From an uncultured Lachnospiraceae bacterium (GTDB lineage Bacteria; Bacillota; Clostridia; Lachnospirales; Lachnospiraceae), in NCBI GenBank assembly GCA_946549035.1, contig CAMNQH010000024.1:1-48765 (forward strand): a stretch of DNA of 48,765 nt, given 5' to 3'. The notes under the pieces were generated by a model, which made no database searches, had not been told where the DNA came from, and worked only from the letters and a program-made list of their open reading frames with translations. A program made the position numbers and the translations under genes. Positions 1 to 48,765 of the stretch are shown piece after piece (within the stretch, counting starts at the first letter, position 1; every line of letters starts with the position of its first letter).

Positions 1-578
1 GTTTAAAAACCATGGCTCTGGACCGTTCTCTGACGCCGGCGATTATTGCCTATGAGGGATTGCAGTACCAACATATGTCGCCAGGGGTCTTTACAACAGA
101 AGCCCTTGCTTATATTAGTCAGCATCTTCGTATTTTGTCAGGATTTTATGGTGTGCTTTGTCCCTTTGACGGGGTAGTGCCCTATCGATTGGAGATGCAG
201 GCAAAGCTGTCGGGGAACGGATACAAAGATTTATATGAATTTTGGGGAGACCGGCTGTATCAAAGTCTGGCGGAAGGTGACAGAACGATTATAAACTTGG
301 CTTCCAAGGAATATTCCCGTTGTATAGAGAATTATCTAAAGCCGGAGGATCAGTACATTACAGTAGAATTTGGAGAATGGAAAGAGGGAAAGGTGGTACA
401 AAAAGGGACCTTGGCAAAGATGGCCCGAGGAGAGATGGTGCGCTTTCTTGCGGAAAACCAGATTCAAGATGTGAGGGACATGAAAGAATTTCAGGCGTTA
501 CATTTTTCCTATTCCAAGGAATGCTCCAGTGAAACTACATATGTATTTCTAAGGGAAAACAAAACTACTGATTTATAA
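1..578 (+). CDS. yaaA: YaaA family peroxide stress protein (5' end cut by window)
   Basis: The reading frame is already open at base 3, so the N-terminal roughly 65-70 residues lie outside the window; the ATG at 12 is internal. The visible part keeps family landmarks: a YEGLQY-type segment, the SGFYGVLCPFDGV stretch, PYRLEM, LYEFWGD and INLASKEY, and a late ARGEMVRF element, all in the order seen in E. coli YaaA (about 250 residues). Known role: YaaA limits intracellular iron and DNA damage during peroxide stress and has a DNA-binding fold; the biochemical mechanism is less settled. It ends at a TAA and the next gene follows after 45 bases, so the two could be co-transcribed. Confidence 0.9.
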   Translation, partial: LKTMALDRSLTPAIIAYEGLQYQHMSPGVFTTEALAYISQHLRILSGFYGVLCPFDGVVPYRLEMQAKLSGNGYKDLYEFWGDRLYQSLAEGDRTIINLASKEYSRCIENYLKPEDQYITVEFGEWKEGKVVQKGTLAKMARGEMVRFLAENQIQDVRDMKEFQALHFSYSKECSSETTYVFLRENKTTDL

Positions 579-623
579 GAAAGCAATAGAAAAAGCACAT
601 CCCCGGGGTGGGAAAGGAAACAT

Positions 624-1295
624 ATGAAGCGAGAGATTGATATCAACGATATTTCCGATGGGAGACTTTACGGTTTAAATGATATGGTGCGGGCAGATTG
701 TAATGACTGTCTCGGTTGTTCTTCCTGCTGCAGGGGGATGGGAGATTCCATTGTCCTGGATCCCAGGGATATATTCCAGATGAGTCTGGGAACAGGTAAA
801 AGTCCCAAGGAGCTGCTAGAAACCTGCCTGGAGCTGAATGTGGTGGAAGGAATTATATTGCCCCATTTAAAGCTGGCGGGGGAGACGGAAGCCTGTCCTT
901 TTTTGAATTCGGAAGGAAGATGCAGGATTCATAAGTTTCGTCCGGGCATTTGCCGGTTATTCCCCTTGGGGCGCATGTATGAGAATCGGGAAATAAAATA
1001 TTTTCTCCAAATACATGAATGTCCCAAGCCTTCTAAGGGCAAGGTGAAAGTAAAAAAGTGGCTGGATGTTCCGGAAGCAAAGCAATACGAGCAATTTATT
1101 CTGGAATGGCATTATCTTCTGTTAGATTTGCAGGATGAAATGGAGAAAAGACAGGAAGATCAGTTTCAAAAAGATGTAAATATGCTTTTACTGCAGCTTT
1201 TTTACCTTTGCCCATATGAAGCCGACAGAGATTTTTATCAGCAGTTTCAGGAACGGAAACATAAAATTTCACAGGCTTTCATTGTGAAACCATAA
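624..1295 (+). CDS. YkgJ-type cysteine cluster protein
   Basis: A 223-residue cytosolic protein. The N-terminal half holds the YkgJ/UPF0153 cysteine pattern: C26, C29, C32, C35 and C36, followed by C91, C100 and C110, with the typical CPFL...CRIH...PGICRLFP order. Such proteins are predicted to bind iron-sulfur or zinc; no reaction is established. The C-terminal 90 residues are charged, helical and not recognised. An AAAGGA Shine-Dalgarno site lies 6-8 bases before the ATG. It follows yaaA closely and ends before a strong hairpin terminator shared with the convergent symporter gene. Confidence 0.85.
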   Translation: MKREIDINDISDGRLYGLNDMVRADCNDCLGCSSCCRGMGDSIVLDPRDIFQMSLGTGKSPKELLETCLELNVVEGIILPHLKLAGETEACPFLNSEGRCRIHKFRPGICRLFPLGRMYENREIKYFLQIHECPKPSKGKVKVKKWLDVPEAKQYEQFILEWHYLLLDLQDEMEKRQEDQFQKDVNMLLLQLFYLCPYEADRDFYQQFQERKHKISQAFIVKP

Positions 1296-1311
1296 TAAAA
1301 CGAAAGAAAAG

Positions 1312-1364
1312 TCCTCCGTGGATAGAAGGAGATATACTCCTAGCCACGGAGGATTTTATATTTT
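1312..1364. terminator. Bidirectional Rho-independent terminator
   Basis: A perfect 10-bp stem (1312-1321 with 1344-1353) encloses a smaller GGAG/CTCC stem and is followed on the plus strand by a T-rich run. It ends the yaaA-ykgJ transcript and overlaps the last codons of the convergent symporter gene. Confidence 0.85.
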
Positions 1365-2690
1365 TTTCAATTCTCTGCGTGTTTCTGTAATAATTTTTTT
1401 TCGCAGTAACCAAAGACAGGCCAGATTTGGCAAGGCCATACAGGCATTCAACAAATCTGAAATTCCCCAAACCCTTTCCAGAGAAACAACAGCGCCTAAA
1501 TAGACGCTTACAAGGTATAGCACCTGATAGGCTTTTGTTGCTCGCTCCCCTGCAAGGAAGCGGACGGCGCATTCTCCATAGTAGCACCAGCCCAGAATTG
1601 TGGCAAATGCAAAAAGAATCAAGGACAGGGAAAGGATTTCCGTTCCCCAAAAGGGAAGCTGGGAAAAAGCCGTGAGACACAGGCTGTCTATGGGAATTTC
1701 TGTATAAGCCTGAGGATTTTTTAAAATGCTGCTTACGATGACCAGCCCAGTGACGGCGCAGATTACTACGGTATCCCAGAAGGGCCCCGTCATGGAAATC
1801 AGCCCCTGAGTAACAGGAGAGGAAGTGCGGGCGCAGGCGGCCGCCATCGGAATAGAGCCAAGGCCGGCTTCATTGGTAAAAAGCCCCCGGGAAATGCCGG
1901 TGCGGATGCCCAGCATAACAGCGGTTCCGGTAAATCCTCCGGCAAAGGCTTTCCCGGAGAATGCAGACCGGATGATAATGGAAAACGCATCCGGAAGAAA
2001 ACTGCGATTTGCATACAGCAAATAAAAGCAGCCCGCCAGATAAAACAGGCTCATAAAAGGAACTAGAAACGTGCAGATGGAGGAAATTTGCCGAACGCCT
2101 CCCAACATGACGAAGCCGGCCAAGAGAGCGGCCGCCATACCTATGATGTGAGGGGAAATGGTTATATGGGACAATATAGCGGAACAGATGGAGTGGGACT
2201 GGACGCTGCTGCCCATACCGAATGAGGCCAATATGGCGGCAAGAGAAAAAAGTATGGCCAGCCATTTTTTATGTAGACCGTTTTTCAGCACATACATAGG
2301 CCCGCCCATATAATGTCCCTCTTTGTTGCGTATGCGCCAGGAAACGGAAAGAAAGCATTCTCCATAGCAGGTGGCGATTCCTAGCAGCCCCGTAAGCCAG
2401 CACCAAAAGACGGCTCCCGGGCCGCCGATGGCAATGGCTGTAGAGATACCAATGATATTTCCGGTGCCGATGGTGGCTGCAAGAGCCGTGGAAAGGGCGC
2501 CATAGGGGGAGACGCCTTCCCCATTAGGTTCGGATTTGGAGAAACTTAAGCGGATACCTCGAGGCAGATATTTTTGGATAACCCCCAATCGTAGGGTAAA
2601 ATATAAATGAGTTCCGGCCAGGAGGAAAAGCATAGGACAGGCCCACAAAAAATTAGTAAAGGAATCAATCCAGGAAAAAATAACTTGCAT
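1356..2690 (-). CDS. Sodium:alanine/glycine symporter, AGCS family
   Basis: Integral membrane protein of about 444 residues that should import alanine or glycine with sodium. The AGCS signature region GTGNIIGISTAIAIGGPGA is present, followed by FWCWLTGLLG, a GGPMYV segment, and GLFTNEAGLGS near the substrate and cation site; about ten hydrophobic segments are visible. An in-frame ATG five codons upstream (2705) lacks an SD, whereas the ATG at 2690 has GTGGGGA six bases before it, so I take 2690. It lies 58 bases downstream of the germination gene on the same strand and may be read through from it. The exact amino acid cannot be told from sequence. Confidence 0.88.
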   Translation of the reverse strand: MQVIFSWIDSFTNFLWACPMLFLLAGTHLYFTLRLGVIQKYLPRGIRLSFSKSEPNGEGVSPYGALSTALAATIGTGNIIGISTAIAIGGPGAVFWCWLTGLLGIATCYGECFLSVSWRIRNKEGHYMGGPMYVLKNGLHKKWLAILFSLAAILASFGMGSSVQSHSICSAILSHITISPHIIGMAAALLAGFVMLGGVRQISSICTFLVPFMSLFYLAGCFYLLYANRSFLPDAFSIIIRSAFSGKAFAGGFTGTAVMLGIRTGISRGLFTNEAGLGSIPMAAACARTSSPVTQGLISMTGPFWDTVVICAVTGLVIVSSILKNPQAYTEIPIDSLCLTAFSQLPFWGTEILSLSLILFAFATILGWCYYGECAVRFLAGERATKAYQVLYLVSVYLGAVVSLERVWGISDLLNACMALPNLACLWLLRKKIITETRRELKKI

Positions 2691-2748
2691 ATGAAATCCC
2701 CACATCTGTATTGGTAGAAGATATGCAGGTTTATAAAAGTTAGAACCT

Positions 2749-4167
2749 TTACTTTTTGGCGGATTCCGGTAATGTGATGCGCAGAAATCTTCGCAGCAGC
2801 TCTTTTCCCCGGAAAGGAATCAGGGGATAGAGGTAGCTTTTGCCGGAAAGCGTACGGTTGGTCAAAAGCGCAATGACTGTGACGGCAACGCCGGTGAGAA
2901 GTCCCCATGTGCCAAATACGCCGGTGAGGATCAGCATAAGAAGACGGAGGAATTTTAATGCGTAGCTTAATTCAAAGCTGGCCTGAGAATAGTTGGCAAT
3001 AGCCACAAAAGCCATATACAGCATGGTTTGGGAGTTAAACCATCCGGAACTTACAGTGTAATCTCCAAGAACGATTCCGGCTACTACGCTTAAGGGAGTG
3101 CTTAACATGCTGGGAGTATTCAGAGAGGCCAGCCGAAGTCCGTCAATGGCAAATTCCAGAATTAGAAGCTGTATCAGCAGGGGAACGTGAATTTCCTCTG
3201 TAATCTGAATAAAAGACAGCCCAGAGGGAATCCATTGGGGATGCTGCATGAGGAGGAGCCACAGGGGCGTCAGAAATAAGGCGATTAAGTTGATTATCAT
3301 TCTGGACAGCCTCAGATACGTTCCGGTGAGAGGAGGAAAGTAATAGTCGTCTGCTTCCTCTGTAATTTCAAATAAGGTGGTAGGAAGTATCATAGCGGAG
3401 GGGGAATTGTCAATCAAAATGACAATACTTCCCTCTAAGATGGAAGCGGCCGCAGTGTCCGGTCGCTCTGTATATTTGAATTTGGGAAAAGGATTCAGCC
3501 AGTTCTTCCGAAACATGGCTTCGGCAAGGCTTTCCGTATTCATGGTCAGAGAATCAATATGAATGCTTTTCAGTTTATCTTTTACCTTTTCTAAAAATTT
3601 TTCATCTACCCGATGCTTCATATAAGATAGTACAATGTCTGTGTGGGAGCTTTCACCCAAGGAGGTGATTTCCATAATAAGATCCGGATGACGGATTCGG
3701 CGGCGGATTAATGCGGTGTTAAAGACAATGGTTTCCACAAAACCGTCCTTAGAGCCCCTTAATACTTTGTCCTTGTCAGGTTCTTCCACGCTTCGGGCCG
3801 GATAAGTACGGAAATCTATTCCAAGGGCCTGGTGGAAGCCATCGATAAACAGTATGGGAACTCCAGACAGCAGCATGGTGGTAATCTGCCCCGGATCCTT
3901 TAACAAGTCAACTTCGCCATAAGGAAGCAATAATTTAGAAAAGCCGTGTGCGTCCGTTGGCATTTCGTTCTTGGGAATTTTGTAGAAAAATTCCATTAGT
4001 TTTTCCAAAATATCGTCTTTGTTTAAGCCGTCGATAAAATACAGGCAGGAGGTTTTTCCTGCAATCTCAATGACACGATAGAGAATGTCAAAGTTCTCTT
4101 CAATATTTAAAATTCTGTTAAAATTGCGTATATTTTCCTGAATATTTATACTAAATTTTACATTCAT
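2749..4167 (-). CDS. GerA-family spore germination protein (SpoVAF-like)
   Basis: A 472-residue protein of the GerA/GerBA/SpoVAF family. The N-terminal 250 residues form the soluble domain, with the family segments PARSVEEPDKDKVLRGSKDG and VETIVFNTALIRRRI; the rest carries about five membrane segments plus the conserved PP..GTYLRL..M and NTPSMLSTPLS elements. These proteins sit in the inner spore membrane and take part in nutrient-triggered germination. The absence of adjacent gerB- and gerC-type partners and the shortish N-terminus fit SpoVAF better than a GerA-type receptor subunit, but this is inference. SD GAGAGG precedes the ATG. A sigma-G-type promoter sits about 40 bases upstream, matching forespore expression. 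Confidence 0.87.
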   Translation of the reverse strand: MNVKFSINIQENIRNFNRILNIEENFDILYRVIEIAGKTSCLYFIDGLNKDDILEKLMEFFYKIPKNEMPTDAHGFSKLLLPYGEVDLLKDPGQITTMLLSGVPILFIDGFHQALGIDFRTYPARSVEEPDKDKVLRGSKDGFVETIVFNTALIRRRIRHPDLIMEITSLGESSHTDIVLSYMKHRVDEKFLEKVKDKLKSIHIDSLTMNTESLAEAMFRKNWLNPFPKFKYTERPDTAAASILEGSIVILIDNSPSAMILPTTLFEITEEADDYYFPPLTGTYLRLSRMIINLIALFLTPLWLLLMQHPQWIPSGLSFIQITEEIHVPLLIQLLILEFAIDGLRLASLNTPSMLSTPLSVVAGIVLGDYTVSSGWFNSQTMLYMAFVAIANYSQASFELSYALKFLRLLMLILTGVFGTWGLLTGVAVTVIALLTNRTLSGKSYLYPLIPFRGKELLRRFLRITLPESAKK

Positions 4168-4206
4168 AGAGGACCTCTCAATTTTGAAGTATCAGATAAG
4201 TGCCCT

Positions 4207-4235
4207 TAGTATGTGGGATTATTACAAAAATATTC
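4207..4235 (-). promoter_or_regulatory. Sigma-G-type (forespore) promoter
   Basis: On the minus strand GAATA (4235-4231) and CATACTA (4213-4207) are 17 bases apart. Both fit the sigma-G consensus (GHATR, then CATWHTA). The predicted start near 4200 gives a leader of about 33 bases for the germination gene. Confidence 0.6.
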
Positions 4236-4303
4236 TGATGATTCCAGAATACGTTGGTCAGGGAACACTAGAGGATAATAGAAAAGGCTAAGAAAAGTTC
4301 GGA

Positions 4304-4332
4304 TTGCCTTTTTTCCAAACTTGGATTACAAT
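4304..4332 (+). promoter_or_regulatory. Sigma-A-type promoter of the cation exporter
   Basis: TTGCCT (4304-4309) and TACAAT (4327-4332) are separated by 17 bases; the TTG start codon follows 33 bases later. Confidence 0.5.
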
Positions 4333-4364
4333 AGACCATACGTTAGAAACAGGGAGGCGGTTAG

Positions 4365-5540
4365 TTGGTCGGTTTTTTGGCAAAGCACCTGATTCGGGAT
4401 TATGAAAATGTAAAAGACCCCAGGGTAAGGCAAGCTTATGGCATATTATGTGGTACGATTGGAATATGTTTAAATATCTTACTGTTTGTAGGAAAGTTTG
4501 TGGCAGGGAGCGTGACAAAATCTATTTCCATTACGGCAGACGCCTTTAATAATCTGTCAGATGCAGGCTCATCCTTTGTGACCCTGGCAGGTTTTAAAAT
4601 GGCAGGTGCAAAGCCGGATATGGGACATCCCTTCGGACACGGGAGAATAGAATATATTGCAGGCCTTGTGGTTTCCGGTGTTATAATTATCATGGCTTTT
4701 GAATTGGTAAAAAGTTCCGTGGTAAAAATTATACATCCCCAGTCTGTAGAATACAGCCGTTTTGCAATGGTCATACTACTGGTGTCCATTGGGGTAAAGC
4801 TGTATATGTACGCCTATAATCGTGCAGTAGCAAAAAAACTGGATTCTGCGGCTGTATGGGCAGTGGCAATGGATAGTTTTAGCGATTCCTGTGCAACCGG
4901 GGTGGTATTTTTGGCTGCCATGGCAGGGAAGCTTGCGGACCTTCCTCTGGACGGCTATTGCGGCGTACTGGTAGGCCTCTTTATTTTTTATGCCGGCGTC
5001 AAGGCGGCGAAAGAGACGCTGGATCCCCTGCTGGGGCAGGCGCCGGAACCTGAATTTGTAGAGCAGGTTGAAAAACTGGTGTTATCTCATGAAGAAGTAT
5101 GCGGTATCCATGATCTGATTGTACATGATTATGGACCTGGCAGGAGGTTTCTTTCCGTTCATGCAGAAGTTCCCGCAGATGGAGATATTTTAAAGCTTCA
5201 TGAAGTGATTGACCATATTGAAGTTTCACTGCAAAAAGAACTGAAATGTGCTGCGGTGATACATATGGACCCAGTTGTGACGTCGGATGAAGGGATTTTA
5301 GCTTTAAAAGATCAAATTATCAGAATCCTTCGGCGTGTAGATCCTTCTATAACCATGCATGATTTCCGCGTGGTGCCTGGAACGGTCAGGACGAACTTGA
5401 TGTTTGATGTGGCAGTGCCTTATGATTTTCGGATGGATGATGATGAAACAGCAAAAGCCATTCAAAACCAGGTGAAAGGAGTTCTGGGGGAAGAATATGT
5501 TTGCATCATACAGGTGGATAAGACTTATAAAAGAGGGTGA
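4365..5540 (+). CDS. Cation diffusion facilitator (CDF) exporter
   Basis: Membrane protein of 391 residues that should export divalent metal (zinc, manganese or iron) in exchange for protons. TM2 carries ADAFNNLSDAGSS, the cytosolic loop the GHPFGHGRIEY motif, and TM5 the MDSFSDS metal-site motif. After six membrane segments comes a cytosolic ferredoxin-like domain (about residues 210-290) and an extra C-terminal part of about 90 residues that looks like a second such fold. The start is a TTG at 4365 preceded by AGGGAGG; no better ATG exists. It stands alone behind its own promoter. The metal cannot be assigned from sequence. Confidence 0.88.
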   Translation: MVGFLAKHLIRDYENVKDPRVRQAYGILCGTIGICLNILLFVGKFVAGSVTKSISITADAFNNLSDAGSSFVTLAGFKMAGAKPDMGHPFGHGRIEYIAGLVVSGVIIIMAFELVKSSVVKIIHPQSVEYSRFAMVILLVSIGVKLYMYAYNRAVAKKLDSAAVWAVAMDSFSDSCATGVVFLAAMAGKLADLPLDGYCGVLVGLFIFYAGVKAAKETLDPLLGQAPEPEFVEQVEKLVLSHEEVCGIHDLIVHDYGPGRRFLSVHAEVPADGDILKLHEVIDHIEVSLQKELKCAAVIHMDPVVTSDEGILALKDQIIRILRRVDPSITMHDFRVVPGTVRTNLMFDVAVPYDFRMDDDETAKAIQNQVKGVLGEEYVCIIQVDKTYKRG

Positions 5541-5703
5541 AAGTATCGGAAAAATGGATAGTTTTCTTGTCAGAAACCGTTTTCTTTCGTAGGAAATTAA
5601 CAGATTTGGGAAAACCATATTGCAAAAGGGCAGGATTTGTTGTATATTTCAAGTATTGTGTGAACGTAAAGGTACATCGTAACGATGAGAAAGTGAGTTA
5701 GGA

Positions 5704-5961
5704 ATGAGTGAAAAGAAAGTGATTGTTTCAAATGTTGAGAGAGAGCACAAAAATCCCATTGCTGAGCTGGTACAAGTTGCCTGTCAATTTGACAGTGAGA
5801 TTACTCTGGAAAGCGAAGAGAAACGTATCAATGCCAAGAGCATTATGGGAATCATGGCTTTTAACCCATCCAAAGGAATGTCTGTCAATATCGTAGCGGA
5901 TGGCCAGGATGAACAGGAAGCGCTGATAGCCATGGAACGATTCCTGGTCTGTCAGGCATAA
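5704..5961 (+). CDS. HPr-like phosphocarrier protein with unusual active site
   Basis: An 85-residue HPr fold. His15 aligns with the phosphorylated histidine of HPr and Ser46 sits in the KSIMGIM regulatory-site motif, but the usual HARP active-site loop is replaced by EHKNP, so Arg17 is Asn and the preceding Gly-Ile/Leu is Arg-Glu. Length and the C-terminal helix are otherwise normal. In the PTS, HPr passes phosphate from enzyme I to sugar permeases. No ptsI is nearby, and the altered loop makes a regulatory (Crh-like) or specialised role possible. The SD is weak (TTAGGA). The gene is monocistronic and closed by a strong terminator. Confidence 0.8.
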   Translation: MSEKKVIVSNVEREHKNPIAELVQVACQFDSEITLESEEKRINAKSIMGIMAFNPSKGMSVNIVADGQDEQEALIAMERFLVCQA

Positions 5962-5998
5962 GAGAATAGATAGAGCGGTTGCAGAAGCACACAATAGA

Positions 5999-6038
5999 AG
6001 GGGCAGGTTTCTAATATGTAAGAAACCTGCCCCTTTTG
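5999..6038. terminator. Rho-independent terminator between HPr-like gene and prs
   Basis: A perfect 14-bp stem (5999-6012 with 6021-6034), 8-base loop and a TTTT tail. The A-rich other side may let it serve the convergent prs gene as well. Confidence 0.85.
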
Positions 6039-6062
6039 TGATTGTATGGAAATATGATTGCC

Positions 6063-7241
6063 TTAGGAATGGCTTTCTTTATATTTTTTTACCAGAGATT
6101 CGATTCTTTCATACGGATTCAACAAGTCACTGATGGAAGTATCATGGTTTAGCGTATCAATGATATATGCAATATATTTGCTCATATCGCAATTAAGATA
6201 GTAATCTTTGCTTAACAGTTCTGGTGATTGGTAGGTAAGATTGGTGGTTACTACCCGGTAGATCAGGCCGTCTTCCACGGCTTTATCAAATTTTTCCAGG
6301 CCGTTGGTAAACAGGCCAAAGGTAGCAACCACAAAAATGCGTCCTGCCTTGCGTTTTTTCAGCTCTGTGGCTACGTCTATCATGCTGTCGCCGGAAGAAA
6401 TCATATCGTCAATAATAATCACATCTTTATTTTCTACAGAGGAACCCAGGAATTCATGGGCTACAATGGGGTTGCGGCCGTCTATAATTTTGCTGTAATC
6501 CCGTCTCTTATAGAACATACCCATATCCAGGCCCAGTACATTTGCAAGATACACGGCCCGGTTGGTTCCGCCTTCGTCGGGACTGATTACCATCATATGA
6601 TTGCTGTCTATTTTTAGGTCGTCTACATGGCCTAAGATACTCTTAATAAACTGGTAGGAAGGCTGAACTGTCTCGAAGCCTTTCAGCGGAATGGCATTCT
6701 GAACTCTGGGGTCGTGGGCGTCAAATGTAATAATATTATCTACACCCATAGCGGTAAGCTCCTGTAAGGCCATCGCGCAGTCTAAAGAATCTCTTCCGGT
6801 CCGTTTGTGCTGGCGGCTCTCATACAGAAATGGCATAATGACAGTGATTCTTCTGGCTTTTCCGCCAACCGCAGAAATGACACGCTTTAGATCCTGGTAA
6901 TGATCGTCCGGAGACATGTGGTTGGGATAACCGCTGACCGTGTAAGTCAAGCTGTAATTGGTGACATCCACCATAATGAACAAATCATAGCCCCGAACAG
7001 ATTCTTCAATCGTACCCTTGGCTTCTCCGGTGCCGAAGCGGGGGGTTGTTACGCCGATGGTATAAGTATCTCTTTGATAGCCCTTGAAAACAATATTGTC
7101 TTCGTGCTCATGCTCTCTGGTGTATCTCCATTTTACCAGATACTTGTCCACCTTTTCGCCGATTTCCCGGCAGCTTTCCAGGGCAATCAGGCCAAGAGCC
7201 CCGGCAGGAATTGTTTCTAGGTTTCTCTCATCGTGTTGCAT
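6063..7241 (-). CDS. prs: Ribose-phosphate pyrophosphokinase (divergent long form)
   Basis: Cytosolic enzyme of 392 residues that would make PRPP from ribose 5-phosphate and ATP for nucleotide, histidine and tryptophan synthesis. Diagnostic parts are PFLYESRQHKRTGRDSLD in place of the usual RQDRK loop, ITFDAHDPRVQNA, SPDEGGTNRA and the PRPP-binding loop DVIIIDDMISSGDSM. It is about 75 residues longer than the usual 315-residue enzyme, with an N-terminal extension and an acidic EHEHED insert, a form I associate with Clostridia. SD GGAGGAAA precedes the ATG. It lies 31 bases after the dnaC-like gene on the same strand, so dnaD-dnaC-prs may form one operon. Confidence 0.85.
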   Translation of the reverse strand: MQHDERNLETIPAGALGLIALESCREIGEKVDKYLVKWRYTREHEHEDNIVFKGYQRDTYTIGVTTPRFGTGEAKGTIEESVRGYDLFIMVDVTNYSLTYTVSGYPNHMSPDDHYQDLKRVISAVGGKARRITVIMPFLYESRQHKRTGRDSLDCAMALQELTAMGVDNIITFDAHDPRVQNAIPLKGFETVQPSYQFIKSILGHVDDLKIDSNHMMVISPDEGGTNRAVYLANVLGLDMGMFYKRRDYSKIIDGRNPIVAHEFLGSSVENKDVIIIDDMISSGDSMIDVATELKKRKAGRIFVVATFGLFTNGLEKFDKAVEDGLIYRVVTTNLTYQSPELLSKDYYLNCDMSKYIAYIIDTLNHDTSISDLLNPYERIESLVKKYKESHS

Positions 7242-7272
7242 CAGGTTTCCTCCATAGATTCGTTTGTATATG

Positions 7273-8262
7273 TTAAATAGTTGCTTTTAACTTTTTTAAA
7301 ATACGGATGTCCTGCCCAAACATCTTAATCATGGTGTAATAGCTGGTGATTCGGGAAAAGGTCCGTTCAGAATAATGCTCCACAAGCTGGGAAATATTCA
7401 AGTTGGTGGATATAATTGTGGATTTCTCCCGCAATATCCGCTCATTAATACATAAAAATAATTGAGAACTGGTAAAGGAGTTGGAAAATTCCGTTCCAAG
7501 ATCGTCAATGATCAATAAATCACAATCAAACAGATTCTGATAGTCGGAGCTCACAGCCTCATCCTTGTAAAACGTGGTGCGTTCAAAAATTCGGAATAGT
7601 TCAAATGCGGTAAAGTAGATAACAGAATGTCCGGTATCCAGAAGCTCTTTTGCCGTACAGTTGGATAAGAATGTTTTCCCGATTCCTGTGTCCCCATAAA
7701 TAAACAGGTTTTCAAAAGCAGAATCAAACCGGGAAATAAATCCCCGGCATGCCGATACGGCTTGTCTTGCGCAGTCATAGCTGGAAATACCGGCTGCTTT
7801 ATTTATATCCTCCCGGGAATAATATTCCATAGAAAAGGTATCGAAATTTTCATGTTCTAAAATTCTTTTAATATTAGATTGGGTGTATACCAGATCGATA
7901 GCTGCCTGCCGGAAGCAATGACATTTTTTACTGCCAATATAACCTGTGTCCCGACAGTCCGGACAGCGGCAAGGCAGGTCGAAATAATTAGAGGGATATC
8001 CCATTTCCTGCATTAGCTTTTCTTTCTGGACAAACAGGGAGGAAAGCTCTTCTTTTAGTAAGGACATAGCCTGCTCGTCTCCGTTTAACATCATTTTGGC
8101 CCGGGAAACGGAAGTAGAAGAAATAGATTCCTCCAGTGTTTTCAGTCGGGGGCATCGTATATAGGCGTCTTTTTTTCTATACTGTAGAATACGTCCATTC
8201 TCAATCTGCTGTGCTTCATACTGTCGCATAATGGTATTGTACTGGGTATTTGTCAGGGACAT
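7273..8262 (-). CDS. DnaC/DnaI-type helicase loader ATPase
   Basis: AAA+ ATPase of 329 residues predicted to load the replicative helicase. The N-terminal part (about residues 1-95) is helical. A cysteine cluster CRCPDC...CHCF at about 98-117 suggests a zinc site as in DnaI. Walker A GDTGIGKT is at about 189-197 and Walker B LLIIDDLGTE follows, with an STNLNI sensor-like segment and an arginine-finger region near SERTFSRITS. TAGGAG precedes the ATG. It starts 9 bases after the dnaD-like gene, which supports a shared primosome role. Confidence 0.85.
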   Translation of the reverse strand: MSLTNTQYNTIMRQYEAQQIENGRILQYRKKDAYIRCPRLKTLEESISSTSVSRAKMMLNGDEQAMSLLKEELSSLFVQKEKLMQEMGYPSNYFDLPCRCPDCRDTGYIGSKKCHCFRQAAIDLVYTQSNIKRILEHENFDTFSMEYYSREDINKAAGISSYDCARQAVSACRGFISRFDSAFENLFIYGDTGIGKTFLSNCTAKELLDTGHSVIYFTAFELFRIFERTTFYKDEAVSSDYQNLFDCDLLIIDDLGTEFSNSFTSSQLFLCINERILREKSTIISTNLNISQLVEHYSERTFSRITSYYTMIKMFGQDIRILKKLKATI

Positions 8263-8271
8263 AAGGCTCTC

Positions 8272-9372
8272 CTAAGGATTATGGTTGTTCAAAAGCTGCT
8301 GCTCTAATTTTTCATAGTCGTAGGTGCGCTGCTGAAAGTTGTGAAAGCGGTTGGCGGAAACCGCCTTGTTGGAAAGGGAGGAAGCCGTTTTGGATTTTTG
8401 ATATTCCGAATCCAGTTTTACGACATCCTTCAAATGATGTACGCCTTGTTCGTACCATTTTCGCAGGATACCGTCCGCGTATTCAAAGCTTGGCTGATGG
8501 GTAGCGGAAATCGTGCGCCGGCAGGCTTCTGTGATGATATCCGGGGTAAAACCATAAGTCTTGTCCCATTTATCGATACATGCGGTTTCGGAGGCCACCA
8601 GGTTCCGGCCGCTGATGCCTAAGGCTTTCATAACGGAAAAATGAAGCTTACTGTATGCGCTGGAGGCCCGCTTGGCCTGCTCTATGGTTCGTATGCCGTC
8701 TTCCTGCCAGGAAATGGCCACTTTATCCATGTAGCGCATACTGGTATGTCCTTTGCCAACACAATATTCAATCAGATATTCAATGATTTCCACGGTCAGC
8801 TTTAACTCGTCATACCAGAAAAAAATAGTTTGAATATCGGTAGAGGTCAGGGGCCGCTTTAAATAATGTTCTGTGACAAAAAGGAGCTCGCTGATGGTAT
8901 CCTTTTCCCGGAAGGCGGCCAGCTGTGCGGCAGTGTAGGAAGGCCTGGCAGGAGAAGGCTCTATGGGAGGAGCTTTTTGTTCCGTTGTCGCTGTTTGAAG
9001 GGAGGCAGGGGCAAAAGAGGAAGCCGGCACTAATGAATGCTCCGGTAAGGATTCTTTCTGATCCAACGTTTTTTGACCGGAATCCAAAAACCGTATTCCA
9101 GACAGCTTTTTATCTCCGTCATATTCCAGGCGGAGAAGGTTCATTTTTTCCCAATATTTTAAAGCGCGTTGAATATCCTTTTCTGTGTGCTCAAATTTGT
9201 CCGCGGCAGCGGAAAGAGAAAAGCTTGCGTCAGAGGAACCCATGCAGCGCAAAAGATATAAATATATTTTCACGTATTCGCCGTTGGCCGCAGTCATATA
9301 ATGATCGATGAATTGATTGGATACATAGGTAGCAGAAACATCTTTGTCATTATGCAAGGTTATCCGGGCCAT
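8272..9372 (-). CDS. DnaD-domain replication initiation protein
   Basis: 366 residues. The N-terminal part (about 1-100) resembles the winged-helix domain of DnaD/DnaB-type primosome proteins; a low-complexity Pro/Ala linker follows, then a DnaD-type helical domain with an FFWYDELKLTVEIIEYLIEYC segment and a second copy ending in a YxxNxxxK-like helix. It should help remodel DNA and recruit the helicase loader encoded next to it. An upstream in-frame ATG at 9447 is ignored because AGAAAGAGGTG lies just before the ATG at 9372 and the extra 25 residues look non-conserved. A DnaA-box cluster lies immediately upstream, so DnaA may control this operon. Confidence 0.83.
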   Translation of the reverse strand: MARITLHNDKDVSATYVSNQFIDHYMTAANGEYVKIYLYLLRCMGSSDASFSLSAAADKFEHTEKDIQRALKYWEKMNLLRLEYDGDKKLSGIRFLDSGQKTLDQKESLPEHSLVPASSFAPASLQTATTEQKAPPIEPSPARPSYTAAQLAAFREKDTISELLFVTEHYLKRPLTSTDIQTIFFWYDELKLTVEIIEYLIEYCVGKGHTSMRYMDKVAISWQEDGIRTIEQAKRASSAYSKLHFSVMKALGISGRNLVASETACIDKWDKTYGFTPDIITEACRRTISATHQPSFEYADGILRKWYEQGVHHLKDVVKLDSEYQKSKTASSLSNKAVSANRFHNFQQRTYDYEKLEQQLLNNHNP

Positions 9373-9488
9373 GAAAACACCTCTTTCTAAGTTCGTACAA
9401 GCACAGTTTATCACAGAAAAACAAAAAAGAGAAGAGAAAAATTTCAAGGATACGTTGTAGACGGAAGAATGGATAAGGTGAATAAAAT

Positions 9489-9661
9489 TGTGGATAAAGT
9501 GGATAACTTGTGGAAAATTATTATGGAAACAAGAAAATTCTCCTATAAATCAAGAAAAAAGCGGGAAAAAATGGAATGTGGAAAAATAACTTTATGTAAA
9601 CTTAAAATCCACACTTTGGCGAGGAAAGATTTCCAGGCCAAAATGTGGATAATGTGGATAA
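9489..9661. promoter_or_regulatory. Cluster of DnaA boxes
   Basis: Three perfect TGTGGATAA boxes (9489-9497, 9644-9652, 9653-9661) and three one-mismatch boxes (AGTGGATAA 9498-9506; TGTGGAAAA 9509-9517 and 9577-9585) lie on the same strand in 173 AT-rich bases. The last two perfect boxes are directly adjacent, and the first three sit 0-2 bases apart. This fills the gap between the primosome operon and the end of murC. It may be a DnaA-controlled promoter region or a DnaA-titrating site. Confidence 0.7.
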
Positions 9662-11041
9662 CTATTGTCCAAGCAGGTGCTCTCCTACTTGCAGGATATC
9701 TCCGGCCCCCATAGTTATCAACATGTCGCCGTTTATACATTTTTCCAATAAAAAATTCTCGATTTCATCAAATGATGGGAAATAATAGCACTCAGCTCCT
9801 AGTTTTTCCAGTTCTTTCAGCAGATCCGCGGAAGAGATACCGATGGTATTCTTTTCGCGGGCAGCATAAATATCTGCTAAAACTACAACGTCTGCCTGAG
9901 CTAAAGAGACTGCGAATTCTTTCAAGAATTTTTGCGTACGTGTATAAGTATGGGGCTGGAATACGCAGACAATACGTTGGCAGGGATATTTTTTTGCGGC
10001 TTCTAAGGTAACGGTTACTTCCTTGGGATGGTGAGCGTAATCGTCGTAAATGGCAATGCCGTTGAGAGCGCCTTTGTATTCGAAACGACGGCCAGGAGCT
10101 TTGAAATCATCAAAAGCTTTGGCAATCACCGGAAAATCTATGCCAAGCTCCAGAGCAAAAGCGGCTGCAGCGACTGCATTTAAGACATTGTGCGTACCAG
10201 GAACATGGATCTTCAGCGTTCCCAGAGATTGGTTTTTGTGTATCAAAGAAAAAGTTGTAAATCTTTGTGCATGAAATTGGATGTCATCTGCATAATATTC
10301 ATTAGAGGGGGCCAAGCCAAAGGTAACGACCTGCCCTTTGGTGCTGCTGGTAATTTCCGGAACATCCGGAATCTCTCCGTTGATAATAACTTTTCCGTCT
10401 TCGGGGACTTTTTGAGCAAATTCACGGAAAGAATTTCGGATATCCGCAAGATCTTTGAAGAAGTCCATGTGGTCTTCTTCTATATTCAATATCAGTGCGT
10501 ATCGGGGGTTTAGTTTTAGAAAACTATTGGTGTATTCACAGGCTTCTGTCAAAAAGACGTCGGATGCGCCTACCCGGATGTTTCCGCCGATGGACTCCAA
10601 AATTCCTCCCACAGAGACTGTTGGATCGGCATCTGCGGCAAGAAGGATCTGGGTAATCATGGAAGTGGTTGTAGTTTTGCCATGGGTTGCGGAAACGCCG
10701 ATGGAAACTTCGTAATTATCCATAATTTGGCCCAGGAGTTCCGCTCTGGTGAGCAGAGGTATATTTCGCCGCAGGACTTCCTTGAACTCCGGATTGTCCG
10801 GATGAATGGCGGCAGTGTAGACTACAAGCTGGGTTCCTTCTTTAATATTATCGGCGCGTTGGCCGTAATATATGGAAGCGCCAAGACCTTCTAACTTATG
10901 GGTGAGCTCTGATTCCTTGGCGTCAGAGCCGGATATGGGGAAACCCTCCTGCAGCAGTATTTCCGCTAAACCGCTCATGCTGATGCCGCCGATGCCTATG
11001 AAATGAATGTGAATGGGGTGATGAAAATTGATTTTATACAT
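9662..11041 (-). CDS. murC: UDP-N-acetylmuramate--L-alanine ligase
   Basis: Cytosolic Mur ligase of 459 residues that adds L-alanine to UDP-MurNAc in peptidoglycan synthesis. The Rossmann motif HFIGIGGISMSGLAE at the N-terminus is typical of MurC; ATP binding is at ATHGKTTTTSM, the central domain has NIEEDHMDFF, and the C-terminal domain has YDDYAHHPKE and FQPHTYTRT. A longer reading from 11113 would begin upstream of the promoter at 11082-11110, so the ATG at 11041, after GGACGG, is the start. It is divergent from glgC. The stop codon overlaps the edge of the last DnaA box. Confidence 0.95.
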   Translation of the reverse strand: MYKINFHHPIHIHFIGIGGISMSGLAEILLQEGFPISGSDAKESELTHKLEGLGASIYYGQRADNIKEGTQLVVYTAAIHPDNPEFKEVLRRNIPLLTRAELLGQIMDNYEVSIGVSATHGKTTTTSMITQILLAADADPTVSVGGILESIGGNIRVGASDVFLTEACEYTNSFLKLNPRYALILNIEEDHMDFFKDLADIRNSFREFAQKVPEDGKVIINGEIPDVPEITSSTKGQVVTFGLAPSNEYYADDIQFHAQRFTTFSLIHKNQSLGTLKIHVPGTHNVLNAVAAAAFALELGIDFPVIAKAFDDFKAPGRRFEYKGALNGIAIYDDYAHHPKEVTVTLEAAKKYPCQRIVCVFQPHTYTRTQKFLKEFAVSLAQADVVVLADIYAAREKNTIGISSADLLKELEKLGAECYYFPSFDEIENFLLEKCINGDMLITMGAGDILQVGEHLLGQ

Positions 11042-11081
11042 AATGATACCGTCCATTTTAAATATTATTATTTTTTCATAC

Positions 11082-11110
11082 ATTTTATACCAATCAAAAG
11101 AGATAGTCAA
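11082..11110 (-). promoter_or_regulatory. murC promoter
   Basis: On the minus strand TTGACT (11110-11105), a 17-base spacer and TAAAAT (11087-11082). The predicted transcript start near 11075 leaves a leader of about 34 bases before the murC ATG and rules out the longer frame. Confidence 0.6.
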
Positions 11111-11285
11111 CAAAAAGGATATATGGCGGCTTTGTCGTCTGCCAACAAGGGGAAAATAATCTAAAGAAGGAAACGAAACCGAATTACACCATTATTTACC
11201 AACAAAAAATTGGTTAAAATGACAAAAATGCATGGAATATGAAAAAATATTTGTGAAATATGTGTACTATTTTTTCCTTATATGG

Positions 11286-11291
11286 TATAAT
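11286..11291 (+). promoter_or_regulatory. Probable -10 element of glgC
   Basis: A perfect TATAAT lies 43 bases before the TTG start. The -35 match at 17 bases (TGTACT, 11263-11268) is poor, so an activator may be needed. An inverted repeat ACCAA-N7-TTGGT (11198-11214) lies further upstream. Confidence 0.45.
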
Positions 11292-11333
11292 GGAAACACT
11301 TAGAATATAAAGTAAGGACGAGAGGTGATAGGC

Positions 11334-12608
11334 TTGATTCGTAAAGAAATGATTGCCATGCTTTTAGCAGGCGGACAGGGAAGTCGGCTTGGCGTTTTGA
11401 CTTCCAGCGTAGCAAAACCAGCAGTAGCCTTCGGAGGAAAATATCGGATTATTGATTTCCCCTTAAGTAACTGCATCAATTCTGGGATTGATACAGTAGG
11501 CGTATTGACTCAGTATCAGCCCCTTCGGCTGAATACCCATATCGGGATCGGCATCCCGTGGGATCTAGACCGGAACAACGGCGGTGTTACGGTACTTCCT
11601 CCCTATGAAAAGAGTGTCAACAGTGAATGGTATACCGGTACAGCCAATGCCATTTATCAGAATTTGAACTACATGGAGAGCTATCATCCGGAGTATGTTC
11701 TGATTCTTTCCGGAGATCACATCTATAAAATGGATTATGAGGTCATGCTTGATTTTCATAAGGAGAATAATGCCGATGTCACCATTGCCGCGATGCCGGT
11801 TCCATTGGAAGAAGCCAGCAGATTCGGCGTTGTAATTACCGATGAGAATAAGCAGATTACGGAATTTGAAGAGAAGCCGGAGCATCCCCGGAGTAATCTT
11901 GCGTCTATGGGTATTTATATTTTTAGCTGGAAAGTGCTCAAAGAAGCGCTCATCGCCATGTCTGAGCAGAGCAACTGTGATTTTGGTAAGCATATTATTC
12001 CCTATTGCCATGGGAAAGGGCAGCGAGTATTTGCTTACGAATATAATGGCTATTGGAAAGATGTAGGAACGCTTGGCTCTTATTGGGAAGCGAATATGGA
12101 GCTGATCGATTTGATTCCGGAATTTAATCTCTATGAAGAATTCTGGAAGATTTATACCAACAGCGATATTATCAGTCCGCAGTATATTTCAGGAGAATCC
12201 GTGATAGACAGAAGTATTATCGGAGAAGGATCTGAGATATATGGAGAAGTACGGGGTTCTGTAATCGGGGCAGGCGTTACCATTGGAAAAGGCTCCGTGG
12301 TGCGGGATTCCATTATTATGAAGGACAGCGTGATAGGAGACAATGTAATCATTGATAAGTCCATTGTAGCAGAATGCTGCCGGATTGGGGATAACTGCCA
12401 GTTAGGAATAGGGGAAGAAGCTCCTAATAAGCTGAATGCCAGTATTTATTCCTTCGGTCTTGTTACAGTGGGAGAGAATTCTGTCATTCCTGCCGGAGTT
12501 AAGGTTGGCAAGAATACGGCTATTTCAGGCGAGACAGAAGAAGGAGATTATCCGGAAGGTGTATTGGCCAGCGGTGAGTATATTATTAAGGCAGGTGACG
12601 GAGTATGA
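11334..12608 (+). CDS. glgC: Glucose-1-phosphate adenylyltransferase, catalytic subunit
   Basis: 424 residues. It makes ADP-glucose from glucose 1-phosphate and ATP, the committed step of bacterial glycogen synthesis. The nucleotidyltransferase motif [11 protein letters not shown] opens the protein, followed by [30 protein letters not shown], the glucose-1-phosphate site FEEKPEHP and YWKDVGT; a left-handed beta-helix domain fills the last 130 residues. The likely start is the TTG at 11334, spaced 6 bases from AGAGGTG; a GTG at 11325 overlaps that SD. It overlaps glgD by the ATGA tetranucleotide, which suggests translational coupling. Confidence 0.93.
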
Positions 12609-13720
12609 AAGCAATAGGCATAATTTTAGCAGGCGGAAATAATAACAGGATGCAGGAACTGTCCAATAAGCGTGCCATCGCGGCGATGCCGGTGGCGGGG
12701 AGCTACCGCTGTATTGATTTTGCATTGAGTAATATGAGCAATTCTCATGTTCAGAAAGTGGCCGTGCTGACCCAGTACAATGCCAGAAGCCTGAATGAGC
12801 ATTTGAGTTCCTCCAAATGGTGGGACTTCGGAAGAAAGCAAGGCGGGTTATATACGTTTACGCCCACAGTAACGGCAAATAACAGTTGGTGGTATCGGGG
12901 AACCGCAGACGCCATGTATCAGAATCTTGACTTCCTGCGCAGAAGCCATGAACCATATGTAATCATAGTAGGTGGAGACTGCGTTTACAAGCTGGATTAC
13001 AATAAAGTACTGGATTATCATATTTCCAAGAAGGCAGATATTACCGTGGTGTGTAAGGACATGCCGGCGGATGTGGATGTCAGCCGCTTTGGTGTAATTA
13101 AGATGAATGAGGAATCCAGGATTGTGGAATTTGAAGAGAAGCCTATGGTAGCTCAATCGAATACGATTTCCACAGGAATTTACATTATCCGCAGAAGGCA
13201 GTTGATTGAGATGCTGGAGCGGTGCGCAATGGAAGACCGTTATGATTTTGTGACAGATATCCTGATCCGCTACAAGAATATGAAGCGTATTTTTGGATAT
13301 AAGATTGATGGATATTGGAATAACATTTCCACAGTAGAAGCTTATTACAACACGAATATGGATTTCCTGAAGCCGGAGGTACGCAAGTATTTCAGCAGTG
13401 AACCCCATATTTATTCAAAGGTTTCCGATCTTCCGCCTGCGAAATACAATACAGGTTCTGATGTACGCAACAGCTTGATTGCCAGTGGCTGTATTATTAA
13501 CAGTAAGGTGGAGAACTCCGTATTATTTAAGAAAGTATTTGTAGGAAAGAATTGCGTCATTAAGAACTCCATTATTTTAAATGATGTATATATTGGAGAT
13601 AACACACATATTGAGAACTGCATTGTAGAAAGCAGGGATACCTTACGTGCTAACACCTATTTCAGCGGCGGGGACGGAATTAAAATTGTTTATGAGCATA
13701 ACGAAAGATATGTGATGTAA
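12605..13720 (+). CDS. glgD: Glucose-1-phosphate adenylyltransferase subunit GlgD
   Basis: 371 residues, a GlgC paralogue. The N-terminal loop is [14 protein letters not shown], so the GGxGxRL pattern is changed, and the sugar-phosphate region reads [12 protein letters not shown] with YWNNIST where GlgC has YWKDVGT. In Firmicutes GlgD acts with GlgC as a regulatory subunit that raises activity (work on Geobacillus and Ruminococcus enzymes); the loss of canonical residues here fits that. A shorter beta-helix C-terminus is visible. It overlaps glgC by 4 bases. No other glycogen genes are in the window. Confidence 0.92.
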
Positions 13721-13759
13721 CATAAGCGCATAAGAAGGACGCAGAAAGGGGAATATGGA

Positions 13760-14026
13760 ATGCAGATAACGGATGTACGCGTACGAAAAGTAGAGAAGGA
13801 AGGTAAGATGAAAGCGGTTGTTTCGATTACCATTGATGAGGAGTTTGTTGTTCATGATATTAAGGTGATCGAAGGGGAAAAGGGCCTGTTTATTGCAATG
13901 CCCAGCCGCAAAGCTGCTGACGGCGAATACAGGGATATTGCACACCCCATTAATTCTACGACCAGAGAACGCATTCAGCAGTTGATTTTGGATAAGTATC
14001 TGGCAGAAGAAGATGCTGTCGGGTAG
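13760..14026 (+). CDS. spoVG: Septation/RNA-binding regulator SpoVG
   Basis: An 88-residue protein matching SpoVG closely: [11 protein letters not shown] at the N-terminus, then [31 protein letters not shown] and the closing [20 protein letters not shown]. SpoVG is a small nucleic-acid-binding regulator affecting asymmetric septation, capsule and virulence genes in Firmicutes. An AAAGGGG stretch sits 9 bases before the ATG. It follows glgD after 39 bases without a clear promoter, so read-through from glgCD is likely. Two hairpins follow it. Confidence 0.95.
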
Positions 14027-14078
14027 AAGTAGCAAACGATAAGGTATTGGGAAGTTGACGTAAAACAGGGTTTTATGG

Positions 14079-14187
14079 GTCTGGCAGGGAAGAAAGCCTG
14101 TCGGACCCTCTTATTATTGCGAAAGAGAAGATGAATTGTGTACGAAATTTTCGAAGTAGCCGCTGGGAGATATCCGGCGGCTTTTTA
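14079..14187 (+). terminator. Tandem hairpins after spoVG
   Basis: The first hairpin (about 14079-14109) pairs GGGTC with GACCC around an inner GCAGG/CCTGT-type stem and has a weak TCTTATT tail. The second (AGCCGC 14158-14163 with GCGGCT 14177-14182) is followed by TTTTT and is a classical terminator. The rest of the 320-base gap to pth holds the pth promoter and no gene that I can support. Confidence 0.75.
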
Positions 14188-14222
14188 GGGCTGCAAACAG
14201 TAAGCTGCATGTAAATTTTCAG

Positions 14223-14251
14223 GTGACAAATGCGAGAATTTTTAGTATGAT
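14223..14251 (+). promoter_or_regulatory. pth-mfd promoter
   Basis: GTGACA (14223-14228), a 17-base spacer and TATGAT (14246-14251). Transcription would begin near 14258, about 88 bases before the chosen pth ATG, which excludes the upstream start codon at 14223. Confidence 0.55.
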
Positions 14252-14345
14252 AATGAATGCGAAATATGGTAAGACTATTATTTCAAAATGGAAAGCGGGT
14301 GCAGATATGTTTCTGTTCAGAAGAAAGAGAGAGGAAATTATCCCT

Positions 14346-14912
14346 ATGTATATCATTGCAGGCCTTGGAAATCCTACGGCAAGATATGAAAAAACAAGAC
14401 ATAACGCAGGCTTTGACGTCATTGATGTGTTGGCGGAGAAATATCATATTAAAGTAACAGAGCATAAGCACAAAGCGCTTTGCGGAGCAGGAATGATAGA
14501 AGGGCAGAAGGTTATGCTGGTTAAGCCCCAGACGTTTATGAACCTCAGTGGGGATAGCATTGCTGCATTTTTAAATTTTTATAAGCTGGATGCAGCGTCA
14601 CAGCTCATTGTGATTTATGATGATATAACATTAGCGCCAGGAAGGCTGCGCGTTAGAATGAAAGGGAGCGCAGGCGGTCATAATGGTATGAAAAATATTA
14701 TTGACCGGATAAAAACACAGGAATTTATGCGGATTCGGGTGGGGATTGGAGAAAAGCCCCAGGGATGGGATCTTGCAGATTATGTGACAAGCCGTTTTTC
14801 TCAGGCGGAGCGCAAAGAGGTGGAAGCAGCGATGGAATTGGCTGCAGATGCAGCCGTCCTTATGATAAATCACCGGGCCGAGGAGGCCATGAATCGTTTT
14901 AATGGAAAATGA
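14346..14912 (+). CDS. pth: Peptidyl-tRNA hydrolase
   Basis: 188 residues, the normal family length. It releases peptides from tRNAs dropped by stalled ribosomes. The N-terminal IIAGLGNPTARYEKTRHNAGF carries the catalytic asparagine and histidine, followed by KPQTFMNLSG, VIYDDITLAPGRLR and the GSAGGHNGMKNI motif. The frame is open upstream to 14223 but that stretch contains the promoter, so ATG 14346 is preferred even though GAGAGG lies a little far from it. It ends by overlapping the first possible ATG of mfd. Confidence 0.93.
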   Translation: MYIIAGLGNPTARYEKTRHNAGFDVIDVLAEKYHIKVTEHKHKALCGAGMIEGQKVMLVKPQTFMNLSGDSIAAFLNFYKLDAASQLIVIYDDITLAPGRLRVRMKGSAGGHNGMKNIIDRIKTQEFMRIRVGIGEKPQGWDLADYVTSRFSQAERKEVEAAMELAADAAVLMINHRAEEAMNRFNGK

Positions 14913-14920
14913 GGGAAATC

Positions 14921-17900
14921 ATGAACACATTCATAAAACCTTTTCAGGAGTTAAAAGAATTTGGAGATTTGGAGGAAATCCTGAGGAAAGAGCATGGAAT
15001 TTTTCAGGTATCCGGATGTATTGATGCTCAGAAGCCCCATTTGATTTATGCATGTCGTAATGGCCAGGGCGGAAAGCTGATTGTTACGTTCAGTGAGCAA
15101 AGAGCCAAAGAGTTATACGAAGACTGCCGGTATTTTCAAAAAGATGCAGTATATTATCCTGCTAAGGATATCTTGTTTTATCAGTCTGATATTCGTGGGA
15201 ATTTGCTGACTGGCCAGCGAATCTCAGCCATTAAGGCGATTTTGGAGCAGGAGCACCCTATGGTTATTACGACTTTTGACGCGTTAATGGACCGCTTGGC
15301 GCCCCTTTCTGTAATAAAAGAAAGTATCTGTCATCTTCAGGTGGGGGATAGTCTGAATCTGGAGAAGATGTCCATGGAGCTGGTGCGCATGGGGTATGAA
15401 AGGAATTATCAGGTGGAGGCCAGCGGGCAGTTTGCAGTTCGGGGAGGGATTTTAGATATCTTCCCCTTGACGGAAGAGAATCCCTTTCGTGTGGAACTTT
15501 GGGGGGATGAAGTGGATTCTCTCCGAAGCTTTGAGGTGGACAGTCAACGTTCCATTGAAAATTTAGAAGAAATTTGTGTGTATCCTGCCAGTGAGACAGT
15601 GATAGATGAGGACAGGATGAAAAGAGGCTTGCTGCGGATAGAAGAGGAAAGCAGCAGATTATATGAAACACTTCGGAAAGAAATGAAGACGGAAGAGGCC
15701 GGCCGTGTGAAAAATGCTGTGGAGGTTTTGAAGGAAGAAGTGCAGGCTGCTTGGGGAACGGCAAACATAGACAGCTATTTGACGTATTTTTTTGAGCAGA
15801 CAGTTACCTTGTTGGATTATTTTAATGGAGATGAGACGGTTCTGTTTTTGGACGAACCTATACGATGTCTGGATCGGGGACGTGTAACAAGAGAAGAGTT
15901 TTCTGAAAGCATGGAGCACCGGTTAGAGAAGGGGTATATTCTTCCTGGGCAAATGGAGGCAGTTGTCCCGGAAAAACAAATTGCAGCCAGTTTAGAACGG
16001 AAACGATGTGTAGCTTTGTCCACTCTTGAAGGAAAAGTGGAAGGAATGGAAATCAAATCCAGATTTTATATTTCTGCAAGAACGGTAAATCCCTATAATA
16101 GCAGTTTTGACTTGCTGGTGAAGGATTTAAAACAATATAAGAAGAACGGTTTTCAGACACTTTTACTTTCGGGCTCCAGAACGAGAGCTATGCGCCTGTC
16201 CCAGGATTTACAGCAGGAAGGATTAAGCTGTTTTTATACGGAAGATTATGACCATGAGATACAGCCTGGCGAGATCATGGTGATTTATGGAAAGCTGAAG
16301 CGGGGATTTGAATATCCGGACTTGAAATTTGTGGTGATTTCCGAGAGTGATATTTTTGGCGCAGAACGGAAGAAAAAAAGGAAACGCCGTGTATATGAGG
16401 GGGAGAAAATACAGAGCTTTACCGATTTGAATATTGGGGATTATGTGGTGCATGAGAACCATGGACTTGGCATATATCGAGGCATAGAGAAGGTAGAAAT
16501 CGACAAAACAGTAAAAGATTATATCAAGATTGAATATGATAAGGGCGGTAATCTATACATTCAGGCGACCCAATTAGAGATGATACAAAAGTATGCGGGA
16601 GCAGATGCCAAAAAGCCGAAGCTAAACCGATTGGGAGGCCAGGAATGGAATAAGACTAAGACCAGGGTGCGCGGCGCGGTAAAGGAGATTGCCAGGGAAT
16701 TGGTGGAGCTGTATGCGGCGCGCCAGAAGAAAGAAGGATTTGTCTATGGCCCGGATACTGTTTGGCAGCGGGAATTTGAAGAACTGTTTCCATTTGAAGA
16801 GACTGAGGATCAGGTGTTAGCCATTGAGGCCGCCAAACGGGATATGGAAAGTACCAAAATTATGGATCGCCTAATTTGCGGAGACGTAGGCTATGGAAAG
16901 ACGGAAATCGCAATTCGTACCGCTTTTAAAGCCGTTCAGGAAGGAAAACAGGTGGTCTATTTGGTGCCCACCACGATTCTTGCCCAGCAGCACTATAATA
17001 CATTTTCCCAGAGAATGAAGGATTTCCCGGTAAGGGTGGATTTGATGTGCCGCTTCTGTACGCCTACTCAAATGAAGAAAACAGTGGAAGATTTGAAAAA
17101 AGGTATTGTAGATATTGTAATTGGAACACACCGGGTACTTTCTAAAGACGTGGCATTTAAGGATTTGGGACTTCTGATTATCGATGAGGAGCAGCGGTTC
17201 GGAGTGGCTCATAAAGAAAAAATCAAGCAAATGAAGCAGAATGTGGACGTGCTTACATTGACAGCAACGCCCATTCCCAGAACACTGCATATGAGCCTTA
17301 TTGGCATTCGTGATATGAGTGTACTGGAGGAACCGCCCATGGATCGAATGCCGATTCAGACATATGTTATGGAATTTAACGATGAGATTGTGCGTGAGGC
17401 TATCCACCGGGAATTGGCAAGGGGCGGACAGGTTTACTATGTGTTCAACCGCGTCCATCAGATTGAAGATATTACGAGCAAAATCGCGTCACTGGTGCCG
17501 GACGCCGTCGTTTCTTTTGCCCACGGACAGATGCGGGAACGAGAGCTGGAGCGAATCATGTATGACTTTATCAATGGAGAAATTGACGTGTTGGTTTCTA
17601 CGACGATTATCGAAACCGGGCTGGATATTTCTAATGTCAATACCATGATTATACATGATGCGGACAATCTGGGGCTTTCCCAGCTCTATCAGCTTAGAGG
17701 ACGGGTGGGGCGTTCAAATCGCACGGCTTATGCCTTTTTAATGTATCGGAGAAATAAGCTATTGAAGGAGATTGCAGAAAAACGTTTGGCGGCGATTAAA
17801 GAATTCACCGAATTGGGCAGCGGATTTAAAATTGCTATGCGGGATTTGGAAATCCGGGGGGCCGGGAATCTGCTGGGCGCCCAGCAGCATGGGCATATGG

Positions 17901-18460
17901 AAGCAGTAGGGTATGATTTGTACTGTAAAATGTTGAATGAGGCTGTGAAATCTTTAAAAGGAGAGGCCCCTGAAGAACGGTTTGAAACGACGCTGGATAT
18001 TGAATTGGATGCTTTTATTCCCCCAAAATATATCCCTAATGAATATCATAAGCTGGATATTTATAAGCGGATTGCCGGAATTGAGACGGAAGAAGAGAGT
18101 GAGGAAATGTTGGAAGAGCTCATTGACCGTTTTGGCGAGCCGCCCAAGTCTGTTCAGAATCTTTTGCTGATTGCCCGGATTAAGGCACAGGCACATGAAG
18201 TATATTTTACCGATGTTGTTCAAAAAGGAGATCATATACGGTTCGTACTTTATGAGAAAGCAAGGATTGACGCAGCCGGAATCGCCCGGTTTGTGGAAGA
18301 ATTTTTTGGCGCATTGGCATTTACAGCCGATGCCCATAAACCATATTTTACCTTTTATATGAATCAGAATTCCAAAACGAAAAAAGGATATGTGACGGAT
18401 GTTATTCGCACTGTGGTGGAAAAGGCCAGAATGCTTTTGATTCCGCAATGCAATGTGTGA
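14921..18460 (+). CDS. mfd: Transcription-repair coupling factor
   Basis: 1179 residues. Mfd pushes RNA polymerase stalled at DNA lesions off the template and recruits UvrA. Domains in order: UvrB-like N-terminal region (about 1-330), the CarD-like RNA-polymerase-interacting domain (about 500-560, IGDYVVHENHGLGIYRG), helicase motor with Walker A GDVGYGKTE at about 650 and DEEQ box IIDEEQRFGV at about 755, motif VI region QLRGRVGRS, and a C-terminal TRCF regulatory domain with FIPPKYIPNEYHKLDIYKRIA. ATG 14921 follows GAGGGA, while the in-frame ATG at 14909 overlaps the end of pth and lacks an SD. Translation is probably coupled to pth. Confidence 0.95.
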   Translation: MNTFIKPFQELKEFGDLEEILRKEHGIFQVSGCIDAQKPHLIYACRNGQGGKLIVTFSEQRAKELYEDCRYFQKDAVYYPAKDILFYQSDIRGNLLTGQRISAIKAILEQEHPMVITTFDALMDRLAPLSVIKESICHLQVGDSLNLEKMSMELVRMGYERNYQVEASGQFAVRGGILDIFPLTEENPFRVELWGDEVDSLRSFEVDSQRSIENLEEICVYPASETVIDEDRMKRGLLRIEEESSRLYETLRKEMKTEEAGRVKNAVEVLKEEVQAAWGTANIDSYLTYFFEQTVTLLDYFNGDETVLFLDEPIRCLDRGRVTREEFSESMEHRLEKGYILPGQMEAVVPEKQIAASLERKRCVALSTLEGKVEGMEIKSRFYISARTVNPYNSSFDLLVKDLKQYKKNGFQTLLLSGSRTRAMRLSQDLQQEGLSCFYTEDYDHEIQPGEIMVIYGKLKRGFEYPDLKFVVISESDIFGAERKKKRKRRVYEGEKIQSFTDLNIGDYVVHENHGLGIYRGIEKVEIDKTVKDYIKIEYDKGGNLYIQATQLEMIQKYAGADAKKPKLNRLGGQEWNKTKTRVRGAVKEIARELVELYAARQKKEGFVYGPDTVWQREFEELFPFEETEDQVLAIEAAKRDMESTKIMDRLICGDVGYGKTEIAIRTAFKAVQEGKQVVYLVPTTILAQQHYNTFSQRMKDFPVRVDLMCRFCTPTQMKKTVEDLKKGIVDIVIGTHRVLSKDVAFKDLGLLIIDEEQRFGVAHKEKIKQMKQNVDVLTLTATPIPRTLHMSLIGIRDMSVLEEPPMDRMPIQTYVMEFNDEIVREAIHRELARGGQVYYVFNRVHQIEDITSKIASLVPDAVVSFAHGQMRERELERIMYDFINGEIDVLVSTTIIETGLDISNVNTMIIHDADNLGLSQLYQLRGRVGRSNRTAYAFLMYRRNKLLKEIAEKRLAAIKEFTELGSGFKIAMRDLEIRGAGNLLGAQQHGHMEAVGYDLYCKMLNEAVKSLKGEAPEERFETTLDIELDAFIPPKYIPNEYHKLDIYKRIAGIETEEESEEMLEELIDRFGEPPKSVQNLLLIARIKAQAHEVYFTDVVQKGDHIRFVLYEKARIDAAGIARFVEEFFGALAFTADAHKPYFTFYMNQNSKTKKGYVTDVIRTVVEKARMLLIPQCNV

Positions 18461-18477
18461 AAAATATGTTAAATTAC

Positions 18478-18506
18478 TTGCGGATATCCAAGAAAAGCAC
18501 TATAAT
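18478..18506 (+). promoter_or_regulatory. Promoter of the foldase lipoprotein gene
   Basis: TTGCGG (18478-18483), exactly 17 bases, then a perfect TATAAT (18501-18506), 55 bases before the ATG and directly after the mfd stop. Confidence 0.65.
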
Positions 18507-18561
18507 GGAAAAGCACGGTAAAAGGAATACAGAAGGATATAAGATAACCTAGGAGGATATT

Positions 18562-19581
18562 ATGAAATTAAAAAAGATTGCTGCATGTGTACTGGCAGCA
18601 GTATTGGCATGTTTTACCTTGGCAGGGTGCAAAGGTTCTATAGACGCCAATGCTACAGGAGCAACATTAAACGGAGAAGAAATTTCCCTTGGATTTATGA
18701 ATTTTATGGCCAAATATCAACAGGCTGCTTACGATATGTCTTATGTAATGTTTTTCGGACCGGATTATTGGAGCCAGGAGGTATCCGAAGGAGAGACGAT
18801 GGAGGAGAGCGCCAAGGCGGGTATCGTAGAAAGCATTGAATTATTATATCTTTTGGAAGATCACATGGCGGATTATGGGATTGAAATTACACAAGAAGAG
18901 ACCGACGCCATGAAAGAAGCGGCAGAGCAGTTTTTATCCGGGAACTCTAAGAAGGCAATAAAGCAAATGGGGGCTACCCAGGAGTATGTGGAGGAAATGC
19001 TTCGTTTGTATACCATTCAGCAGAAAATGCGCACTGCCATTCAGGAAGAGGCGGACGTTGAGGTTACAGAAGAAGAGGCTGCCCAAAGGACCTTTAGTTA
19101 TTTCCGGGTGTCGGCCGTCGGTACAGAGGATGATGAAGGAAATACCGTAGACTACACGGAGGAAGAAAAGACCGAGCTGGATAAGCAGATGAAGGATCAG
19201 GCGGCAGCGGCCAAAAAGGATTTTCAGGGAACAGCAGATGAACATGAATATACAGTTTCCACTTACTCTTATGGTTCGGATGAGACTAGCATGGATGAGA
19301 AGGTAATTAAAGCCGCCGACGCTTTGAAGGAAGGCGAGATTTCGGACTTAATTACCACAGATGATTATTACTATGTGATTCGCTTGGACAGTGAGCTTGA
19401 CGAAGAAAAAACGGCAGAAAAGAAAGAGTCATTGATCAATCAAAAAAAGGATGATTATTATACAGAGGTTTGCGATGGTTACAAGGAAAAAGCGACCTTT
19501 GAGGTTCATGAAGGAAACTGGGCAAAGGTGAAATTTGATCGCTTATTTGGAACGCCGGCGCAGGAGGAAACAAAGGAGTAA
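18562..19581 (+). CDS. PrsA/SurA-like peptidyl-prolyl isomerase lipoprotein
   Basis: 339 residues. A signal peptide ends in the lipobox LAGC, so the mature protein starts at Cys23, is lipid-anchored and acts outside the membrane. The N-terminal and middle parts (about 30-190) resemble the SurA/trigger-factor chaperone fold, including an acidic E-rich EVTEEEAAQR segment. The region of about residues 195-290 resembles a parvulin domain with ADALKEGEISDLITTDDYYYVIRLD, though I see no complete set of parvulin catalytic residues. It probably folds exported proteins. SD AGGAGG precedes the ATG, and the gene has its own strong promoter. Confidence 0.8.
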   Translation: MKLKKIAACVLAAVLACFTLAGCKGSIDANATGATLNGEEISLGFMNFMAKYQQAAYDMSYVMFFGPDYWSQEVSEGETMEESAKAGIVESIELLYLLEDHMADYGIEITQEETDAMKEAAEQFLSGNSKKAIKQMGATQEYVEEMLRLYTIQQKMRTAIQEEADVEVTEEEAAQRTFSYFRVSAVGTEDDEGNTVDYTEEEKTELDKQMKDQAAAAKKDFQGTADEHEYTVSTYSYGSDETSMDEKVIKAADALKEGEISDLITTDDYYYVIRLDSELDEEKTAEKKESLINQKKDDYYTEVCDGYKEKATFEVHEGNWAKVKFDRLFGTPAQEETKE

Positions 19582-19643
19582 AGCAAAAAGAATCCGGGGT
19601 GAATAAGCCTCTGCTTTTTCCTTTGAGAAAACAGATGAAAGAG

Positions 19644-19690
19644 AAAGGGCTGGGGCGCTGATTGTGAGAGCTGTCTACAGCCCTTTTCCT
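19644..19690 (+). terminator. Likely terminator after the foldase gene
   Basis: AAAGGGCTG (19644-19652) pairs with CAGCCCTTT (19678-19686) and a short pyrimidine tail follows. The 25-base loop makes it a moderate candidate. Confidence 0.45.
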
Positions 19691-19756
19691 GTGTTCCTGT
19701 TTGTTAAATTGCGGTTTAAGAAATGGGGATTTGGTAAGGATATTCAGGAGGAAGTT

Positions 19757-21532
19757 ATGAAAAAACTGTTGATTTATCTTAAAAATTATAAAAAGGAATC
19801 AGTTCTTGCACCTTTATTTAAGATGCTGGAAGCCTCTTTTGAGCTGTTAGTTCCTTTGGTAGTGGCAGCTATGATTGATGTGGGGATTACAAATCAGGAC
19901 AAACCGTATATAGTGCGGATGAGCCTGATTATGGTAGCCCTTGGCGTAATTGGACTGGTATGTTCCATAACGGCGCAGTATTTTTCTGCAAAAGCAGCAG
20001 TGGGATTTGCCACAAAGCTGCGTCACGGTTTGTTTGCACATGTGCAGACCTTGTCTTTTTCCGAGGTGGACGAGATAGGTACTTCTACTTTGATTACCAG
20101 GATGACCAGCGATATTAACCAGGTGCAATCCGGCGTGAATCTGGTGTTGCGCCTGTTTTTACGTTCTCCTTTTATTGTTTTTGGGGCAATGGTGATGGCA
20201 TTTACGATTGACCTGAAGGCCGCATTGATTTTTGTGGTGACCATTCCCCTACTGTCCATTGTGGTGTTTGGAATCATGCTGGTGAGTATTCCACTGTATA
20301 AAAAGGTACAAGAACGGCTGGACAAAGTTTTGGGGATTACCCGTGAGAACCTTACCGGTGTACGTGTAATCCGTGCGTTTCACCGTGAGGAAGAAGAGGA
20401 GCTGCGTTTTGGAGAAAGTAACCGAAGCTTGACTGCCATGCAGAATTTTGTGGGGCGAATTACGGCGTTTATGAATCCTGTAACGTATGTGATTATCAAC
20501 GGTGCTCTAATTGTTCTTTTGTATACTGGCGCCTTGCAGGTAGATGCAGGAATTCTGACTCAGGGAGAAGTGGTGGCCCTGGTGAATTATATGTCTCAGA
20601 TTCTAGTGGAATTGATTAAGCTTGCCAATTTGATTATAACTGTAACAAAGGCTGTGGCCTGCGGAAACCGGATCCAGAGTGTGTTTGAAGTACAAAATAG
20701 TCAACAACTGAGGGAAATTGATCCAGAGAATCGGTACAAGGAACAGGAAAGTAATTTTACCCCTCCCACCCAGGAGCAGGTTCCGGTGATAGAATTCCGT
20801 CATGTTTCTCTCACGTATCAGAATGCCGGAGATAAATCCTTACAAGATATTACTTTTCAGGCGCATCGAGGTGAAACGATTGGCATTATAGGAGGTACCG
20901 GCTCCGGAAAAACAACGTTGGTAAATTTAATTCCCAGGTTTTATGACGCTACGGAGGGACAGGTCTTAATTCATGGAAAGAATGTCAAAGAGTATTCCAT
21001 ATCGTCACTTCGGAAAAAGATTGGAATTGTGTTACAGAAAGCAGTTTTATTCCGTGGAACCATTCGGGAGAATCTGCTGTGGGGCAAGGAAGACGCTGAC
21101 GAAGGAGAATTGAAGGAGGCGCTTACTATAGCTCAGGCAATAGAAGTAGTAGAGGGCAAGGAAGACGGATTGGATGCAAACGTATCTCAGGGAGGAAGAA
21201 ACTTTTCCGGCGGACAGCGGCAGCGGCTGACGATTGCCCGGGCATTGGTACGTAAACCGGAAATTTTGATTCTGGATGACAGCGCATCTGCGCTGGACTA
21301 TGCTACAGACGCAAGATTACGCAGTGCGATTCGGGAAATGAAAGAACGGCCGGTGGTATTTGTTGTTTCTCAACGAACTTCTTCCATTCGTTATGCAGAT
21401 AAAATCATCGTGCTGGAGGATGGAGAGGCAGCAGGCATAGGTACACACGATGAGCTTTTAAAGACGTGTCAGGTATACAGGGAAATCTATGAGTCTCAAT
21501 ATCAAAAAGAGCAGCAGGCGGGAGGTGTGTAA
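19757..21532 (+). CDS. Heterodimeric ABC exporter subunit, degenerate-site partner
   Basis: 591 residues. Six membrane helices (about 1-310) are followed by an ATPase domain. Walker A GGTGSGKTT is at about 380, signature FSGGQRQRL at about 485, and Walker B ILILDDSASALD at about 505. The catalytic glutamate after Walker B is aspartate, as in BmrC/YheI-type subunits whose own ATP site hydrolyses poorly. The H-loop histidine is also replaced (VVSQRTSS instead of a TH.L pattern). With the next gene it should form a multidrug or lipid exporter in the plasma membrane. The start is ATG 19757, directly after AGGAGG; the frame extends upstream without an SD. Confidence 0.9.
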   Translation: MKKLLIYLKNYKKESVLAPLFKMLEASFELLVPLVVAAMIDVGITNQDKPYIVRMSLIMVALGVIGLVCSITAQYFSAKAAVGFATKLRHGLFAHVQTLSFSEVDEIGTSTLITRMTSDINQVQSGVNLVLRLFLRSPFIVFGAMVMAFTIDLKAALIFVVTIPLLSIVVFGIMLVSIPLYKKVQERLDKVLGITRENLTGVRVIRAFHREEEEELRFGESNRSLTAMQNFVGRITAFMNPVTYVIINGALIVLLYTGALQVDAGILTQGEVVALVNYMSQILVELIKLANLIITVTKAVACGNRIQSVFEVQNSQQLREIDPENRYKEQESNFTPPTQEQVPVIEFRHVSLTYQNAGDKSLQDITFQAHRGETIGIIGGTGSGKTTLVNLIPRFYDATEGQVLIHGKNVKEYSISSLRKKIGIVLQKAVLFRGTIRENLLWGKEDADEGELKEALTIAQAIEVVEGKEDGLDANVSQGGRNFSGGQRQRLTIARALVRKPEILILDDSASALDYATDARLRSAIREMKERPVVFVVSQRTSSIRYADKIIVLEDGEAAGIGTHDELLKTCQVYREIYESQYQKEQQAGGV

Positions 21533-21534
21533 AT

Positions 21535-23289
21535 ATGTCACAAGTGAAAAAGAGCAGGAGCCAGAAAGAAACGATAAAAAAGGTGCTTCTTTATATGAAA
21601 AAGTATCTGGTTTTCCTTGTACTGTCGTTACTGTTCGCCGTGGCGACCGTGTTTGCCACCTTATATGTTCCGGTACTGACAGGGGACGCCATTGACTGGA
21701 TTCTAGGTCCTGGAAAAGTGGATTTTTCTCATATCTTTTCCATCCTAATTCAGATTGGGGTCGTGATTGGAATTACGGCTCTGGCACAGTGGTTAATGAA
21801 TGTCTGTAATAATAAGATTACCTATGGCGTAGTACGGGATATTCGTAACGACGCTTTTGCTAAAATTCAGACGTTGCCGTTGAAATACATTGACGGTCAC
21901 TCTCATGGAGAACTGGTAAGCCGTGTAGTAGCCGATGTAGATCAGTTTGCGGATGGCCTGCTAATGGGATTTACGCAGTTTTTTACTGGAGTCCTGACCA
22001 TATTGGGAACCTTGGGGTTTATGCTTTCCATTCATCCTGGAATTACATTGGTAGTAGTGCTGATTACGCCGGTATCCTTGTTTGTAGCCAGTTTTATTGC
22101 AAAACGTACCTATCAGATGTTTCGCCGGCAGTCGGAAACCCGGGGGGAACAGACGGCGCTGATAGATGAAATGATTGAGCATCAGAAGGTAGTACAGGCC
22201 TTTGGACAGGAAGAGAAGGTACAAGAGCGATTTGATGAGATCAACCAGCGCCTATACCGCTTTTCTTTGCAGGCAACTTTTTTCTCATCCATTACAAACC
22301 CGTCCACTCGCTTTGTGAACGGACTGGTGTATACCGGAGTGGGGGTAGCCGGAGGACTGGCAGCTATCCGTGGAATGATTAGCGTGGGGCAGTTATCCTG
22401 CTTTTTAAGTTACGCGAATCAGTATACAAAACCCTTTAATGAGATTTCAGGCGTGGTAACGGAGTTGCAAAACGCTCTGGCATGTGCCGGACGCGTATTG
22501 GAACTAATTGAAGAAGAGCCTCAGATTTCAGATGAGAATGGAGAAGTGCTGTCTCAGGCAAAAGGAAATGTAGCGCTTTCTCATGTAAGCTTTTCTTACG
22601 ATCCAGAGCAGAAATTAATTGAAGATTTTAATTTACAGGTAGAACCAGGGCAGCGGGTTGCCATAGTAGGCCCAACAGGATGTGGAAAAACTACATTGAT
22701 TAATTTGCTGATGCGTTTTTATGATATAGACAGTGGGGCTATTTGTGTAGAAGGGAAAGATATACGGCAAATTACGAGACAAAGCCTGCGAGAGAATTAT
22801 GGTATGGTGCTTCAGGAGACATGGTTAAAAGCCGGAACCATCCGAGAGAATTTGGTAATGGGAAAACCGGATGTTTCTTGGGAAGAGATGATAGAAGCAG
22901 CGAAAGCCGCCCATGCCCATAGCTTTATTAAACGTCTTCCCCAAGGATATGATACGGTGATTGGAGAAGATGGAGGGAGCCTTTCCCAGGGCCAGAAGCA
23001 GCTTTTATGTATTGCAAGAGTTATGCTGTGTCTGCCGCCTATGTTGATTCTGGATGAAGCTACCTCTTCTATTGATACCCGTACAGAGATGAAGATTCAA
23101 AATGCCTTTGCGGCTATGATGAAAGGAAGAACCAGTTTTATTGTTGCTCATCGCCTTTCTACCATTCGTTCTGCCGATGTGATTTTATTTATGAAGGATG
23201 GCACTGTTAAGGAACAGGGAAGCCATGACGAGTTGATTGCCAGAAATGGATTGTATGCACAGCTCTACTATTCTCAGTTTTCACAATAA
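21535..23289 (+). CDS. Heterodimeric ABC exporter subunit, consensus-site partner
   Basis: 584 residues, six membrane helices then an ATPase domain. Walker A GPTGCGKTT is at about 378, Walker B MLILDEATSSID keeps the catalytic glutamate, and the H-loop reads VAHRLST. Its signature is LSQGQ instead of LSGGQ, which is what BmrD-type partners use to complete the degenerate site of the other subunit. The pair therefore shows the textbook asymmetry of heterodimeric exporters. It starts 2 bases after the previous stop, behind GGGAGG. No regulator gene is adjacent, and the substrate is unknown. A hairpin terminator lies 24 bases downstream. Confidence 0.9.
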   Translation: MSQVKKSRSQKETIKKVLLYMKKYLVFLVLSLLFAVATVFATLYVPVLTGDAIDWILGPGKVDFSHIFSILIQIGVVIGITALAQWLMNVCNNKITYGVVRDIRNDAFAKIQTLPLKYIDGHSHGELVSRVVADVDQFADGLLMGFTQFFTGVLTILGTLGFMLSIHPGITLVVVLITPVSLFVASFIAKRTYQMFRRQSETRGEQTALIDEMIEHQKVVQAFGQEEKVQERFDEINQRLYRFSLQATFFSSITNPSTRFVNGLVYTGVGVAGGLAAIRGMISVGQLSCFLSYANQYTKPFNEISGVVTELQNALACAGRVLELIEEEPQISDENGEVLSQAKGNVALSHVSFSYDPEQKLIEDFNLQVEPGQRVAIVGPTGCGKTTLINLLMRFYDIDSGAICVEGKDIRQITRQSLRENYGMVLQETWLKAGTIRENLVMGKPDVSWEEMIEAAKAAHAHSFIKRLPQGYDTVIGEDGGSLSQGQKQLLCIARVMLCLPPMLILDEATSSIDTRTEMKIQNAFAAMMKGRTSFIVAHRLSTIRSADVILFMKDGTVKEQGSHDELIARNGLYAQLYYSQFSQ

Positions 23290-23312
23290 TAAGAAAATTC
23301 AATACAATAAAG

Positions 23313-23352
23313 AAGACACCATCAACGAAATTTTTTGTGATGGTGTCTTTTA
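23313..23352. terminator. Terminator hairpin, shared by convergent transcripts
   Basis: A perfect 12-bp stem (23313-23324 with 23338-23349) around a 13-base loop, with T runs on either side. It ends the ABC exporter operon on the plus strand and the small unit A transcript on the minus strand. Confidence 0.8.
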
Positions 23353-23367
23353 CACTATGCTGTCCAT
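23350..23367 (-). CDS. Five-codon ORF MDSIV, copy in unit A
   Basis: ATGGACAGCATAGTGTAA ends directly at the terminator stem. GGAAGG lies about 10 bases before the ATG. The same peptide is encoded in unit B with different third bases in the last codon and stop. Whether it is translated is not known. Confidence 0.3.
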   Translation of the reverse strand: MDSIV

Positions 23368-23911
23368 TGGACGATACCTTCCTTTCTGTATTGATTTTGA
23401 AGTAGTCTTAGATTGTACCTCCTTTTTATTTTATGAACTAATTATATCAGATAATAGAAGATAAGTCAATATATTATTTGAAAAATATATAAAAAATAAT
23501 TTATAAACAAAATATTTTAAAAAGGCATCACCAACTCAACTTCTTTGGTGATGCCTTCTAAACTATGCTGTCCATTGGATAATACCTCTTCTTTCTTTTG
23601 TCTTTTAAAAGCAGTCATTCTGTTCCGATTCTTGAACTTATTCATGCCGTTGAATTTTTAAAATGTAACCCATATCTGAACGGTACTATCTGGATTATCA
23701 TTTTATTCTTTTGTTCTCTTTTCAAGGCTTCAATTCCAAAACAGATTGTCGAGAGTGATTTAGCTGGTTTTCTACATTTGCTTTCTCGTCACAATATGTA
23801 AAATGATGTGAATATGGTTACCTTAATCTTATGTTACGTTTTCTTTGGACCGTACCTCCTGTTCTTAGATTATAAGGTAATTCATTCGTCTTCCTTTGGA
23901 CTGTACCTCCT
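23362..23911 (-). repeat. Five dispersed copies of an SD-like motif (GGAGGTAC-RGTCCAAWGGA)
   Basis: Minus-strand copies end near 23423, 23385, 23587, 23860 and 23911 and read 5' to 3' as AGGAGGTAC or a variant, two or three bases, TCCAA or TCTAA, and a purine-rich end. The copies next to terminators have GTCCAATGGAC (a palindrome in unit A), which creates the ATG; the promoter-proximal copies have CCAAAGGA or CCAAAGA without an ATG. Confidence 0.55.
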
Positions 23912-23946
23912 TTCTTGGATTTCACTTGTTTCTCTTTGCTTTTGTT
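23516..23946 (-). ncRNA. Units D-C-B: second predicted minus-strand transcript, about 430 nt
   Basis: Promoter TTGACT (23981-23976), 17 bases, TATAAT (23958-23953), again inside a CAGATATAAT context like unit A. Two SD-like motifs follow: AGGAGGTACAGTCCAAAGGA (minus strand around 23893-23911) and AGGAGGTACGGTCCAAAG (23843-23860). Then come about 260 AT-rich bases without a convincing gene, a third looser copy GAGGTATTATCCAATGGAC (about 23569-23587), the same MDSIV ORF and a 13-bp hairpin (23522-23534 with 23545-23557) with a T5 tail. The layout repeats that of unit A. Function unknown. Confidence 0.45.
23558..23575 (-). CDS. Five-codon ORF MDSIV, copy in unit B
   Basis: ATGGACAGCATAGTTTAG, directly followed by the terminator stem and preceded by GAGGTATTATCCA. 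It is identical in peptide to the unit A copy. No evidence of translation beyond the conserved position and peptide. Confidence 0.3.
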   Translation of the reverse strand: MDSIV

Positions 23947-24093
23947 GAATTCATTATATCTGATAAAAATGTAAAAGTCAAGCATTATTTAAAAATAATT
24001 GCATTAAACATACTTATAAATGAACAGATAAGTATAAGAAGTAAAATATTCTGAAAATAATAAGAAAAAGTGGATTTATTTGTTATAAAATCC

Positions 24094-24122
24094 TTGAAGA
24101 AAAGGAGTTAGCGTATTATACT
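24094..24122 (+). promoter_or_regulatory. Promoter of the secreted transglutaminase-like gene
   Basis: TTGAAG (24094-24099), 17 bases, TATACT (24117-24122), about 37 bases before the ATG. The flanking 23.98-24.16 kb stretch is AT-rich and otherwise empty. Confidence 0.5.
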
Positions 24123-24158
24123 ATGAATACAAATTGATGATAAGAAGGGGATGGAAGA

Positions 24159-26192
24159 ATGAGTTTCAAAATATTACGAAGAAATATGACATGGTTTTGC
24201 AGCAGTATGTTTTTGGTAATGCTATTATGTATATCCGGCTCTCTTCAGGTTCGGGCTGAAGAACATGTAAAGATGGAGGAGAATAGCGGTGGGATACTTC
24301 AAAATGGGGGCTTACTGCAAGAGGAAAAAGATACTGTTGTTATGCCCAGAGGGGCGTTCGGGGCAGACCTGGAAAAAATACTTCCTTCATATGGAGCTGA
24401 TTACGCAGGGGCAGAAAAGGCGTTGATCAACGGGATTAAAAATTTTAATACTCGAATTTCGTTAAGAGCCTATAATATTTCTGTAGATAGTTTTCCTGAT
24501 TTTTTTGTAAATTTTGTAAATAACCACCCAGAATTTTTTTATCTAGGTGGACAGTATGGATGCAGCTATAGTGGAGGTATGGTTATAGATGCGACGGTGC
24601 AGTACATATCCTACGACACCTCATCTATGAAAAAGATGGTTACTACTTACGAAAATAAGGTAAAGAAAATTCTGTCATCTGTGAATTCTTCTTGGTCCAA
24701 CCTGGAGAAGGCGCTGTATGTGAACGATTATCTTGCTATTAATTGCGAATATGATAATTCTCTTTCAAAATTTTCGTCTTATAATGCTCTGGTAGAAGGA
24801 ACAGCCGTATGTCAGGGATATGCGTTGGCGTATCTGGATCTGATGAAGCGTATGAATATCCCATGCGAGCTTGTTACCAGTGATAAACTCGACCATGCAT
24901 GGAATCTGGTCAAGATTGGAAGCTCCTGGTATCATGTGGATGTTACATGGAATGATCCTGTATCAGACAGATATGGAAGGGCTAGGCATTTGTATTTCTT
25001 GAAGAGTGCAAATTATTTTCACTCTTTTTCCGGAGGCCATGTTTCCACAGACTATGTTTTTTCCGGTTCAGCCGGGGATGCCCAGGCAAAAAGTACGTCC
25101 TTTGACAATGCTTTTTGGAATTCTATCGAGACCTCATTTTTTTATTACAAAGGCTATTGGTACGGGAATGATGGAGGAAATATTACTCGGTATACAGCGA
25201 GCAATTCTGGTCTGAAAAAATCCAAGGTGATTAAGAAGGCAGACGACATGTGGCCGGAATGGGGAGGATTTGGGTATTGGGGAAACTTCAGCGGCGCTGC
25301 TGTTTATGGAGGCAAATTTTATTATGCTACCCCGGAAAGTATCCTTTCCTTGAATCTTGCGTCGCCGGGAACAAGCCCCAAGACGGTTTATCGGCTTACA
25401 ACAACAGAAAAGCGGCAGGGGTATATTTATGGTTTCTATATTACAGCAGAAGGCGTGTTGAAATATGAGATCAGCACCAATCCCAATTATGTTGGCATCC
25501 GAAAAAAAGTAAATATCCACAGCCATTCCTACGGTTCCTGGAAAACGACAAAGAAGAGCACCTGTACCAAAAAAGGAGTAAAAACCCGCACCTGCTCCTG
25601 CGGGGTAAAACAGACAGCCAGTATTCCGGCTGCCGGCCACAAAAATACTAAGGTGGTAACAAAGGCGGCAACATTCCAAAAAGCAGGTTCTCAGAAAACA
25701 ATCTGCAAAGATTGTAACGCTACAATCAAAACAAAGACATTAAGTAAAAAACAATGCAAAAAAGGCCAGAATTATACGGTAGGAAATTACAAATATAAGA
25801 TTATTTCGGCCAAAATTAACGGCCAGGGAACAGTTGCTTTTATAGGCTTGGCAAAGAAAACAAAGAATGTAAAAATAGGAGATACGGTAACGATTCTGGG
25901 TTCCAAGTTTAAGATTGTTCAGATTGGAGACCGTGCATTGAAGAATCAGTCTGGCGTTGTTTCCGTTACCATTGGAAAAAATGTCCAGAGCATTGGAAAA
26001 GAAGCTTTTTACGGAGCGAGGAAATTACAGACTATTACCATTAAATCTCAAAAGCTGACAAAAGTGGGAGCTCAGGCATTAAGAAATATCCATGCAAAGG
26101 CGAAAATCAAAGTACCTGCTTCGAAATTAAGCAAATATAAAAAATTATTGAAAAATAAAGGGCAAAAGAATACCGTAAAGATATCGAAGTAA
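24159..26192 (+). CDS. Secreted transglutaminase-like protein with LRR_5-type C-terminus
   Basis: 677 residues. A signal peptide (about 1-33, hydrophobic core followed by VRAEE) exports it. A transglutaminase-like domain (about 130-270) has a possible catalytic triad: Cys218 in TAVCQGYALAY, His246 in LDHAWN and Asp261 in YHVDVTWNDP. A less conserved middle (about 300-450) may be a beta-propeller-like module. Next come two Cys/His-rich segments (about 450-530) with the HxHxYGxW, CSCG and GHK pattern common on surface proteins of gut Clostridia, then a BspA-like leucine-rich repeat (IGDRALKNQ...IGKEAFYGARKL). It probably acts in the cell envelope; its substrate is unknown. It has no sortase motif and is flanked by its own promoter and terminator. 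Confidence 0.82.
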   Translation: MSFKILRRNMTWFCSSMFLVMLLCISGSLQVRAEEHVKMEENSGGILQNGGLLQEEKDTVVMPRGAFGADLEKILPSYGADYAGAEKALINGIKNFNTRISLRAYNISVDSFPDFFVNFVNNHPEFFYLGGQYGCSYSGGMVIDATVQYISYDTSSMKKMVTTYENKVKKILSSVNSSWSNLEKALYVNDYLAINCEYDNSLSKFSSYNALVEGTAVCQGYALAYLDLMKRMNIPCELVTSDKLDHAWNLVKIGSSWYHVDVTWNDPVSDRYGRARHLYFLKSANYFHSFSGGHVSTDYVFSGSAGDAQAKSTSFDNAFWNSIETSFFYYKGYWYGNDGGNITRYTASNSGLKKSKVIKKADDMWPEWGGFGYWGNFSGAAVYGGKFYYATPESILSLNLASPGTSPKTVYRLTTTEKRQGYIYGFYITAEGVLKYEISTNPNYVGIRKKVNIHSHSYGSWKTTKKSTCTKKGVKTRTCSCGVKQTASIPAAGHKNTKVVTKAATFQKAGSQKTICKDCNATIKTKTLSKKQCKKGQNYTVGNYKYKIISAKINGQGTVAFIGLAKKTKNVKIGDTVTILGSKFKIVQIGDRALKNQSGVVSVTIGKNVQSIGKEAFYGARKLQTITIKSQKLTKVGAQALRNIHAKAKIKVPASKLSKYKKLLKNKGQKNTVKISK

Positions 26193-26197
26193 AAAAC

Positions 26198-26236
26198 AAA
26201 AAGGAGAATCCTCTTTCTAAGGGTTCTCCTTTTTTA
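26198..26236 (+). terminator. Terminator after the transglutaminase-like gene
   Basis: AAAAGGAGAA pairs with TTCTCCTTTT around a short loop, with a T6 tail. It may also serve the convergent TSCPD gene. Confidence 0.75.
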
Positions 26237-26253
26237 CAGCGGTGAAGATTAAA

Positions 26254-26511
26254 TTACTGTTTTGACGCCTCATATGCTGCCCGGCAGGCTTTTGCAAGCT
26301 GATCCCCGCAGGAAGTGGGACGTCCGCTGCAGGAAATCCCCCCAATTTTTTGTTCCACCTCTTCAATGGTCATTCCCGATACCAGACGGGGAATTGCCTG
26401 GAGATTGCCGTTGCAGCCTCCGGTGAATACAACGTTCTTTACAATATTTCCATCCAGCTCTACCTCGATTAAAGTGGAGCAAGTGCCGTGCGTCTTATAT
26501 AAATATCCCAT
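26254..26511 (-). CDS. TSCPD-domain protein (TIGR03905-like)
   Basis: An 85-residue protein with four cysteines: C11 in GTCSTLIEV, C33 in FTGGCNGNLQAI, and C60 and C67 in ISCSGRPTSCGDQLA. This is the small stand-alone TSCPD family. The same domain occurs at the C-terminus of some vitamin B12-dependent ribonucleotide reductases, where it may bind metal; the stand-alone protein has no known function. SD AAAGGGG lies a little upstream of the ATG. It is transcribed alone, convergent with the gene at its left and divergent from secA. Confidence 0.85.
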   Translation of the reverse strand: MGYLYKTHGTCSTLIEVELDGNIVKNVVFTGGCNGNLQAIPRLVSGMTIEEVEQKIGGISCSGRPTSCGDQLAKACRAAYEASKQ

Positions 26512-26626
26512 AATATAGTCCCCTTTCTCTGTATATTTATCGAAAAATCAATACAATTCTACCATAAATATCTGTCCAGGGAAAGGATTTCATAAAAAAT
26601 TCATAATTCGTTCACCGGATTCTCTA

Positions 26627-26655
26627 TTGTTTAAATACCTATAAAGTGGTACAAT
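26627..26655 (+). promoter_or_regulatory. secA promoter
   Basis: TTGTTT (26627-26632), 17 bases, TACAAT (26650-26655), 42 bases before the secA ATG. Confidence 0.55.
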
Positions 26656-26697
26656 AAACGCTAAAGTGTGTATGAGAATTACGATAGGAGCGAATAT

Positions 26698-29262
26698 ATG
26701 GGAGTAATTGAAAAAATCTTTGGAACGCATAGTGATCGGGAACTCAAGCTGGTGAATCCAATCGTAGATAAGATCGAAGCTCTGCGGTCGGACATGCAGG
26801 GATTGTCCGATGAGCAGTTGCGGGATAAGACGAAAGAGTTTAAAAAGCGTCTGGAGGACGGCGCGACGCTGGAAAGCATTATGCCGGAAGCTTATGCAGT
26901 GGTGCGGGAGGCAGCGAAACGTTCCATTGGTCTTGAGCATTACCGGGTACAGTTGATTGGCGGCGTTGTGTTGCACCAGGGACGTATTGCAGAGATGAAG
27001 ACCGGTGAAGGGAAAACGCTGGTGTCTACCCTGCCGGCATATTTGAACGCTTTGGAAGGAAAAGGCGTTCATATTGTAACGGTCAACGATTATCTGGCAA
27101 AACGTGATGCAGAGTGGATGGGAAAGGTTCATGAATTCCTGGGCCTTACCGTAGGCGTTGTTTTAAATTCTATGGACAATGATGAACGGAGGGCTGCATA
27201 CGCCTGCGATATCACATATGTAACAAACAATGAACTGGGATTTGACTACCTGAGAGATAATATGGTCATCTATAAGGAACAGCTGGTGCAGAGGGATTTG
27301 TACTATGCCATTATCGATGAAGTGGACTCTGTTTTGATTGATGAGGCCCGAACGCCTTTGATTATTTCCGGGCAGAGTGGGAAATCCACCAAACTATACG
27401 AAGCTTGCGATGTTTTGGCCAGACAGATGACAAAAGGTGAAGCAAGCCAGGAATTCTCCAAGATGGACGCCATTATGGGAGTGGAGATAGAAGAATCCGG
27501 AGATTTCATTGTAAACGAAAAAGATAAAGTGGTAAACCTGACGGCTGACGGCGTAAAAAAGGTGGAAAACTTTTTCAAAATAGAGAATTTGGCGGATGCG
27601 GAGAATCTGGAGATTCAGCACAACATTATCCTGGCCCTTCGCGCTCATAACCTGATGTTCCGGGATCAGGACTATGTGGTTCAGGACGATAAGGTTTTGA
27701 TTGTTGACGAGTTTACCGGCCGTATTATGCCAGGCAGACGTTATTCGGACGGACTTCATCAGGCGATCGAGGCAAAAGAGCATGTGAAGGTAAAACGGGA
27801 GAGCAAGACATTGGCTACCATTACCTTCCAGAATTTCTTTAATAAATATTCCAAGAAGGCCGGTATGACAGGTACGGCATTGACAGAGGAGAAAGAATTT
27901 CGGGATATATATGGGATGGATGTTATTGAGATTCCCACGAATATGCCAGTAATTCGGAAAGACCTCCAGGATGCGGTATATAAGACCAAAAAGGAAAAGC
28001 TCTATGCAGTAATTCAGGAGATTATCAAAGCCAACGAAAAAGGCCAGCCTGTTCTGGTGGGTACCATTACCATAGAGGCTTCCGAAGAGATTAGCGGTCT
28101 GTTGAAGCGTCAGGGGATTCAGCATAAAGTACTGAATGCGAAGTTCCATGAGCTGGAGGCGGAAATTGTAGCAGAAGCGGGCCTGCATGGCGCCGTTACT
28201 ATCGCCACCAATATGGCGGGGCGTGGTACGGATATCAAATTGGATGAAGAAGCCAAAGCGGCGGGAGGGCTTAAAATTATCGGTACGGAGCGCCATGAGT
28301 CCAGACGTATTGACAATCAGCTGCGAGGCCGTAGCGGACGTCAGGGAGATCCGGGAGAATCCCAGTTTTTTATTTCTCTGGAGGATGATTTGATGCGCCT
28401 GTTCGGTTCCGAGCGTTTGATGGGAATGTTCAACGCACTGGGAGTGCCGGAGAATGAGCAGATTCAACATAAAATGCTGACTAACGCCATTGAAAAGGCT
28501 CAGATGAAGATTGAAAACAATAACTTTGGCATTCGTAAGAATTTGCTGGAGTATGACCAGGTTATGAATGAGCAAAGAGAGATCATCTACAAAGAGCGGC
28601 GCCAGGTACTGGATGGAGAAAGTATGCGGGACGCCATCTATAAGATGATTACGGATCGGGTGGAAAATACGGTGGATACCTGCATTTCAGCGGATCAGTC
28701 CAGCGAGGAGTGGGATTTGAATGAGCTGAATCAGCTCCTTCTTCCCGTAATTCCGGTAAAGCCTGTTTTTCCAGATGATATCAAGGATATTAAGGCCAAT
28801 GAGTTGAAGCATCGCCTGAAAGAGCAGGCCGTGAAATTATACGAGCTGAAAGAAGCGGAATTTCCGGAGCCGGAGGCAGTACGCGAGCTGGAGCGCGTCA
28901 TTCTTTTGAAGGTTATTGACCGGAAGTGGATGGATCATATCGACGATATGGATCAGCTGCGTCAGGGAATCGGTCTCCAGGCTTATGGACAGAGAGATCC
29001 GTTGGTGGAATATAAGATGAGCGGTTACGACATGTTTGACAATATGATTGCCGCGATTCAAGAAGACACCGTCAGGCTGCTGCTTCACGTTAAGATTGAG
29101 CAAAAAGTAGAACGGGAGCAGGTAGCAAAAGTAACAGGGACAAATCGGGATGATTCAGCCCAGAAGGGGCCAAAGCGCAGAGAAAGCGCTAAAATATACC
29201 CCAACGATCCCTGTCCTTGTGGTAGCGGTAAGAAATATAAACAATGCTGTGGCAGACGGTAG
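26698..29262 (+). CDS. secA: Preprotein translocase ATPase SecA
   Basis: 854 residues. SecA is the ATPase that pushes preproteins through SecYEG. Walker A MKTGEGKT is at about 100-107 and the DEAD-like [17 protein letters not shown] at about 205. The second motor domain has [12 protein letters not shown] and [13 protein letters not shown], followed by the helical scaffold and wing domains. The C-terminus ends with the zinc and SecB-type motif [13 protein letters not shown]. The ATG at 26698 follows TAGGAG; the frame extends ten codons upstream without an SD. In many Firmicutes prfB follows secA, but here the Wadjet operon does, which suggests an insertion at this junction. Confidence 0.96.
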
Positions 29263-29279
29263 AAAAAACGGACAGCACA

Positions 29280-29362
29280 AAGAAGAGAGCTTTTGTCTGC
29301 GGATAGAATACAATCCGTGGCAAAAGCTTCTTGCGTCAATATGAGCAAATAGACGCTATAAG
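29280..29362 (+). other. Long hairpin and inverted repeat between secA and jetA
   Basis: AGCTTTTG (29288-29295) pairs with CAAAAGCT (29321-29328), with an inner CGGAT/ATCCG stem (29300-29304 with 29313-29317). No T tract follows. Just downstream GCGTC (29333-29337) and GACGC (29352-29356) form an inverted repeat beside a TATAAG at 29357. This may be a secA terminator that is not intrinsic, a jet promoter with an operator, or both. Confidence 0.4.
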
Positions 29363-29382
29363 TTAAAGCAGAGGTGGAAAGT

Positions 29383-30900
29383 TTGAAAAAGCTTGGGGTC
29401 ATACAGGAGACGGCTTATCTGACGACAGGAAATACACCGCAGTATCGAAGAATTATGCGGATTTTTTTCCAGGAAAACGAAAAAATGCGGTTTCAGCTGT
29501 ACAAAGAGGAGATATTAGAGCTGCTGCGGGAATATCCGGGATTTGAAGATTATTCCATGGAGCAGTTGAAAGTTGATTTGGCAATGCTGGTAGAATGGAA
29601 AAATCTAACGCCGATTCAGGATCCGAAGCGGGTCTATACCATTGCAGATTATAAAAATAAACAGTTTCGTTATTCCATGTCAGAGTACGCAGTAGAGATT
29701 GAGCGTCTTACCGTTAAGCTGGAGAATTTATTTATGGAAGGGGGGAAACCTTCCTCCAGCTATCTTGTGAGGATTGAAGAAGCGTTTTCCCGGTTGAGGC
29801 AAGTTCAGAACGCTTCCATGAAGGAAATTAATGAATGGTGGCATAATCTTCAGGAGGATTTTAAGCGCCTGAATCATAATTATCAAGATTATCTGCGGGA
29901 ATTTTACTCTGGAAGAGGGGAGAAGATTCTAAAATCTGTAGAATTTATCCTGCATAAAGATAAATTCATCACATATCTCAAAGAGTTTATAAAGGAACTC
30001 CAGGAAAATGCCATAAAGATTGAAGGGCTTTTGCGGGAGCTAACGGAGGAGGAGCAGCAGGAACTTGTAGAAAAGGTGATTGCAAGCGAGCTGGAGGTGC
30101 CCCATTCTCTTACAGAGATTCAGGAACCAATGGATCAGTATGTGCGGGAAAATATAACTGGCAAGTGGGAAGCGCTGCGGCGGTGGTTTCTTCCTAGGGA
30201 AAATCGTCCCAGCGAGTGCGCCAGAGTGCTGGATATTACGGATGATATTATCCGCAAGATTATTCGGAATGCGTCTTTGATTGTTCAGCTGCAGAATTGG
30301 GGTATCAGCCGTAAAGACGATTACAAGAAGTTTATTTCTATGTTTTTGGATTGTGAAGATATGGATGAGGCTCATAAGCTGGCCGCTCATATTTTTGGAA
30401 TTCAACATATCCGGCACTTTAAGGTAAACAGTGACCGGTCTACGGACAGCATTGTTAGCAGCGTCTACGATGAGGAAGCGATGGAGTTTTTATTAAAACC
30501 CAGAACCAGGACGTATCGCCCCAGAGTGGATCGGTCAGGCTTTGAGACGAAATCCATGGAGAAGCTGATTCAGCGGAATCAATATTTAAAGCAGGCGCAG
30601 GAGGAGAAGCGCATGGTAATGCGTTACAAAAAAGGAAGCCGTCTGGCCTTATCGGAGATTCAGGAGGTGGTTCCTCAGGCAGCCCGGGAGACATTGCTTC
30701 GCTGGATTGCGGCGGCCAACCTTACCACTACTGGAAAAGGGCGGACGGAGTACGGGCAGGAATACCGTCTGGTTAAAACGGATCAAAACTGTACACTGCA
30801 TTGTGAGGACGGCGACTTGGTTTTGCCGGCGTATGTATTTGAATTTGCGGAGGAAAAAGATGGAAGCGGTTCGCACCTTGATGGAAAAATACTGGATTAA
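29383..30900 (+). CDS. jetA: Wadjet protein JetA (DUF2397/TIGR02677)
   Basis: 505 residues. JetA is the kleisin-like (MukF-like) subunit of the Wadjet SMC complex, which restricts plasmids. The N-terminal 100 residues look like a winged-helix domain and contain YRRIMRIFFQENEKMRF and YRYS/FRYS-type segments typical of this family; long helices follow (about 100-290), and the C-terminal part ends with a second winged-helix-like region. The likely start is the TTG at 29383, six bases after GAGGTGG; a GTG at 29374 overlaps that SD. It is the first gene of a four-gene operon with overlapping frames. Confidence 0.9.
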   Translation: MKKLGVIQETAYLTTGNTPQYRRIMRIFFQENEKMRFQLYKEEILELLREYPGFEDYSMEQLKVDLAMLVEWKNLTPIQDPKRVYTIADYKNKQFRYSMSEYAVEIERLTVKLENLFMEGGKPSSSYLVRIEEAFSRLRQVQNASMKEINEWWHNLQEDFKRLNHNYQDYLREFYSGRGEKILKSVEFILHKDKFITYLKEFIKELQENAIKIEGLLRELTEEEQQELVEKVIASELEVPHSLTEIQEPMDQYVRENITGKWEALRRWFLPRENRPSECARVLDITDDIIRKIIRNASLIVQLQNWGISRKDDYKKFISMFLDCEDMDEAHKLAAHIFGIQHIRHFKVNSDRSTDSIVSSVYDEEAMEFLLKPRTRTYRPRVDRSGFETKSMEKLIQRNQYLKQAQEEKRMVMRYKKGSRLALSEIQEVVPQAARETLLRWIAAANLTTTGKGRTEYGQEYRLVKTDQNCTLHCEDGDLVLPAYVFEFAEEKDGSGSHLDGKILD

Positions 30901-32002
30901 CAAGGGGAAAGAAAAAGAACTGTATCAGAAGACACGGCGGGATCTGAATCAGTACCGCCGTTTTTTTACAGAGCAGCTTGGATGGAATCTGATTAATAAT
31001 GAACGTGTACTAAAGCTGGAGAAGCTTCCGGCCCATGCGGAGCCATTTATGGGGATCACAGCCTTTACAGAGGTTCGGGACTATTGTATTTTTTGCACTC
31101 TTCTTATTTTTCTGGAGGATAAAGAGGATGGGGAGCAATTTCTTTTATCAGAGCTGGTAGCTATGGTAGAGGCGCAGCTGCAGGAATCTTTGGATATTGA
31201 TTGGACCATGTTCCACCAGAGGAAATCTTTGGTGCGGGCGTTGCGGTTCGCAGAAGAAACCGGGCTTTTGGAAGTATATGACGGTTCCAGCGAGAGTGTG
31301 GCAAGCGGCATGGAGCATGAAGTATTGTATGAAAATACAGGCTTGTCCCGTTATTTTGCAGTGAACTTCGGTTACAGCATTTCTGACTTTACGTCCTGGC
31401 AGGACTTTGAGAAGGAACAGATTAAGGAATTGGAAACGGATCGGGGACATTTTCGAATAAACAGGGTATACCGCCAGCTGGCGGCGGCCCCGGCTATGTA
31501 CTGGGAGTCTGGGGAGGATGCAGATTCTTTGTATCTGAAAAATCAAAGGCAGTGGATCGGAAAGCACCTGGACGAATATCTCAGGGGCAGTTTGCACATT
31601 CATAAAAATGCGGCATTTTTTGTGCTGGATGAAGAAGACTGCTTTGGGGAAATCCATCCAAGGGAGGCCACAGTCAGTGAAGTATGTCTGAATGTTTGTA
31701 CCCAACTGCGGGAATATAGTACTTCTCCCGGGGCGAAACGGCAGGCAGACGACTGTGTGAGGATTACAAAAGAGGAATTTAGAGAACTTTTGTCTGTCTG
31801 TAAGGAGAAGTATCAAAAGGCATGGAGCAAAGAGTTCAGGGAGATGAAGCTTCCAAAGCTGGAAGAGACGCTTTTGGCTTATATGAAATCCTGGATGTTG
31901 GCGAAAGAGACAGAAGAAGGACTTATCTTGTATCCGGCAGTGGGAAAGCTCACCGGCGTCTATCCCCGCGGATTTTTGGAGAGGGAGGAGAAGCATGAGT
32001 AA
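30860..32002 (+). CDS. jetB: Wadjet protein JetB (DUF2398/TIGR02678)
   Basis: 380 residues. JetB is the KITE (MukE-like) subunit that bridges kleisin and SMC heads. The sequence has the family's early RRFFTEQLGWNLINNERVLKLEKLP, then DYCIFCTLLIFLED and LVRALRFAEETGLLEVYDG in the winged-helix region. The ATG at 30860 follows GCGGAGG by six bases and lies 41 bases inside jetA, so the two are read in different frames over that stretch. The frame is open further upstream inside jetA, but that part does not match the family. It overlaps jetC by 8 bases. Confidence 0.9.
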   Translation: MEAVRTLMEKYWINKGKEKELYQKTRRDLNQYRRFFTEQLGWNLINNERVLKLEKLPAHAEPFMGITAFTEVRDYCIFCTLLIFLEDKEDGEQFLLSELVAMVEAQLQESLDIDWTMFHQRKSLVRALRFAEETGLLEVYDGSSESVASGMEHEVLYENTGLSRYFAVNFGYSISDFTSWQDFEKEQIKELETDRGHFRINRVYRQLAAAPAMYWESGEDADSLYLKNQRQWIGKHLDEYLRGSLHIHKNAAFFVLDEEDCFGEIHPREATVSEVCLNVCTQLREYSTSPGAKRQADDCVRITKEEFRELLSVCKEKYQKAWSKEFREMKLPKLEETLLAYMKSWMLAKETEEGLILYPAVGKLTGVYPRGFLEREEKHE

Positions 32003-35000
32003 TCGTTGGCGCATGAATCGAATGGGATTTGTAAATTTTTGGCTTTATGATGAAGAGACTTTTTTATTTCAAGACGGGAAACTGCTTTTGCGGGGACAGA
32101 ACGGTTCTGGAAAATCTATTACCACCCAGAGCTTTATTCCCTTTATTCTGGATGGGGACCGTAGTCCCAGCCGGCTGGATCCCTTCGGTTCCAGTGACCG
32201 GCGTATGGAGTATTATTTTCTGGGAGACGGAGGACGGGAGGAGGCCACTGGATATTTGTTCCTGGAATTTAAAAGGGAGAATTTGGAGCAGTACCGTACC
32301 ATTGGGATTGGCCAGCGGGCCCAGAAAGGGAAGCCTATGGCATTCTGGGGGTTTTTAATATTGGACGGAAGACGGATTGGCTACGACTTACAGCTTTATC
32401 GGGAAGCCGGGGCTAATAAGATTCCCCATACGAAGCTGGAAATGCGCCAGATATTGGGAGAAGAAAATCCTTTTACCGAAGTGCAACGGGATTACATGGA
32501 GTTGGTGAATAAACATATTTTTGGGTTTTCCAGTATGGAGCAGTATGGGCAGTTCATAAAACTTTTGATTAAGGTGCGGGCGCCGAAGCTCTCCAAGGAA
32601 TTTAAGCCTTCCAAAGTATATGAAATTCTCAATGATTCTTTGCAGACGTTGACGGATGATGATTTGCGGGCCATGGTGGAGACTATGGAAAAGATGGATG
32701 ATATTCAGGGGAAGCTGGAGCAGCTGAAGGAGGCGTATAAAGACCTTACGGCGATTCGGAATGAATATCATCGGTACAATCTGTATATGCTGGGGAAAAA
32801 AGCCCAGGGATATGTGGAGGAAAAAAAGCGGGTTGACGGCATACGGGGGCAGTTGGACGCCAGAGAACAGGAACATGAGGAGAAGAAAGAGGAAATCCAC
32901 AGAAGAGGTGAGGAAGAAAAACGCCTGCAGGATGAAATTCATGTGCTGGAAGCAGAAAAGGATACGCTGCACATGGAGGATTTGGAAGAATCCATGGACA
33001 AATTGGCAAGGGCTCGGAAAGAGCAGGGACAGGCGGAAGCGGAGAAGCTGGTCATTGAAGGGCGCCTGGAACAGTCCAGAGAACAAATTCTCTTAAAAGA
33101 CGGAGAGCTTCGTGCTTGCCAGGGAAAGATCGACGCATATGAACAAGACTTAAAGAAGGGTTGGAAGGAACTGGAAGAGGAAAATGAGACGGCTCAGTTT
33201 TCCCGTCATGGAGAGATACGAGAATGCCTGGATGTAGGAAAACAGGAATCGCTTTTAGTATTTCAGCGTGAAATCAAGCAGTTGGAGCATGAGGTTACGG
33301 CAGGATATGAAGCTCAAAGAACGCTGTTTGAACTGCAGAAGGAGTGGGATAAGGAAGAAGAAAAGCTGCAGGCGCTTTTGGCACAAAAGCAGGAGGCGCA
33401 GAACAGGCAGGAGGCGGCAGAACAGCTGGAGGATGACTGCCGAGACGAATTGATAGAGGAAATTCACAGGCTATCTGCCGAGAACCAGGAAATGCCTTTG
33501 TCAGGAAGCGAACGTGACGCGCTGGTACAGATGGTGCAAAAATACGAAAGCCCCTTTCAATTTGGAGAAGTGTTGGATTATTATTATCGTCTCTGGACGA
33601 AAAAGAACCAGATTTTAGAGGGGAGCCGGCTGCAGAAGGAAAATCAGCGTAATCAGAGCCAGGGGGAGAAAAACAGATTAAAACGGGAGCTGGAGGAAAT
33701 CGAAAAGATGCCTATGCCGATTCCCGTACAAAAGCAACAGACCAAAGCCGCCAGGGCTGTTTTGCAAGTGCGGGGGATTCCCTTTCTGCCTTTTTATGAG
33801 GCGGTGGAATTTCAGGAGGGCTTGTCTCAGGAAGCAAAAAACCGGCTGGAGGGTCAGTTGGAGGCAGCAGGCCTTTTGGACGCCTTGGTAGTTCCAAAAG
33901 AAGAGTATGAGCGGGCGAAAGAGGAGCTGAAACAATTATCCGACGTGTTGATTTCCTCTGATGGGACAAGGGGGATGGGATTTCCCCATTTAATCGGAGC
34001 GGATGTGGAGCCCAGGTTCAAGCAGACGATAGAAGAGATATTATCCCATATTCTGGAAACAGACCAGTCCGGGGGAGAACTGGTATTGTCATTGGATGGA
34101 TATTTCAAGAACGGGCTTTTGGAAGGCTGGTGCCAGGGGGAGGAAGAAGCTTCCTATATTGGCGCGGCTGCCCGGAAGCGAAAAAAAGAACGGATGCTGC
34201 AGGAGAAGCAAGAGGAGCTGGAGCAGGAAGAACAGCACTTAGCTGAGCTAGAGCAAGAACTGTCCAGGCTGCGGGAACGGTTGAAGATTTTGCAGCAGGA
34301 ACGGGAAAGATTTCCCTCTTTCGGAGACTTGAACCAGGCGATTGATATGAATAAAAGCTGCCAGGAGGAGGTAAACCGCTGCATGAATCAGATGGCGGAA
34401 CAGGAGGAAACCGTCGCTTCTGCCAAGCATGCAGTGAAGGGGCAGGAGCAGCAGGTATGGAAACTGTGCCGGCCATTGCCGTATTTTCGGACTTTGGAGG
34501 CTTATGAGGAAGCCAGGGAGGCCGTTCAAAGCTATCAGGATATTTTGGAGGGACTGGGTCATGTCCTTAACGCCCGGGAAGCCCAGCAGCATCAAGCCGA
34601 TCATATCCGAGAGATGACAGAACGGGAAAAGGAGAGACAGGAGACAGATTATGAATATCTTCGCCGGGCCCAGCGCAGGATTAAGGAGTTAGGCGTTCAA
34701 ATACAGAATCTTGCAGCGTATTTGGAGGACCCGGAAGTAAAACGGATGGCGGAGCGGCTAGCCGGTATCAAAAAAGAATTGGCGGAGAAAACATCCCGGT
34801 TTCAAGATAATAAAACAGAGCTTGCGGTATTGAAAAGTCAAATGGAAAAATTGAGGTCGGAGATACAGTCCTTAAAGGAGCGGGCAGTGACGCAGATTGC
34901 CAGGGAGACCAAGCTGCGGGAATATTTTGCCCAGGAACTGGCTTTGGGACTGGTTATGAAGCAGGAAGGGGAGAATCTCTATGAAGCGGCGGTCGCCGCC

Positions 35001-36038
35001 CAGGGACAGATGCGGGAGGCGGATAAAAACCGTTCCGGGGCGGAGATGACCACATTCCTAATGAAAACGTTCCATGCTCATATGGGAACCATAAGCAGCT
35101 ATGGCGCTGCAATGGAAGAATGTTTTTCCGGGGGAGACGACAGTACCATGCTTCATACCAGGCAGAGGATTTCGGCAGCCTGGAACGGGAAAAAGCTGTA
35201 TCTGGAAGAGTTCTATGGTGTGATCCGGGATGCCATCGACAGTACGGAGCTTTTGATTCGGCAAAAAGACCGGGAGATGTTTGAGGGTATTTTGTCCGGG
35301 ACTTTAAGCCGGAAGCTCAGCAGTCGTATCCGGGAGAGCCGAGGCTGGATTCGGGATATGTCTGCTTTGATGAAAGGGATGGATACCTCCATGGCGCTGA
35401 CCTTTTCCTTGGAGTGGAAACCGAAAGCCGCAGAAGGAGAGCAGGAGCTGGATACCCAGGAATTGGAAAAAATTCTGGCCAGGGAGCAGGAATTACTGAC
35501 AGAAGAAGATATTGAGAAGGTCTCAGCTCATTTCAGGACAAAAATTTACAATACCAAACGCAGCGCCCAGGAAAATGGAGATACGGTAAATTACATGGAA
35601 CTGGTAAGGGATGCTCTGGACTATCGGAAGTGGTTTGAGTTTTGCATGTATTATTACCGGAATGAGGAAAATAAGAAGGAGCTGACCAACGGAGCGTTTA
35701 ACCGCTTCAGCGGCGGAGAAAAGGCGATGGCTATGTATGTGCCTTTGTTTGCGGCAGTGAACGCCCAGTACAAGAAGGCAGAATATGTGGATCATCCCAG
35801 AATCGTTGCCCTGGACGAGGCGTTTGCCGGAGTGGATGATAAAAATATCAGCAGTATGTTTGAATTGGTGGAAAAGTTGGATTTTGACTATATCATGAAT
35901 TCCCAGGTGCTTTGGGGCTGCTATGAAACGGTAAAAAAACTTCGGATAGCAGAACTTTTACGTCCTGGAAATTCCAATGTAGTAACGGTGATTTATTATA
36001 GCTGGAACGGCCATGAAAGGATGTTGGATGAGCAGTAA
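31995..36038 (+). CDS. jetC: Wadjet protein JetC, SMC-like ATPase (TIGR02680)
   Basis: 1347 residues. JetC is the MukB-like motor that extrudes DNA loops in Wadjet. The head begins with Walker A RGQNGSGKS at about 33-41; long Glu/Lys/Gln-rich coiled coils run from about 230 to 560 and from about 690 to 1000, with a hinge-like part between them (about 600-690). The C-terminal head has the ABC signature FSGGEKAMA at about 1237 and Walker B RIVALDEAFAGVD at about 1270, with the catalytic glutamate present. All ATPase motifs are intact, so the motor should work. It overlaps jetB by 8 bases and jetD by 11. Confidence 0.93.
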   Translation: MSNRWRMNRMGFVNFWLYDEETFLFQDGKLLLRGQNGSGKSITTQSFIPFILDGDRSPSRLDPFGSSDRRMEYYFLGDGGREEATGYLFLEFKRENLEQYRTIGIGQRAQKGKPMAFWGFLILDGRRIGYDLQLYREAGANKIPHTKLEMRQILGEENPFTEVQRDYMELVNKHIFGFSSMEQYGQFIKLLIKVRAPKLSKEFKPSKVYEILNDSLQTLTDDDLRAMVETMEKMDDIQGKLEQLKEAYKDLTAIRNEYHRYNLYMLGKKAQGYVEEKKRVDGIRGQLDAREQEHEEKKEEIHRRGEEEKRLQDEIHVLEAEKDTLHMEDLEESMDKLARARKEQGQAEAEKLVIEGRLEQSREQILLKDGELRACQGKIDAYEQDLKKGWKELEEENETAQFSRHGEIRECLDVGKQESLLVFQREIKQLEHEVTAGYEAQRTLFELQKEWDKEEEKLQALLAQKQEAQNRQEAAEQLEDDCRDELIEEIHRLSAENQEMPLSGSERDALVQMVQKYESPFQFGEVLDYYYRLWTKKNQILEGSRLQKENQRNQSQGEKNRLKRELEEIEKMPMPIPVQKQQTKAARAVLQVRGIPFLPFYEAVEFQEGLSQEAKNRLEGQLEAAGLLDALVVPKEEYERAKEELKQLSDVLISSDGTRGMGFPHLIGADVEPRFKQTIEEILSHILETDQSGGELVLSLDGYFKNGLLEGWCQGEEEASYIGAAARKRKKERMLQEKQEELEQEEQHLAELEQELSRLRERLKILQQERERFPSFGDLNQAIDMNKSCQEEVNRCMNQMAEQEETVASAKHAVKGQEQQVWKLCRPLPYFRTLEAYEEAREAVQSYQDILEGLGHVLNAREAQQHQADHIREMTEREKERQETDYEYLRRAQRRIKELGVQIQNLAAYLEDPEVKRMAERLAGIKKELAEKTSRFQDNKTELAVLKSQMEKLRSEIQSLKERAVTQIARETKLREYFAQELALGLVMKQEGENLYEAAVAAQGQMREADKNRSGAEMTTFLMKTFHAHMGTISSYGAAMEECFSGGDDSTMLHTRQRISAAWNGKKLYLEEFYGVIRDAIDSTELLIRQKDREMFEGILSGTLSRKLSSRIRESRGWIRDMSALMKGMDTSMALTFSLEWKPKAAEGEQELDTQELEKILAREQELLTEEDIEKVSAHFRTKIYNTKRSAQENGDTVNYMELVRDALDYRKWFEFCMYYYRNEENKKELTNGAFNRFSGGEKAMAMYVPLFAAVNAQYKKAEYVDHPRIVALDEAFAGVDDKNISSMFELVEKLDFDYIMNSQVLWGCYETVKKLRIAELLRPGNSNVVTVIYYSWNGHERMLDEQ

Positions 36039-37344
36039 AGAATCGGAAAGACACGCAGAGGAGTGCGCCGCTTATTTTGCTGGAAGGATTGGTTATCACA
36101 GAGCTCTTTTGGCTATGCGGAAAAAATGGAAGCAGTATGGAAGAGCAACAGGAACGATTGTGATTGACCATCCTACCAGGGAGGAATGGGATGCGCTGGA
36201 AGGGTTATTTTCCAAGGAATTTCAGGGTACGGCGATTCGATTTTCCGTCAAGGATTTTCAGAAAGCCTTGGAACAGACCAGATTTGGGCATGTTGATTTG
36301 GGGGAACTGTTAAGCGTTTATTTTCAGGAACGCTTAACAACCAATCAGGAAGAAAGGGAGCTGGCAGCTCAGGAGAAAAGGGATTTTTTTCAAAAGCTGT
36401 CACACCTTGCATGGGAGTATGGCGGCAGAAACGGCATGGCGGCAAAATGGATGGAGGAGCTGACGGAACAAAAAAAGTATGGTTATCATCTCATCCTCCG
36501 TTTCTATGAAAAAGATCCCGGGGAGGCGTTTCGTCAAACGGAGTATGTTTGTAAGGCGCTGCATTTTTTGGAGCGTAAGCCGGGCGTCCGCCTTGCAGTG
36601 CTGGCTGCGGAAGTTACGGGTAATCCTCATGAGTTTGACCGGAATACGTTTGCCGGGAAGCTGCTGATTCAGGCTCTCAGCTACTGTCAGGGAGGCATGT
36701 CCTGTCAGAACGCAGAAGAAGTCCTGATGCTGTATTATGCTTCCGGAATCAAACCCGATGATATATCCAGTTTTGTTACGGCATATGGAATTCATTGTTA
36801 TACACAGGAAGGGGAGCACCCGGCTTATTCTAAGTTTATTCAGGCGGGGGAATCTTATGTGATAACCCTTTCGAATTTAGGAAGGGTAGTCCGTGCCGAC
36901 GCCTGCCAAAAACGTGTCTTTGTCGTGGAAAACCAAATGGTATTTTCTTATTTGTGTGAGGCTTTGGGCGGGCAGGAGGTTGGACTGGTCTGTACCTCCG
37001 GACAAATCAAGACGGCTTCCTGGATGCTGCTGGATTTGTTATGTGAAAGCGGCTGTGAGATTTATTATTGCGGAGATCTAGATCCGGAGGGGCTTGGGAT
37101 TGCTCAGAAGTTAATTACGCGGCACCCGGATCATGCGGTCCTTTGGCATATGACCGAAGAAGATTATAGAACGTCTGTGTCTGATGAGAAAATCAGCCAG
37201 GAACGGCTGCACAAGCTGGATAAGATAACATTGCCCTGTCTTAAGAATGTGAGAGCGGCGGTGCTTTCAGAGGGGAAAGCGGGATACCAGGAACAGCTTT
37301 TAGAAGAGCTGCTGGCGGATCTGATATCTACCTTCTCCTCATGA
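36028..37344 (+). CDS. jetD: Wadjet nuclease JetD (DUF2399/TIGR02679)
   Basis: 438 residues. JetD cleaves the circular DNA that JetABC have extruded; it resembles the Spo11/topoisomerase VI A subunit. The N-terminal two thirds (DUF3323-like) precede a C-terminal Toprim domain: a glutamate in VFVVENQMVFSYL at about 300 and the DLD pair in YYCGDLDPEGLGIA at about 350, with the spacing expected for metal binding. The ATG at 36028 follows AAAGGA and overlaps the end of jetC; the ATG at 36013 has no SD. The gene ends 20 bases before the convergent AraC-type gene. Confidence 0.92.
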   Translation: MSSKESERHAEECAAYFAGRIGYHRALLAMRKKWKQYGRATGTIVIDHPTREEWDALEGLFSKEFQGTAIRFSVKDFQKALEQTRFGHVDLGELLSVYFQERLTTNQEERELAAQEKRDFFQKLSHLAWEYGGRNGMAAKWMEELTEQKKYGYHLILRFYEKDPGEAFRQTEYVCKALHFLERKPGVRLAVLAAEVTGNPHEFDRNTFAGKLLIQALSYCQGGMSCQNAEEVLMLYYASGIKPDDISSFVTAYGIHCYTQEGEHPAYSKFIQAGESYVITLSNLGRVVRADACQKRVFVVENQMVFSYLCEALGGQEVGLVCTSGQIKTASWMLLDLLCESGCEIYYCGDLDPEGLGIAQKLITRHPDHAVLWHMTEEDYRTSVSDEKISQERLHKLDKITLPCLKNVRAAVLSEGKAGYQEQLLEELLADLISTFSS

Positions 37345-37364
37345 TATTTCCCGTAAGTTTACGA

Positions 37365-38210
37365 TTATTTTTTTACTACAGGTATCCATACTTCATACTG
37401 GGCGTTTTCCGGATCCGGATTTAGGTAGACCTCCACATCCGGGGCATTGCCGTATTCATATCCCGATGTGGGCAGCCATTCTGTTGCAATGCGCCGCTCC
37501 AGCTCCTGGATGGATTGATTTGTACCTTCTCCGGAAAAAATTGCCCAGGTAGCGGCCGGCACAACGTATTCTTCCAGGTCGCCTTTTTCTTGGGAAGAAG
37601 AAACTGCGATATAATACCGCCAAGGCTCTGTTTCATTGCAGCTGCTGACTCCCAGCACACCCATAGGAGGAGTATCCATCAAGGCCGCCATTCGCTGCAG
37701 GGTTCCGTCCCTAGATACCTTTTCCCACATGGGAGGAATGACCGTAAAATTTTTTTCGATATCTTGATGCAGCGGTACAGATACGCCTACAATGCGGAAT
37801 GCTTCTTTGGTTTCAATTCGATAATTCATTTCTTCTACTCCCTTCACTGTGATTTTGAATGTAATTGGCGGGAAGGATTTTACAGTTATGCCTTCATTTT
37901 TTACGGAGGATGGAGGGGTTCCGTGAACGGACTGGAATGCTCTGTTAAATGCGGTGGGGGATTGATATCCGTATTTTCCTGCCGCATCGATGATTTTCAT
38001 ATCCGTACTCTGTAAATCTACGGCGGCCAGAGACATTTTTCTTCTGCGGATATATTCGGATAAAGGAATCCCTGCCATATAGGTGAACATTCTTTGAAAA
38101 TGATAAGAGGAACAACAGGCGATCTGTCCAAGCTGTTCATAATCAATTTCATCTGTTAAGTGCTTTTCGATGTAGCTGATGGCATCGTTGAGCCGTTCGA
38201 TCCATTCCAT
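37365..38210 (-). CDS. AraC-type regulator with GyrI-like effector domain
   Basis: 281 residues. Two helix-turn-helix units sit at the N-terminus (about 1-105), including DYEQLGQIACCSSYHFQRMF and the AFNRAFQSVHGTPPSS signature of AraC/XylS proteins. The rest (about 115-281) is a GyrI/Rob-like effector-binding domain ending in YEVWIPV, as in SoxS/Rob-like and BmrR-like multidrug or small-molecule sensors. ATG 38210 follows AGGAGG; seven upstream codons are not needed. It is divergent from the isomerase-dehydrogenase pair, which it may control, though such regulators often control distant genes. Confidence 0.88.
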   Translation of the reverse strand: MEWIERLNDAISYIEKHLTDEIDYEQLGQIACCSSYHFQRMFTYMAGIPLSEYIRRRKMSLAAVDLQSTDMKIIDAAGKYGYQSPTAFNRAFQSVHGTPPSSVKNEGITVKSFPPITFKITVKGVEEMNYRIETKEAFRIVGVSVPLHQDIEKNFTVIPPMWEKVSRDGTLQRMAALMDTPPMGVLGVSSCNETEPWRYYIAVSSSQEKGDLEEYVVPAATWAIFSGEGTNQSIQELERRIATEWLPTSGYEYGNAPDVEVYLNPDPENAQYEVWIPVVKK

Positions 38211-38241
38211 AGTATAAAATCCTCCTGACATTTTTCAGTAT

Positions 38242-38270
38242 ATAATAGTAATTTGATTTTTTCCTCTCAA
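38242..38270 (-). promoter_or_regulatory. Promoter of the AraC-type gene
   Basis: On the minus strand TTGAGA (38270-38265), 17 bases, TATTAT (38247-38242), about 32 bases before the ATG. Confidence 0.45.
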
Positions 38271-38426
38271 TCTATGCACAAAAAAGAGAGGTTACGCCTT
38301 TACGGGTATCTGCAGATATTCTAATAGTGGGATGAGATATTGCTTGTCTGTCCAATCACAGGATTGTAAATTGAATTATATGGAAAACGAGAAAGTTTGT
38401 CAATCTTACATAAGGAAACAAGAAAT

Positions 38427-38444
38427 GTTTCAATTTTTTGAAAC
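38427..38444. promoter_or_regulatory. Perfect inverted repeat, possible operator
   Basis: GTTTCAA-TTTT-TTGAAAC in the 378-base divergent region, about 100 bases upstream of the isomerase promoter. The rest of the region holds the two promoters and no gene that I can support. Confidence 0.4.
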
Positions 38445-38544
38445 TTCATGCAGTTTTTGTTATTTTCTTTCCAAAAATGCGGAATTATTTACGCAGTTTC
38501 GACGAGAGGTTGCAAAAGGGGATGGCGGAAAAAGAATGCTTCTC

Positions 38545-38553
38545 TGCTATAAT
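38545..38553 (+). promoter_or_regulatory. Extended -10 promoter of the isomerase-dehydrogenase pair
   Basis: TGCTATAAT is a perfect extended -10 element, 36 bases before the ATG. The -35 region is poor (GCGGAA), which fits activator control. Confidence 0.5.
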
Positions 38554-38588
38554 GAGAGCCAAGAAAGAAAAAACGGAGGTGCAAAAAA

Positions 38589-39350
38589 ATGAAGTACTGT
38601 GTTTGTACGGATGCGGTTTTTATGGGAAAGTCGGATATGATCTCTGCCATGGAACAGGTAAAAAAATGCGGTTTTGACGCTGTGGAATTTTGGACCTGGT
38701 GGGATAAAGATATGGAAGCCGTAATTGCAAAGCAGCAGGAGCTGGGACTGGAGACAGCCGCTTTTTGCGCGGAATTTATTGAGCCGGGGGATGAAAAAAA
38801 TCACAGCGCCTATGAAGAAAGCCTAAAGAAGGCCATAGGCTACGCCAAACGTATGAATTGCGGCACATTGATCGCCCAGGCGGGATGGGTGATGGATGAG
38901 ATTCCCTTTGTGAAGCATCGGCAGAATATTATTAAGCTGTTTCGGCGGGTGGCTCCAATGGCGGAGCAGGAAGGGATCACCCTTGTGATTGAGCCTTTGA
39001 ATAAGCTGGTGGACCATCCCACGTATCATCTGTCTTCTTCTTGGGATGCATTTGGACTGGCAGGGGAGGTTGGAAGCCCTAATGTGAAAATTTTGTTTGA
39101 TATTTACCATCAACAGATTACAGAAGGAAATTTGATTTCCAACATCACAGAGCATATTGACCGAATCGGCCATTTTCATGCGGCAGGGAACCCTGGAAGA
39201 AATGAAATTACCAAAGGGGAGATTTGTTACCGGAATGTATTCACAGCCATAAAAGAGGCCGGATATAAAGGGTATGTCGGTCTGGAGTATATGACCCAGG
39301 ACGATCCCTGCCCAGGCCTGGTGGAGACAAGAGAACAGATCTTGATATAG
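38589..39350 (+). CDS. Sugar isomerase/epimerase, hydroxypyruvate isomerase-like
   Basis: 253 residues, a TIM barrel of the AP endonuclease family 2/Hyi type. Metal ligands and substrate residues are visible in FCAEFIEPGD, VIEPLN (Glu), ILFDIYHQQ (Asp, His), GHFHAAGNPGRNE (His) and the closing GLEY (Glu). Family members interconvert hydroxypyruvate and tartronate semialdehyde or epimerise keto sugars. SD GGAGG precedes the ATG. It lies 28 bases before a Gfo/Idh/MocA dehydrogenase, which suggests a shared sugar or polyol catabolic step. The exact substrate is not evident. Confidence 0.85.
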   Translation: MKYCVCTDAVFMGKSDMISAMEQVKKCGFDAVEFWTWWDKDMEAVIAKQQELGLETAAFCAEFIEPGDEKNHSAYEESLKKAIGYAKRMNCGTLIAQAGWVMDEIPFVKHRQNIIKLFRRVAPMAEQEGITLVIEPLNKLVDHPTYHLSSSWDAFGLAGEVGSPNVKILFDIYHQQITEGNLISNITEHIDRIGHFHAAGNPGRNEITKGEICYRNVFTAIKEAGYKGYVGLEYMTQDDPCPGLVETREQILI

Positions 39351-39378
39351 AATCATGATAGAAAGCGAGGATAAGGAT

Positions 39379-40470
39379 ATGAAAAAAGTAGTTTGCGGCG
39401 TAATCGGATGCGGATGGATTGGAAAAATGAAGCATATTGGGTATTTGGCAAAGGCTCGTGATGTGGAGCTGGCCGCTATCTGTGATATGAATGAGGAGGC
39501 CATGAAAGAGACCATTGGGGAATTTGGCCTGGAGCATGTGAGAACGTATACGGATTACAGGGAATTGTGCCAGGATCCTGACATACAGGCAGTCCATATA
39601 TGTACGCCCAACGGCCTGCATCACGATATGACAATGTGTGCCATTGAAAACGGAAAACATGTATTTTGCGAGAAGCCTTTGGCTGTTACCTCAGAGGACG
39701 CTTTTGAAATGGTAGAAGCAGCAGAAAAAGCCGGTGTGAAGCTGGCGCTGGGCCATCAGAGACGGTTCTTCTCGTCGGTACAATATATTCGTCAGATGGT
39801 AGATAAAGGAGAAATGGGAGAGGTCTATTATGGAAAGGCCTTGGATGCCAGACGCCGTGGGGTTCCCACTTGGGGAGATTATATGAGCAAGGAGAAAAAC
39901 GGCGGCGGAATTCTTTATGACGGCGCGCCTCATTCCCTGGATCTCACCATGTATATGATGAACAACTTCCGTCCGGCAGCCGTAAAAGGAACCGTATTAC
40001 ATAAAATGCGAAATGAGACGGCCGGCAATCCCTGGGGGCCTTGGGATCCCCAAAAGTGCGACGTGGAGGATACCGGGTTTGCCCTAATCACCATGGAAAA
40101 TGGAGCCACCATCTATCTGGAGGCGGCATGGCTGATTAATATGCTGGGGATTGCCAATTCTTCCCTGATCTGCGGAACCAAGGCAGGTGCAGATCTTCAG
40201 GGAGACAAGGGCGTTGCCCGTATCAATACAGTCATCAATGATAAAATGGTGACTTACTCCCCAGAATATGCAGATATGCCCAATATCGTGGAACCATACA
40301 TTGGCGAACAGGAAGCCAGCGACGCTCAGATGAAGGATTGGATTGATGCGATTCTGGAAGACAGAGCGCCCTTTGTACAAGGAAAAGATGGAATTCCAGT
40401 GGTACAGATTATAGAGGCTGTTTATGAGTCTGCCAGAACCGGAGAGACAGTAAAGATTACAAAGCATTAA
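39379..40470 (+). CDS. Gfo/Idh/MocA family oxidoreductase
   Basis: 363 residues. The N-terminal Rossmann fold binds NAD(P) at GVIGCGWIGKMKH; the family EKPLA motif (HVFCEKPLAVT) and a following GHQRRF segment mark the active-site region, and GGGILYDGAPHSLDLTMYMM supplies the conserved Asp/His pair. Members oxidise or reduce sugars, inositols and related compounds. The ATG at 39379 is preceded by AAGGAT and GAGG; the ATG at 39355 has no SD. It is presumed to be in one operon with the upstream isomerase. Confidence 0.88.
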   Translation: MKKVVCGVIGCGWIGKMKHIGYLAKARDVELAAICDMNEEAMKETIGEFGLEHVRTYTDYRELCQDPDIQAVHICTPNGLHHDMTMCAIENGKHVFCEKPLAVTSEDAFEMVEAAEKAGVKLALGHQRRFFSSVQYIRQMVDKGEMGEVYYGKALDARRRGVPTWGDYMSKEKNGGGILYDGAPHSLDLTMYMMNNFRPAAVKGTVLHKMRNETAGNPWGPWDPQKCDVEDTGFALITMENGATIYLEAAWLINMLGIANSSLICGTKAGADLQGDKGVARINTVINDKMVTYSPEYADMPNIVEPYIGEQEASDAQMKDWIDAILEDRAPFVQGKDGIPVVQIIEAVYESARTGETVKITKH

Positions 40471-40502
40471 CGATATTATCTTCAAAAACATGGTTCCTCC
40501 TA

Positions 40503-40531
40503 TTTACTTTTAGAAAAATCAGTGCTATATT
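40503..40531 (+). promoter_or_regulatory. Candidate pan operon promoter
   Basis: TTTACT (40503-40508), 17 bases, TATATT (40526-40531), preceded by TGC (extended -10). Transcription would begin within the following hairpin, giving a leader of about 190 bases before panG. Confidence 0.45.
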
Positions 40532-40648
40532 ATGCCATGGATAGTATTCCGAGACGAAACTATACCATGGCATGATTTTTAACAGGCATATCTGCATGAA
40601 TGTATTCAGGCAGTATGCATAGGTTCCCTTCCGGGAATTTTTAACAGG
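40514..40648 (+). other. Structured pan leader with hairpin and direct repeats
   Basis: TGCCATGGATAGT (40533-40545) pairs with ACTAT-A-CCATGGCA (40559-40572), leaving one bulged A on the 3' side. An outer AAAAATCA/TGATTTTT pairing (40514-40521 with 40573-40580) extends it. ATTTTTAACAGG occurs twice (40575-40586 and 40637-40648); the second copy follows a small TTCCC/GGGAA hairpin. It may be the terminator of the dehydrogenase gene, an operator over the pan start site, or a leader RNA of the kind reported upstream of pan genes. I cannot decide between these. Confidence 0.45.
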
Positions 40649-40729
40649 GCGTTTTATTGTCCTGACACCGGCAGCCCATATCGCAGGAATGGGACTGTCT
40701 TTCACCGCCTGTATGCAGGAGGTGATGGA

Positions 40730-41572
40730 ATGGATATTGGATTTATCGGCGCTGGGAAAGTAGGGGTCTCACTGGGAAGATACCTGAAGGAAAACCATGC
40801 GCATCTTATCGGCTATTACAGCCCAAATCCCGTATCAGCAAAAGAAGCGGCAGAATATACCAAAACAAAGAGCTTTTTAACAGTAGAAGAAGTGGTGAAA
40901 GAGAGTGAACTCTTGTTTTTGACTGTCCCAGACGGGCAGATCAGTAAGGTATGGGAGCAGATAAAAGATCTGCCTGTTGCCGGAAAAATCATATGTCATT
41001 GCAGCGGCCTGCTGTCATCGGCCGTCTTTTCGGGAATCGCCTCAAAAGGGGCGTTCGGTTATTCTATCCATCCGCTTTTAGCGGTATCAGACAAATTCCA
41101 ATCGTATCAAACCATGTATCAAGCAGTATTTACCCTGGAGGGATCAGAAGAAAAACGGGATTCTGTGAAAGAACTGCTGTGTCGGTGCGGCAATCAGGTT
41201 GTATATCTGGATGCCTGTAAAAAAGTCAAGTACCACGCGGCGGCGGTTATGGCCAGTAATTTGGTGGCGGCTCTGTATGAGGAAGCCCAAGAGCTTTTGC
41301 TGGAATGCGGCTTTTCCAAGGAACTGGCGGCAGAAAGCCTAAAGCCTTTATTTCTGGGCAATGCCCACGCAGTGGCACAAAAAGGAGCTGTGGCTGCATT
41401 GACCGGGCCGGTAGAGCGTCTGGATACAGAAACGGTGAAAAAGCACCTGGATGCGTTGGAAGGAATGGAACGGGAGATGTATCGGCTGCTGTCATTGACG
41501 GCTGCAAAAATGGCCCGGCAGAAGCACCCTGAGAGGGACTATAAGGAGCTGGAAGGAAGGGTATTGCAATGA
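40730..41572 (+). CDS. panG: Rossmann/DUF2520 ketopantoate reductase, PanG-type
   Basis: 280 residues. An N-terminal NAD(P)-binding fold starts with [14 protein letters not shown], has FLTVPDG and CHCSGLLSS, and is followed by a helical DUF2520 domain (about 120-270) with [19 protein letters not shown]. PanG proteins of this architecture reduce ketopantoate to pantoate in Francisella and replace PanE. The position directly before panB, with a 4-base ATGA overlap, supports that role; no panE is in the window. The SD AGGAGGTGAT is an exceptionally long match to 16S rRNA. Confidence 0.83.
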
Positions 41573-42396
41573 AGCATACAGTAACTACATTACAAAAGCA
41601 AAAGGAAACAGGAAATAAGATTACAATGCTGACGGCGTATGATTATTCCATGGCGAAGCTGATCAACGACGCGGGAATTGAAATGATTTTGGTGGGGGAT
41701 TCCCTGGGGATGGTCATGCTGGGCTATGAAGATACGCTGCCGGTGACAATGGAGGATATGCTGCATCATACCAGGGCGGTTGCCAGAGGCGCCCAGGAAA
41801 CATTTGTAGTGGCGGATATGCCTTTTATGTCTTATCAGGTATCTATAGAGCAGGCGGTGAAAAATGCCGGGCGCCTGGTGCAGGAGGGTCATGCCAAGGC
41901 GGTAAAACTGGAAGGAGGAGCCGCAGTATGCGGACAGATTTCCGCAATCGTAAGGGCCTCTATTCCTGTGGTGGCTCACATTGGCCTTACGCCTCAGTCC
42001 ATTCATGCTCTGGGGGGTTATAAGGTACAGGGCAAAAGTCAGGAGGCGGCCCGACAGCTGCTGGAGGATGCAAAAGCCGTGGAAGCGGCTGGGGCTTTTA
42101 TGGTTGTGCTGGAATGTGTGCCGGCTAAGCTGGCAAAGCTGATTTCCAAGACGCTCCATATTCCTACCATCGGTATCGGAGCCGGGAACGGATGTGACGG
42201 ACAGGTATTGGTATATCAGGATATGCTTCATATGTTTTCAGATTTTAAACCAAAATTTGTAAAGCATTTTGCAAATATCGGGGACGCTATGAAGCAGGCG
42301 TTTCAGGAATATTCCTGCCAGGTAAAAGACGGCAGTTTTCCGAAAGAGGAGCATACATATCAGATTTCTGATGAAGTAATAGAAAAATTATATTGA
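41569..42396 (+). CDS. panB: 3-methyl-2-oxobutanoate hydroxymethyltransferase
   Basis: 275 residues, normal length. PanB adds a hydroxymethyl group from 5,10-methylene-THF to ketoisovalerate, giving ketopantoate. The N-terminus has [14 protein letters not shown], the metal-binding [19 protein letters not shown] follows, and the later [16 protein letters not shown] and [20 protein letters not shown] motifs are intact. It overlaps panG by 4 bases and precedes panC by 18 bases, within one operon. Confidence 0.95.
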
Positions 42397-42414
42397 TCCT
42401 TAAGGAGGTTTTTT

Positions 42415-43263
42415 ATGATAACGGCAAATACAGTAGCAGAGGTCCGGGCGCAGGTAAAACAGTGGAAAAAGGAAGGTAAGACCATTGGGTTGGTGCCTAC
42501 CATGGGCTATCTTCATGAGGGCCATGCAAGCCTTATGAAACGGGCAAGAGAAGAAAATGATATAGTTGTGGTCAGCATTTTTGTGAATCCCATCCAGTTT
42601 GGCCCCACAGAGGATTTGGCCTCCTACCCAAGAGATTTTCATAGGGACAGTGAAGTGTGCCAAAGGATGGGCGTGGATTTGATTTTTCACCCTGATCCAG
42701 AAGGGATGTATCAGGAGAATTTTTGCACTTATGTGGATATGGACGTGCTGACAGAGCAGCTTTGTGGAAAAAGCCGTCCCACTCATTTCCGAGGAGTACA
42801 GACGGTAGTTTCCAAATTGTTTCATATTGCGGCCCCGGACAGGGCATATTTTGGAGAAAAGGATGCCCAGCAGCTGGCGGTGATTCGCCGCATGGCACGA
42901 GATTTGAATTTTGATATTGAGATTGTAGGGTGCCCCATTGTCAGAGAGGAAGACGGTTTGGCTAAAAGCTCCAGAAACGCTTATTTGAATCAGGAGGAAC
43001 GTCAGGCGGCGTTGGTATTAAGCAGAAGTATCAGGGAAGGAAAACGTTTAATAGAAGGGGGAGAGACAGATGCGGCCGCCGTAAAAGCCAGTATGCGCAG
43101 CATCATTGCCTCGGAACCGCTGGCGCGGATTGACTATGTGGAAATCGTAGACGGAGACAGCCTGCAGCCCATGGATACCATAAACGGTCTGGTACTGGGA
43201 GCCGTGGCAGTGTATATTGGAAAAACCAGGCTTATTGACAATACAGGTTTTATAGAAGGCTGA
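42415..43263 (+). CDS. panC: Pantothenate synthetase
   Basis: 282 residues. PanC joins pantoate and beta-alanine using ATP. Visible motifs are [17 protein letters not shown] (HxGH ATP site), [20 protein letters not shown]-like [33 protein letters not shown] and the KSSRN substitute for KMSKS ([11 protein letters not shown]). AAGGAGG lies before the ATG. It is followed by panD after 47 bases. Confidence 0.95.
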
Positions 43264-43310
43264 AGGGATATGGAGCAGCACCCAAAGTGCAATCAGGAAT
43301 GGAGGAACGT

Positions 43311-43697
43311 ATGACGTTGACAATGTTAAAAGGAAAAATCCATCGGGCCGTAGTGCAGCAGGCCCAGCTGAATTATGTGGGCAGCATTACAGTGGATCCT
43401 GTGCTGCTTCGTGCAGCCGATATTCTGGAGTATGAAAAAGTCCAGGTGGTGGATGTGGAAAACGGCAGCCGCTTTGAGACTTATACCATTGCCGGGGAGC
43501 CGGGCAGCGGTATGGTCTGTCTGAACGGAGCGGCGGCCAGACAGGTTCAGGTAGGGGATCATGTAATTATTATGTGTTACTGCGAAATGACCCCGGAAGA
43601 GGCCCAAGATCATAAGCCCCATGGGGTGTTTGTGGATGAGGAGAATCAGATAGAATCCCATGTCAGATATGAACGCCACGGGGAGATTCGCGGCTGA
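43311..43697 (+). CDS. panD: Aspartate 1-decarboxylase precursor
   Basis: 128 residues. PanD makes beta-alanine from aspartate using a pyruvoyl cofactor formed by self-cleavage. The cleavage site Gly24-Ser25 is clear in YVGSITVD, and [13 protein letters not shown] and [18 protein letters not shown] are normal. The ATG at 43311 follows GGAGG; an upstream in-frame ATG at 43287 would add eight residues not found in the family. It completes the set for pantothenate from ketoisovalerate and aspartate. Confidence 0.95.
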
Positions 43698-43734
43698 AAA
43701 GGATGAAGGGGTTTTTTGAATAGCGCTGTACAGG

Positions 43735-43785
43735 GCTGGTTCTATAGAGGGGAGGAGCGTTTTCCAAGCCTCTGGCAGAACCAGC
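43735..43785. terminator. Inverted repeat between convergent panD and acetyltransferase genes
   Basis: GCTGGTTCT (43735-43743) pairs with AGAACCAGC (43777-43785); an inner AGAGG/CCTCT stem (43746-43750 with 43769-43773) extends it. No strong T tract follows, so termination may be weak or factor-assisted. A GGGGTTTTTT stretch lies just upstream at 43709-43717. Confidence 0.5.
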
Positions 43786-43787
43786 GC

Positions 43788-44426
43788 CTATTCCGTTACC
43801 CGATACGTTCCAAGCAGGTCCGGTTTGTATTTCATACTGTCTTTTTCTGTGATTTCTCTTATCACCTTGCAGGGTACGCCTGCCGCAAAGGTATGATCTG
43901 GAATATCTTTTGTAACCACGCTGCCGGCGCCGATAACGCAGCCGTCGCCAATTCTTACTCCCGGGCACACGGTAACATTGGCTCCCAGCCAACAGTCGTT
44001 CCCGATGTGGACGGGTTTTGCGTAACATAAAATCTTTTCTTCTCCGTTTTCATTTTGCATCCTGCGCCGTTCTTGGGCTACCATAGGATGAATTGGCGTT
44101 ACAATGGTTACGTTTGGGCCGAAATTGCAGTAATCGCCGATTGTCACATAAGTATCGTCCTGAATCGTTAAATTGAAGTTGGCAAAGAAATTTTTCCCGA
44201 TAGTGGTATGTTTTCCATAGTGAAAAAAGATGGGTCCGTGGAAGAAGAAACCCGGTCCTATCTCACCCACGATCTGTTTGATGATTTCATTGCGCTTCTC
44301 AATTTCGTCCTCATAGGTTTTGTTGTAGTCTACATTTAGATTGTGGGTTCTTAGCTTGATAGATTTTAATTCCTTGTCCGTAGGGGTAAATAAAAGTCCT
44401 GCAAATATTTTTTCTTCTTCTCTCAT
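43788..44426 (-). CDS. Sugar O-acetyltransferase (maltose/galactoside acetyltransferase type)
   Basis: 212 residues. A helical N-terminal Mac domain (about 1-60) precedes a left-handed parallel beta-helix of hexapeptide repeats (about 70-190) with YVTIGDYCNFGPNVTIVTP, the catalytic His in TPIHP, and HIGNDCWLGANVTVCPGVRIGDGCVIGAGSVV. It uses acetyl-CoA to acetylate a sugar, as LacA, Maa and NodL do. GGAG lies about 10 bases before the ATG. It is convergent with panD and divergent from the ElaA-type gene. The substrate is unknown. Confidence 0.9.
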   Translation of the reverse strand: MREEEKIFAGLLFTPTDKELKSIKLRTHNLNVDYNKTYEDEIEKRNEIIKQIVGEIGPGFFFHGPIFFHYGKHTTIGKNFFANFNLTIQDDTYVTIGDYCNFGPNVTIVTPIHPMVAQERRRMQNENGEEKILCYAKPVHIGNDCWLGANVTVCPGVRIGDGCVIGAGSVVTKDIPDHTFAAGVPCKVIREITEKDSMKYKPDLLGTYRVTE

Positions 44427-44617
44427 ATGATTTCACTCCGTCATTTAGTATTTCTCGAGAAAGGATACCTCTCGTTTAAAAGCTATTGCATCAAAAGCGT
44501 TAGAGGCTGCTTCGGTGACAGTATCTCTGCTCCTGTTGAGCTGTTATGCGTACTATTTTACAGGAACGAGGAGGAATTTTCAAGTATCAGACAATGGGTA
44601 AAGAAGCAAGAAAATGG

Positions 44618-44646
44618 TAGAGAATTTTACTAGTGAATGATATAAT
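44618..44646 (+). promoter_or_regulatory. Promoter of the ElaA-type gene
   Basis: A perfect TATAAT (44641-44646) with a poor TAGAGA (44618-44623) 17 bases upstream. The 290-base gap to the acetyltransferase gene holds nothing else that I can support. Confidence 0.45.
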
Positions 44647-44716
44647 CTAAACATGGAAGAAACCGATGGATTGTTTTGTAAAAAACAACATGTAAGGAGA
44701 AATAGGGGGAAAACAA

Positions 44717-45154
44717 ATGCAGGTGAGTTTCAAGTACTTTGAAGAATTATCGTCAAAAGAATTATACGAAATCTTAAAGGCAAGGGCGGAAATATTTGTA
44801 GTAGAGCAAAATTGTGTTTATCAGGATTTGGATGACATTGATTATCGGAGCCTTCATATTTACTATGGATCCGAAGGAGGCGTTACCGCGTATCTGCGGG
44901 CCTTTGTTAAGAATGAGGAGACACGTACGGTGCAGGTGGAACGGGTTCTTACCATGGAGCATGGAAAAGGGCTTGGAGGAAAGCTTATGAAGGAGGGGAT
45001 AGAACTGATTAAAAAAATGATGAAAGCCCAAAAGATTTTTATAGAAGCCCAATGTTACGCAACGGGGTTTTATGAGCGCTTTGGATTTCGGATATGCTCG
45101 GATGAATTTTTAGAGGATGGGATTCCTCATGTGCAGATGGAGTTGGTGTTGTAG
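44717..45154 (+). CDS. ElaA-type GNAT acetyltransferase
   Basis: 145 residues. The ElaA pattern is complete: LYEILKARAEIFVVEQNCVYQDLDDID at the N-terminus, VERVLTMEHGKGLGGKLM as the acetyl-CoA loop, AQCYATGFYERFGF, and a closing EDGIPHVQMEL. The family acetylates an unknown small molecule or protein. GGGGGA-type purine-rich sequence lies before the ATG. It is followed after 44 bases by the damaged ABC pair and may have been the first gene of that operon. Confidence 0.88.
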   Translation: MQVSFKYFEELSSKELYEILKARAEIFVVEQNCVYQDLDDIDYRSLHIYYGSEGGVTAYLRAFVKNEETRTVQVERVLTMEHGKGLGGKLMKEGIELIKKMMKAQKIFIEAQCYATGFYERFGFRICSDEFLEDGIPHVQMELVL

Positions 45155-45198
45155 TGTCTGGGAAGAAAGGCTTATAGACAGTTCAAAGGATAAAGCAA

Positions 45199-46896
45199 AT
45201 GCAAAATGAAAATTTTCAATCAATATTAAAAAAATCCTGCCGGGGGAAAACGGCGTTCTATGTTCTATTTAGTCTGGCTCGCGGTTTAACATTACCGGTC
45301 ACAATGTTTGTGACACAGAAGATGATTGACAGCATATCCATCAGCAGCAGTTTGGCGTGTAAGTATGCATTATGGCTTGCTGTGATATTTCTGGCTGATT
45401 TGCTGTTGTTTTATGGCGGGAAGTATTTAGAACTTATGATTAAAAACCGGTTGTCATATGATGGTGAAGAGTTCCTGCTGATGCGCTGCGGAAAAATAAA
45501 GTATCAATATTATGAAAACGGGGAGATTTACCGGAACATACAGGAACTTATGAGTCGGTTTCAGGAAGTGTCCTGGGAACGGATTCGTGCCCGTGGATTT
45601 GCCATGCAGCTTGCGGGGAGCCTGCTAGGTATTTTATATTATCTGTATTCGGCAGGAATTTGGATATTCTTTTTGCTGCTTGCGGCGATGCTGCCTCCGC
45701 TTTTTTTGTCCATCTACGCAGCTAAGAGAGAATTTGTCAGCTGGGAAACATTTTTTCCATTCTACCTAAAATCCCGGTATCTCACGGAGCTTTTAACAAA
45801 ACGGAGAAATATTCGGGAGGCTCGTATATTTCAGTATAGCAGTTATGTGGAGCATGCCTGGGAGCAGGCTCTTGCCAAATTTAATCAAGGCCAAATCCGG
45901 TCTAATTTAAAGCCCCGGTATTTGGCAGGTTTTTGCGTATTTTTTCAATATTTTGTAACAATTGCCGTGTTATTTTTTCTGTTTCCAAGGATCCGGGAAC
46001 AGAGTATGACAGTTGGGGTGTTTGCAGCGGTAGCTCAAGCTATGTGGAATTTTACCGGAGAATTTCAGTATGGAGTTATCCAGATGGCAAAGGGGCTGGA
46101 AGAAGGAAGGTTATTTGATGACAAAATAGAGTCCTTTCTGAACCTGGAACTGGAGGAAGCATCTTGTCCGGAGGATATGGGACAGAAGAATCCTTTGTGT
46201 TTTGGGGGAGAGAAGGAATATCAGCCAATGGTATTCCAGTCGTTGATACTGAAGGATATCTGGTATCGTTATACAACCAAAGACCCATATGTTTTGAAGG
46301 GAGTCAATTTAGAGGTCAAAGAAAATCAGAAAATGGCTCTTGTAGGGCAGAACGGCTCAGGAAAAACCACGTTGACCAAAATACTCTTGGGGCTTATTGC
46401 ACCGGAACGGGGGGAGATTTGGCTGAATGGAGAGCTTATTACGGAGCAAAACCGCAGCCTTTTGCGGAAGGTTACCAGCGCAGTGTTTCAGGATTATATC
46501 AAATATAGTCTTTCTCTTCCAGAAAGTCTGGACTTGGGGAAAGAAGGTAAGCCTGTATCAGAAGAGATGATGGATGAGCCAACAACGGCTTTAGATCCCA
46601 TAGCAGAAGCAGCGGTATATGATCTGATCTATGAAAAAAATAAGCAAAGGACGGTGCTTTTAGTAACTCATAGGTTAGGAGCAGTAGTTCATGCAGACTG
46701 CATTTATGTCTTGAAAAATGGTAAAATATCAGAGAGCGGAAATCATAATGAATTGCTGCATTTACAGAAAGACTATGCAGAATTGTTTCAGACACAGAAA
46801 CGTTGGTATCAGGAAAAACCTGAATCCGGGGAACTTGCAGAAATAGAAACCAGCTTCCAGGAAGAAGGAATTACAAAAGAGGTGTGCAATGAATGA
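45199..46896 (+). pseudogene. ABC exporter subunit with deleted signature region
   Basis: The frame is open for 565 residues and starts well (AAAGGA before the ATG). Six membrane helices and Walker A GQNGSGKTT (about 383) are present, as are the Q-loop FQDYIKYSL and the later THRLGAV H-loop. Between them the chain jumps from KPVSEEMM to DEPTTALDP at about 456-464: about 60-70 residues carrying LSGGQ and the hydrophobic strand of Walker B are missing. The gap is in frame, so a stable but probably inactive protein could still be made. The fusion point reads GATGGATGAGCC, compatible with recombination between short GGATGAG repeats. The downstream partner is also broken. Confidence 0.75.
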
Positions 46897-48670
46897 AAAG
46901 GGTGTGGGAAATATCCCCAAAATAAAAACAGCAAAAGCTGTGTCAAAACTCTTAGAGATGATCTTTCAGGATGGAGCATGGATTGTGGCAGGGGAGCTTG
47001 GAATAATAGCCCTGTGCAGTGTTTTGCCTGTCCTGACGGCTTATTTTTGGCAGCAGATTCTGGGACGCACAAAGGAGGAACCATCCGCGCTTCTTGTGTT
47101 TTTTATTTCTATGGCTCTGTCTGGGGGACTTACAATTTCCAATGGCTATTTTCGGGAAGTTTTTGACACAATTTTTCGAAATACAGTGTCTAAAAATATG
47201 TAGAAGCGAGTACATAAGAAAGCAGAGCATCTTCCGATTGAGGATTATGAGGATGCGTCCCTGAATGATTTATTGACCTGCGCCGGAGAAAAGTTTTTTT
47301 ATGGGGATGTGCTTGGATTTTTAATGCAAGGGCTCTATGTGGTGCAGATACTGGTTTCCATTGCAATGACGGGATTTCTTGTGTGGAGCTATGATCCCAT
47401 TTTGGTTCTGCCTTTTGTGGGAATGATGGGCACTCAGATATTGGGGATATTCAGCAATCGTAAAAAAATAAAGATGGATCTTGCCCTGATCCCGATTCAA
47501 AGAAAGCGGCAAGTATATAAAGAATATTTGACAAAGTATGAAAATATGAAAGAGATATGTTCTCTGGGCGTTCACCGTGTTTTTTGCGAGAAGTGGAAAA
47601 AAGCGTTGCAGGAAGCCATCAGTTATGAGGAAAGAGTCACCCGGAATGTTTATCTGCTTCGTTTTGCAGAAGACGCCATAAAACGTCTGACTATCGTTGC
47701 GGCTTATTTGCTGTGTGTATACCTGGTAGACAGACATATGGTTGGAATCGGTCAATTTGGTGCAATGATTTTGCTGATGCAGCAGTTCCAGAATAGTTCT
47801 TCAGAACTTGTGGAACGGATTCAGGAAGTACATGCTTCTGTAATCCATGTGCAGAATGGACTGGCTTACTTTGAGCTTCCGCAAGAGCAGAGAAACAAAA
47901 GATTAGAAGATTCCCTTCACAGGATAACGCTTGAACAGGTATCTTACCGCTATCCGGCGGCAAACCGTTTTGCTGTTGCAGATATTCAATTGGAATTAAA
48001 GAAAAATGAAATTTATGCGGTAGTAGGAAAGAACGGATCTGGAAAAACCACACTTTCCCGGTTGATTTGCGGTTTATTTACGCCAACGGAAGGCACGGTA
48101 CGTTTTGACGGAGTTTTGGCAGAAGAAATAGAGAATGCTTCTCTATTTGGAAGAACCACCGTTGCTTTGCAGGATTTTTCCAGATATGCTATGACAGTGC
48201 GGGAAAATATCCTGTTAGGAGATGTTAAAAGGAGAGCGTCTGATAAGGAATTTATGGAACTTGCAAAAAGCATGAAAGTAACTTTTCTTTCGAAAGAAGG
48301 CGTTGTAAATCTGGATACGGAATTAGGCGTGGAATATGGCGGGATGGAGTTATCTGGCGGGCAGTGGCAGCAGTTAGCCGTTTTGCGGGCAAAGTATAAA
48401 GACGCTGACCTTGTAATTTTAGACGAGCCCACGGCGGCTCTGGATCCACTGAAAGAGGCGGAGCTGTTTGAGGTTTTTCAGGAGATGTGCCAAGGAAAAA
48501 TCGGTGTGATAATTACGCATCGTCTGGGAATGTGCGCATTGGCGGATAAAATTATTCACATGGAACAGGGATATATTACAGAGGTGGGCTCCCATAGGGA
48601 ATTGATGGAGCGAAATGAAGGCTATGCCAGGGCTTTCCGGAAGCAGGCACAGATGTATGGAAGCATGTGA
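46889..48670 (+). pseudogene. ABC exporter subunit interrupted by an in-frame TAG
   Basis: Codon 105 (47201-47203) is TAG; before and after it the same frame reads as one ABC exporter of about 593 residues, with HKKAEHLPIEDYEDASLND directly after the stop. The first part holds the first membrane helices, the second part the rest of the membrane domain plus Walker A GKNGSGKTT, LSGGQWQQL and LVILDEPTAALD, all intact. A TTG at 47273 could restart translation but has no SD and would lose the first helices. It overlaps the previous gene by 8 bases (ATGAATGA). Other genes here (murC, spoVG) end in TAG, so TAG is a stop in this genome. Confidence 0.78.
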
Positions 48671-48740
48671 AAATCCGGTAAGTGGTTATGAAATATGGTT
48701 TCATTCAGCTCACAGCTCTGACGCTTAAAAAATTTCTCAC

Positions 48741-48765
48741 AAAAAAACCTCCCATTTTATGGGAA
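48741..48765 (-). terminator. Terminator of a minus-strand gene beyond the window
   Basis: Read on the minus strand, TCCCAT-AAA-ATGGGA followed by GG and T7. The stem may continue past the window edge. Confidence 0.55.

What the first reader, a model, noticed from the sequence alone, without database searches (positions are those of the whole stretch)
23306..23981. Two related minus-strand mini-transcription units with a shared promoter, SD-like motif and terminator
Both units begin with TTGACT-N17-TATAAT in the same CTGATATAAT/CAGATATAAT context, carry AGGAGGTAC motifs that lack a start codon at normal spacing, and end in the same order: looser motif copy, ATGGACAGCATAGT, stop, perfect hairpin. 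The two terminator stems differ in sequence (GACACCATC versus GGCATCACC), so structure is kept rather than bases. This looks like a small RNA or micro-peptide family that I cannot match to a known one. The AGGAGGT motif is nearly a full complement of the 16S rRNA 3' end, so ribosome binding or sequestration is possible.
Basis: partly seen in the sequence, partly recalled or inferred. Interest (0 to 1): 0.7.

Follow-up and report, generated by a model that had tools for sequence, protein, structure and literature searches.

The report
RNA with serial start-less ribosome sites
Gut bacteria of the Lachnospiraceae family carry an uncatalogued family of free-standing RNA genes, most of which line up unusually strong ribosome-landing sequences without start codons and end in a five-codon micro-gene pressed against a terminator hairpin; the RNA is predicted to capture small ribosomal subunits, which, if true, would be a new way for bacteria to handle idle ribosomes.

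Summary
Both minus-strand units have a near-consensus promoter, AGGAGGTAC motifs without start codons, and an end made of a Shine-Dalgarno (SD) site, ATG-GAC-AGC-ATA-GTN-stop (MDSIV) and a hairpin. A covariance model finds this end in 46 of 120 family genomes at E<=1e-6; matches read outside gave three clear members in one other family of the order and one possible, none of 12 beyond the order. Rfam has no match. The micro-ORF is real: all 89 aligned ends have ATG/TTG and an in-frame stop, 75 with exactly five codons, 42 peptides. Internal motifs keep SD, spacing and an early in-frame stop (67 of 81; other frames 14 and 33) while 71 of 81 lack a start codon. Predicted pairing with the 16S tail exceeds nearly all ordinary ORF starts. 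A hairpin with loop UGACGAGAAAG covaries. Downstream orientation is random (46 same, 51 convergent), so this is no leader. Best reading: an RNA that docks 30S subunits on non-initiating sites. Transcription, docking and function are inferred.

The parts
23953..23981 (-). unit 1 promoter (TTGACT-17-TATAAT)
   Evidence: promoters 97-553 nt upstream of the terminal motif in 36 of 51 related elements
23896..23911 (-). docking motif 1a: AGGAGGTACAGTCCA then AAG GAA GAC GAA TGA (no start codon, in-frame stop)
23871..23880 (-). linker TTACCTTATA between 1a and 1b; its UACCU can pair with the SD AGGUA (possible internal anti-SD)
   Evidence: pairing not tested beyond complementarity
23845..23860 (-). 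docking motif 1b: AGGAGGTACGGTCCA then AAG AAA ACG TAA (no start codon, in-frame stop), 51 nt after 1a
23767..23805 (-). hairpin A, loop UGACGAGAAAG
   Evidence: covariation
23558..23575 (-). unit 1 terminal micro-ORF ATGGACAGCATAGTTTAG (MDSIV)
23516..23608 (-). unit 1 terminal module (SD + micro-ORF + terminator hairpin), model match R2 84.1 bits
23441..23469 (-). unit 2 promoter (TTGACT-17-TATAAT)
23408..23423 (-). docking motif 2a: AGGAGGTACAATCTAA, no start codon
23350..23367 (-). unit 2 terminal micro-ORF ATGGACAGCATAGTGTAA (MDSIV)
23307..23400 (-). unit 2 terminal module (SD + micro-ORF + terminator hairpin), model match R2 76.8 bits

Best explanation
The two units belong to a family of free-standing RNA genes of Lachnospiraceae, most of which carry very strong SD sites without start codons and end in a micro-ORF, usually of five codons, set against a terminator hairpin, and they are predicted to act as docking strips for small ribosomal subunits. 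Likely mechanism: a strong promoter would make much RNA; each internal site would pair its AAAGGAGGU...UCCA with the 16S 3' tail and hold a 30S subunit that cannot initiate because CCN, AAG or ACA sits where AUG should be. The last site has a start codon; a ribosome there would make a short peptide and stop at the base of the hairpin, so the 3' end would be occupied as well. The docked subunits would shield the RNA from nucleases and take 30S subunits out of the free pool, buffering translation. Shown: family, architecture, micro-ORF signature, hairpin covariation, predicted 16S pairing. Inferred: transcription, docking, buffering.
For: The terminal module defines the family, and internal SD sites occur in 64 of 101 elements by a strict pattern, while bodies differ between genera. 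Internal sites: predicted duplex with the 16S tail -19.9 kcal/mol on average (80 sites) against -10.0 for 278 mechanically chosen ORF starts, 0.7% of which reach it; shuffling only the half behind the SD gives -17.7. A fairer control, the best of all candidate starts of 330 ORFs of 200 aa or more, gives -11.7, with 10 of 330 reaching -19.9. The tail is confirmed in 5 of 15 genomes searched. A start codon stands in 10 of 81 internal sites but in 89 of 89 terminal modules aligned. In-frame stop within five codons in 67 of 81 internal sites, 14 and 33 in the other frames, shuffles 27.6 on average and 39 at most in 500; after clustering at 60% identity 25 of 32 against 6 and 13, shuffles 10.6, at most 18. 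Sites lie 48-57 nt apart in 23 of 26 neighbouring pairs, 51 nt in 11. The motif GAGGTAYRGWCCA is nearly private to these loci: by my tally 36 of 43 places in 20 chosen genomes; the reversed pattern gives 15 places. Start codon to stem is 19 nt in 72 of 89, just beyond an initiating ribosome (toeprint about +16, recalled). Precedent for 30S docking on a start-less SD: STAB-SD (passages of PMC4113751).
Against: No expression or ribosome-binding data were available. The internal-site pattern requires part of the SD, so the duplex comparison favours it by construction, and about 3% of ordinary ORFs have a start as strong. Many internal sites have GACCA instead of GTCCA, which loses one pair with the 16S tail. 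Keeping stop codons in sites without a start is odd if they only dock 30S; it suggests some initiation, or descent from true micro-ORFs. 8 of 32 clustered internal sites do have a start codon. Genomes of genus g255 (L163-L165) show no internal SD motifs by eye, and in f8 (L150-L152) the internal sites read have start codons. Hairpin A suggests a further partner.
Confidence: 0.42

Rival explanations
1. A trans-acting regulatory RNA whose working part is the variable body (hairpin A or unpaired segments); the start-less SD sites and the terminal micro-ORF only protect it from RNase J and 3' exonucleases, as STAB-SD does on cry3A mRNA.
For: Hairpin A covaries (score 0.551 against 0.248 shuffled, 0 of 500); STAB-SD precedent (PMC4113751 passages); the first docking site lies within about the first 100 nt of many predicted transcripts.
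Against: By a strict loop pattern hairpin A was found in only 20 elements, and compact members (L220, L221) consist of little more than docking sites and the terminal module, so the body seems dispensable.
Confidence: 0.3
2. The short peptide is the product, as a signal or as an inhibitor acting on the ribosome.
For: Coding signature with synonymous changes, ATG/TTG starts and all three stops; MDSIV 38 and MDEIV 8 of 89.
Against: 42 different peptides among 89, including METMS, MGISV, MDDR, MYCTEEHQ; MDSIV is over-counted because the first search patterns contained it. Length and place are kept better than residues.
Confidence: 0.08
3. A cis-acting leader: translation of the micro-ORF opens the terminator and lets transcription run into a downstream gene (attenuation).
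For: The stop codon sits one nt before the stem in 74 of 89, where a ribosome would touch the hairpin.
Against: Nearest downstream ORF: 46 on the same strand, 51 convergent, 4 not called of 101 elements (mechanical ORFs, some elements share a locus). In the window unit 2 points into the end of a convergent ABC transporter gene.
Confidence: 0.05
4. A sponge for the RNA-binding protein CsrA (GGA motifs in AAGGAGG and AUGGA), like CsrB/RsmZ.
For: Many GGA motifs; CsrA is present in 15 of 20 chosen carriers, the window genome with two copies.
Against: 5 of 20 carriers show no CsrA, among them three single-contig genomes of 99-100% completeness (G250, G291, G647), and G291 has the longest array I saw. 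Frame and stop conservation are not explained.
Confidence: 0.07
5. Not a feature: chance terminators behind A-rich sequence, or ends of an insertion sequence.
For: Beyond the order the model hits only hairpins without the SD-start-stop module (12 of 12 read), so weak hits are unreliable.
Against: Promoter, internal motifs, micro-ORF and hairpin recur together in unrelated contexts; a 28-letter pattern with up to 3 mismatches hits 18 of 397 genomes while the reversed control is 0 in all 397 rows.
Confidence: 0.02

Closest known systems
STAB-SD of Bacillus thuringiensis cry3A mRNA (PMC4113751, passages read; original 1996 paper not seen)
   Same: SD-like sequence that directs no initiation, can pair with the 16S 3' end, and holds a 30S subunit that blocks RNase J1.
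   Different: STAB-SD is a site in the 5' UTR of a protein-coding mRNA. Here up to five sites stand in series in a free-standing RNA with no protein gene, most with an early in-frame stop, followed by a micro-ORF and terminator.
raiA, OLE, ROOL and GOLLD noncoding RNAs (recalled; only search listings and abstract starts seen)
   Same: Free-standing, conserved bacterial RNAs, several from Firmicutes.
   Different: Those are highly structured RNAs with Rfam models (recalled); no Rfam model matches here. This family is purine-rich and built from ribosome-site modules.
CsrB/RsmZ protein-sponge RNAs (recalled)
   Same: Repeated GGA-containing motifs in one RNA, acting by titration.
   Different: Motifs here are mostly followed by an in-frame stop and are not tied to CsrA presence.
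Minigenes and leader micro-ORFs (recalled; search listing only)
   Same: Very short ORF with strong SD.
   Different: No consistent downstream gene, and most internal sites lack a start codon.

Membership tests
STAB-SD element | SD-like sequence complementary to the 16S 3' end that is not followed by a start codon | tested here: met
   duplex energies; 71 of 81 internal sites without ATG/TTG
STAB-SD element | lies in the 5' UTR of a protein-coding mRNA | tested here: not met
   hairpin before any gene; downstream orientation random
STAB-SD element | 30S binding stabilises the RNA against RNase J1 | not testable with these tools
   needs RNA half-life measurement
any Rfam 15 family (raiA, OLE, ROOL, 6S and others) | covariance model match at gathering score | tested here: not met
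   0 in window; in 18 related loci six matches to other RNAs, none overlapping the element by coordinates; sub-threshold hits are unrelated families
CsrB/RsmZ-like CsrA sponge | CsrA present in carriers | tested here: not met
   absent in 5 of 20 chosen carriers, three of them single-contig genomes
CsrB/RsmZ-like CsrA sponge | GGA in loops of hairpins, CsrA binding | not tested
   -
transcription attenuator / leader | terminator lies upstream of a regulated gene on the same strand | tested here: not met
   46 same strand, 51 convergent, 4 not called of 101
translated micro-ORF | start, frame and stop conserved while codons vary | tested here: met
   89 of 89 aligned ends, 42 peptides, ATG 62 / TTG 27, TAA 42 / TAG 38 / TGA 9; exceptions left out of that set are told in Tried and rejected

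The most novel reading that the evidence does not exclude
A dedicated ribosome-parking RNA: a bacterial RNA that strings 30S subunits on non-initiating SD sites about 51 nt apart and caps its 3' end with one initiating ribosome held against a hairpin, storing or gating small subunits in Lachnospiraceae.
Probability: 0.3. Interest if true: 0.92.

Novelty: categorically new. Interest (0 to 1): 0.76.

Why it matters
Conserved, start-less, very strong ribosome sites in series have no place in the usual picture of an mRNA. If they hold 30S subunits, bacteria would have an RNA, not only proteins such as HPF or RMF, that manages idle ribosomes, in one of the main families of the human gut. No Rfam model matches the family, so routine annotation would pass it over. 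The prediction is testable by RNA-seq, ribosome profiling and a few base changes.

Tried and rejected
Rejected: IS end or chance terminator; known Rfam RNA; cis leader; an upstream ORF running through the SD motifs (an in-frame start upstream in 16 of 81, several of them inside the promoter, i.e. before the transcript); CsrA sponge as the general explanation. The RNAalifold stem pairing TGGAC with GTTTA in R1 was dropped for R2 because codon conservation explains those columns. Hairpin B (CAG..GUAaCgUU..AUAUG with a 5-6 bp stem in about 18 elements) was collected by requiring pairing, so its apparent covariation is circular and is not claimed. Literature: searches (MDSIV; terms on RNA in Lachnospiraceae) found no paper; 72 and 78 listed two papers each, not on this by title and abstract start; 71 listed seven on peptidyl-tRNA, rescue and related themes; 68, 70 and 79 listed work on STAB-SD, structured RNAs and raiA, none naming this family in what I saw. 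Only passages of PMC4113751 were read. Subscription papers are not searched.

Rows dropped: L018 was left out of the terminal-module sets because its frame is long and no hairpin follows. Of the sources behind the 53 strong places, nine were not given: L076, L084, L087 (near copies of L048, L054, L041) and L109, L110, L113, L118, L120, L123; of these L109, L110, L118 and L123 have short micro-ORFs with a stop at or near the stem, L113 has no stop before the stem, and L120 has no start codon at the expected place. Further near copies were left out, and so were L153-L157 and L161. L160, L161 and L204 (one genus) have no early stop; L160 is among the 89 (ten codons). Hairpin A: 23 loop matches were found, 3 outside elements dropped before the count. 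One of the eight ATG internal sites is unit 1's own terminal site in G002, counted because it lies upstream of unit 2. L206 and L214, hits within the family, are ordinary gene-end terminators.

Full report
OBSERVATION. The minus strand of 23306-23981 holds two units. Each starts with TTGACT-17-TATAAT (23981-23953 and 23469-23441; the two best of 16 promoter-like sites in 5 kb). Unit 1 has AGGAGGTACAGTCCA and AGGAGGTACGGTCCA 51 nt apart, unit 2 has AGGAGGTACAATCTAA; a start codon is missing behind all three. The pattern occurs 4 times in the window against 0.27 expected. Each unit ends in a looser SD site, ATG GAC AGC ATA GTT/GTG and a stop (MDSIV), directly followed by a long hairpin. Predicted transcripts are about 430 and 130 nt.

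FAMILY. In the window's own genome only these two places fit the terminal motif without mismatch. A 28-letter pattern with up to 3 mismatches hit 18 of 397 genomes of the same family; the reversed control was 0 in all 397 rows. A scan of named genomes with a MDSIV-type pattern gave 39 places, titled Lachnospiraceae, Roseburia, Lachnoclostridium, 'Clostridia bacterium' or 'Bacterium 1XD21-13'. A covariance model of the 3' end (R1, 35 sequences) hit 193 of 397 family genomes at E<=0.01, by my hand count 90 of them below 1e-6. A wider model (R2, 89 sequences) hit 46 of 120 family genomes, one per genus, at E<=1e-6. In the order, 60 of 295 genomes matched R1 at 0.01, 28 of them outside the family; I fetched and read eight of those 28: three of one genus are clear members (L150-L152), one is possible (L153), four are ordinary terminators. 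In the class, 21 of 293 matched R2 at 1e-4; none of the 12 outside the order, when read, has an SD with start codon and early stop before the hairpin; most look like gene ends, L205 and L211 like intergenic promoter-plus-terminator stretches. One of the 12 is below 1e-6, so weak hits must not be counted and the prevalence is a rough figure. Blastn found no plasmid match and one 'phage' record whose flanks encode what reads as phosphoglycerate mutase and enolase, i.e. probably bacterial chromosome. A viral-collection scan for the terminal motif found nothing; one for the internal motif found a single contig with a compact copy.

TERMINAL MICRO-ORF. In 89 aligned ends every one has ATG (62) or TTG (27) at the place and an in-frame stop (TAA 42, TAG 38, TGA 9); 75 have five codons, the rest 4, 6, 7, 8 or 10. 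There are 42 different peptides (MDSIV 38, MDEIV 8, most others once). The first stem base lies 19 nt after the start's first base in 72 of 89 and one nt after the stop in 74 of 89 (the stem columns come from a model-fitted alignment). The hairpin pairs in 98.3% of cells; covariation 0.848 against 0.305 shuffled, 0 of 500, slid versions at most 0.171 (same caveat). MDSIV is over-represented because the first patterns contained it; the model hits were not chosen for the peptide and show the variety. Exceptions seen: L113 (no stop before the stem), L120 (no start), L160, L161 and L204 (late stop). Selection acts on frame, length and distance to the hairpin more than on residues.

INTERNAL SITES. 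Among 101 distinct elements I found 81 distinct internal sites in 64 by a strict pattern. The codon in the start position is CCA 23, AAG 16, CCG 14, ATG 8, ACA 6, CCT 5, CCC 3, TTG 2, AAA 2, ATC 1, ACC 1. In that frame a stop comes within five codons in 67 of 81, mostly as the fourth codon, with TAA, TAG or TGA; the other frames give 14 and 33, shuffles 27.6 on average. Homology inflates such counts; after clustering at 60% identity 32 sites remain, with 25 against 6 and 13, shuffles 10.6 and at most 18, and a start codon in 8 of the 32. As a rule no ORF from upstream runs through them (16 of 81 have an in-frame start, several inside the promoter). Neighbouring sites lie 48-57 nt apart in 23 of 26 pairs, and the linker of some contains UUACCYC, complementary to the SD GAGGUA, which could mask the next site until a ribosome opens it (inferred). 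Sites are predicted to pair with the 16S tail GGCUGGAUCACCUCCUUUCU at -19.9 kcal/mol on average, 24 terminal sites at -16.3, 278 mechanically chosen ORF starts at -10.0; 0.7% of these reach the internal mean; shuffling the part after the SD gives -17.7. Taking the best of all candidate starts for 330 ORFs gives -11.7 and 10 of 330 at -19.9 or below. The tail was seen in 5 of 15 genomes, all exact, not in the window's own incomplete assembly. The motif is nearly private: by my tally 36 of 43 places in 20 chosen genomes lie in such RNA loci; the reversed pattern gives 15 places.

STRUCTURE. A hairpin with the nearly invariant loop UGACGAGAAAG occurs in 20 elements found by the loop alone; its stem covaries (score 0.551 against 0.248 shuffled, 0 of 500 shuffles, slid versions at most 0.225; 73.9% of cells paired against 55.2 shuffled). 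The number of pairs with two-sided changes, 7 of 9, does not exceed the shuffles (mean 6.9); the number of such cells does (34 against 15.7, 0 of 500). In unit 1 it lies at 23767-23805. In L202 the same loop closes the terminal hairpin.

CONTEXT. Neighbours vary: the next downstream ORF is on the same strand in 46 and convergent in 51 of 101, 4 not called. In the window unit 2 faces the end of an ABC transporter gene, and a transglutaminase-like gene starts upstream; secA follows at 26668. A near-consensus promoter was found in 36 of 51 elements; five of the 15 misses have under 340 nt of upstream sequence, ten have 600 nt, one of which (L021) has a promoter 723 nt upstream.

MECHANISM. The shared parts are ribosome sites. 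I infer an abundant RNA whose start-less sites hold 30S subunits, with one initiating site at the 3' end, and a role in withholding or storing subunits. Rivals are listed; the strongest is a regulatory RNA that uses docking only for stability, as STAB-SD does (passages of PMC4113751). Nothing here shows transcription, binding or function.

NOVELTY. No Rfam family matches, and the paper searches named in Tried and rejected found no description. A free-standing RNA made of serial start-less SD/stop modules ending in a micro-ORF against a hairpin fits no kind that I know; the nearest, STAB-SD, fails on being part of a protein mRNA.

Noticed in passing
L028, L029, L030, L038, L040, L042, L046, L051, L059, L071, L072; window 26668-29262: In 11 loci sharing one protein cluster the terminal motif lies 0.7-1.5 kb from a gene whose L038 copy reads as SecA (about 855 aa where complete), divergent from it in 10 of 11; in the window secA (Pfam) starts 2.7 kb upstream of the unit 1 promoter. 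Possibly the ancestral place of the RNA.
   Followed up: partly
L163, L164, L165 (genus g255): Same kind of promoter and terminal module (TTG starts, peptides MEKQK / MEISK / MEILN) but the body between them is a different, conserved-looking sequence without SD motifs, as if the ends were fused to another RNA.
   Followed up: no
L008:1715 (G002 unit 2): The second unit of a sister species has a changed micro-ORF (ATG GAC AAC CCA GTA TAA) but keeps frame, stop and hairpin.
   Followed up: no
L058 4432-4598: A TwoAYGGAY RNA (RF01731, 122.7 bits) lies on the opposite strand a few hundred bases upstream of the element in this locus.
   Followed up: no
L221 (MT835613.1 19306-22429): A record filed as Bacteriophage sp. 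carries a compact element between genes that read as phosphoglycerate mutase and enolase, so it is probably bacterial chromosome.
   Followed up: partly
L118 (G291): Five docking sites in a row at 56-57 nt, the last one with ATG.
   Followed up: partly
L205: In a genome of another order a promoter-like site is followed by AAGGTAAAGTCC and a hairpin but no start codon; perhaps a distant or decayed relative.
   Followed up: no
window 29374-36038: DUF2397 and DUF2398 genes followed by a large ORF at 31995-36038 behind secA; from memory such genes occur in defence-type operons.
   Followed up: no
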